Source: Pelomonas sp. Root405
Lineage (GTDB): Bacteria > Pseudomonadota > Gammaproteobacteria > Burkholderiales > Burkholderiaceae_C
Length of the DNA: 64,000 nt
Direction: 5' to 3'
NCBI RefSeq assembly: GCF_001425165.1
Contig: NZ_LMDU01000001.1
Location: forward strand, 1,085,311 to 1,149,310
Below, in pieces: positions 1 to 64,000 of the stretch (the stretch's first letter is position 1; each line of letters starts with the position of its first letter). Both the position numbers and the translations under genes were made by a program. The notes under the pieces were generated by a model. That model ran no database searches. It was given only the letters and a program-made list of their open reading frames with translations, and had not been told where the DNA came from.

Positions 1-273
1 AAATGGGTCAATGGCCTGGTCAAGGCCTTCGCGCCGGCGGTAGACGACGTGCTTGGTCGTTTCGAATTGGTCCGTGCCGTCGCACAGGGTCAGTCCGTAC
101 GCCAGCTGGTGCCCGGCATGCCCACCTACGCGGCTGAGATCGTTCACCGCCACGCGCCGGTTGCCACTCGCGTCAATGACTTCTACGTCAAGCTGCACAG
201 CGAAGACAGACGCGCACCCTATCCGGGCGATGCAATCGCAGCCTTGCTTTCGGAGACGGCAGCGGCGATGTAG
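1..273 (+). CDS. Hypothetical protein, C-terminal part (5' end outside window)
   Basis: Frame 1 is open from the first base to a TAG at 271-273 and gives the last 90 residues of a protein whose start lies outside the window. The fragment is mixed polar and hydrophobic with no membrane segment, no Cys pair and no motif I recognise. It ends 33 bases before the convergent stop of the FtrA-type gene. The GTG at 49 could serve as an internal start, but continuous upstream coding potential favours a truncated longer gene. No function is proposed. Confidence 0.55.
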   Translation, partial: KWVNGLVKAFAPAVDDVLGRFELVRAVAQGQSVRQLVPGMPTYAAEIVHRHAPVATRVNDFYVKLHSEDRRAPYPGDAIAALLSETAAAM

Positions 274-306
274 CAGATGACGCGAGCCAACTTGCAGGCG
301 GACTGA

Positions 307-1302
307 CTACCGCCCCACCCCAAAACTGCTCCGATACGCCCGCGGCGCCAGCCCCAGCCGGGCCTGGAAGTGATGCCGCAGCGCCTGCACGCTGCCAAAG
401 CCGGCCTCGGCCGCGATGCTCTCGACGGGCAGGGTGCTGGCTTCCAGCAGCCGCTGCGCCTCGGCGACGCGCTCGGCGATGAGCCAGTCGCCGGGGGACT
501 GGCCGGTCGCCTCGGTGAAGCGGCGCAGCAGCGTGCGCGGGCTCATGGCGCTGGCCGCGGCCATGCGTTCCAGCGTCCACGGCGCGCGCAGGTCGGCGCG
601 TACCTGGTCCATCAGGCCGGACAGCCGGTTCGTGCGGTCACGCGGCACCGGCCGTTCGATGAACTGCGCCTGTCCCCCGCCGCGGTGTGCGGGCATCACC
701 AGCCGGCGGGCGACGCTGTTGGCGGCGTCCACGCCGAAGTCGCTGCGCACGAGGTGCAGCATCAGGTCGATGCCGGCGGCGCTGCCGGCCGACGTGAAGA
801 CGCGGTCCTCTTCGACATAGAGCACGCTCGCGTCCACGTCGATGGCCGGGTGGCGCTCGCGCAGCGTGTCGGCATAGCGCCAGTGCGTGGCCGCGCGGCG
901 GCCGTCCAGCAGGCCGGTGGCGGCCAGCACGAAGGCGCCCGAGCAGATCGACGCCAGCCGCGCGCCGCGCTGCCAGGCCTTGCGCAGCCGCTTGGCCAGC
1001 ACGTCAGGCACCGGCACGTCGGCGCCCTTCCAGCCGGCCATGACGATGAGGTCGGCCTGGTCCAGCAGCTCGACGCCGCCGTCGCTGCTGACCGTCAGCC
1101 CGCCATGAGCGCGCAGCGGCCCCGGTTCGGTAGCAGCGCTGGCAAAGCGGTACCAGCCCGGCCCCATCTCCGGCCGCGCCAGGCCGAAGACCTCGGCGGC
1201 GATGGCGAACTCGAAGGTGCACAGGCCGTCGTAGACCGGCGCCACCACCAGCGGTCCAGCCCGCGGACCGGTGTTTGGCGTGATCTTGGCGGTCTTGGTC
1301 AT
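307..1302 (-). CDS. ftrA: FtrA/GlxA-type AraC-family transcriptional regulator
   Basis: A 331-residue predicted regulator. The N-terminal half is a DJ-1/PfpI (class I amidotransferase-like) domain, with the typical nucleophile-elbow segment SICSGAFVLA followed by GRRAATHW. The C-terminal ~100 residues are an AraC-type double helix-turn-helix containing MSPRTLLRRF and GFGSVQALRHHF. This is the GlxA/FtrA architecture, in which the N-terminal domain acts as a sensor rather than an enzyme. The ATG at 1302 is chosen because it starts just before the PfpI domain; the frame runs further upstream but would cross the divergent rhodanese gene. A rhodanese gene beside ftrA is a familiar arrangement, so the rhodanese is the likely regulatory target. 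The ligand is unknown. Confidence 0.85.
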   Translation of the reverse strand: MTKTAKITPNTGPRAGPLVVAPVYDGLCTFEFAIAAEVFGLARPEMGPGWYRFASAATEPGPLRAHGGLTVSSDGGVELLDQADLIVMAGWKGADVPVPDVLAKRLRKAWQRGARLASICSGAFVLAATGLLDGRRAATHWRYADTLRERHPAIDVDASVLYVEEDRVFTSAGSAAGIDLMLHLVRSDFGVDAANSVARRLVMPAHRGGGQAQFIERPVPRDRTNRLSGLMDQVRADLRAPWTLERMAAASAMSPRTLLRRFTEATGQSPGDWLIAERVAEAQRLLEASTLPVESIAAEAGFGSVQALRHHFQARLGLAPRAYRSSFGVGR

Positions 1303-1312
1303 TGGCGCCAAT
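1301..1312. promoter_or_regulatory. 12-bp perfect palindrome at the ftrA start, candidate operator
   Basis: ATTGGCGCCAAT is a perfect palindrome in the 36-base gap between the divergent ftrA and rhodanese genes, and its first two bases overlap the ftrA start codon. A regulator bound here could block both genes. The role is inferred from position only; AraC-type proteins often bind direct repeats, so this may be chance. Confidence 0.3.
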
Positions 1313-1338
1313 TGTGGCCCGTGCGGTACAGCGCGACC

Positions 1339-1758
1339 ATGACTCGTCTTGCAACGGAACCCACCATGCCCTCTCACGTGACCGCCATCCCTGCCGCCCC
1401 GCCCGCTGAAGCCGAGGCCCATTTCGCTGCCGAGTTCAGCTTCGAAACCGACTGCTGGGACGTGCACGACGCGCTGTCCGGCACGCCCGACTTCGTGCTG
1501 CTGGACGTGCGCTCCGCAGAACTGTTCGCGCGCGGCCATGTGCCCGGCGCGGTGCACTTCCCGCATGGCAAGCTGGTCGAGAGCAAGCTCGCCGCCTGGC
1601 CGATGGACACGCTGTTCGTGACCTACTGCGCCGGCCCGCATTGCAACGGCGCCGCGCGCGGCGCGCTGCGCCTGGCGCGGCTGGGCCGGCCAGTGAAGAT
1701 CATGGCCGGCGGCATCACCGGCTGGGTGGACGAGGGCTTCGCGCTGGCGACGGGCTGA
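1339..1758 (+). CDS. Rhodanese-like sulfurtransferase
   Basis: A 139-residue single-domain rhodanese. Typical landmarks are LLDVRSAELFARGHVPGA, the active-loop segment YCAGPHCNGA (Cys97, with a second Cys at 102), and GGITGWVDEGF near the C-terminus. No signal peptide is evident, so it is probably cytoplasmic. The enzyme would carry a persulfide on the loop Cys and pass sulfane sulfur to an acceptor such as cyanide or a thiol. Start ATG 1339 leaves 36 bases to ftrA; an in-frame ATG at 1366 is an alternative. It is divergent from the FtrA-type regulator, its probable controller. Confidence 0.85.
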   Translation: MTRLATEPTMPSHVTAIPAAPPAEAEAHFAAEFSFETDCWDVHDALSGTPDFVLLDVRSAELFARGHVPGAVHFPHGKLVESKLAAWPMDTLFVTYCAGPHCNGAARGALRLARLGRPVKIMAGGITGWVDEGFALATG

Positions 1759-1784
1759 GCTGCAGGCGCGGCTAGCATGTCGCG

Positions 1785-3995
1785 ATGAAGATCCTCCTGA
1801 CCCTGTTGGTCGCGGCCTGCGCCACAAGCGCCGCCGCGGCCCAGCCGCCCGCCCTCACGCTCGAACGCATCACCGCCGACCCGCCGCTCGCCGGCCGCCT
1901 GCCGCGCCAGGCCGAGATCTCGCCCGGCGGGCAGTGGGTCAGCTTCCTGCGCCCGTCCGCCGCCGACAGCGAGGTGCTGGAGCTGTGGGCACAGCCCAGC
2001 AGCGGTGGCGAGCCGCGCAAGCTCGTCGCCGCCGCCGACCTGCTCGGCAGCGCCGCCCAGCAACTCAGCGAGGCCGAGAAGATGGCGCTGGAGCGCCAGC
2101 GCATCACGCAGCGGGGCATCACCGGCTACCAGTGGTGCGGCAGCGATGACAGCGCGCTGCTCTTCCCGCTGTCCGGCGACCTCTACCTGGTGCGCCTCGG
2201 CACCAACGGGCCGCAAGCGCTGCGGCTGACGAACACGCCCGACGCCCCCAAGCGCGATCCGCGCTGCACGCCCGACGGCAAACGCCTGGCCTATGTGCAG
2301 GGCGGCAATCTCTTCGTGCTGCCGCTGAGCGAGGGCAGCCAGCCGCGCCAGTTGACGGCGGACGGCAGCGACACGCTCTCCTGGGGCCTGGCTGATTTCA
2401 TCGCCGCCGAAGAGCTGGCGCGCCAGCGCGGCTACTGGTGGAGCAAGGACGGCCAATCGCTGCTGGCGTTGCGTGTCGACGAGTCGGCCGTGGCGGTCAA
2501 GACGCGGGCGCAGATCTTTGCCGACCGCACCGCGATGACGGCGCAGCGCTACCCGGCCGCGGGTGCTGCGAACGCCAAGGTCAGCGCCTTCGTCATCGAC
2601 GCCGCCACCGGCCAGCAGCGCGCGCTGCCGCTGCCGGGCACGGCCGAGTACATCTCACGCGCCGGCTGGTTCGCCGACGGCACGCCCTGGCTGCAGTGGT
2701 TCACGCGTGACCAGACGCGGCTGACGCTGACCGAGTTCAAGCCAGGCGGCGCGCCGCGCGACATCACGGTGGAGACCGATGCCGCCTGGGTCGAGACGCA
2801 TGACGACTTGGCCGAGACGCCGCGCGGCCTGCTGTGGTCCAGCGAGGCGTCGGGGCGCCGTCAGCTCGTGCTGATCGACCGCGCCAGTGGCAAGCGCAGC
2901 CCGCTGACGCAACAGGCCGAGCCAGTGGCGCAGCTGGTCTGCGTGGGCGAGCGCAGCGTCGTCTTCACCGCTGCGACCGACCGCGGCAAGGGCCAGGAGC
3001 TGTACGCCGTGCCATTGACTGGCGGGCAGGCGCAGGCGCTGCCCGGCGCGGCCGAACGCCACAAGCGCGAAGCCAAGGCGGATGTTGGTTGCAAGTCTCT
3101 GCTCATCACGCGCTCTGCCTGGGGCCAGCCGCCGCAGCTGGAACTGCGCACGCTGGGCCGCGACGGCGCCATCGCGCTGGCCGGCGACGCACCCGCCGCC
3201 GAACTGAAGGCCTACGCCAACACGCCGCGGGCGGTCGACCTGCTCGCCGCCGATGGCCGCACGCCGCTGAACGCCTTCTTCTTCGCGCCACGCCGCGAGG
3301 GCGCCAGGCATCCCGTCATCGTGCTGGCCTATGGCGGCCCGGGCGCGTCCACCGTCCACTGGGGCTGGGGCCGCGACATGCCGCTGATCGCCTACTGGCA
3401 GCAGCGCGGTTACGGCGTGCTGATGCTGGACACGCGCGGCATGGAGCACCGCGACCGCGAGTTCACGCGCGCTCACCACCGCGCCTTTGGCCAGGTCGAA
3501 GTGGCCGACCTGTTCGCCGCTGCGCGCCAGCTGCCTGCCCGCGTGCCAGGGGTCGACCCGGCGCGCATCGGCTTCTTCGGCTGGAGCTACGGCGGCTACC
3601 TCGGCGCGCGGGCGATGCTGGATGCCGACACGCCGTTCGCGGCCGCCGTCGCCGTCGCGCCGGTGACCGACTGGACGCTCTACGACACCGCTTACACGGA
3701 GCGTTATCTCGGCATGCCCGATGGTGGCAAAGCGCCCACCTATGCCAGCGCCAACCTGCCGCCGCGGGCATCGCTGCTGAGCAAGCCGCTGCTGCTGGTG
3801 CACGGCACCGCCGACGACAACGTGCTGTTCGAGCACACGCTGCGGCTGGTGGAAGCCCTGCAGAACGCCAGCAAGACCTTCGACCTGCAGATCTACCCCG
3901 GCAAGGCCCACGGCATCGCCGGCCGCGCGGCGCGGCTGCACCTTTATCGCACGATGGATGCCTTCTTCGAGCGGCACCTGAAGCCGGCGCCATGA
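1785..3995 (+). CDS. S9 family dipeptidyl peptidase IV-like serine peptidase
   Basis: A 736-residue exported peptidase. An N-terminal signal peptide (about residues 1-21, ending AAAAQ) is followed by a DPP-IV N-terminal beta-propeller and a C-terminal alpha/beta-hydrolase domain. The nucleophile lies in GWSYGGY (Ser601), the acid in HGTADDNV (Asp677 or Asp678) and the His in GKAHGIAG (His709). An FIAAEELAR segment in the propeller resembles the Glu-Glu motif that binds the free N-terminus in DPP-IV enzymes. It should release N-terminal dipeptides, probably X-Pro, in the periplasm or outside the cell. Its TGA overlaps the next ATG by four bases. Confidence 0.9.
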   Translation: MKILLTLLVAACATSAAAAQPPALTLERITADPPLAGRLPRQAEISPGGQWVSFLRPSAADSEVLELWAQPSSGGEPRKLVAAADLLGSAAQQLSEAEKMALERQRITQRGITGYQWCGSDDSALLFPLSGDLYLVRLGTNGPQALRLTNTPDAPKRDPRCTPDGKRLAYVQGGNLFVLPLSEGSQPRQLTADGSDTLSWGLADFIAAEELARQRGYWWSKDGQSLLALRVDESAVAVKTRAQIFADRTAMTAQRYPAAGAANAKVSAFVIDAATGQQRALPLPGTAEYISRAGWFADGTPWLQWFTRDQTRLTLTEFKPGGAPRDITVETDAAWVETHDDLAETPRGLLWSSEASGRRQLVLIDRASGKRSPLTQQAEPVAQLVCVGERSVVFTAATDRGKGQELYAVPLTGGQAQALPGAAERHKREAKADVGCKSLLITRSAWGQPPQLELRTLGRDGAIALAGDAPAAELKAYANTPRAVDLLAADGRTPLNAFFFAPRREGARHPVIVLAYGGPGASTVHWGWGRDMPLIAYWQQRGYGVLMLDTRGMEHRDREFTRAHHRAFGQVEVADLFAAARQLPARVPGVDPARIGFFGWSYGGYLGARAMLDADTPFAAAVAVAPVTDWTLYDTAYTERYLGMPDGGKAPTYASANLPPRASLLSKPLLLVHGTADDNVLFEHTLRLVEALQNASKTFDLQIYPGKAHGIAGRAARLHLYRTMDAFFERHLKPAP

Positions 3996-4336
3996 GCCTG
4001 GTCTATTCCACCGACGTGGGGCGCGTCTGCCCCGGGTGCAGCCAGCCGGTCGCGCAGTGCACCTGCAAGGCCAAGACGCGCCCGGCCGGCGACGGCATCG
4101 TGCGCGTCAGCCGCGAGACGGCCGGCCGCAAGGGCAAGGGCGTCACCGTCATCAAGGGCCTGCCGCTGGACGATGCGGCGCTCACCGCCTGCGCCAAGCA
4201 GCTCAAGGCGCTGTGCGGCAGCGGCGGCACGGTCAAGGACGGCGTTGTCGAGATCCAGGGCGACCACCTCGACAAGGTGCTGGCCTGGCTGAAGGCGCGG
4301 CCCGAGGGCTGGACGGTCAAGCGCGCGGGCGGTTGA
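3992..4336 (+). CDS. yciH: SUI1/YciH-type translation initiation factor homolog
   Basis: A 114-residue protein of the SUI1 (eIF1-like) family found in many bacteria. The C-terminal ~80 residues form the SUI1 fold, including KGKGVTVIKGLPLDD, GSGGTVKDG and VEIQGDH. The N-terminus carries a Cys-rich patch, CPGCSQPVAQCTC, that looks like a metal-binding knuckle. In E. coli, YciH is reported to influence start-codon discrimination and stress translation. The ATG is embedded in the stop of the peptidase gene (ATGA), so the two are probably translationally coupled. Convergent with the BCCT gene, four bases away. Confidence 0.88.
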   Translation: MSLVYSTDVGRVCPGCSQPVAQCTCKAKTRPAGDGIVRVSRETAGRKGKGVTVIKGLPLDDAALTACAKQLKALCGSGGTVKDGVVEIQGDHLDKVLAWLKARPEGWTVKRAGG

Positions 4337-4340
4337 GGGA

Positions 4341-5921
4341 TCAGGGCGCGTCGCGGGGTGCTGCGGGTGGTTCTTCTCGGGCCAGCTCGCGCAGCCTGCG
4401 GCGAAGCCGGCGCTCCTCGCGCTGCGACGCCTGCCAGTCTTCGCGCACGCCGCGCCACAGCGCCAGCACGAGCAGGCCGATCACCGCCGTGAAGGGCAGG
4501 GCAAAGACGATGGTCGCCGTCTGAACCGCCTTGAGCCCGCCGCTGAGCAGCAGGGCCGCCGCGACGCCCGCGACCAGCAGCCCCCACAGCAGCTTGACCC
4601 TTGCTGCCGGGTTCGGGTTGCCGCGCGTGCTCATCATGCCGAGCACGAGCACGGCGGAGTCCCCCGACGTCACGAAGAACACCAGCACCAGCAGCGTCGC
4701 GACCACGGCCAGCAGCGTGCCGCCGGGCAGCGCGTCGAAGAGCGCGAACATCGCCGTCGAGGGGTCGGCCCGCGCCGCGCTGGCCAGGTCGATGCCTTGC
4801 AGGATCTCGACATGCAGTGCGGCGCCGCCGAACACCGAGAACCACACGAAGGCGGCGGTCGTGGGCGCCAGCACGGTGCCGATGACGAACTCGCGGATCG
4901 TTCGCCCGCGGGAGACGCGGGCGATGAACAGGCCGACGAAGGGCGACCACGAGATCCACCAGGCCCAGTAGAAGATGGTCCAGCCGCCGACCCAGCCGCT
5001 GTCGCGGAAAGGTGTCGTGCGCAGGCTCATGCGCACCAGCTCGCTGAGGTAGCCGCCCAGCGTGTTGGTGAAGGTGTTGACGATGGCGATCGTCGGCCCG
5101 AGCAGCAGCACTGCCACCGCCAGCGCTGCGGCCAGCAGCAGGTTGGCGGACGAGAGCCACTTGATGCCGCGGTCCAGCCCGCTGATGGTGGACGTCAGGA
5201 AAAGGGCGGTCGTGGTGGCGATGATCGCCAGTTGCGCAGGTGTGCCGACCGCGATGCCGAACACCGAAGCCAGGCCGCTGTTGATCTGCAGCGCACCGAT
5301 GCCCAGCGAGGCCGCCACGCCGAACGCCGTGGCGATGATGGCCAGCGTGTCGAACAGCGGCCCGAGCCGGCGCAGGGCCGGCCAGGGCAGCGATTCGGTC
5401 GCCGAGCTGACGAGCCCGCTGCGGCCGCGGCGGAACTGGAAGAACGCAATCGCCAGCGCGACGACGCTGTACACCGCCCAGGGGTGCAGGCCCCAGTGGA
5501 AGAAGCTGTAGCGCATCGCCGCGTTGGCGGCCTCGGGGGTGGCCGGCGCAATGCCCGGCGGCGGGTCGGCGTAGTGCGAGAGCGGCTCGGCAACGCCCCA
5601 GAACACCAGGCCGATGCCCATGCCGGCGGCGAACAGCATGGCGAACCATGCCGCCGACGAGAACTCCGGGTCCTCGTCCTCGGCGCCAAGTTTGAGGTTG
5701 CCGTAGCGGCTGAACGCCAGCAGCAGCGCAAAGACCACCAGCCCCAGCACCACCCACAAGTAGAGCCAGCCGACGTTGCGTGTGATGAAGGCCAGCGCGA
5801 CGTCGAAGACGGCAGCCAGCGACTGCGGCATCAGCAGGCCCCACAGCACGACGGCGCCGATGACGCCGGCCGACAAGATCAGCTGCATGGCGACGGCTTC
5901 GGGCGCAGGCGGCCAGGCCAT
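4341..5921 (-). CDS. BCCT family betaine/choline/carnitine transporter
   Basis: A 526-residue polytopic inner-membrane protein with about 12 hydrophobic segments. Family landmarks include GMGIGLVFWGVAEPLSHY, the FHWGLHPWAVY segment and the Trp-rich substrate-box region GWTIFYWAWWISWSPFVGLF. BCCT carriers import quaternary ammonium osmolytes, usually with Na+ or H+. The C-terminal tail is Arg/Glu-rich, as in osmosensing BCCT members. Start ATG 5921; an in-frame ATG at 5888 is an alternative. The substrate cannot be told from sequence alone. Together with the OsmoF-like transporter near 30 kb it suggests an osmoprotection role. Confidence 0.88.
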   Translation of the reverse strand: MAWPPAPEAVAMQLILSAGVIGAVVLWGLLMPQSLAAVFDVALAFITRNVGWLYLWVVLGLVVFALLLAFSRYGNLKLGAEDEDPEFSSAAWFAMLFAAGMGIGLVFWGVAEPLSHYADPPPGIAPATPEAANAAMRYSFFHWGLHPWAVYSVVALAIAFFQFRRGRSGLVSSATESLPWPALRRLGPLFDTLAIIATAFGVAASLGIGALQINSGLASVFGIAVGTPAQLAIIATTTALFLTSTISGLDRGIKWLSSANLLLAAALAVAVLLLGPTIAIVNTFTNTLGGYLSELVRMSLRTTPFRDSGWVGGWTIFYWAWWISWSPFVGLFIARVSRGRTIREFVIGTVLAPTTAAFVWFSVFGGAALHVEILQGIDLASAARADPSTAMFALFDALPGGTLLAVVATLLVLVFFVTSGDSAVLVLGMMSTRGNPNPAARVKLLWGLLVAGVAAALLLSGGLKAVQTATIVFALPFTAVIGLLVLALWRGVREDWQASQREERRLRRRLRELAREEPPAAPRDAP

Positions 5922-6038
5922 GTGGCCTTGGCGACGGCGGTCTGATCTGCGGGCATGGGGCTCCCCGGGGTGGACAGATCAGCGGGGCAAGCGCCGTTCC
6001 AGCGCTTGAAGACCGGTGCGCTAGGTCGCGGGCGCGCC

Positions 6039-6533
6039 TCAGTGCGCCTGTTGCCGGGCCCGCTGGCGTGCCATGTAGCTGGCCTCCGCCTGGTCGCGCT
6101 CGCGCTGCTTGCGGGCCTCGCGAGTTTCCCAGTCGCCGCAGCTGAAGTAGGAGCCGCTGAACAGCCAGCCGACGACGCTGGAGCCGTCGACGGCGCGGCC
6201 CTGGCCGCCAGTACAGACCATGGCGGCCTTGGAGTTGCTTTCCGCCATCAGCGCCGACTGCACCAGCATGGAGCGCGACATCAGCACCGACGCCGGCATG
6301 CCCACGGCCAGCAGCAGGCCGCCGATGACGACGCCCTTGGCCCAGCGCGGCACGGCCTGCGCCACCGGTGCCGGCGTGGCTGGGGCCTGCGTCTGAGGCC
6401 GGGTGAAGGGGACGGTGGCCGTGAAGCTGGTGGCCTCGTTGCCGGTGCGGGTTCGCGTGTCGCCGCCGCGGCCACCTGCACCGCTCAGTAGTCGCGGCTG
6501 GGCGGGCGTGGATGCGGGCGTGGCGGTGGGCAT
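6039..6533 (-). CDS. Hypothetical single-pass membrane protein
   Basis: About 164 residues from ATG 6533 (the frame stays open further upstream). The N-terminal ~60 residues are Pro/Thr/Ala-rich and probably disordered. One hydrophobic segment follows (WAKGVVIGGLLLAVGMPASV), then a small domain with two Cys (MVCTGG and YFSCGDW). The C-terminus is a charged Arg/Gln/Glu helix. The likely topology is a cytoplasmic N-terminus with the two Cys outside. I do not recognise the family. It has its own gaps on both sides and no operon partner. Confidence 0.5.
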   Translation of the reverse strand: MPTATPASTPAQPRLLSGAGGRGGDTRTRTGNEATSFTATVPFTRPQTQAPATPAPVAQAVPRWAKGVVIGGLLLAVGMPASVLMSRSMLVQSALMAESNSKAAMVCTGGQGRAVDGSSVVGWLFSGSYFSCGDWETREARKQRERDQAEASYMARQRARQQAH

Positions 6534-6670
6534 GGCGGAAGGTCTGCGCGTCGCGAGCGATGCTAGGGAGGCGGCCTTGGCGTGATCGTGACCAATTGCA
6601 AGCGCGGACGTCCGCGGGCTGCGCAGCCGTGCAGAAATCACGCTATGCAGCCAGCCGCGACAATCCCGCG

Positions 6671-8071
6671 ATGACCGATACCGCTTTTTCTTCCCTGCCG
6701 CTGAGCCCCGCCATGCTGGCCAACCTCAACCAGCTCGGCTACGCGCAGATGACGCCCATCCAGGCCGCCAGCCTGCCGCTGGCCCTCGCCGGCAAGGATG
6801 TCATCGGCGAGGCGCAGACCGGCTCCGGCAAGACCGCCGCCTTCGCCGTCGCGCTGCTGCATCGGCTGGATGCCGCTCAATCGCGCGTGCAGGCCCTGGT
6901 GCTGTGCCCCACCCGCGAACTGGCCGACCAGGTCACGCAGGAGATCCGCCGCCTGGCCCGCGCGGCCGACAACATCAAGGTGCTGGCCCTGTGCGGCGGC
7001 AGCCCGATGAAGCCGCAGATCGAGAGCCTGTCCTTCGGCGCGCACATCGTCGTCGGCACGCCGGGCCGCCTCATCGACCATCTGGAGCGCGACACGCTGG
7101 ACCTGAGCGGGCTGAACACGCTGGTGCTGGACGAGGCGGACCGCATGCTGGACATGGGCTTCCTCGACGACATCAAGGCGATTGCGAAGCGCGCGCCGGC
7201 CAAGCGGCAGACGCTGCTGTTCTCGGCCACCTTCCCCGACGGCGTGACCGAGATCGCCGCCAAGTTCATGCGCGAGCCGCAGACGGTCAAGGTGGCCGGC
7301 TCGACGAGCGCGGCAGCGTCCACCATCCGGCAGATCGCCTTCGAGGTCACCGAGGACCAGCGGCTGGACGCCGTGCCGCGCCTGCTGCGCGCCTTCCGGC
7401 CCGAGTCGGCCATCGCCTTCTGCAATACCAAGCAGCAGTGCCGCGACCTGGAAGCGGTGCTGGCCGGCCAGGGCTTCATCGCGCTGGCCCTGCACGGCGA
7501 CCTGGAGCAGCGCGACCGCGACCAGGTGCTGATCCAGTTCGCCAACCGCAGCGCCACCGTGCTGGTGGCCACCGACGTGGCGGCGCGCGGCCTGGACATC
7601 GCCAACCTGGCCTGCGTCATCAATGTCGACATCAGCGCCGACGTCGAACAGCATGTGCACCGCATCGGCCGCACCGGCCGCGCCGGCGCCGAGGGGCTGG
7701 CGCTGAGCCTGGCCAGCCTGGACGAGATGGGCCGCATCGGCCGCATCGAGCTGCTGCAGGGCGAAGAATTCAAGTGGCAGCCGCTGGCCGACCTGACCGA
7801 CGCACCCGGCGGCCCGCTGCTGCCGGCCATGGACACGCTGCAGATCCTCGGCGGCCGCAAGGAGAAGATCCGCCCCGGCGACATCCTCGGTGCGCTGACC
7901 GGCGAGGCCGGCTTTGCCGGCACGCAGATCGGCAAGATCAATGTCACGGACTTCCACAGTTATGTTGCGGTGCAGCGCGGCATCGCCGCCGAGGCCGTGC
8001 GCCGTCTTTCGGCGGGCAAGCTGAAGGGTCGCAAGGTCAAGGTGAGAAGGCTGGCGGACCTGGCGGACTGA
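6671..8071 (+). CDS. dbpA: ATP-dependent RNA helicase DbpA
   Basis: A 466-residue DEAD-box helicase. All core motifs are present: MTPIQAASLP (Q motif), AQTGSGKT (residues 48-55), PTRELADQ, GTPGRLIDHLE, DEAD at 154-157, SATFP, the ARGLDI segment and HRIGRTGRAG. The C-terminal ~75 residues match the DbpA RNA-binding domain (RPGDILGALTGEAGF through VAVQRGIAAEAV), which in E. coli recognises hairpin 92 of 23S rRNA. The predicted role is late 50S subunit assembly. Start ATG 6671 follows normal family length; the frame extends upstream without family similarity. Monocistronic. Confidence 0.93.
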   Translation: MTDTAFSSLPLSPAMLANLNQLGYAQMTPIQAASLPLALAGKDVIGEAQTGSGKTAAFAVALLHRLDAAQSRVQALVLCPTRELADQVTQEIRRLARAADNIKVLALCGGSPMKPQIESLSFGAHIVVGTPGRLIDHLERDTLDLSGLNTLVLDEADRMLDMGFLDDIKAIAKRAPAKRQTLLFSATFPDGVTEIAAKFMREPQTVKVAGSTSAAASTIRQIAFEVTEDQRLDAVPRLLRAFRPESAIAFCNTKQQCRDLEAVLAGQGFIALALHGDLEQRDRDQVLIQFANRSATVLVATDVAARGLDIANLACVINVDISADVEQHVHRIGRTGRAGAEGLALSLASLDEMGRIGRIELLQGEEFKWQPLADLTDAPGGPLLPAMDTLQILGGRKEKIRPGDILGALTGEAGFAGTQIGKINVTDFHSYVAVQRGIAAEAVRRLSAGKLKGRKVKVRRLADLAD

Positions 8072-8162
8072 CCGCTCGCTAACGCCGCAACCTAGGGAGA
8101 GTCCAGCATTCCCGAGGCTGCGCGGCAGGGCTACATTGGGCTCTCGCCCGGCTCTTGTCCAT

Positions 8163-9047
8163 ATGCACAGACGCTGCCTGCTCAAAGGGATGCCTGCCTT
8201 GCTGGCCGCCATGGCCGGGCCGGCCCGCGCGCAGGAGCTGGCACTGACGCTGCGCGCACCGGACAGCGAGACCGACCTGCGCAACGTGTATATCCGCGAC
8301 GCGGTGCAGCTCGCGCTCGACAAGACCCGCGCCAGCGACGGCCCCTACCGGCTGCAGCTGTCAGCGCCCATGAACAAGCGCCGCGCATTGCTGGAGGCCG
8401 CGCAACAGGCGTCGCCCAACTTCCTGGTCGTCACCGGCCCCGAGGCCGGCCGCGCCGCCGGCCTGGTGCCGGTGCTGTTCCCCATCCACCTCGGCGTCAA
8501 CCGCTACCGCGTCTGCTTCGTGCATGCGCCGCAGCGCGACCTGGTGCGCGAGGCCGGCACCCTGAGCGCGGTGGCCAGGCTCCGCCATGTGCAGGGCCGC
8601 GGCTGGGCCGACGCCGACATCCTGCGCGCCAATGGCTTCACGGTGGCGGAGGCCAACGGCTACGAGGCGCTGTTCCAGATGGTGGCCCTGGGCCGCGCCG
8701 ATCTGTTTTGCCGCAGCGTGCTGGAAGTGGGCCAGGAGGTGCAGGCCCATCTGGGCCTCAAGGGACTGGCGCTGGATGACAGCCTGCTGCTGGCCTACGA
8801 CCTGCCGCAGTACATCTACACCCACCCGGGCAACCATGTCGCCATCGACCGCATCTCGCGTGGCCTCCGCCTGGCCCATGCCGATGGCTCGCTGCAGGCG
8901 CTGCTGCGCATGCACCTGCAGCCCTCACTGGCGCTGCTCAATCTGTCGCAGCGCCGGCTGATGACGCTCAACGTGCCCAATCCCGCCGTCGTCGAGATGA
9001 ACGACAGGCCCTTCCAGATGGATGTGCTGCGCTCGCCATTCCGCTAG
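8163..9047 (+). CDS. Periplasmic solute-binding-like protein of unknown ligand
   Basis: A 294-residue exported protein. Residues 1-23 form a signal peptide (HRRCLLKG, hydrophobic core, ending PARAQ). The rest reads as a family-3-type periplasmic binding fold: alternating strands and helices, a DLFCRSVLEVG segment after a conserved NGYEALFQMVALGR stretch, and a C-terminal helix rich in Leu. No transporter genes flank it, so it may be a sensor or an orphan binding protein. A related orphan sits at 28320-29135 on the minus strand. ATG 8163 is chosen because it directly precedes the signal peptide. Confidence 0.6.
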   Translation: MHRRCLLKGMPALLAAMAGPARAQELALTLRAPDSETDLRNVYIRDAVQLALDKTRASDGPYRLQLSAPMNKRRALLEAAQQASPNFLVVTGPEAGRAAGLVPVLFPIHLGVNRYRVCFVHAPQRDLVREAGTLSAVARLRHVQGRGWADADILRANGFTVAEANGYEALFQMVALGRADLFCRSVLEVGQEVQAHLGLKGLALDDSLLLAYDLPQYIYTHPGNHVAIDRISRGLRLAHADGSLQALLRMHLQPSLALLNLSQRRLMTLNVPNPAVVEMNDRPFQMDVLRSPFR

Positions 9048-9162
9048 CCGTGACATCTTGGCGCATGGCCAGTCAACCGAGGGGGCGGCCGCCACGGTTG
9101 CGACCTTTTCACGCGCAATGGGGCAGGGCGGCGCCTAGTCTGCAATCAAGACGAGGTGCCCC

Positions 9163-9390
9163 ATGAACTCACGCCCCATGCCCTTGACGAGCGACAACTA
9201 CGAGTTGCGCTTCGAGTCCCTGTTCCAGGCCGGCCGCGGCTTGGCCTTCCCGTGCGACGCGCATGGCGGCGTGCGGCTGGACTCGCTGAGCGACCGGGCG
9301 CGGCAGAACTACCTGTTCGCCCGCGCCGTCGTCGGCCGCGAGTACGCCACGCCCATCGTCCTGCGTTGCGGTGGCGCGCAGGACAACTGA
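9163..9390 (+). CDS. Conserved small protein, FARA-type family, copy 1
   Basis: A 75-residue protein without membrane segment or signal peptide. Its core LAFPCDAHGGVRLDSLSDRA, then RQNYLFARAVVGREYATP, is clearly repeated in the protein at 47854-48189, where it reads LDIPCDPEGHVGLDALGDKA, then RNDYFFARALIGCVFARP. The shared pattern is FE.L...G.GL..PCD..G.V.LD.L.D.AR..Y.FARA..G...A.P.V. I recall similar small unknown proteins in Burkholderiales genomes. The function is unknown. The conserved PCD Cys could be redox- or ligand-related. It is convergent with glnS. Confidence 0.65.
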   Translation: MNSRPMPLTSDNYELRFESLFQAGRGLAFPCDAHGGVRLDSLSDRARQNYLFARAVVGREYATPIVLRCGGAQDN

Positions 9391-9412
9391 AAGCGCTGTG
9401 CGCTTGGCCGGC

Positions 9413-11182
<1,770 letters not shown>

Positions 11183-11243
11183 GGGGGGCTTTAAAACAGA
11201 ACCGGGCCAAGTGATGAGCCTGGCCCGGCAGATGGCGGCGATT

Positions 11244-12059
11244 CTACGGAGCCGGCGGCCGCGCCCGCAGCGGCAGCCGCACATGGGCCAGACCGATGCT
11301 GATCCAGACGGCGACGCTGAAGTAGAGCGTCATCCAGACGACCTCGCTGCGCCAGTGTGCCCAGTCGTGCGACACATGCCAGCGGCTGGCCGCGTCCGCC
11401 ACCCCGGCGGCCACGGTGGTGTAGCTGCGGCCGGCAGCCTCGTCGGCCACCCAGCGGGCCCAGTACATCGGCACGTCGATGAAGAACATGTAGGCCGCAT
11501 ACAGCACGCCCGCTGTCAGCCCCACGGCCAGCCAGCGCCGCCCGCGCGCCGTGGCCTGCGGCCAGAGGCCGCCCATGGCCACGACGGTCAGCACCGCGGC
11601 CGTACCCCAGAGCACTTCCTCCACGACGTGCCCGATGTTGCGTGTGGTCAGCACGGCATACCAGGAATTGATCTCGGCGATGGCGATCAGCGGCACCACC
11701 GCATAGGCCACCCACAGGCTGAAGCGCTGCCCCGTGGCCAGCGCCGCGCCGCGCAGCAGGAGCGCCCATTGCGCGGCGAAGCTCAGCTCGGCAATCGTGG
11801 CCACCGTGCGGCCAACGAGCACGCTGGACGCCCATGAGTCGACCATGACGACACGGGGCACGTCGAACACGGGCAAGAAGCTGCGGTAGCCGCAGCCCAG
11901 CACATACAGGGCGGACAGCAGCAGTTGCAAACGCTGGTGTGGCCAGGTCGTGCCATCGGGCCGGTTGCGGTGCAGCCAGGCGGTCGAGGCCGTCCAGATG
12001 ATCAGGTTGAGGCCGGCGATGGCGCACAGCAGCTGCCACCATGGGGTTGCGTCCACCAT
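11244..12059 (-). CDS. Hypothetical integral membrane protein
   Basis: A 271-residue protein with about seven hydrophobic segments, the first at residues 8-28 (LLCAIAGLNLIIWTASTAWL). Charged loops include a CGYRSFLPVFDVPRVV stretch, an NSWYAVLTTRNIGHVVEE stretch and an SHDWAHWRSEVVW stretch rich in His and Trp that could bind a cofactor or metal. I do not recognise the family with confidence. It lies ten bases downstream of the small RHH-like gene on the same strand and is probably co-transcribed with it, so it may be that protein's regulated partner. Confidence 0.6.
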   Translation of the reverse strand: MVDATPWWQLLCAIAGLNLIIWTASTAWLHRNRPDGTTWPHQRLQLLLSALYVLGCGYRSFLPVFDVPRVVMVDSWASSVLVGRTVATIAELSFAAQWALLLRGAALATGQRFSLWVAYAVVPLIAIAEINSWYAVLTTRNIGHVVEEVLWGTAAVLTVVAMGGLWPQATARGRRWLAVGLTAGVLYAAYMFFIDVPMYWARWVADEAAGRSYTTVAAGVADAASRWHVSHDWAHWRSEVVWMTLYFSVAVWISIGLAHVRLPLRARPPAP

Positions 12060-12069
12060 CTTGTTCTCC

Positions 12070-12324
12070 TCAGGTCGGTTTGCGCGGCCGCCCCGTCTTG
12101 ACCGGCTCCAGCCGGTCCAGCGCAGCCGCCAGGGCCTTGGCGTCCAGCAAGGCGAGTGCCTGCAGCCCCGCGCGCAGCAGCTCGCTTTTCTTGGCCTCGC
12201 GCTTCACGCCGTGCAAGCGTTGCTTGAGTTCGGCGAGCAGGGCGTAGTCGGCCTCGGGCATGGTGAAGCCGTCGCGCACGAGCTTGGCGCGTACTTCTGT
12301 GGCGGGTTTGCGTGCGTGGGGCAT
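12070..12324 (-). CDS. Small ribbon-helix-helix-like DNA-binding protein
   Basis: An 84-residue basic protein. The region DGFTMPEADYALLAELKQRL followed by KKSELLRAGLQAL fits a short strand plus two helices, as in MetJ/Arc (RHH) repressors, with extra basic residues at both ends (MPHARKPATEVRAK and TGRPRKPT). Its ATG at 12324 lies two bases from a perfect 13-bp inverted repeat whose centre carries a TATAAA, which suggests autoregulation and a very short leader. No Shine-Dalgarno sequence is visible. The RHH call is from pattern only. Confidence 0.55.
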   Translation of the reverse strand: MPHARKPATEVRAKLVRDGFTMPEADYALLAELKQRLHGVKREAKKSELLRAGLQALALLDAKALAAALDRLEPVKTGRPRKPT

Positions 12325-12326
12325 AA

Positions 12327-12356
12327 CGATGAAAACCGTTTATACGGTTTTCATCG
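12327..12356 (-). promoter_or_regulatory. Perfect 13-bp inverted repeat with central -10 element, candidate operator/promoter
   Basis: CGATGAAAACCGT (12327-12339) and its exact reverse complement (12344-12356) flank four bases, TTAT. Read on the minus strand, the centre supplies TATAAA as a -10 element, placing a transcription start close to the ATG of the RHH-like gene. A protein bound to the repeat would occlude RNA polymerase. No T-run follows on either strand, so it is unlikely to be a terminator. AT content is well above its surroundings. Confidence 0.6.
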
Positions 12357-12375
12357 GGCGGCTTCTAGCGCGCCG

Positions 12376-13164
12376 CTACAGGGCTTTGAAACGATTTGCG
12401 TGCACGCGGCTCACCGTCAGCTTCTCGGGCCGGCGGCGCAGCTCCAGCAGCACGGTGCCGTTCTCCTGGCGCAGCGCGCGGGCGACGGCGTCGATCTGCA
12501 CGACGGTGGAGCGGTGCACCTGCCAGAAGCGCTCGGTGTCCAGCTGCGGCAGCAATTCGCGCAGCGACACCCGCACCCAGTAGTCGCGCTCGGCCGTCAC
12601 GGCGCGCACGTATTTGTCGGCGGCCTCCAGGTAGACGATGTCGTCCATCGGCACCAGCTCGATGGCATCGCCGACGGCGGCCTGCAGATGACGCAGCCGC
12701 GGCACGGGCGTCACTGCCTGGGCAAGCAGCTGGCGCAGCGAGGCCAGCGTCGCGTCGCCCGCTTCGGCGGTCTTCGGCTGGGCCAGGCGCGCCCGCAGCC
12801 GCGCGACGGTCTGCGCCAGGCGCTCGGGCGTGACGGGCTTGAGCAGGTAGTCGGCCGCCGCGGTATCGAAGGCCTGCATCGCGTACTGGTCATAGGCCGT
12901 CACGAAGACGAACAGCGGCAGCTCGCCGGCATCGTCGGGCCAGTCCTCGCTGATAGCTTGGGCGGCTTCCAGCCCGGTCATGCCGGGCATGCGGATATCG
13001 AGGAAGCAGACCTGGGGCCGGTGCTGCAGGGCCAGCTCGACGGCGGCCGTGCCGCTGCCAGCCTGGGCGGTGACCTGCAATGCGGGCCAGGCAGTGGCCA
13101 GCTCGGCGCGCAGGTTCTCGGCCAGCAGGGGCTCGTCTTCGGCGATGAGGGCGGTCGGATTCAT
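12376..13164 (-). CDS. LytR/AlgR-type (LytTR) response regulator
   Basis: A 262-residue regulator. The receiver domain (about 1-120) has the acidic pair EDE (9-11), phospho-acceptor Asp56 in CFLDIRMPG, the T/A switch VTAYDQYA and Lys in LLKPV. The LytTR DNA-binding domain (about 160-262) has DIVYLEAADKYVRA and FWQVHRSTVVQ followed by the C-terminal VSRVHANRF. It should bind DNA after phosphorylation by the kinase encoded just upstream; the kinase TGA overlaps this ATG (ATGA, 13161-13164). Targets are not visible here. AlgR-like regulators often control alginate, fimbriae or membrane functions. Confidence 0.88.
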   Translation of the reverse strand: MNPTALIAEDEPLLAENLRAELATAWPALQVTAQAGSGTAAVELALQHRPQVCFLDIRMPGMTGLEAAQAISEDWPDDAGELPLFVFVTAYDQYAMQAFDTAAADYLLKPVTPERLAQTVARLRARLAQPKTAEAGDATLASLRQLLAQAVTPVPRLRHLQAAVGDAIELVPMDDIVYLEAADKYVRAVTAERDYWVRVSLRELLPQLDTERFWQVHRSTVVQIDAVARALRQENGTVLLELRRRPEKLTVSRVHANRFKAL

Positions 13165-14231
13165 AGCTGAATCTCAATGCGGGCGACGCTGCCGCCGCCG
13201 GGTTGGGGTTTGAGCTCGAAGCGCGCCGCCGCGCCATAGCGGTGGGCCAGGCGTTCGCGCACCTGCGCGAGACCGAATCCCGTGCCCACGCCGGCCAGCT
13301 CGCCGGGCGTGGCCAGGCCCGCGCCGCTGTCGGCCACTTCGAGCACCAGCCGCCCGTCATCCCGGCCGGCGCTGACGCGCAGTTCGCCACCGTCCACGTG
13401 CGGCTCCAGTCCATGCTTGACGGCGTTCTCGACCAACGGTTGCAGCAGCAGCGGCGGGATGGCGATGCCGCCCAGTTCGGCCGGCAGGTCCAGCTTGACG
13501 CGCAGGCGCTCCCCCATGCGCAGCTGCATCAGCGCAAGGTAGTCGGACAGGCGCTCGAATTCGTCTGCCAGCGGATGCTCGGTGGCGCGGCTGGCCTGCA
13601 GCGTGGCGCGCAGATAGGCGATGAGCTGGTCCAGCATGCGCTGGGCCTCGTCGGGCCGCAGCTTGATCAGCACGCGCAGATGGGCCAACGTGTTGAACAG
13701 CATGTGCGGTTCGAGCTGGCTCTGCAGCAGCGTGAGCCGGGCTTCGGCCGCCTGCCGCTCGGCTTCGACGCGCTCGATGCGGGCCGAGTTGAGCTTGAAC
13801 AGGGAGAAGAAGAACCACGTGGCGACCACCGATACCAGCAGCGTGAAGCTCATCGACAGCGCGACGCGCCGGTCGGTGACATGCCAGGGCTGCAGCGAGC
13901 GGCCGCCGCTGAGGAGGTCGCCGAGCCAAAGCCCGCCGCTGTAGCCGGCCAGCGAGCCGAGCAGGATGCAGGGCAGCATCCAGCCCCAGCCTACCCAGCC
14001 ATGGCGCAGCGCCGCCGAGTCTGCCTGGCGTCTCCGCAGCAGCGCTGCCAGCCCGTAGGTCAACAGCGAGATATAGGCCGAGATCTGCACGCCGACGGTG
14101 AACGAATACAGCATGCCGTGCCAGAACTTCCCGCCGCGCATCATGTAGTTCAGCAGGCCGACCACCAGGCAGATGGCGACGGTGCCGCCCACATAGGTCG
14201 GCCAGTCGCGGCGGGATTGGGCAGAGGTCAT
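13161..14231 (-). CDS. LytS-type sensor histidine kinase
   Basis: A 356-residue membrane kinase. Four hydrophobic segments fill residues ~12-145 without a large periplasmic loop. The His kinase (PF06580-type) box is QLEPHMLFNTLAHLRVLI, with phospho-acceptor near His176. The ATP-binding part has PPLLLQPLVENAVKHGLEP (N box) and GVGTGFGLAQVRERL (G box). It pairs with the LytTR regulator through a 4-base overlap. The signal is unknown; the all-membrane sensor region suggests sensing of the membrane or a small lipophilic ligand. Confidence 0.88.
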   Translation of the reverse strand: MTSAQSRRDWPTYVGGTVAICLVVGLLNYMMRGGKFWHGMLYSFTVGVQISAYISLLTYGLAALLRRRQADSAALRHGWVGWGWMLPCILLGSLAGYSGGLWLGDLLSGGRSLQPWHVTDRRVALSMSFTLLVSVVATWFFFSLFKLNSARIERVEAERQAAEARLTLLQSQLEPHMLFNTLAHLRVLIKLRPDEAQRMLDQLIAYLRATLQASRATEHPLADEFERLSDYLALMQLRMGERLRVKLDLPAELGGIAIPPLLLQPLVENAVKHGLEPHVDGGELRVSAGRDDGRLVLEVADSGAGLATPGELAGVGTGFGLAQVRERLAHRYGAAARFELKPQPGGGSVARIEIQL

Positions 14232-14311
14232 GAGCTCAGCATCGTGCCGCCCCTGCCTTGGCGCCAGCCGGGTGCGACGAGCGGGCCGGGCAGGGTGCAG
14301 GAGGCATGGCG

Positions 14312-15856
14312 TCAGCGCCGGCGGCTGCCGCCACCCAGGATGCTGCCGAGCACGCCACGGATGATCTCGCGGCCGACGGCCGAGCCAATGCTGCGCACGG
14401 CCGACTGCGCGGCCTTCTCGGCCAGCCCAGGATGGCGCCCACCGCGAGGGCCGGTGGTGCCGAACAGCACGTCCTTGAGGCCGCCGAGCATGCCGCCGCC
14501 GTCCTGCGCCGGCGCAGGTGCAGCCGGGCCGCCCTTGAACACGGCGCCGCCTTCGGCCGCCATGCCACCACCGGCGGGCGCGGCGTGCTGGGCGGCCAGC
14601 CGCTCGTAGGCCGATTCGCGATCCAGCAGCTTCTCGTAGACGCCGGCCACCAGCGAATTGGCCAGCAGCGCCTGGCGCTGCGCCGGCGTGATCGGCCCGA
14701 TCTGGCTACCCGGCGGCAGCACGAAGACGCGCTCGGTGATGCTGGGCCGGCCCTTCTCGTCGAGCAGGCTGACGAGCGCCTCGCCAACGGCGAGTTCGGT
14801 GATGGCCGTGGCAATGTCCAGCCCGGGCTTGGCGCGCATGGTGTCGGCCGCGCTCTTGACGGCTTTCTGGTCGCGCGGCGTGAAGGCGCGCAGCGCATGC
14901 TGCACGCGGTTGCCGAGCTGGCCCAGCACGGCGTCGGGGATGTCGAGCGGGTTCTGCGTCACGAAATAGACGCCCACGCCCTTGGAGCGCACCAGGCGCA
15001 CGACCAGCTCAATGCGCTCGACCAGGGCGTCGGGTGCATCCTTGAACAGCAGGTGGGCCTCGTCGAAGAAGAACACGAGCTTGGGCTTTTCCAGGTCGCC
15101 CACCTCCGGCAGGGTCTCGAACAGCTCGCTCAGCATCCATAGCAGGAAGGTCGCGTACAGGCGCGGCGCGTTCATCAGCTTGTCGGCGGCCAGCACGTTG
15201 ATGACGCCCAACCCGCCGTCGGTCTGCATGAAGTCGGCGATGTTGAGCATGGGCTCGCCGAAGAACTTGTCGCCGCCCTGGGCCTCGATCTGCAGCAGGC
15301 CACGCTGGATCGCGCCCACGCTGGCGGCCGACACATTGCCGTACTGCGTCGTGAACTGGCTCGCGTTGTCGCCCACATGCTGGAGCATCGCCCGCAGATC
15401 CTTCAGGTCCAGCAGCAAGAGCCCGTTGTCATCGGCGATCTTGAAGACCATCTGCAGCACGCCAGCCTGGGTCTCGTTGAGCGCCAGCATGCGGGCCAGC
15501 AGCAGCGGGCCCATGTCGGACACGGTGGCGCGCACCGGGTGGCCCTGCTCGCCGAAGACATCCCACAGCGTCGTCGGGCAGGCCAGCTTCTCGGGCGGGT
15601 CAATGCCCCGGTCCTTCAGCACGGCAAGCAGCTTCTCGCTGGGGTTGCCGGGCTGGCTGATGCCGGTGAGATCGCCCTTCACGTCGGCCATGAAGACGGG
15701 CACGCCGAGCTTGGAAAAGCTCTCGGCGAGCTTCTGCAGGCTGATGGTCTTGCCGGTGCCGGTGGCGCCGGTGATCAGGCCGTGGCGATTGGCCAGCGCG
15801 GGCAGCAGCAGGCACTCGATGTCGCCATGGCGGGCCAGCAGGATCGGGTCAGTCAT
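14312..15856 (-). CDS. HerA-like (DUF853/YjgR family) ATPase
   Basis: A 514-residue P-loop ATPase. Walker A is GATGTGKT (residues 30-37), followed by the typical [14 protein letters not shown] segment, and Walker B is [14 protein letters not shown]. The C-terminal ~90 residues are Gly/Ala/Arg-rich, with a flexible stretch before a final helix. E. coli YjgR is the best-known relative and its biological role is unresolved; the HerA/FtsK-like fold suggests DNA translocation or processing. ATG 15856 is chosen at the family start. It diverges from yebC, with 76 bases between the genes. Confidence 0.85.
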
Positions 15857-15932
15857 GGTGCGTCCTCTAAAATCGCAAGCTTGCCAACGATAAATCAGGC
15901 GGCCTTCGATGCCGCCTCCAGGAGCCAAACAT

Positions 15933-16655
15933 ATGGCCGGTCATTCCAAATGGGCCAACATCCAGCATCGCAAAGGCCGCCAGGACGAGAAGCGCGGCAA
16001 GATCTGGACGCGCATCATCCGTGAGATCACGGTCGCCGCGCGCCAGGGTGGCCCGGACATCAAGGACAACCCGCGCCTGCGCCTGGCCGTCGACAAGGCC
16101 AAGGCCGCCAACATGCCGGCCGACCGCATCAAATACAACATCGACAAGGCCAGCGGCAACATCGATGGCCTGACCTACGAGGAAATCCGCTACGAAGGCT
16201 ATGGCATCGGTGGCGCGGCCATCATGATCGATACGATGACGGACAACCGCGTCCGCACCGTGGCCGAGGTTCGCCACGCCTTCAGCAAATACGGCGGCAA
16301 CATGGGCACGGACGGCTCGGTGGCCTTCCAGTTCAAGCATTGCGGCCAGTTGCTGTTCGCGCCCGGCACGTCGGAAGACAAGGTCATGGAAGTGGCGCTG
16401 GAAGCCGGCGCCGAGGATGTCGTCACCGGTGACGACGGCGCCATCGAGGTGCTGACCTCGCCCGCCGACTACGAGGCCGTCAAGGCCGCGCTTGAAGCCG
16501 CCGGCCTGGTGCCCGAGCTGTCCGAAGTGACGATGCGGGCCGAAAACACCATCGAGCTGACCGGCGAAGACGCCGAACGCATGCAGAAGCTGCTGGATGT
16601 CATTGAAGATCTGGACGACACGCAAGCCGTCTATCACAACGCGGAACTGAATTGA
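15933..16655 (+). CDS. yebC: YebC/PmpR family DNA-binding/translation-associated protein
   Basis: A 240-residue YebC/TACO1-family protein starting [15 protein letters not shown] with the usual [16 protein letters not shown] segment. Members were first described as transcriptional regulators (PmpR); recent work links some to translation through difficult peptide stretches. An AGGAG-type ribosome site precedes ATG 15933. Its TGA shares one base with the purD ATG, so it heads a dense run reaching about 23.5 kb. Confidence 0.94.
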
Positions 16656-17941
16656 TGCGAGTGCTGGTCATTGGCAATGGGGGCCGCGAGCACGCGCTGG
16701 CCTGGAAGCTGGCCCAGGGCGAGCGCGTCAGCCAGGTGTTTGTTGCGCCCGGAAACGGCGGCACGGCGCGCGATGAGCGGCTGGAGACGGTGCCCATCGG
16801 CATGACCGATGTGAAGGCGCTGGCCGACTTTGCCGTCGAGCAGAAGATCACGCTGACCGTCGTCGGCCCCGAGGCGGCGCTGGCCGCAGGCGTGGTGGAC
16901 GAGTTCCGCTCGCGGGGTCTGCGCATCTTCGGCCCGACCAAGGCCGCGGCCCAGCTGGAGAGTTCCAAGGCCTTCGCCAAGGACTTCATGAAGCGCCACG
17001 GCATCCCGACGGCCGCCTACGAGACCTTCTCTGACGCTGCGGTGGCCCACGCCTACGTCGACGGCCGCGGCGCGCCCATCGTCATCAAAGCCGACGGCCT
17101 GGCGGCGGGCAAGGGCGTCGTCGTCGCGATGACGCTGGCCGAGGCGCATGAAGCAATCACCTGGATCCTGGAAGACAACAAGCTGGGCGTCACCCACAAC
17201 GAAGGCGGTGCGCGTGTCGTCATCGAGGATTTCCTGGAGGGCGAGGAGGCCAGCTTCATCGTCGTCTGCGACGGCAAGCAGGTCGTGTCGCTGGCCACCA
17301 GCCAGGACCACAAGCGCCTGCTCGACGGCGACGTCGGCCCCAACACCGGCGGCATGGGCGCCTACTCGCCCGCGCCGGTGGTCACGCCCAATGTGCATGC
17401 CAAGGTCATGCACGAGATCATCCAGCCGACCATTGCCGGCATGGCCAAGGACGGCCTTCCCTTCACCGGCTTCCTGTATGCCGGCCTGATGATCGACGAG
17501 CACGGCCAGCCGCGCACCGTCGAGTTCAACACCCGCATGGGCGACCCCGAGACCCAGCCCATCATGATGCGGCTCAAGAGCGATCTCTTCGAGCTGATGA
17601 TGCATGCCACCGACGGCACGCTGGATCAGGTGGAGCTGCAATGGGACCGCCGCGTGGCGCTGGGCGTCGTGCTGGCCGCCGAGGGCTACCCGCTCAACCC
17701 GCGCAAGGGTGATGCCATCACCGGCCTGCCGGACGACGAGGAAGAGGCCATGGTCTTTCATGCCGGCACGGCGATGCAGGACGGCAAGCTCGTGACCAGT
17801 GGCGGACGCGTGCTCTGCGTGACGGCGCTGGGCGAGTCCGTGCGCCTGGCGGCGCAGCGCGCCTACGAGCTGTGCCCGTCCATCCAGTTCGCCGGTCGCC
17901 AGTACCGCAGCGACATCGGCCACCGGGCCATCAAGCGTTGA
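16655..17941 (+). CDS. purD: Phosphoribosylamine--glycine ligase
   Basis: A 428-residue ATP-grasp enzyme for the second step of de novo purine synthesis: 5-phosphoribosylamine plus glycine plus ATP to GAR. It starts [19 protein letters not shown], the standard PurD N-terminus. The ATP-grasp core includes [42 protein letters not shown] and a C-terminal barrel with [13 protein letters not shown] 16655 shares one base with the yebC stop (TGATG). An in-frame TTG one codon earlier is less likely. Confidence 0.96.
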
Positions 17942-18588
17942 GCCCGACGCCCGCCCTTCGACCCGCCGTCCTGACCGGGCCGCTGCGGCCGCACCGCCGC
18001 CCAAGCGATCTGGCGCGCCGGCTGCTGGGCCTGTTCGGCTGGACAGTGGACGCGCCCGGCGTGCCGGCGGAGCAGGGCGTCATCCTCGTCTACCCCCACA
18101 CGTCCAATTGGGACTTCGTCGTGGGGCTGATGGCCAAGTGGGCCGTCGGCATCGAGTTGCGCTTCTGGGGCAAGGACAGCCTGTTCAAGGCGCCATTGCT
18201 TGGCCATTGGATGCGCTGGATCGGCGGTGTCGGCGTCGACCGCAGCAGCCCGCATGGCATCGTGGCGGACACCGTGAGCCAGATGCAGGGTGCCGCGGCG
18301 CGGGGCGAGCGCTTCTGGCTGGCCGCCGCACCCGAAGGGACGCGATCGCTGAAGAGTGGCTGGCGTACGGGCGCCTATCAGGTGGCCGTGCAGGCCGGCG
18401 TTCCGGTCGGGCTTTGCTATTTCGATTTCCAGCAGCGGGTCGTCTCGGTGACGCGCTTCGTCATGCTGACCGGCGATGTGCAGGCGGACTTCGCCGCGTT
18501 TGCCGACTATCTCGGCCCGCGCGTCGGCAAGCGTCCCGAACTGGCCAGCCCCATCCAGCCACGCTCCGTGCCGGGCCCGCGCCTATGA
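17938..18588 (+). CDS. PlsC-like lysophospholipid acyltransferase family protein
   Basis: About 216 residues. The acyltransferase motif I is HTSNWD (H-x4-D) and motif III is [14 protein letters not shown] and VDRSS fill the positions of motif II. This fits a 1-acylglycerol-3-phosphate acyltransferase-like enzyme acting at the inner membrane. The substrate is not assignable. No ATG is well placed. A TTG at 17938 overlaps the purD stop (TTGA), matching the overlap style of the cluster, and gives a normal length, so I choose it; in-frame sequence upstream lies inside purD. Its TGA overlaps the hemF ATG. Confidence 0.8.
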
Positions 18589-19520
18589 ATACCCAAGCCG
18601 TCCGCGACTATCTGCTCGGCCTGCAGCACCGCATCGTCGCGGCGCTGGAGACGGTCGACGGCAATGCCTTCCTCAGCGACGGCTGGACGCGCGAACCCGG
18701 CGGCCGGCTGGAGGGCGACGGCCTGTCGCGCCTCATCGAGGGCGGCGCGGTCTTTGAGCGCGGCGGCGTCAACTTCTCGCATGTGAAGGGCCGCGTGCTG
18801 CCGCCTTCGGCCACGCAGCATCGCCCCGAACTGGCGGGCGCGCCCTTCGAGGCCATGGGCGTGTCGCTGGTCATGCACCCGCACAACCCCTTCGTGCCGA
18901 CGGTGCACATGAATGTGCGCGCCTTCATTGCCTTGCCTCCTGATGCGCCGGCCGTCACCTGGTTCGGCGGCGGCATGGACCTGACGCCCTACTACGGCTA
19001 TGAGCGCGACGCGCAGCACTTCCACCGTGTCTGCCGCGAGGCCCTCGTGCCGCACGGGCCGGCACTGCACCCTAAGTTCAAGGCCTGGTGCGACGACTAC
19101 TTCTTCCTGAAACACCGCCAGGAGCCGCGCGGCATCGGCGGCATCTTCTTCGATGACTTTGCCGAAGGCGGCTTCGATGCCGGCTTTGCGCTGATCCAGT
19201 CGGTCGGCGACGCCTTCCTTGGCGCCTATCTGCCCATCGTCGAGCGCCGCCAGGGCTATGCCTATGGCGAGCGTGAGCGCGACTTCCAGGCCTATCGCCG
19301 GGGCCGCTACGTCGAGTTCAACCTGGTCTGGGACCGTGGCACGCTGTTCGGCCTGCAGTCCGGTGGCCGCACCGAATCCATCCTGATGTCCATGCCGCCG
19401 CAGGTGAAGTGGCGCTACGACTGGGCACCCGAGCCGGGCACGCCCGAGGCCCGGCTGTACAGCGACTTCCTGCGCCCACGCGACTGGGCCGACGAACCAC
19501 CAACCGCACTGTGGCTGTGA
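18585..19520 (+). CDS. hemF: Oxygen-dependent coproporphyrinogen III oxidase
   Basis: A 311-residue cytoplasmic enzyme that decarboxylates coproporphyrinogen III to protoporphyrinogen IX using O2, in heme synthesis. Conserved stretches are [52 protein letters not shown] and the C-terminal [20 protein letters not shown] 18585 overlaps the upstream TGA by ATGA. Its own TGA is embedded in the nadD start (GTGA). The gene implies aerobic heme synthesis. Confidence 0.96.
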
Positions 19521-20104
19521 AACTCGCGCTCTTTGGCGGCAGCTTCGACCCGCCCCATCTCGGCCACCTGGCCTTCGCCCGTTTTGCGCTGGACGCGCTG
19601 GCGCCCGACCGCCTGGTCTGGCTGCCCGCCGGCCGGCAATGGCAGAAGCCCGACCAGGTCATGGCTGCGGCCGTGCACCGCGCCGGCATGGTCAAGCGCC
19701 TCATCGCCGGCGAGCCGCGCCTGGTGATCGACGAGCGCGAACTGCACCGCCGGGGCCCGAGCTTTACGGCCGACACGCTGCGTGAGTTCGCCAAGCAGAA
19801 TCCGGGTGCCGAGCTGATGTTCCTGATCGGTCAGGACCAGTACACCCGCCTGCCGACCTGGTACCAGGTCGAGACGGTCGCCGCCCTGGCGACGCTGGTC
19901 GTCGTACCGCGTGCCGGCCAGCAGGTCGTCACGCCGCCGGGCCTGCCGGCGCATCGTCTGCAGGTGCTGGCGATGCCAGAAAACCCCCTTTCGTCCACCG
20001 CCGTGCGCGACGCCGTCGCGCACGGCGAGGACATCAGCCCCATGGTGGGCGCCGAGGTGGCGAGCTATATTGCCTCGCACCGCCTCTACGAGAAGAAGTA
20101 CTGA
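19517..20104 (+). CDS. nadD: Nicotinate-nucleotide adenylyltransferase
   Basis: A 195-residue nucleotidyltransferase converting nicotinate mononucleotide plus ATP to deamido-NAD. The N-terminal [13 protein letters not shown] carries the HxGH motif (His14, His17) and the C-terminal [10 protein letters not shown] is the ISSTxxR equivalent. GTG 19517 gives the usual start directly before KLALFGGSF and overlaps the hemF stop (GTGA). A GTG two codons earlier is an alternative. It is followed with no gap by rsfS, a common pairing in bacteria. Confidence 0.95.
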
Positions 20105-20872
20105 ATGGACATCCGCAAGCTGCAACGCGCCATCGTCGATGGTCTCGAAGACGTCAAGGCCCAGAACATCGTCGTGTTCAATACCGAGCATCTGTCGCCG
20201 CTGTTCGAGCGCGTCATCATCGCGTCGGGCACAAGCAACCGGCAGACCAAGGCCCTGGCGTCCAGCGTGCGTGAAACCGTCAAAGGCCGGGGCATGCAGG
20301 TCATGCGCACCGAGGGCGAGGACAACGGCGAATGGATCATCGTGGACTGCGGCGCCGCCGTCGTGCATGTGATGCAGCCCGCCATCCGCGACTACTACCA
20401 CCTCGAAGAGATTTGGGGCGGCAAGCCGGTCAAGCTCAAGCTGGGCAGCGCCGAAACCAAGCTCGTGAAGGCCTCCGAGGAGCCCGTTGCTGCACCGGTC
20501 AAGACGGCGCGCAAGGCCACGGCTTCCAGGCCGATCACCGCCAAGGCGGCGCCCAAGCCGGCACCTAAACCGGCATTGAAGACGGCATCCAGCGGCACCA
20601 AGAAGGCCGTGCCGTCCGCAGCGGCCAAGAAGGCGGTCGCCAAGAAGGCTGCGGTGGGCACCCAGGCGCCCAAGAAGGGCGTGACCCGCAGCGTGGGCGT
20701 GAAGATGGCCGCACCGGTCAAGACCTTGAAGGTTGGTGCCGGCCAGGGCGTGGGCAAGGCAGCGGCCGCAAAGCGGGCTGCGCCGGCGAAATCGCCCAGC
20801 AGGACCGTCGCCAAGGCCGCCCCGCGCGCCGCCGCCAGGCCAGCCGGCCGCGCGGCCCCCAAGAAGGGCTGA
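20105..20872 (+). CDS. rsfS: Ribosomal silencing factor RsfS with long Lys/Ala-rich tail
   Basis: A 255-residue protein. Residues 1-115 are a complete RsfS domain ([59 protein letters not shown]), which binds L14 of the 50S subunit and blocks subunit joining in stationary phase. RsfS proteins are normally about 105-140 residues. Here a ~135-residue tail follows, with repeated [10 protein letters not shown]-, KPAPKPA- and [10 protein letters not shown]-type units resembling histone H1/AlgP tails. The tail is very basic and probably disordered, so it may bind rRNA or DNA. ATG 20105 follows the nadD stop directly. Confidence 0.92.
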
Positions 20873-21339
20873 TGCGCCTTCTCCTCGTCGCTGTGGGCCT
20901 GCGCCAGCCGGCCTGGGCTGATACCGCCTACGACGACTATGCCAAGCGCTTTCCGCCCGAGCTCAAGCTCGAACTGAAAGTCGTCAAGGCCGAGACGCGG
21001 GGCAGCAAGACGGCTGAGCAGTTGATGGCCGCCGAGGCCGCACGCATCGAGGCGGCCCTGCCGAAAGGTGTGCGCCGCATCGTTCTGGACGAGCGCGGCG
21101 AGCGTCGGACGTCGGTGCAACTGGCCGAGCGGTTGAAGCTGTGGATGAGCGAAGGGCGCGACGCGGCGCTCATTATCGGCGGGCCGGATGGCCTGCACCC
21201 CGACCTGAAGGCCACCGCGGACGAGACGCTGCGCCTGTCGGACCTGACGTTGCCTCACGCCTTCGCCCGCGTGCTGTTGGCCGAAGGCCTGTATCGCGCC
21301 TGGACCGTGACGACCGGCCATCCCTATCACCGTGAATAG
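20872..21339 (+). CDS. rlmH: 23S rRNA (pseudouridine1915-N3)-methyltransferase RlmH
   Basis: A 155-residue SPOUT methyltransferase. The SAM-binding knot contains [13 protein letters not shown], and the C-terminal [20 protein letters not shown] and TGHPYHRE match the family. It uses SAM to methylate pseudouridine 1915 in helix 69 of 23S rRNA, ideally on 70S ribosomes. ATG 20872 shares one base with the rsfS stop. The rsfS-rlmH pairing is widespread. Confidence 0.96.
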
Positions 21340-21934
21340 CTTGATCTACCTCGCCTCGCAAAGCCCGCGCCGCAGCCAGCTGCTGGCGCAGCTTGGCGTC
21401 AGGCATGAGTTGCTGCTGCCCGGTGCCGAGGAGGACGCCGAGGCACTGGAGGCGGTCGAGGCCGACGAGGTGCCCGAGACGTATTGCGCCCGCGTCACGG
21501 CCGCCAAGCTCGACGCTGCAATGGCGCGACGTTCCACGCGTGGCCTGGCTGTGGCGCCCATCCTGTGTGCCGACACGACGGTGGCCATCGACGGCCTCAT
21601 CCTCGGCAAGCCCGAGGACGACGCCGATGCGGCGCGCATGCTGGCCCTGATGTCTGGCCGCACGCACCGCGTCATCACGGCCGTCGCCGTGGCCGATGCC
21701 ACGCAGCGCATGGCGAGGCTCAACGTCTCGCAGGTCGAGTTCGCGACGCTGTCTGCCGCTCAGATCGAGCGCTATGTCGCCAGCCGCGAGCCCTTCGGCA
21801 AGGCCGGCGCCTATGCCATTCAGAGCCAGGCAGCGGCCTGGATCGTGAAGATTGCCGGCAGCTACAGCGGCATCATGGGGTTGCCCCTCTTTGAGACGGC
21901 GCAGCTGTTGGAGAAATTCGGCTTTGAGTTTTGA
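21332..21934 (+). CDS. Maf family nucleotide pyrophosphatase (dTTP/UTP-type)
   Basis: A 200-residue Maf protein. Typical elements are [52 protein letters not shown] and [12 protein letters not shown]. It most resembles the E. coli YhdE branch, which hydrolyses dTTP and UTP and helps remove modified nucleotides. It starts at GTG 21332 inside the end of rlmH (8-base overlap). This is the only start that retains the family N-terminus. Confidence 0.9.
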
Positions 21935-21995
21935 CGTCGAGTTCTGATGCGTGCCGCTTCGGCCGGCGGCACGCATCAGCATTCAAAGGTTCGCG

Positions 21996-23483
21996 ATGGA
22001 AGACATCCTGATCAACTGGTCACCGCAGGAGACGCGGGTGGCCGTGGTCGAGAACGGCGCCGTGCAGGAGCTGCACATCGAGCGCACCCTGGAACGGGGC
22101 CTGGTGGGCAACGTCTATCTCGGCAAAGTCGTGCGTGTGCTGCCCGGCATGCAGTCCGCCTTCATCGACATCGGCCTGGAGCGCGCCGCCTTCCTGCATG
22201 TGGCCGACCTGCACAGCGCCTCGCAGTTCGGCCATGGCCGCCACGCGCAGAGCCCGGACACGCCGCCGACGCCCATCGAGCGCCTGGTTTTCGAGGGGCA
22301 GCCGCTGACGGTGCAGGTCATCAAGGACCCTATTGGCACCAAGGGCGCCCGCCTGTCCAGCCAGATCAGCATCGCCGGCCGCATGCTGGTCTACCTGCCG
22401 CAGGACGAGCACATTGGCATCAGCCAGAAGATCGGCTCGCCCGAGGCGCGCGAGGCACTGCGTGCGCGCATGGTGACGCTGGTGGGCACCAAGGAGCAGG
22501 GCGGCGGTGGCGGCTTTATCCTGCGCACGAATGCCGAAGATGCCAGCGATGAAGAGCTGGCTGCCGACATCGCCTATTTGCGCAAGACCTGGCAACAGAT
22601 CCGTGCGAAGGCGCTGACGACGCCGTCGGCCAACCTGCTGCACCAGGACCTCAGCCTCGTCGAGCGCGTGCTGCGCGACTTGACGACCGAGCGCACCGGC
22701 TCCATCCGCATCGACTCCAAGATGCAGTACGACGTGCTGCGCGAGTTTGGCGAGACCTTCATGCCGGCCGCCACCGCCAAGCTGGAGCATTACCGCGGCG
22801 AGCGGCCGATCTTCGACCTGTGCAATGTCGATGCCGAGATTGCGCGCGCGCTGCAGCGCAAGGTCGAGCTGAAGTCCGGCGGCTCCCTCGTGTTCGACCA
22901 GACCGAGGCGATGACCACCATCGACGTCAACACGGGTGGCTTCGTCGGCGCCAAGAATTTCGACGACACCATCTTCAAGACCAACCTCGAAGCGGCGGGC
23001 TCCATTGCGCGCCAGCTGCGCCTGCGCAACCTGGGCGGCATCATCATCGTTGACTTCATCGACATGACGCGCGAGGAGCACAAGACGGCGGTGTTGGCCG
23101 AGTTCCGCAAGCAACTGGGCCGCGACCGCACCAAGGTCACCGTTGGCGGCTTCACGCAACTGGGCCTGGTCGAGATGACGAGGAAGCGCACGCGCGAGTC
23201 CCTGTCGCGCATGCTGTGCGAACCCTGCCCCACCTGCGAGGGCCGCGGCCAGGTGAAGACGGCCCGCTCCGTCTGCTACGACATCCTGCGCGAGATCCTG
23301 CGTGAAGCGCGCCAGTTCTCGCCGCGGGAGTTCCGCGTGGTGGCGGCGGCCAATGTCGTCGAGATGATGCTCGATGAAGAGAGCGCCCACTTGGCGGGAC
23401 TGTCCGACTTCATCGGCAAGCCGATCTCGCTGACCGCCGAGCCGACCAACCAGACCGAGCACTACGACATCGTGCTGCTTTGA
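21996..23483 (+). CDS. rng: Ribonuclease G
   Basis: A 495-residue RNase E/G-family endonuclease. An S1-like domain near the N-terminus (LVGNVYLGKVVRVLPGMQSAFIDIG) is followed by the catalytic domain with DQTEAMTTIDVNTGGFVG and IIIVDFIDM, and the zinc-link CEPCPTC. Its length and lack of a long C-terminal scaffold fit RNase G, which matures the 16S rRNA 5' end and trims mRNAs. ATG 21996 gives the family start MEDILINW. It closes the plus-strand housekeeping run. Confidence 0.94.
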   Translation: MEDILINWSPQETRVAVVENGAVQELHIERTLERGLVGNVYLGKVVRVLPGMQSAFIDIGLERAAFLHVADLHSASQFGHGRHAQSPDTPPTPIERLVFEGQPLTVQVIKDPIGTKGARLSSQISIAGRMLVYLPQDEHIGISQKIGSPEAREALRARMVTLVGTKEQGGGGGFILRTNAEDASDEELAADIAYLRKTWQQIRAKALTTPSANLLHQDLSLVERVLRDLTTERTGSIRIDSKMQYDVLREFGETFMPAATAKLEHYRGERPIFDLCNVDAEIARALQRKVELKSGGSLVFDQTEAMTTIDVNTGGFVGAKNFDDTIFKTNLEAAGSIARQLRLRNLGGIIIVDFIDMTREEHKTAVLAEFRKQLGRDRTKVTVGGFTQLGLVEMTRKRTRESLSRMLCEPCPTCEGRGQVKTARSVCYDILREILREARQFSPREFRVVAAANVVEMMLDEESAHLAGLSDFIGKPISLTAEPTNQTEHYDIVLL

Positions 23484-23560
23484 GCCGTTCCGGCGGTGCC
23501 AGCAGCGACGCGGTCTTGTCTGACGTTACAAGTTGCGCCGCTGCGGCAAAATCGCGCGCC

Positions 23561-24844
23561 ATGCTCGATTCCGTTTCCCGCCGCCTCAGCCTCGCCGCCC
23601 TTGCCGCATTCGGCGCCAGTCTCGCTGGTACCACGCTCGCCCAGGTCCGCATCGACATCTCCGGCGTGGGTGGCACCCGTGTGCCGGTGGCCATCGTCGA
23701 CTTCCGCGACGAAGCCAAATCGCCTCAGCCCATCGCCGCCATCGTGCGGGCTGACCTGGAGCGCAGCGGCCAGTTCCGCAGCGTCGACGCGCCCGCGGGC
23801 CTCAACGAGAGCAGCAGCCCGGCGTGGGCGGAGTGGCGGGGGCGCCAGGCCGATGCGCTGGCCGCAGGGTCGGTCACTCGCCTTGCCGATGGCCGGCTCG
23901 ACATCCGCTTCAAGCTCTGGGATGTTGTCAAGGGCACCGAGCTGGTGGGCGAGGCGCATGCCGTCCATCCGGACGACGCGCGACTCGCGGCCCACCGCAT
24001 CGCCGACACCATCTACCAAAAGCTGACCGGCGAGCGCGGCGTGTTCGCCACGCGCATGGCCTATGTCACCAAGGCCGGCCCGCGCTACAGCCTGGTCATC
24101 GCCGATGCCGACGGTGAAGCCGCCAAGGTCGCGTTGACCAGCCCCGAGCCGATCATCTCGCCCGCCTGGGCGCCGAATGGCCGCGAGCTGGCCTATGTCA
24201 GCTTCGAAAGCCGCAAGGCCACCGTGCGCATCCAGGACGTGCAGACCGGCGGTCGCCGCGTGCTGGCCGACTTCAAGGGCACCAACAGCGCGCCGGCCTG
24301 GTCGCCCGACGGCCAGCAGCTCGTGCTCAGCCTGTCGCGCGACGGCGGCACGCAGCTCTTCGTCATCAACCGCGATGGCTCAGGCCTGCGCCGCTTGACC
24401 CAGAGTGGCTCCATCGATACCGAGGCGACCTATGCGCCGGATGGCAGCAAGATCTACTTCGTCAGTGACCGCGGTGGCGGCCCGCAGATCTACCGCATGC
24501 CCGCCAGCGGTGGGGCGGCCGAGCGCGTGACTTTCAACGGCAGCTACAACATCAGTCCCGCCGTCAGCCCCGACGGTCGGACACTGGCCTACATCACGCG
24601 GTCAGGCGGCGCCTTCCGCTTGTCCGTGATGGACCTCGCCACCGGCCAAACCCAGCAGATCAGCGAAGCCAACGACGACGAAAGCCCGGCCTTCGCGCCC
24701 AACGGCAAGCTCATCGTCTATGCCAGCCGCGCCGGCGGCAAGGAGGTGCTGATGACGACAACGCTCGACGGCAAGATCAAGACGCCGCTACTGGTCACCC
24801 TGGTGGAAGTTCGCGAACCCACTTGGGGTCCATTTACGCGCTAG
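23561..24844 (+). CDS. tolB: Tol-Pal system periplasmic protein TolB
   Basis: A 427-residue periplasmic protein with a signal peptide (about 1-28, ending TTLAQ). It has an N-terminal TolB domain (VAIVDFRDEA, IVRADLERSGQF) and a C-terminal WD40-like six-bladed propeller with repeated AWSPDGQ-, TYAPDGSKIYF- and AVSPDGRTLAY-type blades. It links Pal with TolA and helps constrict the outer membrane at division. ATG 23561 is chosen at the signal peptide. tolQ, tolR and tolA are not upstream; rng is. Confidence 0.94.
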   Translation: MLDSVSRRLSLAALAAFGASLAGTTLAQVRIDISGVGGTRVPVAIVDFRDEAKSPQPIAAIVRADLERSGQFRSVDAPAGLNESSSPAWAEWRGRQADALAAGSVTRLADGRLDIRFKLWDVVKGTELVGEAHAVHPDDARLAAHRIADTIYQKLTGERGVFATRMAYVTKAGPRYSLVIADADGEAAKVALTSPEPIISPAWAPNGRELAYVSFESRKATVRIQDVQTGGRRVLADFKGTNSAPAWSPDGQQLVLSLSRDGGTQLFVINRDGSGLRRLTQSGSIDTEATYAPDGSKIYFVSDRGGGPQIYRMPASGGAAERVTFNGSYNISPAVSPDGRTLAYITRSGGAFRLSVMDLATGQTQQISEANDDESPAFAPNGKLIVYASRAGGKEVLMTTTLDGKIKTPLLVTLVEVREPTWGPFTR

Positions 24845-24943
24845 TAACTTGATGTTTCGCCCCATGTTGGACAATGGCGGGCTTGCACCGCTGTCTGCCG
24901 TGCCTCTGTTTCTTGCCCCCCGTCTGTTGTGGAGACTATTCGA

Positions 24944-25483
24944 ATGAAACTGACCCGCTTTGCGTTCACCCTGATTGCCGCAGCTGCCTTGGCTGGCTGC
25001 GGTTCCGCTGTCAAGCTCGACGAGCCGGCACCGGTCGAGACGCGTCAACCTGCGACGCCGCCGGTGACCACGACGCAGCAGCCGGCCGAGCCTGCCGTGA
25101 CCACCGTGCCGACGGTCGACCTGTTCACCCAGCTCACGCAGGAAGTCAACAGCAGCGGCAAGCGCGTCGTCTACTTCGACTACGACAGCGACGTCGTCAA
25201 GGAAGAGTACCGCCCGCTGGTTGAACTGCACGCCAAGCGCCTCAACGCCAACAAGCGCGCCGCGCTGAACCTGGAAGGCCACACCGACGAGCGCGGCGGC
25301 CGTGAGTACAACCTGGCTCTGGGCCAGCGCCGCGCTGAAGCCGTCGCCAAGTCGCTCACACTGCTGGGCGTCGGTGCCGCTCAAGTCGAAGCCGTCAGCT
25401 TCGGCAAGGAGCGCCCGGCCGCGCAAGGTGGTGGCGAAGAAGTCTGGGCCAAGAACCGTCGCGTCGAGCTCAAGGACAAGTGA
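24944..25483 (+). CDS. pal: Peptidoglycan-associated lipoprotein Pal
   Basis: A 179-residue outer-membrane lipoprotein. The lipobox is LAGC with lipidated Cys19. After a Pro/Thr-rich linker, the OmpA-like domain (about 70-179) carries VYFDYDSDVVKEEYRPL and the peptidoglycan-binding segment LEGHTDERGGREYNLALGQR. It anchors the outer membrane to peptidoglycan and binds TolB. About 100 bases separate it from tolB, enough for its own promoter. Its stop overlaps the cpoB ATG by one base. Confidence 0.96.
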   Translation: MKLTRFAFTLIAAAALAGCGSAVKLDEPAPVETRQPATPPVTTTQQPAEPAVTTVPTVDLFTQLTQEVNSSGKRVVYFDYDSDVVKEEYRPLVELHAKRLNANKRAALNLEGHTDERGGREYNLALGQRRAEAVAKSLTLLGVGAAQVEAVSFGKERPAAQGGGEEVWAKNRRVELKDK

Positions 25484-26253
25484 TGCGTCTGTCGCTGTTG
25501 GCGCTCTTCGTGGGCGCCCTGTTCGCGCAGCCGGCCGCTGCCGGCCTGTTCGAGGATGACGAAGCCCGCAAGGCCATCATCGAACTGCGCGCCAAGGTGC
25601 AGGCCAACGAGGACGTGGCCAAGCAGCGGGCAGACCAGCTCAATGCCCTGGTTCAGGACCAACTCCAGCCGCTGCGCCGCAGCATGCTGGACCTGAACGG
25701 CCAGATTGACGTCCTGCGTGCCGAGATCGCCAAGCTGCGTGGCGCCAACGAGCAACTGGCCCGCGACTTGGCCGACACCCAGCGCAAGCTGGCCGATCAG
25801 TCGCAGTCCGTCGAAGCGCGCTTCAAGCCGCTTGAGCCGCAAAAGGTTGCCCTCGATGGTCGCGAGTTCCAGGTTGGGCCGGACGAGCGCAACCAGTACG
25901 AAGCCGCCATCGGTCTGGTACGCCGCGGCGACTTCGCCGAGGCGGTTGCCGCGTTGAATGCGTTCCTGAAGCGTTACCCCGCCAGCGGCTACACCGACTC
26001 GGTGCGCTTCTGGCTTGGCAATGCACAGTACGGCAAGCGCGACTACAAGGACGCCATCGCGACTTTCAAAGCCTTCATCGCCGGCAATGCCGACCACCCG
26101 CGCGCCGGGGAAGCGCTGCTCGCATTGGCTAACTGCCAGATCGAGCTGAAGGACAACCGGGGTGCGCGCCGGAGCCTTGAGGATCTCATCAAGGCCTACC
26201 CCGGTACCGAGGCCGCTCAGGCCGGTAAAGAGCGCCTCGCAGCTCTGCGCTGA
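25483..26253 (+). CDS. cpoB: Cell division coordinator CpoB (YbgF)
   Basis: A 256-residue periplasmic protein. A signal peptide (1-21, ending PAAAG) is followed by an N-terminal coiled coil (roughly 25-115, heptads through QRADQLNALVQDQLQPLRRS) and TPR repeats in the C-terminal half (EAAIGLVRRGDFAEAVAALN, ALLALANCQIELKDN). It couples peptidoglycan synthesis with Tol-driven outer-membrane constriction. ATG 25483 shares one base with the pal stop. Confidence 0.93.
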   Translation: MRLSLLALFVGALFAQPAAAGLFEDDEARKAIIELRAKVQANEDVAKQRADQLNALVQDQLQPLRRSMLDLNGQIDVLRAEIAKLRGANEQLARDLADTQRKLADQSQSVEARFKPLEPQKVALDGREFQVGPDERNQYEAAIGLVRRGDFAEAVAALNAFLKRYPASGYTDSVRFWLGNAQYGKRDYKDAIATFKAFIAGNADHPRAGEALLALANCQIELKDNRGARRSLEDLIKAYPGTEAAQAGKERLAALR

Positions 26254-27044
26254 TGACAGGTCAGCTCGATGCTGATCTGGAGCGCCGCTTCGGCGGCCTG
26301 CGTCGGCTGCACGGCGACGCCGCCTACCAGCGTCTGCGCACCGCGCGATTCGCAGTCGTTGGCCTTGGCGGCGTCGGTTCCTGGGCCGTCGAGGCACTCG
26401 CGCGCTGCGGTGCGGCCGAGCTGACGCTGATCGATCTCGATCAGGTTTCCGAATCCAACATCAACCGCCAGATCCAGGCGCTCGGCTCCACCGTCGGCAT
26501 GGCCAAGGCTGAGGCGCTGCGTCAACGCATCGCTGACATTCACCCGGACTGCGCGGTGCGCGTCATCGAGGAATTTGTGGAGCCGGACAACTGGCCAGCG
26601 CTGGTCGGCGGCGTCGAATTCGACGGCCTCATCGACTGCTGCGACCAAGTTCGTGCCAAGGCCACGCTGGCCGCCTGGGCCACATCGCAAGGCCTGCCTT
26701 TCGTGACCGTGGGTGCCGCCGGCGGCAAGCGCGAGCCGCATCGGGTTCAACTCGACGACCTTGCCGAAACCACGCACGACCCGCTGCTTGCTTCGCTTCG
26801 GCAGCGCCTGCGCAAGCACCACGGCGCGCCGCGTGTCGCCAAGATGGGCGTGGCCTGCGTCTACTCGCGCGAGCCGGTGCATCTGCCTGCGCAGGAAGCA
26901 GGCGAGGCCTGCGATATTGACGGCAGCCTGAACTGCCACGGTTATGGGTCGAGCGTCGCGGTGACGGCGACTTTCGGTTTGTGCGCCGCCGCAGAGCTGC
27001 AGCGGCTGCATGTTGAGCGCACTCAAACAAAAGTCGATCAGTAA
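26253..27044 (+). CDS. tcdA: tRNA threonylcarbamoyladenosine dehydratase
   Basis: A 263-residue E1-like (ThiF/MoeB-fold) enzyme that uses ATP to cyclise t6A37 to ct6A in ANN-decoding tRNAs. The nucleotide-binding motif is GLGGVGSWAVEALARCG, followed by TLIDLDQVSESNINRQ and DCCDQVRAKATLA. ATG 26253 shares one base with the cpoB stop. Two tRNA-Lys genes follow directly; tRNA-Lys(UUU) carries t6A-type modification, an apt neighbour although probably a coincidence. Confidence 0.93.
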   Translation: MTGQLDADLERRFGGLRRLHGDAAYQRLRTARFAVVGLGGVGSWAVEALARCGAAELTLIDLDQVSESNINRQIQALGSTVGMAKAEALRQRIADIHPDCAVRVIEEFVEPDNWPALVGGVEFDGLIDCCDQVRAKATLAAWATSQGLPFVTVGAAGGKREPHRVQLDDLAETTHDPLLASLRQRLRKHHGAPRVAKMGVACVYSREPVHLPAQEAGEACDIDGSLNCHGYGSSVAVTATFGLCAAAELQRLHVERTQTKVDQ

Positions 27045-27056
27045 CAGCAGAAAATC

Positions 27057-27086
27057 TTGCAGAGAATCAAAAAAGCTGCCTACAAT
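27057..27086 (+). promoter_or_regulatory. Promoter of tRNA-Lys(TTT)
   Basis: TTGCAG (27057-27062) and TACAAT (27081-27086) are separated by 18 bases and fit a sigma-70 promoter. A start near 27093 would give a short 5' leader before the tRNA at 27106. The spacer is A-rich. Confidence 0.6.
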
Positions 27087-27105
27087 GGCGGGCTCTGCTT
27101 GACAC

Positions 27106-27181
27106 GGGACGTTAGCTCAGTCGGTAGAGCAGCGGACTTTTAATCCGTTGGTCGCAGGTTCGAATCCTGCACGTCCCACCA
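27106..27181 (+). tRNA. tRNA-Lys (anticodon TTT)
   Basis: A 76-base cloverleaf including an encoded CCA. The acceptor arms GGGACGT/ACGTCCC pair fully. The anticodon loop CTTTTAA gives TTT, and the T arm is GCAGG-TTCGAAT-CCTGC. It is preceded by a good promoter. Decodes AAA/AAG. Confidence 0.97.
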
Positions 27182-27214
27182 GGTTTTCCAGCGCTGATTC
27201 GACGGAATCGACGC

Positions 27215-27220
27215 TACAAT
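27215..27220 (+). promoter_or_regulatory. Possible -10 element of the second tRNA-Lys gene
   Basis: TACAAT recurs 35 bases before the second tRNA, the same hexamer as in the first tRNA promoter. No convincing -35 hexamer stands at the right distance, so the two tRNAs may be co-transcribed from the upstream promoter. Confidence 0.3.
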
Positions 27221-27254
27221 TACTGGCTTAGCTCGGTCTCACCGAGTTGAATCA

Positions 27255-27330
27255 GGGCTCTTAGCTCAGTTGGTAGAGCAGCGGACTCTTAATCCGTAGG
27301 TCGAGTGTTCGAGTCACTCAGGGCCCACCA
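27255..27330 (+). tRNA. tRNA-Lys (anticodon CTT)
   Basis: A 76-base cloverleaf with encoded CCA. Acceptor GGGCTCT pairs with AGGGCCC (one G-U). The loop CTCTTAA gives anticodon CTT, and the T arm is GAGTG-TTCGAGT-CACTC. Its D and anticodon arms are almost identical to the tRNA 73 bases upstream, so the two isoacceptors probably arose by duplication. Confidence 0.97.
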
Positions 27331-27345
27331 AATTTAAGAAGCAAC

Positions 27346-27381
27346 AGGCACTTAGCGCTTTTCAGCTGCTAGGTGCCTTTT
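27346..27381 (+). terminator. Rho-independent terminator after the tRNA-Lys pair
   Basis: AGGCACTTAGC (27346-27356) pairs with GCTAGGTGCCT (27368-27378) through 11 pairs, one of them G-U, with an 11-base loop and then TTTT. It ends the tRNA transcript just before the convergent GH19 gene. Confidence 0.8.
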
Positions 27382-27426
27382 GCTTTGCACGCCTGAGAAG
27401 CGCTCGTGATAGTCGCTCGTCGGGCG

Positions 27427-28215
27427 TCAGAGCACCAACAGCGCCTTTGCGCGAGCCAGATGCTCAAGGCGATCGTCCAACCCGTTGTAGCCACCATTGA
27501 TCCGCTTGGTGACCGCCTTGGCGTCGTCGGCGTCGGCCAGCGGGCCGATCTTGCGTGACTGCCAGAACCAGCAAGCGACATCGACGCAGGCGAACGGGTC
27601 CAGCGCCACGCGCGTGGGGTCGCTGATGTAGTCGACGCCCGTATGGCGGCTGTACTGCGTGTAGTTGGCGCGGCCGGTCAGCTGAATCAGGCCTCGTCCC
27701 TTGAACCGTGGGCCATCGCCGGGTTCGCTGTTGCCGAGGTCCGTGCGGCCGTTGTAGGCGCTGCCATCGGCGAGCTCTTCGGCGTACAGCAGCGACCCGG
27801 ACTCATGGGCAAGCTGGGCGATGAAATGCGCGATCTGCCGCGGTGTATCGATGCCGTAGCGGGTCATGCCCTGAACCAGGGGCTCGTAGTAGAGTTCAAT
27901 GCGCTTTTGCATGGCGCGCGGCATCACGACCGTGAGCTTCTCTTTCGTCGGACCCGGGGGCAGCCCCGATAGCAGCCGGGCCATCGTGGCATCACCGGGG
28001 GCCACCAGACCATCCGACTCCGGCAGTCCCATCGCGCGGGTTTCAAAGGCGCGGATCGCATCAATCGTGCTCGGCCCGATGCGCCCGTCCACTTCCAGCT
28101 TCCGGTGCGAGTCGCTGCTCCAAGCTTCGCTGTTGAGGTTCAGCAGCACCTGGATGATGCGGACATCCGCCACATCATTGCGGGCACCCAATCCGACGCT
28201 TTTCGTGATGCACAT
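27427..28215 (-). CDS. GH19 chitinase/endolysin-like protein with peptidoglycan-binding domain
   Basis: A 262-residue protein without a signal peptide. The N-terminal ~85 residues form a peptidoglycan-binding-type three-helix domain (VRIIQVLLNLNS, LEVDGRIGPSTIDAIRAFE). The C-terminal part is GH19/lysozyme-like: IAHFIAQLAHESGSLLYAEE with the catalytic Glu in AHES, then GRGLIQLTGRANYTQYS and RINGGYNGL. Such proteins cleave peptidoglycan and occur as phage endolysins, T6SS cargo or cell-wall enzymes. No holin, spanin or phage gene is adjacent. ATG 28215 begins MCITKSVGLGA, right before the binding domain. It sits beside tRNA-Lys genes, a common phage integration site. Confidence 0.85.
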   Translation of the reverse strand: MCITKSVGLGARNDVADVRIIQVLLNLNSEAWSSDSHRKLEVDGRIGPSTIDAIRAFETRAMGLPESDGLVAPGDATMARLLSGLPPGPTKEKLTVVMPRAMQKRIELYYEPLVQGMTRYGIDTPRQIAHFIAQLAHESGSLLYAEELADGSAYNGRTDLGNSEPGDGPRFKGRGLIQLTGRANYTQYSRHTGVDYISDPTRVALDPFACVDVACWFWQSRKIGPLADADDAKAVTKRINGGYNGLDDRLEHLARAKALLVL

Positions 28216-28319
28216 GGCGGCTCGTCCTTGACGGTTGACACAACCGCCGACGTTAGGCCGAGGTTCCCGGCCGCGAATCCCCAATCGGCATGAGGCGCGG
28301 CGCCCGCGCCGTCAAGGCG

Positions 28320-29135
28320 TCATGGTGTCAACGGCCGGATGCTGCCGGCGAGGCTTCCCGGCGGATAGTTGTCGTTGAAGAGTTGCCAGACTCTCCCCGA
28401 CTTGGCCAGCTGCGAGAACGCCTGGCGCAGCAGGCGGCGGTCGGCATCGCCGAGCGTGTGCCGGGACAGGTAGACGCCGCTTTCGGACCAACCCAGCTCA
28501 TCCAGTGCGTCGCTCCGGACCTGCGCGACGAGCGGCGCGAAGTCGGGCTCATTGACCAACGTGCCGATGAAGATGGACGCTGTCATGACCGACGCCTGTG
28601 CCAGGCCCCGGCGCAGCGCGCGCGCGACGCCGGCTGCGTCGGGCTCCTCGACGAGGCGCCTCTGCGCCCGCAAGGCCGCCACCGCGTTGTCATAGGCCGG
28701 GCCGAAGGTGAAACCGCGCACCACGGCGATCTTGAGACCCGGCTGGGCGACCAGTTCGGCCAAGGAGCGCGGCGGGGGCCGGTCACGCGCGAGCGTCAGC
28801 AAGCTGGCACGGACCTGCACCAGCGCAACAAACTCACCGTCGACATCGCGTGACGGGTTGCTCGACGCGGGCATCAGCAGGTCCGCCTGCCCGGACTCGA
28901 ACATCTTTTGCAGCCGGGCCCGCGGCACGCGGTGCACCTGAAATTCGCAGCCGGCACTCGCGCCCAGTTCGCGCAGCAGCGTCGGGTAGAGGCCAACACC
29001 GCGCTCGCCCTCGAAGCTGACGCTCAGCCCGACCGGTGCCATCGGCACGCCGATGGGGCGCGTGCAGCCGGCCTCGGCGGCCGAAGCCGCCAGCCAGCAA
29101 GCCATCCACAAGCCTGATCGCGCACCTGCTCTCAT
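28320..29135 (-). CDS. Family-3 type periplasmic solute-binding protein
   Basis: A 271-residue exported protein. The signal peptide is about 1-22 (MACWLAASAAEAG). The mature part has the SBP_bac_3 pattern: GLYPTLLRELGASAGCEFQV, a QADLLMPASSN segment, KIAVVRGFTFG at the hinge, and a C-terminal DADRRLLRQAFSQLAKSGRV. It overlaps the osmoprotectant transporter stop by four bases (ATGA), so it is translationally coupled to it. The ligand is unknown. It may feed that transporter or act as a sensor; family-3 proteins usually bind amino acids, not betaine. Confidence 0.75.
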   Translation of the reverse strand: MRAGARSGLWMACWLAASAAEAGCTRPIGVPMAPVGLSVSFEGERGVGLYPTLLRELGASAGCEFQVHRVPRARLQKMFESGQADLLMPASSNPSRDVDGEFVALVQVRASLLTLARDRPPPRSLAELVAQPGLKIAVVRGFTFGPAYDNAVAALRAQRRLVEEPDAAGVARALRRGLAQASVMTASIFIGTLVNEPDFAPLVAQVRSDALDELGWSESGVYLSRHTLGDADRRLLRQAFSQLAKSGRVWQLFNDNYPPGSLAGSIRPLTP

Positions 29136-30676
29136 GCCACTCCGCCCGGATCACCCTGGACCCGATTGTGCTGCGGGCCAGGCGTAACCCGGCGTTCCAG
29201 TGCATCGAAGGCCAGTTGCACGACGACGGCGAGCGCGGCGGCAGGCAGCGCGCCGGCCAACATCAGCGTGCTGTCGTTGACGGCCAGGCCGGCCACGATG
29301 CGCTCGCCCAGCCCGCCGGCGCCGACGAAGGCGGCCACCGTCGCCGTGCCGACATTGGTCACGGCGGCGGTCTTCACGCCGGCCATCAGCGTCGGCAGCG
29401 CCTGCGGCAACTCGATGGCGCGCAGCGTCTGGCCGCGGTTCAGGCCCAGCGCCATGGCCGCCTGGGTCTGGCCCGCCGACACGGCTTGCAGGCCGGCATG
29501 CGTGTTGCGCACGATGGGCAGCAGCGCATAGATGAACAAGGCCAGCAGCGCGGGCAGGAAGCCGATCCGGCCCATCAGCGCGATCAGCACCGCCAGCACG
29601 GCCAAGGAGGGCAGCGTCTGCAGCAAGCCCGCCACCGCCATGACCGGAGGCGCCAGCCGCGGCTGGCGATGCGCTGCAATGCCCAGCGGCACAGCAACGG
29701 CTACCGCCAAAGCCAGCGAAGCCAGCACCAGCGCCACATGCTGCCCCAGCAGCTTGGCCAGGTCGGGCGCGAACATCCGTGCCATCAAGCCGTCGCGTTC
29801 ACTGAACGAGCTCGGGCCGGCCTGCAGAAAGCCGCGCGCCACGTCTGCAAACGGCCGACCTTCCAGTTCCGCCGCCGCGTTGAGGCGAATCATCTCGGCC
29901 TCGGGCAGCCGCCCGGCCAGGCTCTGCAGCGGCCCGTCATCGACGGTGGCGCGCATCAGCAGCACCGCGTCGTAGCGGGGGAAGAAACTGCGATCGTCGC
30001 GCAGCACCCGCACCGGCTGGCGGGCCAGCTGCGCATCGGTCGTATAGACATCGATCAGGTCGACCTGGCCCCCGGCCAACGCGCCGTAGGCCAGGCCATG
30101 GTCGAGGCCAGCCCCCGGCGCCAGCTTCAGGCCATAGGCACGCTGCAGGGCCGGCCAGCCGTCAGCGCGGGCGATGAACTCGTGTGACAGGCCGGTCCTG
30201 AGCGTCAACCCACTCTTCTCGATGCCAGCCGCCAGTTCCGAGATCGTCGAAATCCCCAGCCGCGCCGCATCGGCCTCGCGCATCGCCAGCGCATAGCTGT
30301 TGTTGAAGCCCAGCGGCACGCCGGCCTTCAGCCCGAGCGGTTTCAGCCAGGCGTTGATCTGCGTCAGCGAGGCCTGCGCGTCGGCGCTGGATTCGCGCTT
30401 GAGCAGCTCCCGCACGATGGTGCCGGTGTACTCGGGATAGACATCGATCTGCCCCTGCTGCAGCGCCGCAGCCAGGATGGCCGTGTTGCCCAGGCCCTGC
30501 CGATGCTCAGCGACGATGCCCTGGGCAACGAGGGTCTGCTTGACGATTTCACCGATGACATAGCTTTCAGTGAAGCGCTTGGAGCCGACCTGCACAGCTG
30601 GCGATGCATGCGCTGCCCCGGCCAACCACGCCGTTAGCAGGGTCAACAGGAGTTGGAGTTGCCAGCAGTTCCGCAT
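29132..30676 (-). CDS. Osmoprotectant ABC transporter, fused substrate-binding and permease protein
   Basis: A 514-residue fusion. A signal peptide (1-24) is followed by an OsmX/ProX-type binding domain (VQVGSKRFTESYVIGEIVKQ, YPEYTGTI, PLGFNNSYALAMR) to about residue 280. A five- to six-segment ProW-type permease follows to about 505, with the EAA-like loop MALGLNRGQTLRAIELPQAL and the segment GAGGLGERIVAGL. Such fusions import glycine betaine or choline with a separate ATPase. No ATPase gene lies next to it on either side. It starts at ATG 30676. Confidence 0.88.
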   Translation of the reverse strand: MRNCWQLQLLLTLLTAWLAGAAHASPAVQVGSKRFTESYVIGEIVKQTLVAQGIVAEHRQGLGNTAILAAALQQGQIDVYPEYTGTIVRELLKRESSADAQASLTQINAWLKPLGLKAGVPLGFNNSYALAMREADAARLGISTISELAAGIEKSGLTLRTGLSHEFIARADGWPALQRAYGLKLAPGAGLDHGLAYGALAGGQVDLIDVYTTDAQLARQPVRVLRDDRSFFPRYDAVLLMRATVDDGPLQSLAGRLPEAEMIRLNAAAELEGRPFADVARGFLQAGPSSFSERDGLMARMFAPDLAKLLGQHVALVLASLALAVAVAVPLGIAAHRQPRLAPPVMAVAGLLQTLPSLAVLAVLIALMGRIGFLPALLALFIYALLPIVRNTHAGLQAVSAGQTQAAMALGLNRGQTLRAIELPQALPTLMAGVKTAAVTNVGTATVAAFVGAGGLGERIVAGLAVNDSTLMLAGALPAAALAVVVQLAFDALERRVTPGPQHNRVQGDPGGVA

Positions 30677-30790
30677 GGGCGCATGGTGCCTGATCAGGCG
30701 GGCCGCCGTGTCGGACGCCGCCTACATGTAAGCACCCCCAGGTCCGAGTGCAACACCGCTCACGCCTGCCTACAGTTGGAGACAGTTCTC

Positions 30791-30797
30791 AAGGAGG
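30791..30797 (+). promoter_or_regulatory. Strong Shine-Dalgarno site of the 67-residue protein gene
   Basis: AAGGAGG matches the anti-Shine-Dalgarno core fully and lies five bases before ATG 30803. It decides this start over the longer upstream reading of the same frame. Confidence 0.85.
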
Positions 30798-30802
30798 TCT
30801 TC

Positions 30803-31006
30803 ATGTCCCGCGCTACCGATCATCTGCTCCGTCAACATCGCGACAGCCTTGGCCTTCACCTGCGCCAGTGCCGCACGATGTCCGACCGCCAGCAGCGCAT
30901 GCTGTGCTCGCTGGAAGCCCTCGATGCGGCAGTGGGCGAGCGCATGTTCACGACCGTCGTCATCGGCAGCGCGCTGATGGCGCTGGTGCTGAGCTTCATC
31001 GTCTAG
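30803..31006 (+). CDS. Small tail-anchored membrane protein, unknown function
   Basis: A 67-residue protein. Residues 1-45 are charged and helical (DHLLRQHRDSLGLHLRQCRT). A single C-terminal hydrophobic segment of about 17 residues (VVIGSALMALVLSFIV) reaches the last residue, the layout of a tail-anchored or single-pass inner-membrane protein. It has a near-perfect ribosome site and its own terminator at 31025, so it is a well-formed single-gene unit. I do not recognise a family. Two Cys or Met-rich spots (RQCRTM, RMLCSL) are notable. Confidence 0.75.
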   Translation: MSRATDHLLRQHRDSLGLHLRQCRTMSDRQQRMLCSLEALDAAVGERMFTTVVIGSALMALVLSFIV

Positions 31007-31024
31007 ATCGCGTTTCGCCTCCAG

Positions 31025-31056
31025 AAACAGCGGCTTTTGGGCCGCTGTTTTCTTTT
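31025..31056 (+). terminator. Rho-independent terminator of the small membrane protein gene
   Basis: AAACAGCGGC (31025-31034) pairs perfectly with GCCGCTGTTT (31041-31050) around a six-base loop, followed by TCTTTT. The opposite strand has an A/T-rich side as well, so it may also serve ndvB, which converges from the right. Confidence 0.85.
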
Positions 31057-31066
31057 GTGCGCTGCT

Positions 31067-34000
31067 TCAAAGCACAGACGCGGGCTCGGGCAGGCGGACC
31101 GTCGCCGCCTGCGTGACGGGCACCCACAGCAGCAGGTCCCCGTCGATCTCGCTCAAGGCCAGCGAAGCACCGGGTACCAGCGTTCGGTAGCCGGGCGGCG
31201 GCGCGGCGCCGGCGCCGGGGGGCGCGCGCTGCACCAGCACGTCGATGCGTCGGCCCTGCCGCAACAGCCGCACGCGGGCCTGCGGCCAGTGCGGCGGCAG
31301 GCAGGGCTGCACGCGCAACTGGCTGTCGCTCAGCTTGACGCCGCAGATGGACTCGACCGCCGCGCGCAGCAGCCAGCCGGCCGCGCCCGTGTACCAGCTC
31401 CAGCCACCTCGGCCCGCGTGCGGCGCGGCGGCCTCGATGTCGCCCGCCACGGCGAACGGCTCCAGTCCGTAGTCGGCGCCATGCGCGCCGCGGTGGGCCG
31501 GGCTGATGGCCGTGAAGGCCGCCCAGGCGCGCTCGGCTTGGCCTAGGTGGGCGCTGGCCATCAGCGCCCAGGTGGCGCCGTGGTTGTACTGGCCGCCGTT
31601 CTCGCGCACGCCGCCGGGGTAGGCCTGGATGTAGCCGGCCGGCGGCTGGTGGTCCTTCAACGGCGGCCACAGCAGGCGCAGCAGGTGGGCATCACGGTCG
31701 TGCAGCTCGCGCCAGGCGCTGTCCAGCGCCTCGCGGGCGCGCTCGGGCCGGGTGGCGCCGGTCAGCACGGCCCAGGCCTGCACGATGAGGTCGATGCGGC
31801 ATTCGGTGTCGCTGTGGGTGCCAAGCACGCTGCCGTCGTCGAACCAGCCGCGCCGGTACCAGCGGCCGTCCCAGGCCTCAGCATCCAGCGCGGCAGACAG
31901 TGCCTTGCGCGCTTGCTGCCAGCGCGTGGCGCGCGCCGACTCGCCCCGCGCCAGGGCGAGCGGCCGCAGCGCGTCGATGACCGCGCACAGGAAGAAGCCC
32001 ATCCACACCGACTCGCCGCGGCCCTCGGCGCCGACGCGGTTCATGCCATCGTTCCAGTCCCCGGTGCCGAACAGCGGCAGGCCGTGGGCGCCCACCGGGA
32101 GGCTGACATCGATGGCGCGCGCCGCATGCTCATAGATGGTCGCTGTCTCGTCGCTGACGGCGGGGATCTCGTAGACATCCTCCTGACCCTCGGGCACCGG
32201 GCGGCCCTGCAGGAAAGGCAGCACCTCGTCGGCCAGCGCGGTGTCGCCGGTGCGCTCGATGTAGAGGGCCAGCCCCAGCGCAAGCCACAACCGGTCGTCG
32301 GCGAAATGCGTGCGCACGCCGGCGCCGGCCGGCTCGTGCCACCAATGCTGCACATCACCGGGCGGGAACTGGCGCGCCGCATGCTTGCGGATCTGCGCGG
32401 CCAGCCGCTCCGGCGCGTGCGCCACCAGCGACATCGCGTCCTGCAGCTGGTCGCGGAAACCGAAGGCGCCGCCGGCCTGGTAGAAGCCGGCACGGCCCCA
32501 GATGCGGCAGCCCAGCACCTGCGTCGGCAGCCAGTGGTTGACGAGGGCGTCGAAGGACGGATCGGGTGTGTCCACCTGCACCGGCGCGCTCAAGCGCCGC
32601 CACACCTCGCGCTGCTCGGCCAGCCGGCGCAGCGGGTCCGCTTGCCAGGCACTTGCGGCCTGCTCGCGCGCAGCGGCCAGGCTGGGCGCATGTCCCAACA
32701 GCACGGTGCAATGCCAGGCATGGCCGGCCTCCAGGCGCAGCGGCACGGCCAACAGGGCGGCGGGGTCGGTGGCCGGGCCCGCCAGGCCATCCAGCGCATG
32801 CGGCATGACGAGGCGGCCTTCGTCGTCGAACAGCAGGCGGCGGTCGCCGCTGGCCTCGACGGCGGCCGTCCAGGGCCGCGGCACGTTGAGGTCGGGCGTA
32901 AAACCGGCGTCCACCGGCCAGGGCCACAGCGCCTGGTCGCCCGAGAGGGCCTCGATGTGCTCGGCGGTCACGTCGCCGGCCCGTACCGGGCGCAGTGCCA
33001 GCCAGGCCGTGTGGCCGCCGAACCCGTTGAGACCGTCGGTTTGCGTCGCCAGCGCCAGCAGCGGGCCGTCGCCGGCCGCCGGCTCCAGCCGCGTGACGAC
33101 GCTGCGGCGCGCGCCGCTGTCCATGCCCAGCTGCCACTGCGCGGCCGCCAGCAGCCGCATCGGGCGCGGCGGGCGGCCGGGCGCGGCATGCAGCTCGACC
33201 TGGCATTGCTTGACTGCGGTCATCGCGTCCACCGTCCAGCGCAGCCGCACGACCATGCCGGGCAGCATGAAGCTCATGGCCGACGCGCCGGGCGCGTGGG
33301 CCACAGTCTGTTGCGGGCTGGAGCGGCCCAGCAGCCAGGCCTTGCCACTGGCCAGGCAGTGCAGCACCAGCCACTCGCCCGGCGAATCGAGCAGTGCGTC
33401 GTTGGACCAGGGCGTGATCTGGTGCAGGCGGCTGTTGCCGGCCCAAGCCGTGCCGGCGCCGCGCTCCGACACCTGGCAGCCGAACTGCTCGTTGGCGATG
33501 ACGTTGATCCACGGCCGTTGCGGCTGTGCGCCCTCGTCCAGCTCGAAGACGCAGGCGCCGCTGTCGGGCTCGAAACGGCTCTCGGGCGTTGTCGTGCCAG
33601 GCCGCGCCGGCACGGTGGACACCAGCGTCGCGCCGTGACCGCGCCGCGCCTTGGCGGCCTGCTCGTGGCTGATGCCCAGTCGCTCCAACTGCTGGCCCAG
33701 CGGCCGGCCATCGGCAAACCAGCGCACGCGCGCCAGCAGGTTGAGCGCAAAGCGCGTGTCCGGCCCCACCGTCTCATCGGACAGAACGTGCACCCGGCAG
33801 CGGCCGTGGGCCTGCTGCTCGGCCAGCGAGCGCAGCGCACGCGACACCGGCGCCAGATAGGACGGCGGTTCAGCGTCCAGCACGACCACGTCGACGGGCA
33901 GCGGGCTGCCCTGGGCCTGCAGCAGCGCGCACAGCTCCCGCACCATGACCACGCCGGTCGCATCGGCCACGCGGATCAGCACGATGGGGTCATCGCCCGA

Positions 34001-37000
34001 GATGCCGTGGCGCCAAAGCGCGTCCCGTTCAAAGCCGGTCTCCGGCACCGGCAGCGGCTCGCGGGCGGCCTGAGAGGTCAGCAGCGTCTGCAGCGTCAGG
34101 CCGGCGCGCCAGGCGCCCGGCGCCAGCGCCGCGCCCTGCGTGCGCACGCCGGCCATCGTGTGCGCCAGTGTCAGCGCGCGCTCGCACAGGGCCGGCTGGC
34201 GCAACTTGTCCAGCATGTGGTTCAGCGTCTGCGGCTCGCGTGCGGCTGCCGTGGCCAGCGTCAGCGTCACGCTGGCGCCGGGTGGCAGCTCCAGCATCAG
34301 GTGCAGCAGCGAGATCGGGTCGTTGCCCGTGTCCAGCATGCCCGCCGCGTTGTTCAGGCCGGCCACCTCGCCGGCCTGCAGCGCCGCGGTGGCCGCATGG
34401 GCGATGACGCCGCCCGGCTGGCCCGGCGTGCCACCGCGCGCCAGCCAATGCGCGCGGTCGGCGCTGGCACGCACGCGGTTGACCCGCGCGCCGCCGTCCA
34501 GCTCCACACCCACCAGGGCGTGCACCGCATGCAGGCCCGACTCGTTCGGGCTGCGCGGCAGCCGTTGCCAGTGCAACGCGTGCTGGCCGGGCTCCCAGCG
34601 CGCCTGCAGGAAGAGCTTGCCGAACGCGGGGTGGGCCAGGTCGGCGCGTGCCGGCGCCAGCACGGGCTCGAAGCTCGACACCAGCGCCAGCCGGCGTGGC
34701 CGCTCGGCGAGGTTGCGCAGCGTGATGCGGCGCAACTCGACGTCGTCTTCCACCGCCACCCAGGCCTCGGTGTGGGCATGCAGCTCCTCGCCCTGGGCGG
34801 TGAACTGGGCGCTGGCCGGATGCAGGCGCACGCCGTAGCGCCACTGCGGGCCCGGCGTGGGCTTGAGCGTCAGCGAGCGCCAGGGGCTGGTCTCGGGGTT
34901 ACCGTTCCAGGGCAGGTCCAGGTCGCGCAGGTGCAGATGATGGCCCAGCAGGTCCTGCGCCAGGTCGTCGCGCCAGCGGCTCACCAGCACCTGGCTGCCC
35001 GGCTCCCCCCAGACCAGCGTGCCGCCGCCGTGCTCGCGCACCATGACGCTGAGCTTGCCGTGACCCAGCCAAGCCGTGGCAGGCAGGGCGCGGCCGTGCA
35101 ACTCCGGCACCACCAGCGAGATGCTCGCGCGGCGCGGCGCGCTGCGCCTGGGCTGGGGCGGCGGCTCGCGCAGCGGCGCCACCTTGTGCGGCGCACGCTC
35201 GTGCAGCAGCCAGCGCACGGCGCACAGGCGCGGCTCGGCGTCGGCCCAGCGCTGCGGCGCGCCGCCGCACAGCACCTCGGTCAGGGCGACCAGCGACATG
35301 CCCTGGTGATGGCTCATCGCCGTGCCGATGCGCTGGAAGCGTGGGCCGGGCGGCGCGCCCGCGGGCGGCTCGGGCTGGCGGCTGGCGGTGTAGTCCAGCG
35401 CCTCGACGAAACCGCCCTCGTGGCGCGCGCCCAGCGCCTGCAGCGCACGCAGGTTGGCCACGGCAGCGCGCGGCATCACCATGGTCGCCATCAGCGTGGC
35501 GTAAGGCGCGATGACGAGCTCATCGGGCGGCGTGTCGCGCAGCGCGAGGCTGGCCACACCTTGCGGGCCGTACTGGTAGGCCAGGCTGTTGTCGCGCTTG
35601 GCATAGGCGCTCTCGGACACGCCCCAGGGCAGGCCCGCTGCGCGCCCGGCGCGAATCTGCTCCATCACCGTCGCGCGCGCCGCGTCTGCCAGCGCGCTGC
35701 CCGTCGGCTCGTCCAGCACCAGCGACGGCATCAACATCTCGAACATCGAGCCCGACCAGCTCTTCAGCCCGGTCACGCGGCCGCGTGAGAAGAAGGGCCG
35801 TCCCAGCGCGCCCCAGTGCGCGGGCGGGATGTCGCCCTTGGCGATGGCGACGAGGCTGGCCAGCCGCGCCTCGGAGGCCAACAGGTCGTAGTGGTTCTGG
35901 TCCAGCCGCTCGGTGCCGTGCTCGGCATGGACGTTGGCGACGGCACCGATGTGCAGCAGGTGGCGCTGCCGGTCGTAGAGCCAGCTGAAGTCATGCGCCA
36001 GTGCCAGCGCGCGGCAGCGCGCCGCCACGGCGTTCAGCGCCTCGGCCACCGCAGGCGGCGGCGGCATGCCTTCACCGCCGCGCGCAAAGCCCTCGCAGGC
36101 GGCCGCGACGACCAGCAGGTGGGCGCAGAGGTTGCCGCTGTCGACGGTGGACAGGTAGTGCGGCTCCAGCACCGTCAGGCGCTCGGTGTCGATCCAGTTG
36201 TAGAAGTGGCCGCGATGGCGGGGCAGCTTGTCCAGCGTGTCCAGCGTGCGGCCGATCCGCTCGGCCAGGCCCACGTCATGCAGCCAGCCGAACTCGCGTG
36301 CGCAACAGGCCGACAGCAGGTACAGGCCGATGTTGGTCGGCGAGGTGCGGTGGGCGACGGCAATGTCGGGATCGAACTGCACGTTGTCGGGCGGCAGGTC
36401 GTTGTCGTCCTTGGTCACCCAGCGCTCGAACCAGCGCCAGGTGTCGCGCGCGATGCTCAGCAGGTACTGGCGTTCGTCGTCGTCGATGGCCTCGCGGCGC
36501 GGTCGCGCGCGCGGCCGGCTGGCCAGGCCTATCCACAACGGCGACAGCGCCCAGGCGGCCAGCAGCGGCAGGGCGATGTCCCAGGCCACGGGCTGGCCGA
36601 TCAGGGCCGGCGTCATCAACAGCAGCGCCAGCACGCCGCTGGCGAAGGTCAGCCGGCGGTGCTGGCGCCACAGGGACTTCCAGTCCGTGCGCGCAGCCGC
36701 CTCGGCGGCGTCGGCGGTCGTCCACTCCAGCAGATGCTGGTGGCTGACGCGCTGCCGGTACAGAGCGCGCCCGATGGCGTCGAGGTTGAGCCAGCTGGCC
36801 GCCGGCAGCATGGCGATGTGCCAGACGACGCCGCCGAACACACGGCCCAGTTCGGTGGCGGCATGGCGGTAGAAGCGCGGCAGCGAGATGTGCTCGCGTG
36901 CCGGTGCGCAGGCGGCCAGCGCGCCCATCAGCGGCCCGGCGCCAAAGGCGGCGGCCACCAGGCCCAGCGCCCACAGCGGCGTCAGACCCACGCCCACCCA

Positions 37001-39568
37001 CGACGCCACCAGCAGCAGCAGCGCGGCCGGCGCGACAAGCGAGCGGCGCAGGTTGTCCAGCATCTTCCAGACATGGATGCCGCGCAGGCCCCATCGCCTG
37101 GGGTTGCCGAGGAAGGGCAGCAGCTGCCAGTCGCCGCGCGTCCAGCGATGGATGCGCGACGCGGCGACATCGGCATGCATGGGCGCGGGCTCGACGAGGA
37201 TGACATCGCTGACGCCGGCACAGCGCATCAGCGATCCTTCCAGCAGGTCGTGGCTCAAGACCTGACCCTCGGGGAAGCGGTGGCTCAGCACCTGGGCCGC
37301 AGCGTGCACGTCGATCAGGCCCTTGCCGGTGCCGCTGCCCTCGTCGAACAGGTCCTGGTAGACCTCGGAGCTGGCGGCGCTGTACGGGTCCAGCCCCGGC
37401 TGGCCGGCGAACAGGCTGTGGAACCAGGTGCCGTGCACGGTGGAACTGCCGGCGGCCGTGGCCAGTGGCGTGGCCACGCGCGGCTGCAGCATGCCGTGGC
37501 CGCGCACGACGGTGATGGCGCCGGTGTCCGAGCGGTGCAGGCGCGGCCGGTTCAGCGGGTGGGCGGCGATGGCCACCATTTCGCGCAGCGCGCCCGGCGG
37601 CAGGGCCGTGTCGGCGTCCAGCGTGATAATGTGTTGGATGCCCGGCGCCGGCGTGGACAGCTCACCGAGGTCGACGAAGCGGTCAGGCAGCAGCTCCGCC
37701 GACTGGCCCGCCAGCAGCGCGGCCAGCGCCTCGGTCTTGCCGCGCTTGCGCTCCCAGCCCATCCAGCGCTGCTCGGTCTCGCTCCAGCGCCGCGCGCGGT
37801 GCAGCAACAGGAAGCGCGGCCGGCCGTCGCAGGCCGTGCCGTGGCGCTGGTTCAGCGCCTCGATGCCGGCACGTGCATGGGCCAGAAGGCTCTCGTCCTG
37901 CGGCAGCTGCTCGGCCTTGGCGTCGGCCCAGTCGCTCAGCAGAGCGAACTGCGCCTCGGCCTCCAGGTTGGCGAGGTGGTGGCGCTCCAGTTGGGCCAGC
38001 AGCGTCGCGATCCCTTTCGGGCGCGTCAGCATGCACGGGATGACGACGATGCTGCGCGCCGTGGGGGGGATGCCGTGCGGCCAGGCCAGGCGCGGCAGGC
38101 GCGCCGGCGGCGCGGACTCGCTGATGAGCCGGTTGGCCAGGGCCACGACGGCCTCGCTGGCCGGCAGGTGGGCCAGCAGCACCGCCAGCACTGCCATCGG
38201 CCAGCCGGCCTCGGGCGGCAGGCCCAGCCGCATCAGCGCGAACAGGACCAGGCCGAACAGGGCGGCCAGGCTCGTGAGATAGAAGGCGGTGCGGTGGCGA
38301 GCCAGCGCCGCCGTGCTGCGCTCGCCGAAGGTCGGGCGCAGCTGCAGCGCCGCCAGCAGGCGATCACGGCCGGCGCCGGTCAGCCAGTACAGCGGGGCGC
38401 GCTCCTCGGCATCCTCGGCCCAGGCCGGGTCGTTGCAGAGCGTGCTCAACGCCTGGGCGACGTCGGACTCGGGCACGTTGTGACGCTCGGTCAGCGCCTC
38501 GATGGCGTGCATGGCCATGTCGCGCGTCGCCTCGTGCTCCTGGCGATACACGTCGATGCGGCCGAGCGCCCGCAGCGTCGGGTGTACGGCCTCGAACAGG
38601 CCGCCCCAGTCCGCCGCGCCGAGATTGCGCAGGCCGCCGATGGCGTTGCGGATGCTCTGGTGATCGGCGGCACTTTCCGCCTGCTCGGCGGCCTGCATGG
38701 CGGCGGGGTCGGGCAGCATCTCGGCCAGCCAGACGCTGGCAGCTGCCCACGACGAATCCTCAGGGTCGCTGTGCTCAGGCTGGCCCATGGCACGGTCGGT
38801 CAGCCGCTCGTGCAGGCGCTGAGCCAGCGCACTGACGGCCGGGTCGCGCGGCCAGGCGGCTTGCCACTGCTGCAGCTGGCTGCGAGTTGCAGCGGCGTCG
38901 AGATTCGGCAGGGCCTCGAACAGGCGCTGCGCGGCACGGCGCGCGAGATGACGCCAGGCGGCGCGCTCGGCCAGCCGGCGCAGGTTCTCCACCAGCACGA
39001 CGCGCAGCGTGGACGGCAGCGCCCACAGCTCGCGCAGCGTCAGGGCCTCAACCTCATGGTGGCCGGCCAGGAAGTGATGCAGCAGCGTCAGGTCCAGCGA
39101 GCTGTCCGAGTGCGCCACCCAGGCCCAGGCGACGCCATACACGCGCGGCAACCCCTGCAGCGGGTCGTCCGCCAGCCGGGGCAGGCGCTGGAAGTAGCTG
39201 CGCGGCAGGTCATGCAGCACCTCGTCGAGCTGCTGCTGCACGATGCGCGCGTTGTCCAGCAGCCAGGCGTGTGCAGGGTCGATGTCGGCTTGCAGGCCTT
39301 CTTCGGACAACACATCAAGTGCGGCCCCCCAGGCGCGCAGATTGCTGCGCAGGCGCGGTGAGAACGGCCGCGGCTGGCTGCGCAGGTCGTCCACGCGCTG
39401 CGCGGCAGCCAGGCTGCGGCCATGTTCGGCAAAGCGCTCGGCACCGAACTGCACGGCCCGCACCGGGGACGCCGCGGCTTCCGGGCCGCTGGTCAGACGA
39501 AGAAAAGCTTGGGCAACACCCGTGGGCGTCAGGTCGTGCGGAGAACGGTGAGGCGGCGATGCAGACAT
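31067..39568 (-). CDS. ndvB: Cyclic beta-1,2-glucan synthase
   Basis: A 2833-residue inner-membrane enzyme, the normal NdvB/Cgs size. Residues ~1-400 are cytoplasmic. Membrane segments lie near 430-480 and 860-1030. The glycosyltransferase domain between them has IITLDADTALPPG (Asp651, Asp653) and the Q/RxxRW-type RIHRWTRGDW (Arg808-Trp809). A glucoamylase-like region follows (~1080-1500). The C-terminus is GH94, with GTGDWNDGMN (Asp2507 near the general-acid position), which sets chain length by phosphorolysis. It makes periplasmic cyclic glucans from UDP-glucose, important for low-osmolarity growth and host contact. No ndvA-like exporter gene is adjacent. The frame is intact throughout. Confidence 0.95.
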   Translation of the reverse strand: MSASPPHRSPHDLTPTGVAQAFLRLTSGPEAAASPVRAVQFGAERFAEHGRSLAAAQRVDDLRSQPRPFSPRLRSNLRAWGAALDVLSEEGLQADIDPAHAWLLDNARIVQQQLDEVLHDLPRSYFQRLPRLADDPLQGLPRVYGVAWAWVAHSDSSLDLTLLHHFLAGHHEVEALTLRELWALPSTLRVVLVENLRRLAERAAWRHLARRAAQRLFEALPNLDAAATRSQLQQWQAAWPRDPAVSALAQRLHERLTDRAMGQPEHSDPEDSSWAAASVWLAEMLPDPAAMQAAEQAESAADHQSIRNAIGGLRNLGAADWGGLFEAVHPTLRALGRIDVYRQEHEATRDMAMHAIEALTERHNVPESDVAQALSTLCNDPAWAEDAEERAPLYWLTGAGRDRLLAALQLRPTFGERSTAALARHRTAFYLTSLAALFGLVLFALMRLGLPPEAGWPMAVLAVLLAHLPASEAVVALANRLISESAPPARLPRLAWPHGIPPTARSIVVIPCMLTRPKGIATLLAQLERHHLANLEAEAQFALLSDWADAKAEQLPQDESLLAHARAGIEALNQRHGTACDGRPRFLLLHRARRWSETEQRWMGWERKRGKTEALAALLAGQSAELLPDRFVDLGELSTPAPGIQHIITLDADTALPPGALREMVAIAAHPLNRPRLHRSDTGAITVVRGHGMLQPRVATPLATAAGSSTVHGTWFHSLFAGQPGLDPYSAASSEVYQDLFDEGSGTGKGLIDVHAAAQVLSHRFPEGQVLSHDLLEGSLMRCAGVSDVILVEPAPMHADVAASRIHRWTRGDWQLLPFLGNPRRWGLRGIHVWKMLDNLRRSLVAPAALLLLVASWVGVGLTPLWALGLVAAAFGAGPLMGALAACAPAREHISLPRFYRHAATELGRVFGGVVWHIAMLPAASWLNLDAIGRALYRQRVSHQHLLEWTTADAAEAAARTDWKSLWRQHRRLTFASGVLALLLMTPALIGQPVAWDIALPLLAAWALSPLWIGLASRPRARPRREAIDDDERQYLLSIARDTWRWFERWVTKDDNDLPPDNVQFDPDIAVAHRTSPTNIGLYLLSACCAREFGWLHDVGLAERIGRTLDTLDKLPRHRGHFYNWIDTERLTVLEPHYLSTVDSGNLCAHLLVVAAACEGFARGGEGMPPPPAVAEALNAVAARCRALALAHDFSWLYDRQRHLLHIGAVANVHAEHGTERLDQNHYDLLASEARLASLVAIAKGDIPPAHWGALGRPFFSRGRVTGLKSWSGSMFEMLMPSLVLDEPTGSALADAARATVMEQIRAGRAAGLPWGVSESAYAKRDNSLAYQYGPQGVASLALRDTPPDELVIAPYATLMATMVMPRAAVANLRALQALGARHEGGFVEALDYTASRQPEPPAGAPPGPRFQRIGTAMSHHQGMSLVALTEVLCGGAPQRWADAEPRLCAVRWLLHERAPHKVAPLREPPPQPRRSAPRRASISLVVPELHGRALPATAWLGHGKLSVMVREHGGGTLVWGEPGSQVLVSRWRDDLAQDLLGHHLHLRDLDLPWNGNPETSPWRSLTLKPTPGPQWRYGVRLHPASAQFTAQGEELHAHTEAWVAVEDDVELRRITLRNLAERPRRLALVSSFEPVLAPARADLAHPAFGKLFLQARWEPGQHALHWQRLPRSPNESGLHAVHALVGVELDGGARVNRVRASADRAHWLARGGTPGQPGGVIAHAATAALQAGEVAGLNNAAGMLDTGNDPISLLHLMLELPPGASVTLTLATAAAREPQTLNHMLDKLRQPALCERALTLAHTMAGVRTQGAALAPGAWRAGLTLQTLLTSQAAREPLPVPETGFERDALWRHGISGDDPIVLIRVADATGVVMVRELCALLQAQGSPLPVDVVVLDAEPPSYLAPVSRALRSLAEQQAHGRCRVHVLSDETVGPDTRFALNLLARVRWFADGRPLGQQLERLGISHEQAAKARRGHGATLVSTVPARPGTTTPESRFEPDSGACVFELDEGAQPQRPWINVIANEQFGCQVSERGAGTAWAGNSRLHQITPWSNDALLDSPGEWLVLHCLASGKAWLLGRSSPQQTVAHAPGASAMSFMLPGMVVRLRWTVDAMTAVKQCQVELHAAPGRPPRPMRLLAAAQWQLGMDSGARRSVVTRLEPAAGDGPLLALATQTDGLNGFGGHTAWLALRPVRAGDVTAEHIEALSGDQALWPWPVDAGFTPDLNVPRPWTAAVEASGDRRLLFDDEGRLVMPHALDGLAGPATDPAALLAVPLRLEAGHAWHCTVLLGHAPSLAAAREQAASAWQADPLRRLAEQREVWRRLSAPVQVDTPDPSFDALVNHWLPTQVLGCRIWGRAGFYQAGGAFGFRDQLQDAMSLVAHAPERLAAQIRKHAARQFPPGDVQHWWHEPAGAGVRTHFADDRLWLALGLALYIERTGDTALADEVLPFLQGRPVPEGQEDVYEIPAVSDETATIYEHAARAIDVSLPVGAHGLPLFGTGDWNDGMNRVGAEGRGESVWMGFFLCAVIDALRPLALARGESARATRWQQARKALSAALDAEAWDGRWYRRGWFDDGSVLGTHSDTECRIDLIVQAWAVLTGATRPERAREALDSAWRELHDRDAHLLRLLWPPLKDHQPPAGYIQAYPGGVRENGGQYNHGATWALMASAHLGQAERAWAAFTAISPAHRGAHGADYGLEPFAVAGDIEAAAPHAGRGGWSWYTGAAGWLLRAAVESICGVKLSDSQLRVQPCLPPHWPQARVRLLRQGRRIDVLVQRAPPGAGAAPPPGYRTLVPGASLALSEIDGDLLLWVPVTQAATVRLPEPASVL

Positions 39569-39749
39569 GCATGGACTTTGGGCGGTGAGCCCAGGTCGGC
39601 ACAGCGGCTCGGGTCGCGTGTCACTGTCGGTGCAGTCCTACATTCCTCCGGCAGGACGGCTGATCTGCCGCATCGTGAAAAATTGTGACGAAAACGCCCG
39701 GTCGAGCACGTTGTTGCGCTCAGTTAGGGGGTTCGCACCAAGCCGGTGC

Positions 39750-40085
39750 TCAGCGACCGCGCAGGCGGTTGGCGAGTGCCTCGAAGGCTGCATCCACTGC
39801 CGCCGGCTGAGCATCTGCCAAGTGCGCCCGCAGCACGCGCCGCAGCGTCTCGGGCTGCGGTGTCAACGGGCCGGCAAACCGCACGCGGGTGTCGTCGGCG
39901 ATCAGCAGCGTAGGAAAGGTCTCGATGTCGAGGTCGTCGATCAAGTCCGCCTCGTCCTCGATGTCGATCCAGTGCACCCGCAGGCCGGCCTGCGGCAACT
40001 CGGCGCAGGCGGCTTCAAAGACTTGTTGATACGACTCGCAGGTGCGGCACCAGGCGGCGCAAAGGCAGGCGACGTGGACGGTCAT
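39750..40085 (-). CDS. Thioredoxin-like protein
   Basis: A 111-residue single-domain protein. The active site is AAWCRTCESY (CxxC, Cys13 and Cys16, in the WCRTC form), and the cis-Pro loop is ETFPTLLI. WIDIEDEADLIDDLDI lies between them, typical of thioredoxin folds. No signal peptide is present, so it is cytoplasmic. ATG 40085 overlaps the stop of the PhoD-like gene (ATGA), implying co-translation. The partner is unknown. The longer upstream reading is rejected because it would overlap that gene extensively. Confidence 0.85.
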   Translation of the reverse strand: MTVHVACLCAAWCRTCESYQQVFEAACAELPQAGLRVHWIDIEDEADLIDDLDIETFPTLLIADDTRVRFAGPLTPQPETLRRVLRAHLADAQPAAVDAAFEALANRLRGR

Positions 40086-41080
40086 GGGCCGGCATGGTGC
40101 CACGCGCTTCCCTGACCCTGCCGCGCGACGGTCCAATCCGCGCGCCCGATGCGGCGCGGCCGGGACTGGCCTTTGCGGTGGAAGAAGCGCACCTGCACCT
40201 CGCCGGCAAGCACCTCGGCGATACCGAAGTTCTCGATCTCGTCGCCGAAAACCACGGCGTCCCGTATTGCGGCGCCGGACGCGGTGGCTTCATGCAGCGC
40301 CAGGCCGTCAGCATCGCCGTGCGAGGCGAAGACGTTGTAGTGGACGTCGCCGCTGAGCATCAGCAGGCGGTGCCCGTCGGCAATGGCATTCAGCGCGGTC
40401 CAGTCGTGCAGGTACTTCTTCCAGCCGGCGCTGGTCGAGCCGCTGGCGACGAGATGCACCGCGCCGGGCGCCGCGGCGGCCACGGCTGCGGCCATGGCGG
40501 CGAGCTGCGGCTGCCCGAGGATGGCGCGACTGCGCTGTGGCACCAGCCAGGTTTCGGTGCGGCAGGTGCGGCCATCGGTGAGGTGCAGCCACAGGTCGTC
40601 CTGCAGTGGCACGGCCTCGTACATCGGCCCGTCGTCGCCCGCGGCCGGCGGCTGCGTCTCATGGAACGAGGCCGGGAAGCTGCCGACCTCGGTCAGCGCC
40701 TGCCGGAACGCGCCGAACAGCACGCGGCTTCGCGGGATCTTGTCGCGGTGTTCGGGGATCTCGACGATGGCGGCACCCGCGGCATCGTTCCACAGGAAAT
40801 CGTGGTCGTCCCAGATGGCGAACACCCGGCGCCCGCCCTTGGCGGCCATGTGGCGCAGCAGCGCATCGAACTCCGGCACGGCGAGCTGCGCGCGGTAGAG
40901 CGCATGACAGTGCTCGCCGAACTCGTCGTCGGACATGCGGCGCGGCGCGACGTCGATGTCCAGGTAGATGGCGTCGCCCAGCAAGAGCAGGTAGTCGGGG
41001 TCCGCAGCCTGGATGCGCTCCCAGACGGGCTGGCGGTCGAAGCGTTGCGCCAGCATGCAGGACGTGAAGGCGATTTTCAT
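40082..41080 (-). CDS. PhoD-like (alkaline phosphatase D family) metallophosphatase
   Basis: A 332-residue metallophosphoesterase-fold protein. Metal-site motifs are FTSCM at the N-terminus, LLLGDAIYLD, FAIWDDHDFLWNDA and LMLSGDVHYNVF near residue 260. It lacks the Tat signal and N-terminal Fn3-like domain of secreted PhoD, so it is probably cytoplasmic. The substrate, phosphodiester or phosphomonoester, is unknown. It lies 60 bases beyond ssuB and overlaps the downstream thioredoxin-like gene by four bases. Confidence 0.82.
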   Translation of the reverse strand: MKIAFTSCMLAQRFDRQPVWERIQAADPDYLLLLGDAIYLDIDVAPRRMSDDEFGEHCHALYRAQLAVPEFDALLRHMAAKGGRRVFAIWDDHDFLWNDAAGAAIVEIPEHRDKIPRSRVLFGAFRQALTEVGSFPASFHETQPPAAGDDGPMYEAVPLQDDLWLHLTDGRTCRTETWLVPQRSRAILGQPQLAAMAAAVAAAAPGAVHLVASGSTSAGWKKYLHDWTALNAIADGHRLLMLSGDVHYNVFASHGDADGLALHEATASGAAIRDAVVFGDEIENFGIAEVLAGEVQVRFFHRKGQSRPRRIGRADWTVARQGQGSAWHHAGP

Positions 41081-41140
41081 TCTCGGCTTCCATCGGTGTC
41101 GAAAGCCGCAGGATGCCGCAACGCCGCACGGGCCGGAAGC

Positions 41141-41917
41141 TCAGTGGCCGACGATATGCCGCAGCACCCGCTCCTCCAGCTCGGCGAAGCCCGCTGCAGT
41201 GCGTGAGCGCGGGCGGGGCAGGGCGACGGTTGCATCCAGCGCGATTCCGCCCCGGTCGATGAGCAGCACGCGGTCGGCCAGGGCCACCGCCTCGGCCACA
41301 TCGTGTGTGACCAGCAGGGCCGTGAAGCCGTGCCGGCGCCACAGCTGCTCAATCAGGCGGTGCATCTCCAGCCGGGTCAGCGCATCCAGCGCACCCAGCG
41401 GTTCGTCCAGCAGCAGCAGGCGCGGGCGGTGCACCAGCGCGCGTGCCAGGGCCACGCGCTGGCGTTGGCCCCCGGACAGCGTCGCCGGCCAGTCGTGGCC
41501 GCGGCCGGCCAGGCCGACCTGGGCGAGGGCTTCCAGCGCCCGGTCCTTCGCATCCACACCCGCCAGGCCCAGCGCCACGTTGTCGGCCACGCGCTTCCAC
41601 GGCAGCAGGCGCGCGTCCTGGAACATCAGCCGGCGCTCGTGCGAGGCGCCGGCATCGATGCGGCCGGCGGTCGGTGCGTCCAGCCCGGCGATCAGACGCA
41701 ACAACGTGCTCTTGCCGCAGCCGCTGCGACCCACCAGCGCGACGAACTCGCCGGGCGCCACCGTCAGGTCCAGGTCTTGCAGCACATGCCGTGCGCCAAA
41801 GGACTTGGCGACGCCGCTCAGTTGCAGGGCCAGGCCATGTGAGGTGTCGCGCCCGGGTGCGCGGTCGGCCACGGGTTGTCGTGTCGGCAGGGGCGCGTCG
41901 ATCTCGGTCAGCCACAT
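41141..41917 (-). CDS. ssuB: Aliphatic sulfonate ABC transporter ATP-binding protein
   Basis: A 258-residue ABC ATPase. Walker A is GRSGCGKST, the Q-loop [10 protein letters not shown], the signature [15 protein letters not shown], Walker [13 protein letters not shown] and the H-loop VTHDVAEA. The LLPW after the Q-loop is typical of the SsuB/TauB group. It energises SsuC for sulfonate import. ATG 41917 is preceded by AAGGAGC and lies two bases after the ssuC stop; an in-frame TTG at 41923 is less likely. Confidence 0.92.
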
Positions 41918-41919
41918 GG

Positions 41920-42690
41920 TCAAGCTCCTTCTGCGGCATAGCCGCGGTGCCAGGGAAGCCAGGCGCGCTCCAGGCCGCGCGCAACGACGTCAGCCAGCTT
42001 GCCCAGCAGCGCATAGAGCAGGATGCCGACGAGCACGATGTCGGTCTGCAGGAACTCGCGCGCATTCATCGTCAGGTAGCCGATGCCGGCCTGGGCCGAC
42101 AGCGTCTCGGCCACGATCAGCAGCACCCACATCAGGCCGAGCGAGAAGCGCAGCCCGACGAGGATGGACGGCAGCGCGCCCGGCAGGATGACCTGCCGGT
42201 ACAACTGCCAGCTGTTGAGGCCGTAGCTGCGCGCCATCTCGATGAGGTCGCGATCGACGCCGCGGATGCCGTGAAAGGTGTTCAGGTAGACCGGGAAGAA
42301 CACGCCCACCGACACCAGCACCAGCTTGGCCGCCTCGTCGATGCCGAACCACAGGATGACGAGCGGGATCAGCGCCAGCGCCGGAATGTTGCGCAGCATC
42401 TGCAGGGTGGTGTCGAGCAGGGCCTCGGCGCGGTGCCAGGTTCCGGTCAACAGGCCCAGCAGCAGGCCCAGCCCGCCGCCGATGGCCAGCGCCGAGAAAG
42501 CCCGCGCGGCGCTGACGCCGACGTGATGCGCGAGTTCGCCCGAGCGCAGCAGCTGCCAGAAGGCCGCCAGCACGGCCGCCGGCTCCGGCAGGATGCGCGC
42601 CGACAGCAGGCCGCTGCGCGAGGCGATCTCCCAGCCGACGAGGATGGCTGTGGGCAGCAGCCAGGGGGTGAAGCGGCTTGTGATCGTCAT
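41920..42690 (-). CDS. ssuC: Aliphatic sulfonate ABC transporter permease
   Basis: A 256-residue inner-membrane permease with about six hydrophobic segments. The EAA loop reads [25 protein letters not shown] in outline, followed by [16 protein letters not shown]. Family features are [17 protein letters not shown] and [12 protein letters not shown] 42690 is one base after the ssuD stop. It forms the channel for sulfonates delivered by the SsuA-type binding proteins. Confidence 0.93.
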
Positions 42691-42691
42691 G

Positions 42692-43864
42692 TCAGCTCGC
42701 GGAGACCGCTTTTGGGACGTAGCTGTTGGCCACGACTTCACCGAACGGCCCAGTCAGCGCCGGGGCGCTGAGCTTCTCGCGTACCGCCAGCGGCAGCAGC
42801 GGGAACACCAGCTCGGCAAAGCGGTGCGCCTCGTCCAGATGCGGGTAGCCGCTGAAGATGAAGTATTCGAGGCCGAGGTCGGCGTACTCCTTGATGCGGT
42901 CGGCGACCTGCTGTGGGTTGCCGACCAGCGCCGTGCCGGCGCCGCCGCGCACCAGGCCCACGCCGGCCCACAGGTTGGGCGAAATCTCCAGCCCGGCGCG
43001 GACGTCGTTCTTATCGAAGCGTCCGCCATGCAGCTCGGCCATGCGGCGCTGGCCGACCGAGTCCATGCCCTTGAAACGCGACTGGGCGGCGGCGACGGTC
43101 GCTTCGTCCAGCTCGGACAGCAGCTCGCCGGCGGCGCGCCAGGCCTCGTCCTCGGTCTCGCGCACGATCACATGCAGGCGGATGCCGTAGCGCAGCTCGC
43201 GCCCGCGGGCGGCGGCACGCTCGCGCACGTCGGCCAGCTTCTTCTGGACCTCGGCCGGTGGCTCGCCCCAGGTCAGGTAGGTGTCCACCTGTTCGGCCGC
43301 CAGATCGTGCGCCGGGCCCGAGGAGCCGCCGAAGAACACCGGCGGGTAGGGCCGGCTGATGGGCGGGTAGAGCACCTTGCCGCCCTTGACGCTGAGGTGC
43401 TCGCCGTCGAAGTCCAGCGGCTCGCCGGTGTGCGAGCGGGCCAGCAGCTCGCGCCAGATGCGGATGAACTCGGCCGACTGCTCGTAGCGCGCGGTGTGGT
43501 CGAGGAATTGCCCGTCGCCCGCCAGCTCCTCGGCATCGCCGCCGGTGACGAGGTTGACGAGCAGGCGGCCGCCCGAGAGCCGGTCCAGCGTGGCGGCCAT
43601 GCGGGCGCTCTGCGAAGGCGCGACGAGGCCGGGCCGCAGTGCGACGAGGAACTTCAGGTGCTTGGTCGCGTCGATGAGGCTGGCCGCGACGACCCAGGAG
43701 TCCTCGCAGCTGCGGCCTGTGGGCAGCAGCACGCCCTCAAAGCCGAGGCTGTCGGCCGCGATGGCGATCTGCTTGAAGTAGGCATGGTCAGCCACGCGCG
43801 CGCCGCGCGAGCTGCCGAGGTAGCGGCTGTCGCCGTGGGTGGGGATGAACCAAAAGATTTTCAT
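42692..43864 (-). CDS. ssuD: FMNH2-dependent alkanesulfonate monooxygenase
   Basis: A 390-residue bacterial luciferase-like monooxygenase. It starts [17 protein letters not shown], the canonical SsuD N-terminus, and has [12 protein letters not shown] (Cys near position 54), [12 protein letters not shown] and [13 protein letters not shown]. It uses FMNH2 from SsuE and O2 to cleave alkanesulfonates to aldehyde plus sulfite for sulfur assimilation. ATG 43864 overlaps the stop of the upstream binding protein (ATGA). Confidence 0.95.
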
Positions 43865-44808
43865 GCTTTGACCTGGGCAAGCGCATCGGCGATGCGGATG
43901 GGGCGGGGGATGAGGCCGAGTTCGGCGAAGGCGTCGGCGACCTGCTGCTGGTCGCGGATGAGGTCGGCCGTCAGCGGGCCGACCGGCGCAGGGCCGCGCC
44001 GCTCGACCATGCGTTGCACCGTGGCCGCCGGCAGGCCGGCGAAGTCGGCATAGCGCTGCACCGCCTCCCGCTTGTCGGCCCGGGCGCGCGTGTCGGTGTC
44101 GGTGAGGGCCTGGAACAGCGTTCTCAGCAGGGTTGGCTGTTGGCTCAGCGAGCGCGATGCGAGATAGAAGGTGTTGTTGTTTGTCAGGCCGCGGCTGGTC
44201 ACCAGCGCGCGCAGTTCGCCGGTGACCTCCGCCGCGGCGTAGTAGGGGTCCCACACCGCCCAGGCATCGACCGAACCGCGCTCAAAGGCGGCGCGCGCGT
44301 CGGCCGGGGGCAGGTGCACCGGCTGGATGTCGCTCCAGGCCAGGCCGGCGCGCTTGAGCGCCTGCACCGTCAGGAAGTGCGCGCTGCTGCCCTTCTGGAA
44401 AGCCACGCGGCGGCCCTTCAGGTCGGCCAGTGTCTTCAGCGGCGAGTCGGGCTTGACGAGCAGTGCCGAGCTATCGGGCTTGGCCGGCTCGGCGCCGACG
44501 TAGACGACGTCCTTGCCCGCTGCCTGTGCGAACACGGGTGGCGAGTCGCCGGTGGCGCCGAGGTCGACGCTGCCCAGCGCCAGTGCTTCGAGCAGCTGCG
44601 GGCCGGCGGGGAACTCGGTCCACTGCACGCGCGTGCCGGGCAGGCGCTGCGCCAGCAGGCCGTAGCTCTTGAGCAGCGCGAGGTTCAGCGAGCCCTTCTG
44701 GAAGCCGATGCGCAGCTGGGCGGACGCGTCGGCACGGGCGCGCGACCAGACCGCTGCCGTCGTGGCGAGGATGGCGACCGCGGCGCGGCGGGTGGTGTGG
44801 GCACTCAT
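43861..44808 (-). CDS. ssuA: SsuA-type sulfonate-binding protein, second copy in operon
   Basis: A 315-residue periplasmic binding protein with a signal peptide carrying a Tat-like TTRRAAVAI start and ending SRARA. Core elements are [53 protein letters not shown] and [20 protein letters not shown]. It is clearly paralogous to the next upstream protein. It binds sulfonates for SsuBC. It overlaps both neighbours by four bases. Its ligand may differ from that of the first copy. Confidence 0.9.
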
Positions 44809-45791
44809 CGCGCCGCCTCCGCGAGCCTGGCCGTGCCGGCAGCGTTGGCGGGGATGGCGTCGGCCACGCGGATGGGCTTGGGAATCAGGCCGAGCGCATG
44901 GAAGGTGTCGGCGATCTTCTGCTGCTCGGCGGCGACGGCGGGCGTCAGCGGCTTCACGCCGAACTCGTAGCGCGTCAGGCTCTTCTCGACGACCTCGGGC
45001 TGCAGGCCCTGTAGCGGCGCGATGACTGCGGCCGCGGCCTTGATGTTGGCCTTCAGGTAGGCCGCCTGGGCCTGGGTGTCGTCGAACAGCGCCTGGATCA
45101 CCTGCGGCTGCTGTTGCGCATAGCTGCGCTCGGCCAGGTAGTAGGCGTAGTTGTTGACGAGGCCGCGGCCGTCCTGCAACTGGCGGGCGCCGCTCTGCTT
45201 CTCGACGGCGGCGAGGAAGGGGTCCCAGATCGCCCAGGCATCCACCGCGCCGCGCTCGAAGGCCGCGCGGGCGTCAGCCGGCGGCAGGTAGACGGGCTGG
45301 ATGTCGCTGAACTTCAGGCCCTGCTTCTCCAGCGCCTTGACGAGCAGGTAATGGACATTGCTGCCCTTGTTGAACGCGACCTTCTTGCCCTTGAGCTCGG
45401 CGACCGACTTGATCGGCGAGTCCTTGGGCACCACGATGGCCTCGGCTTCGGGCGCGGCGGGATCGAAGCCGATGTAGGCGAAACGCGCGCCCGCCGCCTG
45501 CGCAAAGATGGGCGGCGCCTCGCCGACGAAGCCCACGTCGACGGCACCGACGTTCAAGCCTTCGAGCAGTTGCGGGCCGGCGGGGAACTCGACCCATTTG
45601 ACGGTGACGCCGAGCGGGGCCAGGCGTTTTTCAAGCGAGCCGCTGGACTTCTGCAGCGTCAGCAGGCTGGCGGATTTCTGGAAGCCGATTCGCAAGGTGC
45701 CGGGCAGCGAGCTGGTCTGCGCGGTGGCGTGGAGGCCGGCGGCGGTCAGCAGCAGCGGTGCGGTCCAGCGGAGGAAAGATCGGAAGAGCAT
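44805..45791 (-). CDS. ssuA: SsuA-type sulfonate-binding protein, first copy in operon
   Basis: A 328-residue periplasmic binding protein. The signal peptide is about 1-25 (ending LHATAQ). It shares with its downstream paralog the blocks [60 protein letters not shown] and DAWAIWDPFLAAVE. The upstream ssuE gene is 131 bases away, and the gap holds a strong hairpin plus T-run. Its stop overlaps the second copy's ATG (ATGA). Confidence 0.92.
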   Translation of the reverse strand: MLFRSFLRWTAPLLLTAAGLHATAQTSSLPGTLRIGFQKSASLLTLQKSSGSLEKRLAPLGVTVKWVEFPAGPQLLEGLNVGAVDVGFVGEAPPIFAQAAGARFAYIGFDPAAPEAEAIVVPKDSPIKSVAELKGKKVAFNKGSNVHYLLVKALEKQGLKFSDIQPVYLPPADARAAFERGAVDAWAIWDPFLAAVEKQSGARQLQDGRGLVNNYAYYLAERSYAQQQPQVIQALFDDTQAQAAYLKANIKAAAAVIAPLQGLQPEVVEKSLTRYEFGVKPLTPAVAAEQQKIADTFHALGLIPKPIRVADAIPANAAGTARLAEAAR

Positions 45792-45805
45792 GTGTTGTCC
45801 TGTTC

Positions 45806-45857
45806 AAAAAGATCCCGGCGCCGGGGCGCACCCGATCAGCACCCGTGGCGCCGGGAT
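45806..45857 (-). terminator. Terminator/attenuator-like hairpin between ssuE and the rest of the ssu operon
   Basis: On the minus strand ATCCCGGCGCC pairs perfectly with GGCGCCGGGAT (arms 45847-45857 and 45812-45822), with a 24-base loop, followed at once by CTTTTT. This has the form of an intrinsic terminator. It lies after the ssuE stop and 15 bases before the first binding-protein start, so it may end part of the ssuE transcripts and set the ratio of reductase to transporter. Confidence 0.7.
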
Positions 45858-45922
45858 GAAGTCGCCGATCCCGCAACGGGGGGCGAGGAGACAAGGGGTG
45901 GTGGAGACTCAGCCGGCCGGCA

Positions 45923-46474
45923 TCAACAGCTCAGCGCCGGCTCGGGCTGCGCCCGCATTCGCGACGACAGCGGCGCCAGCGCGCGGTCCAAGCGGGCAAT
46001 CAGGTCGGGCTCGGGCAGGAAGCCGCCGGACTCGTGACGTCGCAACTGAGCGTCAGTGGCGAACACGCCGTCCAGCACATGGCGGGCGCCCAGTGCCGAC
46101 AACACCGGCTTGAGCGCGTAGTCGAGCGCCAGGAAATGCGCCGGGCTGCCGCCGGTGGCCAGCGGCAGCACCAGCTTGTCGCGCAGCGCGTCGGGCGGCA
46201 GCAGGTCGAGGAAGACCTTGAGCAGGCCCGAATAGGCGGCCTTGTAGATGGGCGTGCCGACGACGACGAGGTCTGCCTGCTCGATCGCCCGCACGGCGGC
46301 GGCGATGGCCGGCTCCTGCACGTCGGCAGTCAGCAGGCCGGCGGCGGGCAGGTCGCGCACGAGGATGGCGACGGTCTGCGAGCCGCGGCCCGCCAGGCGC
46401 GTCAACGCGAACTGGGTGAGCCAGGCGGAACGCGAGTGTTCGCTGGGGCTGGCGGAGAGGCTGGTGATGTGCAT
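45923..46474 (-). CDS. ssuE: NAD(P)H-dependent FMN reductase
   Basis: A 183-residue flavodoxin-like reductase. The N-terminus MHITSLSASPSEHSRS holds the FMN phosphate loop, and VVVGTPIYKAAYSGLLKVFLD and LPLATGGSPAHFLALDYALK are typical of SsuE. It supplies FMNH2 to SsuD. ATG 46474 is the family start. It heads the minus-strand ssu operon behind a plausible promoter at 46502-46530. Confidence 0.93.
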   Translation of the reverse strand: MHITSLSASPSEHSRSAWLTQFALTRLAGRGSQTVAILVRDLPAAGLLTADVQEPAIAAAVRAIEQADLVVVGTPIYKAAYSGLLKVFLDLLPPDALRDKLVLPLATGGSPAHFLALDYALKPVLSALGARHVLDGVFATDAQLRRHESGGFLPEPDLIARLDRALAPLSSRMRAQPEPALSC

Positions 46475-46501
46475 GGCGGCCTGTTGGGGTTCAGGCTTTG
46501 C

Positions 46502-46530
46502 ACGATAGGGAACGGCGCATCTTCGGTGAA
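46502..46530 (-). promoter_or_regulatory. Candidate promoter of the ssu operon
   Basis: On the minus strand TTCACC (46525-46530) and TATCGT (46502-46507) stand 17 bases apart upstream of ssuE. A small inverted repeat, CTTCG-GTGAA-CGAAG (46521-46535), overlaps the -35 region and an AT-rich stretch lies just beyond. A CysB-type regulator would be expected, but no confirmed site is visible. Confidence 0.4.
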
Positions 46531-46613
46531 CGAAGGAAAGCGGCAATGTTTATTCGCGCAGCGTTGGCACGCCGCCTGCCACGCTGGGCCATTGCCCTCT
46601 TTGAAAGCCCGCC

Positions 46614-46841
46614 ATGCCCGACGACACCCCACAGCACAGCGGCCAGGCCCGCGACCAAATCGACGTCCAGCTGGACGACGACCTGCACTATTGGGCGAAG
46701 AAGTTTGACGTCACGCCCGACCAGATCAAGGAGGCGGTGGACGCGGTCGGCAGTCGCGCGTCCGAGGTCGAGATGCACCTCAAAGGCAGCCGTGCCTCGA
46801 CCAACGCGGATCAGGAGGCCCGCGGCGCCGCCGCGTCCTGA
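46614..46841 (+). CDS. DUF3606 family small protein
   Basis: A 75-residue acidic protein. The central QIDVQLDDDLHYWAKKFDVT, then DQIKEAVDAVGSRASEVEMHL matches the DUF3606 pattern (strand, Tyr-Trp helix, then a VG..A..V..HL helix). No signal peptide or membrane segment. These small proteins are common in Proteobacteria and their role is unknown. The gene diverges from ssuE and ends 26 bases before the tRNA-Arg gene on the other strand. Confidence 0.75.
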   Translation: MPDDTPQHSGQARDQIDVQLDDDLHYWAKKFDVTPDQIKEAVDAVGSRASEVEMHLKGSRASTNADQEARGAAAS

Positions 46842-46867
46842 ATTGCCATCGGTGCGCCAGGTAGGGC

Positions 46868-46942
46868 TGGTCCCTCCGGCGGGAATCGAACCCACATTTG
46901 CCGCTTAGGAGGCGGCCGTTCTATCCATTGAACTACGGAGAG
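46868..46942 (-). tRNA. tRNA-Arg (anticodon CCT)
   Basis: A 75-base cloverleaf including CCA. Acceptor CTCTCCG pairs with CGGAGGG (one G-U). The D arm is GTTC...GAAC, the anticodon stem GCCGC/GCGGC with loop CTCCTAA (anticodon CCT, reads AGG), and the T arm GTGGG-TTCGATT-CCCGC. It stands alone between two small plus-strand genes. Confidence 0.95.
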
Positions 46943-47043
46943 CACCGGGCGTGGAGCCACGCCATCAGGGCGGCGCGCATTCTCGCATGGGGTAGGGCGG
47001 GCTTTCTGGCAGCATGCGCCGTCCTTCAATCGCGGAGCGCGAC

Positions 47044-47391
47044 ATGACTCACCAAGGAAGCTGCCACTGCGGCCACATCAAGTTTGAGGTCGACGGCGAG
47101 ATCGACTCCGCCCTGGCCTGCAACTGCTCGATCTGCCAGCGCAAGGGTTCGCTGCTGTGGTTCGTGCCGCGCAGTGCGCTCAAGCTGCTGACGCCCGAGG
47201 GCAACGCCAGCACCTACACCTTCAACAAGCACGTCATCCAGCACCGTTTTTGCCCGACCTGCGGCATTCATCCCTATGGCGAGGGCAAGGCGCCCAACGG
47301 CGACGTGACGGCGGCGATCAACATCCGTTGCCTGGACGGCATCGACTTGCGGGCAGTGCCCGTCACGCACTACGACGGACGGGCGATGTAG
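47044..47391 (+). CDS. GFA/CENP-V domain zinc protein
   Basis: A 115-residue Cys-rich protein of the glutathione-dependent formaldehyde-activating (GFA) family. Zinc ligands are in GSCHCG, ACNCSICQRKG and FCPTCGIHPYGEG. GFA members bind two zinc ions. True formaldehyde activity has been questioned for many, so only the fold is certain. ATG 47044 is chosen at the family start (MTHQGSCHCG). No operon partner. Confidence 0.88.
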   Translation: MTHQGSCHCGHIKFEVDGEIDSALACNCSICQRKGSLLWFVPRSALKLLTPEGNASTYTFNKHVIQHRFCPTCGIHPYGEGKAPNGDVTAAINIRCLDGIDLRAVPVTHYDGRAM

Positions 47392-47417
47392 GGGCGTGGC
47401 GCCGGCTTCACGTGGCT

Positions 47418-47777
47418 TCAGGCGGCTTCGAACTGCGTGACCAGGTAGGGCCGGCCGGCGATCTGCGTCAGCACGCGGCGCGGCAGTCCTGCGATGGCAT
47501 GCCTGCTGCCGCCGCGGGTGGCGCGTGCGACGGCGGCCTGCACCGCGTTCAGCAAAGCGGTGAGCAGCGGTCGTTCACCGCGGCATTGCGACCGGGGGAT
47601 GACCAAGGCCAGCTCGACGCTGCGGCGGCCGGCCTCGCCGGCCTCCAGCTCAAGGCTGGCGTTGACGACCAGCGTGGATGGCGTGCTGAGCGAGACGTCG
47701 AGGTCGGCGTCCACGTGCTGGTCATCGGCCACCGGAAGGGGTGGCAGGGAGAGGATTGGAAGCGATTCTTGGGACAT
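47418..47777 (-). CDS. Hypothetical protein
   Basis: A 119-residue soluble protein. After a Pro/Leu-rich start it has a strand-rich middle (STLVVNASLELEAGEAGRRS, VELALVIPRS) and a C-terminal helix plus LTQIAGRPYLVTQFEAA. Only one Cys is present and no known motif. It lies 76 bases downstream of the second FARA-type small protein on the same strand, so the two may be co-transcribed. Function unknown. Confidence 0.5.
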   Translation of the reverse strand: MSQESLPILSLPPLPVADDQHVDADLDVSLSTPSTLVVNASLELEAGEAGRRSVELALVIPRSQCRGERPLLTALLNAVQAAVARATRGGSRHAIAGLPRRVLTQIAGRPYLVTQFEAA

Positions 47778-47853
47778 GGCGGCATCTTCGAAGACGCGTC
47801 GGGCGTGCGTTGTCGGGCGCGCCGTGGCTTGGCTGTAGGACGGTGCCTAACGA

Positions 47854-48189
47854 TCAGGCGCGCATCAGCGGCATAGCCTGCTTGACGGTGGGACGCGCGA
47901 ACACGCAGCCGATCAGGGCGCGCGCAAAGAAGTAGTCGTTGCGTGCCTTGTCGCCCAGCGCGTCGAGACCGACATGGCCTTCGGGATCGCAGGGAATGTC
48001 CAGGCCGGCGCCTTGCGCGGCCAGCGGCTCGAAGTGCAGCAGGTGCGTGGCCTGGGCCTGGGTCGGCAGGGCGTCGGCAACGGGGGCCAGCGGCGCGGCC
48101 GCGGGCACCGACAGCAGCGTGGGCGCCGCCGTTGCGGGCGTCTGGGGCAGATCGTCGGCAGTGAGCGCGGTGGACCGAAGCTGGGTCAT
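47854..48189 (-). CDS. Conserved small protein, FARA-type family, copy 2
   Basis: A 111-residue protein. Residues 1-50 are Ala/Pro/Thr-rich and probably disordered. The C-terminal ~60 residues match the 75-residue protein at 9163-9390: LDIPCDPEGHVGLDALGDKA followed by RNDYFFARALIGCVFARPTV. The shared PCD Cys, LD.L and Y.FARA residues define a family. This copy has the long N-terminal extension that the other lacks. Function unknown. Confidence 0.65.
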   Translation of the reverse strand: MTQLRSTALTADDLPQTPATAAPTLLSVPAAAPLAPVADALPTQAQATHLLHFEPLAAQGAGLDIPCDPEGHVGLDALGDKARNDYFFARALIGCVFARPTVKQAMPLMRA

Positions 48190-48329
48190 GCTGAACCTCC
48201 GTGGGAATCAACAGCGATGAGTCAACTTTGGCCGCTGCTGGCGCCTGCGCTTGTAGGCCGGTCCGGGAAGCGGGGCTCCGTAGCGGCGCGTTCGCGCGTA
48301 GGAGGGGGCTGGCAGCGCGGAGCGGGTCC

Positions 48330-51300
48330 TCAGTTCCACTTCCATTGCCAGATCAGGTCCAGCGCGGTGTCGTCGCCGCTTTGCGCCCGCAGCGTGAAGC
48401 GCTGGGCGATGCGGTAGATGAGCTGCCAGGAGCCGGTCGTGGCATTCAGGCTGCGCTCGTAGCCGACATACCAGCGCCGCGAGATCTGCTTGCCCAGCCG
48501 CACGATGGTCGAGCGCGTGTCGTCATCGCTCTGCGACAGCGACAGCTCGTCCAGCCCGATGTTGCGCAGCGCGCGGCCGGTGGCGCCTTCGCCTTCGCCG
48601 CTCAGCAGGGCGACAGCGGCACGTTGCAGCAGGGCGGTGTCGGTGCGACCGAGGCCGTCGGGCTCGCGGCCGAGCAGCAGCCAGGAGAGCTTGTCGGTGT
48701 CGCTCATGTCAGGCTCGGAATACAGGCTGACGCGCGGTGCCAGCGCCGTGCCGCCGACATACACGCCCACGCGGATGTCGAGGTTGGGCCGCACGGCCAG
48801 CAGGTCCAGCGAGGGGTTGTTGAGCGTGCCGGTGAAGCTGATGTCGCCGCGCTCGATCTCCAGCTTCTGGCCGTAGGCGGCGTACTGGCCGCCATCGGCG
48901 TCGAGCTTGCCGGTCACGCGCAGCGGGGCATCGTCCTTTTGCGAGATCTGCAGCTGGCCGCGCAGCGTGGTCGCCAGGCCGCGGCCGCGCACCTTGAAGT
49001 CGCGGCCGAAGTCCAGCGCGACATTGACGGTCGAGCGGCGCACGGCCTCAGGGGGCGGTGGCGTCGATGGTGACTGAAGGCCGCTGTTGCGAGAGCTGCG
49101 CACCACGGTCACGTCATCGGCCAGCGTCGGCGCATCGGCCTGCGTGAAGTCGATCAGGCCCTCGTCGGCGCGCAGCTTGCCGGCCAGCTGCAGGCCCTGG
49201 TCGTCGAGGTCCAGCTGGGCCTCGCCGCTGGCGACGATGCGGCGGTCCACGCGCGACAGCATGCGCAGCTTGTCGGCCTTGAGCTCGACATGGGCAGTCG
49301 GCTTGGCGCCGAAGTCGGCGCGGCCGGTGGCGCGCAGCCAACCGTCGCCGCCGCGGGCCTCCAGCCGCGTCAGCTCGGCATGCTGGCCGTTCAGCGCCAG
49401 CGAGAAGCGGCCTTCCGTGAAGTCCACGCCGTACAGCAGGTGGCGCAGCGCCAGGCCGTCGCCATCGACCGTGCCGGTCAGCTGCGGCGCTCCGGCGCGG
49501 CCCGCCAGCTGCACCGTCGCGCCCACGCGCCCGGCCAGGCGCCAGCCGGCCGGCACCCAACTGCCCCAGTTGGCGAGCTGGGCCACGTTGGCCTGCAGCA
49601 CGCCCTGCACCGGCGTCTGGGCGTTCGGCCACAGCCCCGTGGGCCGCAATGCGATCGCGCCGCCGAAGCTGCCCAGCTCGCTGCCCGCCAGGCCCTGCGC
49701 GAACTGCCAGAGGCCGTCCTGCACATTGAGCGCCAAGCGCAGGTCGGTGAGGCCGAGCGGGCGTGAGCCGAACTCATCGGTCACCCGCAGGTCGCCGCTC
49801 TTGCGCTCGATCAGCAGTTCGGCCGTCAGCTTCTCATTGAAGAGCAGCGAGGCGTGGCCTGTCACGCGCAGATCGCCGCTCCAACCGAAGTCGGGTTGCC
49901 AACGCGCCAGCAGCGGCGCGGCGGCCAGGTCTTCCAGCTGCAGCTGCGCGCGCGCTTCCGGTCGCTCGCCGCCCCGCCAGCTCAAGGCCTGCCAACGCAC
50001 GAAGGCGCCGCCGACCTCGGCGCGGCCGGGTTCCGCGACGACGCTCAGGCCCGGGCCAATCTTCAGGTTCACGCCGGTGGCGGCCAGCATGGCGGGCGTG
50101 TTGGGCCGCAGCGGCGCCATGTCCAGCGTGGCGATACGGCCGGCCCAGGCCTGGCCGTCCCAGCGGCCCTGGGCCTGCAGGGTGGCGCCGAGGTTGAGGT
50201 CCTGCTCCGGCGCGGGCCGCGCGCGGCCGGCGAGCTGCGCCTTGATCTCGTGGTTGCTGCGGCGCCCTTGCAGGTCGACCTTGGCGGTCTTGATGTCCGC
50301 GCGTGGATGGCGCAGGCCATTGACTTCCAGCGCCAGGGCCAGCGGGCCGTCGCCGTCGGCGCCCGGCAGCGGCAGCGTCCAGCGGCCTCGCGCATTGCCG
50401 ACCGCGGTGCCGCTTGCATTCACGCCCGTCAGCGTCAGGCGGCCATTGCCGCCGATGCGCCAGGACGGCGTCGCCGCGGCCTTGCCACGGGCGGCAGGCG
50501 CGCGCTGCAGCTGCGCATCGCCCTCGCCCTCGGCCTGGCCGGCAACGGGCGCTTGCTCGAACAGCGCCAGCAGCGGGTTGAGTTCGGCCAGCCTGGGTGC
50601 CTGCAGCGCCCATTGCGCCGAGGCGGCCGTGGTGCGCGCCTCCCCCTTGGCTTGCGCGCGGTTGCTGCCCAGGCGCGCATCGGCGTCGAAGGCCGCGGCG
50701 TCGGCAGCCCGTGCGCGCTTGACGCTGAACTGGCCCTGCAGCGGCAGGCCGCCGAGCTGGCTGGGCAGCACCTTGGCATCGACCGTGCCCGTGGCGTTGT
50801 CGAGGCTGCTGCCGCGCACGTCCAGCTGCGCATCGGCGTTGAGCTGGGTGGCGGCCAGGCGTGCCCAGGCGGTGCCTGGCTGGCCGCGCCAGAGCAGGCG
50901 CGGGTCGAACTGGCGCAGCCTGGCGTCCAGCCGGGCAGCGAGGCCGTTCGCCGCGGTGGCGTCGACGCGGCCGCTGGCCTGCAGCGCGGCGTCGCCGCTG
51001 CTCAGGCGCGCTTCCTCGATGTCCCAGCTGCTGCCTTGTTCATGCAGCCGGCCCTGCACGCGGGCCTGCAGGCGCAGCGGCTTGGCCTGCACCGTGCCGC
51101 GCAGGTCCAGCCGGGCGGACAGGGGCTGGTCGGCGCCGCCGCCGGACAGTAGCAGCGGGCCGTCCAGCCGCGCCGGCGTGGCACGCGCATCCAGTGCCTC
51201 GGGGCGCAGGCCTTGCACGCGGGCATCGAGCTGCCAGCGGCCGTTCGTTTCGCGCGCGCCCTTGCCCTGCACGCGGCCACCGCCACTCAGCTCGGCGTCC

Positions 51301-52283
51301 AGTGCCGACAGGCGCAGGCTGGTGAGTTGGTCGGGCCGGCCGGCCACTGTCATGACCAGGCGCCTGACGGGCAGGGCGCCCTGGTCCCAGCGGCCAGCGG
51401 CGTCGTTGCGCAGGTCGGCCTGCAGCGTGGCCTCGGTATTCAGGGCCGGTGCGTCGAGCGTGGCGGTGCCGGTCAGCGCCGTGCGCGGCAGGCCGGGCAC
51501 GAGGCTGCTGAGGGCGGCGAGATCGAATTTGTCGGCCTGCAGCTTCAGCGCGTTGACGGGCCAGGGCGCGAACGGGCGGACCTGGCCCTCTGCCTTCAGC
51601 GTCTGCTTGGCCGCCTCCAGCTCGGCCTTGGCGGCCAGCCTGGCCAGCGGCCCGCGTGCGGCGGCCACGGCCATCCAGGGCAGGTCGGTGGCTTCGTTCT
51701 GCTGCACCGTCAGCGTCGCCTCGGTGTGCAGCGGCGCGGCGCTGTCGACCTTGGCCTCGCCAGTGAGCAGCAGGTGCTGCCAGCGTGCGCCGGTCAGCTT
51801 GACGTGGTGGGTGCCGCTGCGCGGCAGGTTGATCTCGGCGACGATGTTCTGCAGCGGCGGCTGGGTGGCCGACCACGTCAGCCTGCCGATGTGCAGCTTG
51901 GCGATGCGCACGCCCAGCGGCAGCGACAGCTCGGGCGGCTCGACCGTGGGCCCGGTGCTGGGCTGGGTGCGGACGATGACGTCCTGGACCGACACCTCGG
52001 ACGCTCGCAGCAGGCGCTGGCCAGGGCTGGCTCCCAGACCCGACCAGCGCAGGCCTATCAACTCGGCCTCGCCGCCGGCCCACTTGAGCAGCAGGCGCTT
52101 GGCGCGGAAGTCGCCCAGCAGCGAACCCTCCGGCGCCTCGACCTGCACGCCCGGCAGGTGCGCCATCAACCAGGCGCCGCCCGAGGGGCGCTGCAGCAGC
52201 CAGGCGACGAAGGCCGCCGCCAGCACGAGGACGGCGGTCAGCCCGATCAGGGCGTTACGCAGGATGCGGACGGAGCGCCTCAC
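48330..52283 (-). CDS. tamB: Translocation and assembly module subunit TamB
   Basis: A 1317-residue AsmA/TamB-like envelope protein. An N-terminal membrane anchor (about residues 7-30) is followed by a long beta-rich region with repeated short amphipathic strands. The C-terminal ~300 residues match the TamB (DUF490) domain and end LIYRIAQRFTLRAQSGDD. TamB spans the periplasm and is thought to move phospholipids and to help TamA assemble outer-membrane proteins. GTG 52283 overlaps the tamA stop (GTGA), so I choose it over a GTG 11 codons upstream. Confidence 0.92.
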   Translation of the reverse strand: MRRSVRILRNALIGLTAVLVLAAAFVAWLLQRPSGGAWLMAHLPGVQVEAPEGSLLGDFRAKRLLLKWAGGEAELIGLRWSGLGASPGQRLLRASEVSVQDVIVRTQPSTGPTVEPPELSLPLGVRIAKLHIGRLTWSATQPPLQNIVAEINLPRSGTHHVKLTGARWQHLLLTGEAKVDSAAPLHTEATLTVQQNEATDLPWMAVAAARGPLARLAAKAELEAAKQTLKAEGQVRPFAPWPVNALKLQADKFDLAALSSLVPGLPRTALTGTATLDAPALNTEATLQADLRNDAAGRWDQGALPVRRLVMTVAGRPDQLTSLRLSALDAELSGGGRVQGKGARETNGRWQLDARVQGLRPEALDARATPARLDGPLLLSGGGADQPLSARLDLRGTVQAKPLRLQARVQGRLHEQGSSWDIEEARLSSGDAALQASGRVDATAANGLAARLDARLRQFDPRLLWRGQPGTAWARLAATQLNADAQLDVRGSSLDNATGTVDAKVLPSQLGGLPLQGQFSVKRARAADAAAFDADARLGSNRAQAKGEARTTAASAQWALQAPRLAELNPLLALFEQAPVAGQAEGEGDAQLQRAPAARGKAAATPSWRIGGNGRLTLTGVNASGTAVGNARGRWTLPLPGADGDGPLALALEVNGLRHPRADIKTAKVDLQGRRSNHEIKAQLAGRARPAPEQDLNLGATLQAQGRWDGQAWAGRIATLDMAPLRPNTPAMLAATGVNLKIGPGLSVVAEPGRAEVGGAFVRWQALSWRGGERPEARAQLQLEDLAAAPLLARWQPDFGWSGDLRVTGHASLLFNEKLTAELLIERKSGDLRVTDEFGSRPLGLTDLRLALNVQDGLWQFAQGLAGSELGSFGGAIALRPTGLWPNAQTPVQGVLQANVAQLANWGSWVPAGWRLAGRVGATVQLAGRAGAPQLTGTVDGDGLALRHLLYGVDFTEGRFSLALNGQHAELTRLEARGGDGWLRATGRADFGAKPTAHVELKADKLRMLSRVDRRIVASGEAQLDLDDQGLQLAGKLRADEGLIDFTQADAPTLADDVTVVRSSRNSGLQSPSTPPPPEAVRRSTVNVALDFGRDFKVRGRGLATTLRGQLQISQKDDAPLRVTGKLDADGGQYAAYGQKLEIERGDISFTGTLNNPSLDLLAVRPNLDIRVGVYVGGTALAPRVSLYSEPDMSDTDKLSWLLLGREPDGLGRTDTALLQRAAVALLSGEGEGATGRALRNIGLDELSLSQSDDDTRSTIVRLGKQISRRWYVGYERSLNATTGSWQLIYRIAQRFTLRAQSGDDTALDLIWQWKWN

Positions 52284-54094
52284 AGCGTGATGCCTACGGA
52301 GAAGTGCAGCCGCCACTTGCCCGTCTCATGGGCACGCGCGAAGTCCACACGCAGCGGGCCGACGGGGCTGCGCCAGCGCACGCCGGCACCGTAGCCCACG
52401 ACGGGCTTGAAGTCGTTCCAGCGCGAAGCGGCATTGCCGGCGTCGACAAAGGCTGCGCCCCAGAGGCTGGGGAAGCTGGCCAGGATGGGCCGCGCGATCT
52501 CGACGCTGCCGGTGGCCATCACGCGGCCTCCCACGGTCAGGCCGTTCTGCACCGGCCCGAGGCTGCGGTAGGCATAGCCGCGGACCGACTCGTCGCCGCC
52601 GGCCAGGAAGAGCAGCTTCTCCGGCACACCGACCTGTTCGCGCGTGACGACCTGGGCCAGCTCGGCGCGGGCCGAGCCGAACCAGCCACCGATGGGCTTG
52701 TAGTAGCCCAGCTTGAACTGCATGCGGCCGAAGGGGCCGCTGTCATCGGTGCCGCCGCCACGTACGTGGCCCAGGCCAATGAGGGCCAGGGCCTGGTGGC
52801 CGTCGGTCGGCAGCAGGTTGCTGTCCAGGCGCCGGCGTATCCACTGTTGGTTGATGGAGATGGCCAGGTTGGTGTTGACGACATTGCCGGCCGTCTCGCG
52901 GGCGCGCAGCAGTTCGACATAGCTCAGGCGCTCGTTCTGCGTGGCCTCGTAGATGCGGCCCAGGCGCAGGCCCAGGTTCTGGGCCGTCTTGTCACTGCTG
53001 CGGTCATGCTCGAACTGCAGCGAGGCGAGGTTGCGCTTGAGGTCGGGCTGGGGGTGGGAGCTGAGCTCCAGCTCCAGGCCGCTGAGGTCGCGGCTGACCT
53101 GTACCTTGGAGCGCGCGCGCACGGGCAGGTCGAAGGGCCGGCGGTGCAGGTGCTCGACGCTGATGCTCTGGCCGTTGTTGGCGTGGTAACCGACGGCGAC
53201 GGTGGCCTGCTGCAGCGAGCTTTCGGTCAGCGTCACGAGGACCGGGCTGGTGCCATCGGCCTCGACCGTCTCGGGCTGCAGCTGCACGCGCACGGCGTCG
53301 AAGAGCTGGGTCTTGGCCAGGCGCTCCTGGAAGTCGGCGAGCTGCTGCTCGGTGTAGACGCCACCGCGCTTGAAGCCGGTCAGGCGCTCGACGGTCTGGC
53401 GGGTCTGGCGGTTCAGGCCTTCGATGCGCAGCGTGCCGAACCTGGCCCGGTTGCCGCTGGCCACGACGAGGCGCAGCTCGGCCGTCTGCGTGTCGGGATC
53501 GACGCGGGCATTGGTTTCGGCCCAGCGCGCCAGCGGATAACCGCCGGCGCGGACGCGCACCAGCAGCTCGTTCTTGCCGCTGGCCCACGCGGCCTGGGTA
53601 AAGGTGTCGCCCTCGCCCAGCGGCCAGGCGCGGCGCAGGCTTTCGCGCAGCGCCTTGGCGTCGTCATTGGCGTCGGCCAGGCCCTCCTGGAAGTCGATGC
53701 TGACGCTGGCAACGCGGGTACGCGGCCCCGGCGTGACGTGCAGGCGCAGCTGCGAGGCGTCATCCGGATCGCGCTCGACCCGCGCGGTCGCGTTGAAGAA
53801 GCCCGCCGTCTCCAGCAGCGTCTGGGCCTGGGCCGGCGCCGCGGCCGCGAGGCGAGCCAGCTCGACGCGGCTCAGCGCTGCCTCGCTGGCGCGGTAGCGG
53901 GCGATGTCCAGGTGCTGCCGCAACAGGTTGCGCAGCCGGTTGTCGCGGAAGTCGTCCTCAACCTCGATGTCGAGGCTGTAGACGGCGGGCGCGTCGGCTG
54001 GCACGTCGGGGACCGGGACGGGCGCTGGCGTCGGGGCGGTTGTCGCACAGCCAATCAGCAGCACTGCAGCAAGCAGTGCGAGAAGACGCCTCAT
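52280..54094 (-). CDS. tamA: Autotransporter assembly outer-membrane protein TamA (Omp85 family), lipoprotein-like N-terminus
   Basis: A 604-residue Omp85 protein. POTRA-type domains occupy about residues 35-290, followed by a 16-strand barrel with the loop-6 motif ESVRGYAY and the final strand WRLHFSVGITL. The N-terminus MRRLLALLAAVLLIGC looks like a lipoprotein signal with Cys16, not a plain signal peptide, then a Pro/Thr/Val-rich linker. It works with TamB. Its ATG overlaps the VWA gene stop (ATGA) and its stop overlaps the tamB GTG. Confidence 0.9.
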   Translation of the reverse strand: MRRLLALLAAVLLIGCATTAPTPAPVPVPDVPADAPAVYSLDIEVEDDFRDNRLRNLLRQHLDIARYRASEAALSRVELARLAAAAPAQAQTLLETAGFFNATARVERDPDDASQLRLHVTPGPRTRVASVSIDFQEGLADANDDAKALRESLRRAWPLGEGDTFTQAAWASGKNELLVRVRAGGYPLARWAETNARVDPDTQTAELRLVVASGNRARFGTLRIEGLNRQTRQTVERLTGFKRGGVYTEQQLADFQERLAKTQLFDAVRVQLQPETVEADGTSPVLVTLTESSLQQATVAVGYHANNGQSISVEHLHRRPFDLPVRARSKVQVSRDLSGLELELSSHPQPDLKRNLASLQFEHDRSSDKTAQNLGLRLGRIYEATQNERLSYVELLRARETAGNVVNTNLAISINQQWIRRRLDSNLLPTDGHQALALIGLGHVRGGGTDDSGPFGRMQFKLGYYKPIGGWFGSARAELAQVVTREQVGVPEKLLFLAGGDESVRGYAYRSLGPVQNGLTVGGRVMATGSVEIARPILASFPSLWGAAFVDAGNAASRWNDFKPVVGYGAGVRWRSPVGPLRVDFARAHETGKWRLHFSVGITL

Positions 54095-55281
54095 TTGCTC
54101 AGCAGCCGCATCGCGCCCTCAAGCCCGGACAGGGTCAGCGGAAACATGCGCTGCTGCATCAGCTGCTGGATCAGCGCGATGCTCTGCCGGTACTGCCAGA
54201 CGCCTTGCGGCTCGGGGTTGATCCACGCATACCGGGGGAAGGCGTGCGTGAGGCGCTGGATCCATTCCGCGCCGGGTTCTTCGTTGTTGTATTCGACGCT
54301 GCCGCCGGCCTGCAGGATCTCGTAGGGGCTCATCGTCGCGTCGCCAACGAAGATGAGCTTGTAGTCGCGGTTGTACTTGCGGATCAGGTCGAAGGTGCTC
54401 AGCTTCTCGGCAAAGCGGCGCCGGTTGTTCTTCCATACGAAGTCATAGACGCAGTTGTGGAAGTAATAGAACTCCAGGTGCTTGAACTCGCTCTTGGCGG
54501 CAGAGAACAATTCCTCCACGCGGCTGACGTGCTCGTCCATGGTGCCGCCGACGTCCATCAGCAGCAGCACCTTGACCTTGTTGTGGCGCTCGGGCTGCAT
54601 GCGGATGTCCAGCATGCCGGCGTTGGCGGCGGTGCCGTGGATGGTGCCGTCCAGGTCCAGCTCCAGCTCCGACCCCTCGCGGGCGAAGCGGCGCAGGCGG
54701 CGCAGCGCGACCTTGATGTTGCGCGTGCCGAGTTCCAGCGTGTCGTCGTAGTCGCGGTAGGCGCGCTGCTCCCAGACCTTGACGGCACTCTTGTTGCCGC
54801 CGGCGCCACCGATACGGATGCCCTGCGGGTTGTAGCCGCTGTTGCCGAAGGGGCTGGTGCCGCCCGTGCCGATCCAGCGGTTGCCGCCCTCGTGGCGCTC
54901 CTTCTGCTCCTCGAAGCGTTTTTTGAGCGTCTCCATCAGCTCGTCCCAGCCCATCTTCTCGATGGCGGCCTTCTGCTCGGGCGTCAGGTTGATTTCGAGG
55001 TTCTTCTTCAGCCACTCCAGCGGCACCTCGGCCGTGAAGTCGGTCAGCATTTCCACGCCCCTGAAGTAGGCAGCGAAGGCGCGGTCGAACTTGTCGTATT
55101 GGGTCTCGTCCTTGACGAGGCTGGTGCGGGCCAGGTGGTAGAAGTCGTCAATGCTGGCGGTGCCGCCGTTGTCGGGGCCGCCGATGACGCCGGCCTGCAA
55201 GGCCTCCAGCAGCGTCAGGTACTCGGGCACTGTCACCTTGAGCTTGGCGGCACGCAGCGTATAGAAAAACTGGATCAGCAT
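54091..55281 (-). CDS. VWA (CoxE-like) domain protein
   Basis: A 396-residue cytoplasmic protein. The N-terminal half is helical (LIQFFYTLRAAKLKVTVPEY, FAAYFRGVEMLTDF), with a Gly-rich linker (GGNRWIGTGGTSPFGNSGYN). The C-terminal VWA-like domain begins KVKVLLLMDVGGTMDEHV; the MIDAS motif there is DVGGT (Asp243-Thr247) instead of DxSxS. Such proteins usually pair with a MoxR ATPase; one lies 5.8 kb away on the same strand. ATG 55281 is the family start. Its TGA overlaps the tamA ATG. Confidence 0.85.
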   Translation of the reverse strand: MLIQFFYTLRAAKLKVTVPEYLTLLEALQAGVIGGPDNGGTASIDDFYHLARTSLVKDETQYDKFDRAFAAYFRGVEMLTDFTAEVPLEWLKKNLEINLTPEQKAAIEKMGWDELMETLKKRFEEQKERHEGGNRWIGTGGTSPFGNSGYNPQGIRIGGAGGNKSAVKVWEQRAYRDYDDTLELGTRNIKVALRRLRRFAREGSELELDLDGTIHGTAANAGMLDIRMQPERHNKVKVLLLMDVGGTMDEHVSRVEELFSAAKSEFKHLEFYYFHNCVYDFVWKNNRRRFAEKLSTFDLIRKYNRDYKLIFVGDATMSPYEILQAGGSVEYNNEEPGAEWIQRLTHAFPRYAWINPEPQGVWQYRQSIALIQQLMQQRMFPLTLSGLEGAMRLLSK

Positions 55282-55395
55282 GGCGACGCGGTCAAGTACA
55301 GCGGAGTCGAAAACGATTATGCAGTGCGATATTCCCGCGACTTTGTAGGAGGGCGAGCCTAGTATGGGCCGCATGTCGCTGCTGCAGGGCCCGCC

Positions 55396-56673
55396 TTGAA
55401 AGCCGTCGCGCCGCCCGGTGCCGATGCCATGCTGCTGCGGCTCATCGAGTCGCTGGAGATGCAGGACGGACGCTGGCGGGCGCGCCAGGGCGACTGGCTG
55501 CTGGACAGCAGCTTCCAGCCGGTGTTCAGCTTCCCGCACCGCCGCGCGGTGGGCTACGAGGCCTTGCTGCGGGTGGCAGACGCGGCCGGCAACGCCGTCT
55601 CGCCGCTGCAGTTCTTCGAGCAGCTGCGCAGCTTCGAGCAGCAGTGGGCGGCCGACCGCCTGTGCCGCCTGCTGCATGTCCACAACTTCGTGCACCAGGC
55701 CGATGACGACAGCTGGCTGTTCCTGAACATCCACCCCACGGTCTTCGTGCACGGCGGGCAGCAGACGCAGGCGCTGGATGCGTCGGTGCGGACCATGCAG
55801 GCCCTGGGCCTGCCCATGCACCGGCTGGTGCTGGAGGTCACCGAGGACATCATGGCCCAGGAGACCGACTTCGAGCGCGCCGTGGCCAATGTGCGCGAGA
55901 CCGGCTGCCTGCTGGCGCTGGACGATTTCGGCGCGGGTCATTCCAACTTCGACCGCATCTGGCACATCCACCCGGAGATCGTGAAGCTGGACCGCAGCCT
56001 GCTGCGCCGTGCCTGCGATTCACCGCGCATCGCGCGCGTGCTGGCGCAGATGGTGTCGCTGCTGCACGAGTGCGGGTCGCTGGTGCTGCTGGAAGGCGTG
56101 GAGACGCGCGACGAGGCGATGCTGGCGCTGGACGTGGACGTCGACATGGTGCAGGGCTTCGCCTTCGGCAGGCCGGTCCCCGGCATGCTGGGGCCGCAGG
56201 GCGTGTCGGACGAGATCGAGGAGATCTGGGAGCTGCTGGACGGGCGCCATGCCGACACGCGCCGCGTTCATGCCATGCATGTCGCACCCTATCGTCAGGC
56301 GCTGCGGCAAGCGCAGGCGCGGCTGCAGGACAGGCCCTTGGCCGAGGCCTGCGTCGAGCTGCTGGCCTTGCCCGGCGTGCAGGTCTGTTTCCTGCTGGAC
56401 GAGCAGGGCCGGCATGTGGCTGAGCCGCTGCTGCCGGCGGGCGTGCCCGACCGGTCGCAGGACCCGCGCTTTCGGCCGCTCGGCCTGGCCAGCGACGCGC
56501 GCTGGGCGCGGCGGCCTTACTTTCGCCGCGCGCTGGAGGAACCCGGCGTCACGCAGATCACGCGGCCCTATCTGAGCCTGCACGGCGCACGCATGTGCGT
56601 GACGCTGTCGGTCGCCTGCGCCACGCCGGCCGGCCTGCGCGTGCTGTGCGCGGATATCGACTGGACGAGCTAG
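55396..56673 (+). CDS. EAL-domain c-di-GMP phosphodiesterase, YkuI-like
   Basis: A 425-residue cytoplasmic protein. The EAL domain (about 35-265) keeps its catalytic residues: EAL at 55-57, FLNIHPTVF, VLEVTED, LDDFGAGHSNF, IVKLDRSLL, LLEGVET and QGFAFGRP. The C-terminal ~130 residues resemble a PDC/Cache-like sensor (YFRRALEEPGVTQITRPYLS) without membrane segments, the YkuI arrangement. It should hydrolyse c-di-GMP to pGpG under control of a cytoplasmic ligand. Start TTG 55396 has AGGG six bases upstream; ATG 55429 is an alternative. It diverges from the VWA gene. Confidence 0.88.
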   Translation: MKAVAPPGADAMLLRLIESLEMQDGRWRARQGDWLLDSSFQPVFSFPHRRAVGYEALLRVADAAGNAVSPLQFFEQLRSFEQQWAADRLCRLLHVHNFVHQADDDSWLFLNIHPTVFVHGGQQTQALDASVRTMQALGLPMHRLVLEVTEDIMAQETDFERAVANVRETGCLLALDDFGAGHSNFDRIWHIHPEIVKLDRSLLRRACDSPRIARVLAQMVSLLHECGSLVLLEGVETRDEAMLALDVDVDMVQGFAFGRPVPGMLGPQGVSDEIEEIWELLDGRHADTRRVHAMHVAPYRQALRQAQARLQDRPLAEACVELLALPGVQVCFLLDEQGRHVAEPLLPAGVPDRSQDPRFRPLGLASDARWARRPYFRRALEEPGVTQITRPYLSLHGARMCVTLSVACATPAGLRVLCADIDWTS

Positions 56674-58304
56674 CGACCGTACAAGTCGCCGAAGAAGTCG
56701 CCTGGCAGCCAACGTGGCCGCTCGGGCTGCTGGGCGATCTCGCGGGCCAGCCCCCATTGCAACTGGGCAAAGCGCTGGACTGCGGCCCAGTGGAAGGGCT
56801 GGCCGAGGTCGTCGCCGGGCTGGTGGTAGCGCTGGCGGCGGAAGTCGCGCATCAGCGCGTTGCCGTCTTCCTTGGTGTCGAAGGAGGCGCCGCCCGGCCC
56901 GAGGATGACGGCGGGAATGCCTTGACGCACGAAGCTGTACTGATCGGAGCGCGTGAATCGGCTCTGCTCGGGTTGCGGGTCGGGCGCCACACCCAGGCCC
57001 AGATCGGCCGCGGCACGAGCCACCGCGTCGCCCAGCGTCGAATGTTCCGCGCCGAGGGCGACGACGTCCTTGAAGTCGTGCAACAGGATGGGCATGTCAA
57101 TGTTGACGTTGGCCACCAGGCGGGCCGCTGACACGGGCGGGTTGCGCGCGAAGTAGGCGGAGCCGAGGTAGTTCTTCTCCTCGGCGGTCAGCGCGACGAC
57201 GAGGACGGATCGGTCGGGCGCGGCGCCGTGGGCCAGCAGCCGGAACACCTCCAGCAGCGTGGCGATGCCGAGCGCGTTGTCCATCGCGCCGGGGTAGATC
57301 GTGTCGCCCTTCTTGCCGAGATGATCCAGGTGGGCCGACAGCACGACCACTTCATCCTTCAGGCGCGGGTGGCGGCCCTCGATGAGGCCGGCGATGTTGT
57401 GGCTGCGGGCCTGGCCGTGCACGCTGTGCCGTACCAGGCGGGCGACGAGGCCGAGGTCGCCGCGTGGCAGCGGGCGGCCGGCTTCGGCGTCGGACACGAG
57501 GGTTGCGTAGTCGCGGCCGAGCGCGGCCAGCAGCTTCGGAGCGGCCTGGACGCTGACGGTGGCGGCGGCGCGCAGGCCGGGGATGTCGCTGCCGCCGCGG
57601 CCGTCTGGGGTCTGCCAGTCCATCGCGACGTTGTCGGCAAACTGGCGGTTGAGATGGAAGGGCGCGACGATCTCGCTGCGCGGCGTGGCCAGCGTGATGA
57701 CGCCGACGGCGCCGTGGCGCGCGGCCAGTTCCGCCTTGGTGCGCCCGTTGCCGAAGTGGGCGCCTTCGGTGGACGGCATCTGCGGCGGCCGGCCGGACAG
57801 CACGACCGCAATCCTGCCCTTGACGTCCAGGCCGGCGTAGTCGTCCAGGCCGAAGCGCGGCGCGGTGATGCCGTAGCCGGCGAAGACCAGCGGCGCCTTC
57901 ACGTCGCTGTGAAGTACCGACAGGTCGGGACGGGTGCTGAACTCATCCAGCCAGGCCAGGCGCTCACAGGTCTCGCCACGGCAGAGGTCGAGCGACGGCG
58001 CCGTGGCCGCCAGCCGGCTGGTTCTCAGCGGCACGGGCAGGGCGTAGCTGCCCGCATCGCCCATGGGCTTGAGGCCGAGCTGCGCGAACTGGCTGGCCAC
58101 GTAGGCGGCGGCCAGGTCGTAGCCGCGCGTGCCGGTCTCGCGGCCTTCCAGCAGCGGATCGGCCAGAAAGTGCAGATGCGCCTGCAAACGGCGCAGGTCG
58201 GCCTGCGCGCGATGCATCAACGCCACCGTTGAGTTCGCCGCCGCGGGCAGGGCGGCTGCCGCTGCCGCGGCGACCCAGGTCTCCAGCAGGTCGCGCCGCT
58301 TCAT
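56670..58304 (-). CDS. M28 family zinc aminopeptidase-like protein
   Basis: A 544-residue exported peptidase. The start MKRRDLLETWVAAAAAAALP resembles a Tat signal. A PA-like insert domain (about 130-290) precedes the M28 catalytic core. Zinc ligands are in LSAHLDHLG, GAMDNALG, LTAEEKNY, NVNIDMP and RYHQPGD. It should trim amino acids from peptides in the periplasm. ATG 58304 overlaps the S9 peptidase stop (ATGA). Its TAG shares a CTAG with the convergent EAL gene stop. Confidence 0.88.
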   Translation of the reverse strand: MKRRDLLETWVAAAAAAALPAAANSTVALMHRAQADLRRLQAHLHFLADPLLEGRETGTRGYDLAAAYVASQFAQLGLKPMGDAGSYALPVPLRTSRLAATAPSLDLCRGETCERLAWLDEFSTRPDLSVLHSDVKAPLVFAGYGITAPRFGLDDYAGLDVKGRIAVVLSGRPPQMPSTEGAHFGNGRTKAELAARHGAVGVITLATPRSEIVAPFHLNRQFADNVAMDWQTPDGRGGSDIPGLRAAATVSVQAAPKLLAALGRDYATLVSDAEAGRPLPRGDLGLVARLVRHSVHGQARSHNIAGLIEGRHPRLKDEVVVLSAHLDHLGKKGDTIYPGAMDNALGIATLLEVFRLLAHGAAPDRSVLVVALTAEEKNYLGSAYFARNPPVSAARLVANVNIDMPILLHDFKDVVALGAEHSTLGDAVARAAADLGLGVAPDPQPEQSRFTRSDQYSFVRQGIPAVILGPGGASFDTKEDGNALMRDFRRQRYHQPGDDLGQPFHWAAVQRFAQLQWGLAREIAQQPERPRWLPGDFFGDLYGR

Positions 58305-60286
58305 CGGGCCAGGTGCTTGTCGAGCCAGGCGAAGAACTCGCCATACCAGACGCGGCTGTTGCGCGGCTTCAGCACCCAGTGGTTCTCGTCCGGGAACCAC
58401 ACCAGCCGCGACGGCACGCCCAGCGACTTCAGCGTGTTGTAGTAGGCCAGGCCCTGGGCATCGGGCACACGGTAGTCCATTGCGCCGTGGATGACGAGGG
58501 TGGGGGTCTTGAAGTTGGCGGCGAAGGCATGCGGGCTCTGGGCCGCGACCTTGGCCGGGTCGTCCCAGTAGGCGGCACCCAGCTCCTTGCGATGCCAGCT
58601 GTAGGCATCGTCGGCATACATGGCCTGCCAGTCGTAGCAGCCGGCGTGGCAGACATAGGCCTGGTAGCGGCCCGCCGGCACCTGGCCGTTCATCCACGCC
58701 ACCATGAAGCCGCCATAGCTGCCGCCCGTGGCGACGATGCGCTTCTTGTCGACCCAGCGTTTTTGCAGCAGCCAGTCGGTGCCGGCCTCGACGTCCTGCA
58801 GTTCGTACTCGCCCCAGTGGCCGGTGATGCTGTCGAGGAACTCATGACCGAAGCTGGAGGAGCCGTGGTAGTTCACGCAGGCGACCACGTAGCCTTGCGC
58901 CGCGAAGGCCTGATGGTTCCAGCGCCAATGCCAGCTGTCACCGAAGGCGGTGTGCGGGCCGCCGTGGATGACATGCATGACGGGCCATTTCTTCTTGGCG
59001 TCGAAGTCCGGCGGATAGGTCAGCCACATCTGCACGTCGTCGCCGCGCGCGCCCTTGATGGTCACTTCCTCAAAGCGGCCGAAACTGTGGGCTGCCAGGC
59101 GCGTGTCGTTCAGCGCCTCGATGCGGCGCAGGCCGTCTTCGCCGAGCACCGACAGCCGCGGCGGGAAGGCCATGCCGTCGTGGTTGATGACGACGAAGTC
59201 GGCGGCACAAGCAAAGCTGCCGACATGGCCGCCTTCGAAGATGGGCTCGGCCACGCGCTCGCTAAGCATGAACTGCCAGAGGTGGCGGCGGCCGCGGTCC
59301 TCGGCGGCGAACAGCACCGACTGGTCGTCCGCCACCCAGCGCAGCGGCGCGCTGACCTCGTGGTCCCAGTCGTCGCTGAAGACGGCCCAGCGGCCCTGCT
59401 GGTCGAGCACGGCCAGCTGGTTCGGGCGGTTGTGGCCCAGCGCCTGGTGGCTGGCCAGGAACGCGAGGTGCTCGCCGCCATGGCTGTAGCGCGGCGCGGC
59501 GAAATCCCAGTCGGCGTCTTGCAGCAGCGTCAGTCCCCGGCGCGTCTTCACGTCGATCTCGGCCAGCGCGAAGCGGCCGTCCAGCTTCTTCTCGGCTGCC
59601 GGGTCGAAGGCGAAGGCGATGCGCCGGCCGTCGGGCGAGATGTCGAACGTGATGGCGTCGGGCTCGGCGCGGCTCAGCTCCCAGGCACTGCCCTCGAACA
59701 GGTCGCGCGCCCGGCCGGTGGCCACGTCCATCACATGCAGATGCGGCACCCGGCCCATCGGAATGTGGTGATCCCAGAAGCGGTACAGCGCCTCGTCGGT
59801 GACGTAGGCGGTTTCCTTGCGGTTCTTGAAATCGCGCAGCGCCTCGGCCTGCGCATCGGCCTTGCGGTCGGGCCAGACCCAGGAGACAAAGGCGATGCGC
59901 TGGCCATCGGGGAACCACTTGAAGGCCTCGACACCGGTGGGCACCTGGCCGACGCGCCGCGCCTCGCCGCCATCGGGCGGGATGACGTAGAGCTGAGGCT
60001 CTTCATCCCTGACACCGGCCTGCTCGCGCTTGGCGGTGAAGGCGATCAGGTCGCCGCGCGGGCTCCACTGCGGGTTGCCGTCCTTCTCGCCGGCCTCGGT
60101 CAGGCGGCGGGGCTCCCCGCCCAGCGTGGAGAACAGCCACAGGCTGCTCTGCGCCCGGTTGGTCTGCATGGAATGGCGCGTGACGCCGGCGGCGGCCTGG
60201 GCGCCGTCGGGGCTGAGGCTGGGTTCGCCGATGCGATCCAAGGCCCAGAGTGCATCAACGTCGAAGGCCTTGGATTTGTTGTTCAT
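58301..60286 (-). CDS. S9 family prolyl oligopeptidase-like serine peptidase
   Basis: A 661-residue peptidase without a signal peptide. An N-terminal propeller (NPQWSPRGDLIAFTAKRE, ITFDISPDGRRIAFAF) is followed by a hydrolase domain with catalytic Ser523 in GGSYGGF, Asp604 in GAMDYRV and His636 in DENHW. This fits the acylaminoacyl-peptidase/S9C branch. It probably releases acylated N-terminal residues or short dipeptides. ATG 60286 overlaps the GNAT stop (ATGA), an attractive pairing of an N-acetyltransferase with an enzyme class known to cleave acylated N-termini. Confidence 0.9.
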   Translation of the reverse strand: MNNKSKAFDVDALWALDRIGEPSLSPDGAQAAAGVTRHSMQTNRAQSSLWLFSTLGGEPRRLTEAGEKDGNPQWSPRGDLIAFTAKREQAGVRDEEPQLYVIPPDGGEARRVGQVPTGVEAFKWFPDGQRIAFVSWVWPDRKADAQAEALRDFKNRKETAYVTDEALYRFWDHHIPMGRVPHLHVMDVATGRARDLFEGSAWELSRAEPDAITFDISPDGRRIAFAFDPAAEKKLDGRFALAEIDVKTRRGLTLLQDADWDFAAPRYSHGGEHLAFLASHQALGHNRPNQLAVLDQQGRWAVFSDDWDHEVSAPLRWVADDQSVLFAAEDRGRRHLWQFMLSERVAEPIFEGGHVGSFACAADFVVINHDGMAFPPRLSVLGEDGLRRIEALNDTRLAAHSFGRFEEVTIKGARGDDVQMWLTYPPDFDAKKKWPVMHVIHGGPHTAFGDSWHWRWNHQAFAAQGYVVACVNYHGSSSFGHEFLDSITGHWGEYELQDVEAGTDWLLQKRWVDKKRIVATGGSYGGFMVAWMNGQVPAGRYQAYVCHAGCYDWQAMYADDAYSWHRKELGAAYWDDPAKVAAQSPHAFAANFKTPTLVIHGAMDYRVPDAQGLAYYNTLKSLGVPSRLVWFPDENHWVLKPRNSRVWYGEFFAWLDKHLAR

Positions 60287-60891
60287 GGTCTCTGTCGGGT
60301 CAATTGCCAGTTCAGGTGTGCCCTGACCTCGGGCCATTCGCCCACGGTCAGGCTGTACATCACGGTGTCGCGCACCGTGCCGTCGCGGCGCAGCGCGTGG
60401 TGGCGCAGCACGCCGTCACGCTTGGCGCCGAGGCGCTCGATGGCGCGCTGCGAGGCGTGGTTGAAGTTGTCGGTGCGCCAGCCGACGAGCTGGGCGCCGA
60501 GCGTCTCGAAGGCGTGCGTCAGCATCAACAGCTTGGCCGTCGTGTTGACCGCGCTGCGCTGCACGCGCTGGGCATACCAGGTGTAGCCGATCTCGACGCG
60601 GGCGACCGCCGACACGATGTCGTGAAAGCTGGTCGAGCCCAGCACCTCGCCGCTCGCCGCGTCCAGCACGGCGAAGGGCAGGCGGTGGCCGGCGGCCTGG
60701 CCGGCGAGCGCGGTCTCGATGTAGGCCTGGGTCTCGTCCGGCGCGGGCACGCTGGTGAAGCGCAGGTTCCACAGCTGGCCGTCCGCCGCCGCGGACTGCA
60801 GCCCGGGCGCATGCGCCAGCGTCAGCGGCACCAGTCGGATCGGCCCGGCGGCCAGCGTGACCGGCCCGACGGGCCGGAGCGCCTGGTTCAA
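60283..60891 (-). CDS. GNAT family N-acetyltransferase (RimJ/RimL-like)
   Basis: A 202-residue GNAT. The order LVPLTLAHAPGLQSAAADGQ, VLDAASGEVLGSTSFHDI, RVEIGYTWYAQRVQRSAVNT and AIERLGAKRDGVLRHHALRR matches RimJ/RimL-type acetyltransferases. The substrate may be a protein N-terminus, an amino acid or an antibiotic. It starts at TTG 60891, which overlaps the stop of the upstream membrane protein (TTGA); no ATG fits the fold start. It ends in a 4-base overlap with the S9 peptidase. Confidence 0.85.
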   Translation of the reverse strand: MNQALRPVGPVTLAAGPIRLVPLTLAHAPGLQSAAADGQLWNLRFTSVPAPDETQAYIETALAGQAAGHRLPFAVLDAASGEVLGSTSFHDIVSAVARVEIGYTWYAQRVQRSAVNTTAKLLMLTHAFETLGAQLVGWRTDNFNHASQRAIERLGAKRDGVLRHHALRRDGTVRDTVMYSLTVGEWPEVRAHLNWQLTRQRP

Positions 60892-61115
60892 GGCTTGTCC
60901 TTGAGGATCACGCGCCGGGCCGCCCAGCGGCCCACGCCGCAGCCGACGACGATGAGGACCAGGGCTCCCATCTGCTGGGCGTTCCAGTCGGTGCTGGCGA
61001 TGAAGTCCACGCCGAGCAGCCGGCCCAGCCCCCAGCCGGCCAGGGCGCCTCCGACAAAGCCGATGGCATCGGCAAAGCCCTCGCGCATCGCGCGGTCGAA
61101 ATCATTGGTAGCCAT
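60888..61115 (-). CDS. Small glycine-zipper membrane protein
   Basis: A 75-residue protein with two hydrophobic segments: a Gly-rich one (IGFVGGALAGWGLGRLLG, glycine-zipper spacing) and MGALVLIVVGCGVGRWAARRV. The short loop DFIASTDWNAQ separates them. Positive residues flank both ends. The family is not recognised; it resembles AtpI-type or helical-hairpin proteins only in layout. ATG 61115 shares one base with the MoxR stop. Confidence 0.75.
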   Translation of the reverse strand: MATNDFDRAMREGFADAIGFVGGALAGWGLGRLLGVDFIASTDWNAQQMGALVLIVVGCGVGRWAARRVILKDKP

Positions 61116-61969
61116 CAGCGGTTGTTTCTCTGCATGAATACGAGCTTCTCGAACAGCGTCAGGTCTTGCTCGTTCTTCAGCAAGGCGCCGACCAGCGGCG
61201 GGATGGTGACCTTCTCGTCCTTGGACTGCAGCGCCTCGACGGGCACGTCCTCGGCGACCAGCAGCTTGAGCCAGTCGATCAGCTCCGAGGTGCTGGGCTT
61301 CTTCTTCAGGCCGGGCAGGTTGCGCACGTCGTAGAAGTTCTTCAGAGCTGCGGCCAGCAGGTCCTTCTTGAGCGTCGGGAAGTGCACGTCGACGATCTTC
61401 TGCATCGTCGCGGCATCGGGGAACTTGATGTAGTGGAAGAAGCAGCGGCGCAGGAAGGCGTCCGGCAGTTCCTTCTCGTTGTTGGACGTGATGAACACCA
61501 GCGGCCGGTGCCGGGCCTTGATCAGCTGGCGCGTCTCGTAGACATAGAACTCCATGCGGTCGATCTCGCGCAGGAGGTCGTTCGGGAATTCGATGTCGGC
61601 CTTGTCGATCTCGTCGATCAGCAGCACGACCGGCTGGTCGGCCTCGAAGGCCTGCCACAGCACGCCCTTGACGATGTAGTTCTCGATGTGGCGGACGCGG
61701 TCGCTGCCCTCGATGCCGGCGAGCTGGCTGTCGCGCAGCCGGCTGACGGCGTCGTATTCGTACAGCCCCTGCTGCGCCTTGGTGGTGCTTTTGATATGCC
61801 ACTGCAGCAGCGGCATACCCAGGGCGGTGGCGACCTCTTCGGCCAGCATGGTCTTGCCGGTGCCGGGCTCGCCCTTGATCAGCAAGGGGCGCTGCAGCTT
61901 GGCCGCCGCATTGACCGCGAGCATCAGATCGGCGGTGGCGACGTACTGGTCGGAGCCTTGGAATTTCAT
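61115..61969 (-). CDS. MoxR family AAA+ ATPase
   Basis: A 284-residue AAA+ ATPase. Walker A is GEPGTGKT (33-40), Walker B VVLLIDEIDKAD (Asp119-Glu120), sensor I FITSNNEKELPDAF with FLRR (Arg finger region). MoxR ATPases act as chaperones that mature or activate enzymes, typically with a VWA partner. Here the gene that follows is a small membrane protein, and the only VWA gene of the window lies 5.8 kb on. It is divergent from cytochrome c with a 100-base shared upstream region. Confidence 0.9.
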   Translation of the reverse strand: MKFQGSDQYVATADLMLAVNAAAKLQRPLLIKGEPGTGKTMLAEEVATALGMPLLQWHIKSTTKAQQGLYEYDAVSRLRDSQLAGIEGSDRVRHIENYIVKGVLWQAFEADQPVVLLIDEIDKADIEFPNDLLREIDRMEFYVYETRQLIKARHRPLVFITSNNEKELPDAFLRRCFFHYIKFPDAATMQKIVDVHFPTLKKDLLAAALKNFYDVRNLPGLKKKPSTSELIDWLKLLVAEDVPVEALQSKDEKVTIPPLVGALLKNEQDLTLFEKLVFMQRNNR

Positions 61970-62029
61970 GGGGCGTGCAGAGGGGAAAGGGCCTGGGCCG
62001 GGGGTGCCGAGCCAGTATAGGTGGGCCCC

Positions 62030-62035
62030 TATAAT
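62030..62035 (+). promoter_or_regulatory. -10 element of the cytochrome c promoter
   Basis: A perfect TATAAT lies 34 bases before the cytochrome c ATG. The -35 region is GC-rich and not convincing. On the minus strand a TATACT (62014-62019) could be the -10 of the divergent MoxR gene, so the two promoters may overlap. Confidence 0.5.
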
Positions 62036-62069
62036 CGCCGCCGCTCACGACAAGACACCTCCCGGGACC

Positions 62070-62714
62070 ATGAAAAAACTGCTGCAGATCTCGCTCGCCC
62101 TGGCCACTGCCCTGACCGCCTTGGCCGCCCAGGCCCAGGATGTGAAGGCCGGAGAGAAGAAGGTCGCGATGTGCATCGGCTGCCATGGCATTCCGGGCTA
62201 CCAGGCCAGCTTCCCCGAGATCCACAAGGTGCCCATGATCGCGGGCCAGAACGCCAAGTACATCGTGGCGGCGCTGCAGGCCTATGCCAAGGGCGATCGC
62301 AAGCACCCGACGATGCGCGGCATTGCCGCCTCGCTGACCGATCAGGACATGGCCGACATGGCCGCCTTCTACGAGCAGCAGGCCCAGCGGCCGGCCGCTG
62401 CCGACAGCGTCCCCGCGCCGGCGGCCAATGTGGCCGAGCTGCTCAACAAGGGCGCATGCATCTCCTGCCACGGCGCCAATTTCAGCAAGGCCATCGACCC
62501 GAGCTACCCCAAGCTGGCCGGCCAGCACGCCGACTACCTGACGGTTGCCCTGAAGGCCTACAAGACCGAGCGCAATGCCAACGTGGGGCGCAACAACGCC
62601 ATCATGGTCGGCCAGGTCAAGCAGTTCAGCAATGCGGAACTGAAGGCCATCGCCAAGTACATCAGCACGCTGCCGACCGAACTGGCGACGGTGCCGCAGC
62701 CGAAGCTGCGCTGA
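62070..62714 (+). CDS. Diheme cytochrome c4-type protein
   Basis: A 214-residue periplasmic protein. The signal peptide is about 1-23. Two similar heme domains follow, with CIGCH (35-39) and CISCH (130-134) and candidate axial Met in HPTMRGIA and NNAIMVGQV. The length and internal repetition fit cytochrome c4, which shuttles electrons to terminal oxidases. It has its own -10 element and a terminator. It is divergent from MoxR. Confidence 0.9.
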   Translation: MKKLLQISLALATALTALAAQAQDVKAGEKKVAMCIGCHGIPGYQASFPEIHKVPMIAGQNAKYIVAALQAYAKGDRKHPTMRGIAASLTDQDMADMAAFYEQQAQRPAAADSVPAPAANVAELLNKGACISCHGANFSKAIDPSYPKLAGQHADYLTVALKAYKTERNANVGRNNAIMVGQVKQFSNAELKAIAKYISTLPTELATVPQPKLR

Positions 62715-62740
62715 CCGGCCGAACGCGCCGGTTCGTCACA

Positions 62741-62765
62741 AGCCGCCCGCCCGGGCGGCTTTTTC
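62741..62765 (+). terminator. Rho-independent terminator of the cytochrome c gene
   Basis: AAGCCGCC (62741-62748) pairs with GGCGGCTT (62755-62762) around a short C/G loop that can pair one more step, then TTTT and C. It lies 27 bases after the stop codon. Confidence 0.8.
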
Positions 62766-62782
62766 ATGCCTGTAACGGAAAG

Positions 62783-62797
62783 CGTGCAGGCTGCACG
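62783..62797. repeat. 7-bp inverted repeat upstream of the HD-GYP gene
   Basis: CGTGCAG and CTGCACG flank a single base, an almost perfect palindrome of 15 bases. It lies 63 bases before the HD-GYP start and could be an operator. No regulator is assigned. Confidence 0.35.
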
Positions 62798-62859
62798 TTC
62801 GCCGGCACGCGTGCCCACGGGGCGGCGCGGATACTCGGCGCCAGCAAGACGGCGCTGTC

Positions 62860-64000
62860 ATGTTGAAAAAAATATCCACGGGCGAGGTGAGGTTGGGCAT
62901 GTATCTCCAGGCGATGGAGGGTGCCTGGTTGTCACATCCGTTCTGGAAGACGAAGTTCGTGCTGACCGCCGCCGCTGACCTTGCCGCCCTGCAAGCCAGC
63001 GGCGTGCCGGCCGTCTGGATCGACGTCAGCAAGGGTGGTGACGTGGTGCCGCCGGCCGTTGCCGTGCCGCCCCCGGCTACGCCGGCCGTGGCTGCCACCT
63101 CGGTCACGTCGGCTGCGCGTGTCGGCATGGAGGACGAGCTGGGTCGGGCCGCCGAGGTGATCGGCCGCGCCAAGGTCGCTGTCATCGCGCTGTTCGGCGA
63201 GGCGCGGCTGGGCAAGGCCATCGATAGCGAGGTCTGCCTGCCCATCGTCGACGAGGTCACGTCCACATTGGCGCGCAACCCGTCGGCCTTCCTGAGCCTG
63301 GCGCGGCTCAAGAACAAGGACGACTACACCTACATGCACTCGGTCGCGGTCTGCGGCCTGATGGTGTCCTTGGCCCGCCAGATGGGGCTGAGCGATGCCG
63401 AGCAGCGCGAGGCCGGCCTGGCCGGGCTGCTGCACGACGTGGGCAAGATGCAGATGCCGCTGGAGGTGCTGAACAAGCCCGGCGCGCTGACGGACGCCGA
63501 GTTCGGCGTCATGAAGAGCCACCCGCAGCGCGGCTGGGAGCTGCTGCACGAGGGCGCCAAGGTGCCGGCAGCGGCGCTGGACGTGTGCCTGCACCACCAC
63601 GAGAAGATGGACGGCACCGGCTACCCGCACAAGCTGGCCGGTGATCAGATCAGCCAGCTCGCCCGCATGGGCGCCGTCTGCGATGTCTACGACGCCATCA
63701 CGTCGACGCGGCCCTACAAGTCGGCCTGGGACCCCGCCGGCTCGCTGCAGCGCATGTCGCAGTGGAAGGGCCAGTTCGACCCGGTCATCTTCCAGGCCTT
63801 CGTGAAGAGCGTTGGCATTTATCCGACCGGCACGCTGGTGCGCCTGCAGTCCGGCCGCCTGGCGGTGGTCGTTGACCAGAACCCTGCATCGCTCGTCTCG
63901 CCACAGGTCAAGGTTTTCTATTCGACCAAATCGGGCATGCCCATCCCGCTGCAGCTCATCGACTTGGCGGCCCCCGGCACCAGTGACCGCATCGCCGGCC
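62860..64000 (+). CDS. HD-GYP domain c-di-GMP phosphodiesterase (3' end outside window)
   Basis: The frame is open from ATG 62860 to the end of the window, 380 residues so far. Residues ~4-60 match the DUF3391 N-terminal domain ([15 protein letters not shown]). A Pro/Ala/Val-rich linker follows, then the HD-GYP domain with [11 protein letters not shown] (His192-Asp193) and [12 protein letters not shown] (245-256). The metal and GYP residues are intact, so it should degrade c-di-GMP. It follows the cytochrome c terminator and has its own upstream region. Confidence 0.9.

Follow-up and report, generated by a model that had tools for sequence, protein, structure and literature searches.

The window analysed here, a stretch of 64,000 nucleotides from Pelomonas sp. 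Root405, carries the genes of a MoxR-type ATPase and of a CoxE-like VWA protein, both on the minus strand and 5.83 kb apart. The initial annotation weighed insertion into an ancestral pair against a larger MoxR-dependent envelope system to which the enclosed genes belong. We favor the former, with a probability of roughly three quarters (0.76): MoxR and VWA work as one ATPase/co-chaperone couple, their genes started out side by side, and successive insertions separated them. No published account of a split MoxR–VWA pair was found in the open-access literature.

Organization of the locus

Profile searches of the window agreed with the coordinates, strands and family calls previously given for MoxR, VWA and the enclosed genes (Table 1). 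The small protein between the pair (SMP) is also present; its label as a membrane protein comes from hydrophobic stretches as read, with no match in Pfam or NCBIfam.

Table 1. Features of the MoxR–VWA locus, in window coordinates
Feature	Coordinates	Strand	Remarks
MoxR-type AAA+ ATPase, 284 aa	61115..61969	-	Pfam AAA, AAA_5
Small hydrophobic protein (SMP), 75 aa	60888..61115	-	no Pfam match, no NCBIfam match
GNAT acetyltransferase	60283..60891	-	Acetyltransf_3 PF13302, 73 bits; TTG start as listed
S9 peptidase, Dpp5-like	58301..60286	-	PF00326 186 bits; NF053518 399/900 bits, under NCBIfam cut-off
M28 peptidase with PA domain	56670..58304	-	PF04389 137 bits; twin-arginine-like leader as read
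EAL phosphodiesterase gene	55396..56673	+	PF00563 144 bits; called as 414 aa
-10-like hexamer CATAAT	55316..55321	-	starts 40 bases before VWA ATG; candidate promoter
CoxE-like VWA protein, 396 aa	54091..55281	-	PF05762 (VWA_CoxE) 29.7 bits, cut-off 26.4
TamA-like Omp85 protein	52280..54094	-	Omp85, POTRA_TamA_1
TamB	48330..52316	-	PF04357 194 bits
c-type cytochrome gene	62070..62714	+	PF00034 70 bits; divergent from MoxR

Stop-to-start overlaps of 1–4 bases chain MoxR, SMP, GNAT, S9 and M28: the SMP start overlaps the MoxR stop by 1 base, and the GNAT/SMP, S9/GNAT and M28/S9 overlaps are of 4 bases each. The VWA stop and TamA likewise share 4 bases, with TamB as the next gene. The EAL gene, which probably starts at the ATG at 55429, as its homologues suggest, is convergent to M28 (4-base overlap) and divergent from VWA. 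The overlaps of the gene ends indicate that MoxR and VWA have come to sit in separate runs of like-oriented genes, MoxR-SMP-GNAT-S9-M28 and VWA-TamA-TamB as they appear in the sequence, with the reversed EAL gene in between.

Family membership of MoxR and VWA

The VWA protein matched PF05762 above the curated cut-off and was thus retained as CoxE-like. The classical MIDAS motif is DxSxS. The window VWA has the altered form D-V-G-G-T-M, and D-V/I-G-G-T/S-M was found in all 119 homologues aligned, so that the classical motif is absent from this set without exception; a later aspartate, D314, is also invariant. The predicted structure of VWA (pLDDT 46) was too poor to use, and no solved relative was detected at E-values up to 0.2.

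The window MoxR contains an AAA+ core (Pfam AAA and AAA_5 above cut-off) whose two Walker motifs are intact; GEPGTGKT (Walker A) and D119/E120 (Walker B) are invariant in 113 of 113 aligned homologues. It was absent from the Pfam AAA_3 matches of its genome, which places it in a different branch of the MoxR family. The two MoxR genes of the genome with strong AAA_3 matches sit on other contigs, one by TgpA and the other by a DUF58 gene, whose product gave only a weak VWA_2 match (1.2e-5, 26.4 bits, cut-off 27). The sole further VWA_CoxE match in the whole genome is a Ro60/TROVE-type protein. Both were considered as signs of an alternative partner elsewhere in the genome, and neither was retained.

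The window MoxR, a MoxR-like AAA+ protein, may belong to the PA2707 subfamily. This is one of seven MoxR subfamilies according to PMC3893208, and PMC12800425 calls PA2707 MoxR-like and notes its conservation among Gammaproteobacteria. PMC3893208 also presents RavA-ViaA of E. coli as a MoxR ATPase with a VWA co-chaperone. RavA has extra domains; the 284-aa window MoxR has only AAA-type Pfam matches and may differ from RavA in this respect. CoxD-CoxE, the MoxR/VWA couple for CO dehydrogenase cluster assembly, has in common with our locus a MoxR-type AAA+ protein and a CoxE-like VWA partner, PF05762 being matched by the window VWA; however, the VWA studied here has D-V-G-G-T/S in place of the classical motif, the pair is split by cargo, and no CO dehydrogenase structural genes were found among the profiled window genes (48330–62714). 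The MoxR-vWA-centric ternary conflict systems described in PMC7159879 share with our locus a MoxR plus VWA chaperone couple and nearby peptidases, but the VMAP, iSTAND, FtsH and beta-propeller partners named there were not seen at the window locus. In PADLOC, MoxR was matched only weakly, by AAA profiles (best 2.4e-8), and the remaining six proteins gave no match; given these matches and the lack of a dedicated third component at the locus, the reading as a defence system was rejected as unsupported.

Co-occurrence and spacing of the pair in related genomes

The locus was compared across 160 genomes of the order, our own included (MoxR E<=1e-90, VWA E<=1e-60). Both genes were found in 74 genomes, MoxR alone in 1, VWA alone in 3 and neither in 82, i.e. 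74 of the 78 genomes having either gene have both. Among the 73 other genomes with both genes, 17 carry them on different contigs, in some cases perhaps through fragmentation, and in 3 the two genes are widely separated or differ in strand. The premise that MoxR and CoxE-like VWA genes normally lie side by side was therefore too strong. Close spacing is nevertheless frequent in other families: 32 of the 49 linked pairs outside the home family are spaced by at most 400 bases, and 23 leave no room for a gene in between. Together with contents that grow towards the genus, these pairs support an ancestral pair split by insertion.

Over 109 distinct loci, the MoxR–VWA gap ranges from 8 to 10825 bases (at locus L101 no MoxR lies within 10 kb). 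Within the genus (20 genomes) it spans 2.7–10.8 kb while the flanking gaps remain short. Across all loci measured, the cytochrome–MoxR distance is 84–354 bases in 97 of 98. Where TamA was matched (83 loci), the VWA–TamA gap is below 270 bases in 70 cases, which, with the 4-base overlap in the window and the two separate gene runs, could suggest that the partners have divorced, VWA now serving TamA/TamB and MoxR a new operon. We consider this very unlikely in view of the 74 genomes with both genes against 4 with one, and of sequence identities within the genus of 88–97% for VWA and 87–98% for MoxR, in comparison to 66–79% for M28 and 74–81% for EAL where these are present.

Genes between MoxR and VWA

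In 92 of 111 loci GNAT lies between MoxR and VWA, the usual arrangement in the home family; a homologue of the small protein was called at the same place in 60. S9 was added in a Roseateles/Rubrivivax-like branch and lost again in several lineages there. It is at the locus in 20/20 genus genomes and on a tree of 32 loci was gained once with no loss, while a wider tree requires 8 changes, one gain and 7 losses, or more gains. M28 and the reversed EAL gene are each present in 6 of the 20 genus genomes and need, on the 32-locus tree, 1 gain and 5 losses and 1 gain and 9 losses, respectively (Fitch 4 and 5). M28 has no copy in the remaining 14 genus genomes (E<=1e-80), and neither M28 nor EAL (1e-70) has a second copy anywhere in the genus genomes at these thresholds; translocated cargo was rejected on this basis. 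Other genomes hold here two-component genes, a PIN toxin-like protein, a two-partner-secretion transporter or a flavin oxidoreductase.

These distributions bear on the second reading of the initial annotation. In the form considered here, the enclosed genes, or at least GNAT and possibly S9, would have a task in a MoxR-dependent system for the envelope or for peptide handling, and would be kept between the pair for co-expression. The overlaps coupling MoxR through M28, and the persistence of GNAT in most loci and of S9 in the genus, are consistent with it; the patchiness of M28 and EAL, the roughly seven losses of S9, the variable spacing, the unrelated cargo and the close pairs without an intervening gene argue against it, and we regard it as unlikely. 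Judged by conservation of contents and spacing, a functional unit was rejected for both M28 and EAL, and the case for S9 lost strength, so that S9, M28 and EAL are not supported as a set; the long residence of GNAT may reflect a function in part of the interval. Genes between two partners, then, need not form a system.

That so many kinds of cargo occur at a single place might also point to a site-specific island, the interval being a target of mobile elements. However, no integrase or transposase was found among the cargo proteins scanned (many, e.g. those of L182, were outside the scan), cargo shared within the genus is always in the same order and orientation, and cargo distances follow the flank distances (rho 0.78 for EAL, 0.79 for S9 and 0.48, p 0.07, for M28), making such an island most improbable.

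Serial insertion would have started from a close pair, as seen in many families elsewhere in the order. In the home family GNAT, often accompanied by the small protein, would then have entered between MoxR and VWA, followed by S9 in the Roseateles/Rubrivivax-like branch and, last, by M28, EAL and other cargo arriving patchily in the genus. This natural series, from adjacent genes through GNAT and S9 to patchy cargo, offers a testbed for operon break-up. The separated partners would retain a chaperone-like role: MoxR hexamers, with VWA as substrate adaptor, may act on a client, possibly an envelope protein, by remodelling or maturing it, a task in which S9, M28 and EAL would be passengers.

A -10-like element upstream of VWA

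Comparison of the regions upstream of VWA yielded a new result, a putative -10-like element (CATAAT/GATAAT) just upstream of the gene in one clade, whatever stands further upstream. Counting matches of at least 5/6 within 60 bases, the element was found in 17/20 cases in the genus and 15/16 in the sister group (0.5 expected by shuffling in each), and in 0/63 GNAT-only loci and 0/12 adjacent pairs. The GNAT-only count had earlier been 3/66; L092 and L099, with a reversed gene, were regrouped, and L138 was dropped by a size limit. Since the genus comprises 20 genomes in all, family genomes, grouped post hoc, were used in this follow-up. On a 73-row tree, built after grouping by results and from rows that are not a random draw, the loci with the element group in a single clade (SH-aLRT 99; 33/37 vs 0/36 outside). 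Starts of inner genes lacked the element (GNAT 0/27, S9 0/18, TamA 0/6); it preceded 73/83 cytochrome and 38/113 MoxR starts, which have a promoter region. A sigma-70 scan gave no promoter here and no -35 was recognised, so that the case for a -10 element is a comparative one.

The element may serve as VWA's own promoter and could account for a split of the pair that left VWA expressed; the split was perhaps tolerated because VWA has its own start signal. Such a promoter would have made the S9–VWA stretch a safe harbour for genes on either strand. The locus shows a near-obligate chaperone pair that has survived physical separation; the element, which would let cargo enter without silencing VWA, is a candidate cause in one clade. 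Our prior prediction that a reversed gene directly upstream of VWA always means an element failed: L194, L196, L200-L205, L207 and L208, with reversed inserts, are without the 5/6 form, and most have only 4/6 matches. Off the tree, the element also occurs at L067, L092, L099 and L138, outside the clade, and at L104, which may lie inside or outside it; it was present in 8/40 order-level loci against 3.1 expected.

c-di-GMP genes beside VWA

A second new result, weaker than the -10-like element, is that c-di-GMP enzyme genes recur beside VWA: reversed EAL, reversed GGDEF and forward FHA-EAL genes upstream, and convergent GGDEF-EAL genes downstream. The in-house GGDEF/EAL profiles overlooked L080, L149, L190, L200 and L207, whose upstream genes were found by tblastn. 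At the order level, 5 of 40 new VWA loci (12.5%) have such a neighbour, narrowly below the predicted share of at least 15%. About 0.5 would be expected by chance on one side and about 1.0 on both if these genes make up 1.3% of all genes, an estimate from 53 GGDEF matches plus EAL-only genes among ~5300 genes, and the p-values take no account of relatedness.

We tentatively suggest, while considering it rather doubtful, that VWA is tied to c-di-GMP signalling, cyclase and phosphodiesterase genes of several architectures having settled beside it more than once because either the VWA/TamAB unit or the client of MoxR-VWA responds to the c-di-GMP level. The system would then have two arms, one formed by the ATPase and the other by an adaptor under separate control and gated by the second messenger, and a functional neighbourhood of this kind would give a first handle on the role of this uncharacterised MoxR-VWA branch. 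Among the nine downstream cases, seven and perhaps an eighth are alike (35–66% in long alignments), suggesting that they may go back to one old event.

Organization of the MoxR-VWA locus

The MoxR and VWA genes are separated at this locus as the initial annotation had reported; its coordinates were exact, and gene order and Pfam families agreed. The EAL gene starts at TTG 55396 or ATG 55429, of which homologues make ATG 55429 the more likely. The named genomes most similar in the VWA gene are Pelomonas and Roseateles; this ranking covers the top 80 of 592 confirmed stretches, and hence near relatives.

Features of the MoxR-VWA locus in the window
Feature	Position	Strand	Match
Cytochrome c gene	divergent from MoxR		Pfam
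MoxR-type ATPase	61969-61115	minus	Pfam AAA/AAA_5
Hydrophobic small protein, 75 aa	directly after MoxR, 1-base overlap	minus	none in Pfam or NCBIfam
GNAT acetyltransferase	after small protein, 4-base overlap	minus	Pfam Acetyltransf_3
S9 peptidase	after GNAT, 4-base overlap	minus	Pfam Peptidase_S9
M28 peptidase	after S9, 4-base overlap	minus	Pfam Peptidase_M28
EAL gene	55396-56673, convergent to M28, ends overlap by 4 bases	plus	Pfam EAL
VWA	55281-54091	minus	Pfam VWA_CoxE
TamA	4-base overlap with VWA (54091-54094)	minus	Pfam Omp85/TamA POTRA
TamB	after TamA	minus	Pfam TamB

MoxR and VWA in related genomes

We collected 131 loci and left out 6 duplicates and 16 without a sufficiently complete MoxR or VWA gene. 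In the 109 loci with both genes, these were always on the same strand, 8 to 10825 bases apart. The edges were more uniform. Of 98 loci measured, 97 had cytochrome-MoxR gaps of 84-354 bases and one a gap of 2777; TamA was matched in 83 loci, of which 70 had it less than 270 bases from VWA and 13 more than 790. At locus L101, MoxR was absent from the 10 kb on either side of VWA; at L205, S9 was present and no MoxR was found within 11.5 kb, and its MoxR-VWA gap may be larger than in other loci.

Among 60 relatives, a close MoxR match was found in 49 and a close VWA match in 48; in the odd genome, MoxR lies 460 bases off a contig end. A draw of 160 Burkholderiales genomes, taken as identical for both searches judging by the listed handles, gave 74 with both genes, 1 with MoxR only, 3 with VWA only and 82 with neither. 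Excluding the window's own genome, 73 had both, including 4 of the home family with the genes 777-892 bases apart. In the 69 non-family genomes, the pair was co-oriented within 5 kb in 49 (within 100 bases in 23, within 400 in 32), shared a contig at a distance or on opposite strands in 3, and lay on separate contigs in 17, perhaps through fragmentation in some. The 74 genomes with both genes against 4 with a single one, together with the spread of spacings, indicate that MoxR and VWA accompany each other genome-wide and that adjacency is optional. The statement that they are normally side by side is too strong.

The initial annotation had set a second MoxR-VWA pair elsewhere in the genome, combined with an unconserved neighbourhood, against its proposal. 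This combination was not found as a whole: the locus edges are conserved across relatives, and a search of the own genome revealed no second pair of the window's kind. It contains two strong AAA_3-type MoxR genes, one beside TgpA and the other beside a DUF58 protein with a VWA_2 match below threshold. The window's MoxR has no AAA_3 match and therefore belongs to another MoxR branch. One further CoxE-like match is a Ro60/TROVE protein adjoining RtcR and RtcB (G000:C12, L158). In one genus genome (G001), a second near-complete VWA match (91%, C85:9991-11157) accompanies a partial 95% copy on C120, representing either an extra copy or a mixed assembly.

Gain and loss of the enclosed genes

Of 111 loci, 92 had GNAT in the interval, 60 had the small protein, 31 had S9 and 6 had M28. 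In the 20 genus genomes the gap ranged from about 2.7 to 10.8 kb; S9 was present in all 20, and some also carried M28, a reversed EAL gene, a run of kinase/OmpA-like/FHA-EAL genes or different cargo; shared genes kept one order and orientation. M28 and the window-type EAL each occurred in 6/20, and genus genomes lacking either at the locus had no close copy elsewhere. On a 32-locus tree of flanking genes, with eight weak inner branches, M28 required 5 losses after one gain (4 changes by Fitch), the reversed EAL one gain and 9 losses (Fitch 5), and S9 one gain. On a 73-row MoxR and VWA tree, S9 showed 8 changes, e.g. one gain and 7 losses, so S9 is also dispensable. Cargo distances tracked flank distances (EAL rho 0.78, S9 rho 0.79; less surely M28, 0.48, p 0.07). 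Vertical descent with repeated loss fits these patterns best.

These data do not support the proposal that the enclosed genes form a fixed functional unit. They do support the alternative, an ancestral pair split by insertion: close pairs occur in many relatives, and the contents grow stepwise.

A Ser/Thr kinase and OmpA-domain gene run occupies the interval in L025, L027, L028, L035, L039 and L042, joined by an FHA-EAL gene in 4/6 (domains checked in L028 only). Beyond S9, L024 carries ~8 kb of other cargo, with genes of the GAF-GGDEF, response regulator and hybrid histidine kinase types among it.

A -10-like element upstream of VWA

Upstream of VWA, genus sequences are highly divergent save for CATAAT, which begins 15-42 bases ahead of the ATG regardless of the gene beyond. 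In measured loci whose last upstream gene is M28 or EAL, the hexamer lies closer to VWA than the end of that gene does (e.g. window, 40 vs 114 bases; L031, 40 vs 89; L049, 35 vs 79). In L030, L037, L038, L040 and L113 the hexamer starts exactly 15 bases ahead of the ATG, which would mean a nearly leaderless VWA transcript.

A hexamer counted as the element if it matched TATAAT in at least 5/6 positions, with A in position 2 and T in position 6, no more than 60 bases upstream of the start. On this rule, the element was present in 17/20 genus loci and in 15/16 of a sister group defined after the results were seen, where shuffling expects 0.5 in each. It was found in 0/63 GNAT-only loci (3.7 expected) and 0/12 adjacent pairs; before regrouping, the GNAT group had 3/66, namely L138 and two loci in which the upstream gene is reversed, L092 and L099. 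Control starts gave 0/27 for GNAT, 0/18 for S9, 0/6 for TamA, 73/83 for cytochrome and 38/113 for MoxR. On the 73-row tree, whose rows were chosen, not drawn, positive rows all fell in one clade (SH-aLRT 99; 33/37 inside, 0/36 outside; five changes). In the negative L026, S9 runs into VWA with a 2-base gap, as would be expected if VWA came back under the MoxR promoter; L029, L033 and L175, the other in-clade negatives, offer no comparable explanation. The element also occurs off the tree in L067 and L104, and in 8/40 order-level loci (3.1 expected).

Weaker 4/6 hexamers were found in 12/18 loci of other S9 lineages (2.1 in shuffles) and in 5 of 6 reversed-insert loci (0.9), with no excess in GNAT-only loci (19/63 vs 18.4). 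That the 5/6 element is obligatory wherever the insert is reversed was ruled out by L194, L196, L200-L205, L207 and L208. No -35 was found upstream of VWA, where a sigma-70 scan was empty.

The element is a putative VWA promoter, which in one clade may have made the split tolerable. The locus holds a known kind of MoxR-VWA pair in an unusual, progressively split form. We give a probability of roughly three in four that the genes were once adjacent, were driven apart by serial insertion and still act as a pair; it is no higher because S9 shows no single clean gain and the element also occurs in off-tree loci outside the clade.

Proposed function of the pair

In these families, MoxR hexamers act together with a VWA co-chaperone, whose MIDAS site takes hold of a client peptide, and ATP hydrolysis alters the client, often maturing a protein complex (PMC7159879; PMC3893208). 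The window's pair would likewise remodel a client, with VWA as co-chaperone. MoxR Walker motifs were intact in 113/113 sequences. The VWA site reads D-V/I-G-G-T/S-M in 119/119, in place of DxSxS, and D314, an aspartate further along, never varies; the MIDAS site is thus altered but conserved. TamA and TamB in the VWA run hint at an envelope client, as a lead only, and the retained closeness of VWA and TamA is a possible tie between the TAM machinery of the envelope and this branch of MoxR-VWA pairs.

c-di-GMP genes beside VWA

GGDEF/EAL genes of dissimilar architectures directly adjoin VWA. By profile count, a reversed EAL, reversed GGDEF or forward FHA-EAL lies upstream in at least 21 of 142 other loci, and at least 1 lies downstream. 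At order level, a convergent GGDEF-EAL or GGDEF follows VWA in 9/52 loci with room, vs c-di-GMP genes upstream of MoxR in 0/41 (Fisher p 0.004, kinship ignored); seven or eight of these downstream cases may reflect one old event. Across 2.48 Mb of flanking sequence, 31 c-di-GMP genes adjoined VWA and 13 did not. Forty fresh loci, set against a preset 15% bar, had such a neighbour in 5, missing the bar and exceeding the expected share; the association is a lead, not a result. The neighbours, upstream reversed or downstream convergent, include the window's EAL and genes in L063, L065, L068, L073, L189, L194, L196, L201-L205, L207, L208, L224, L227, L230, L232 and L243.
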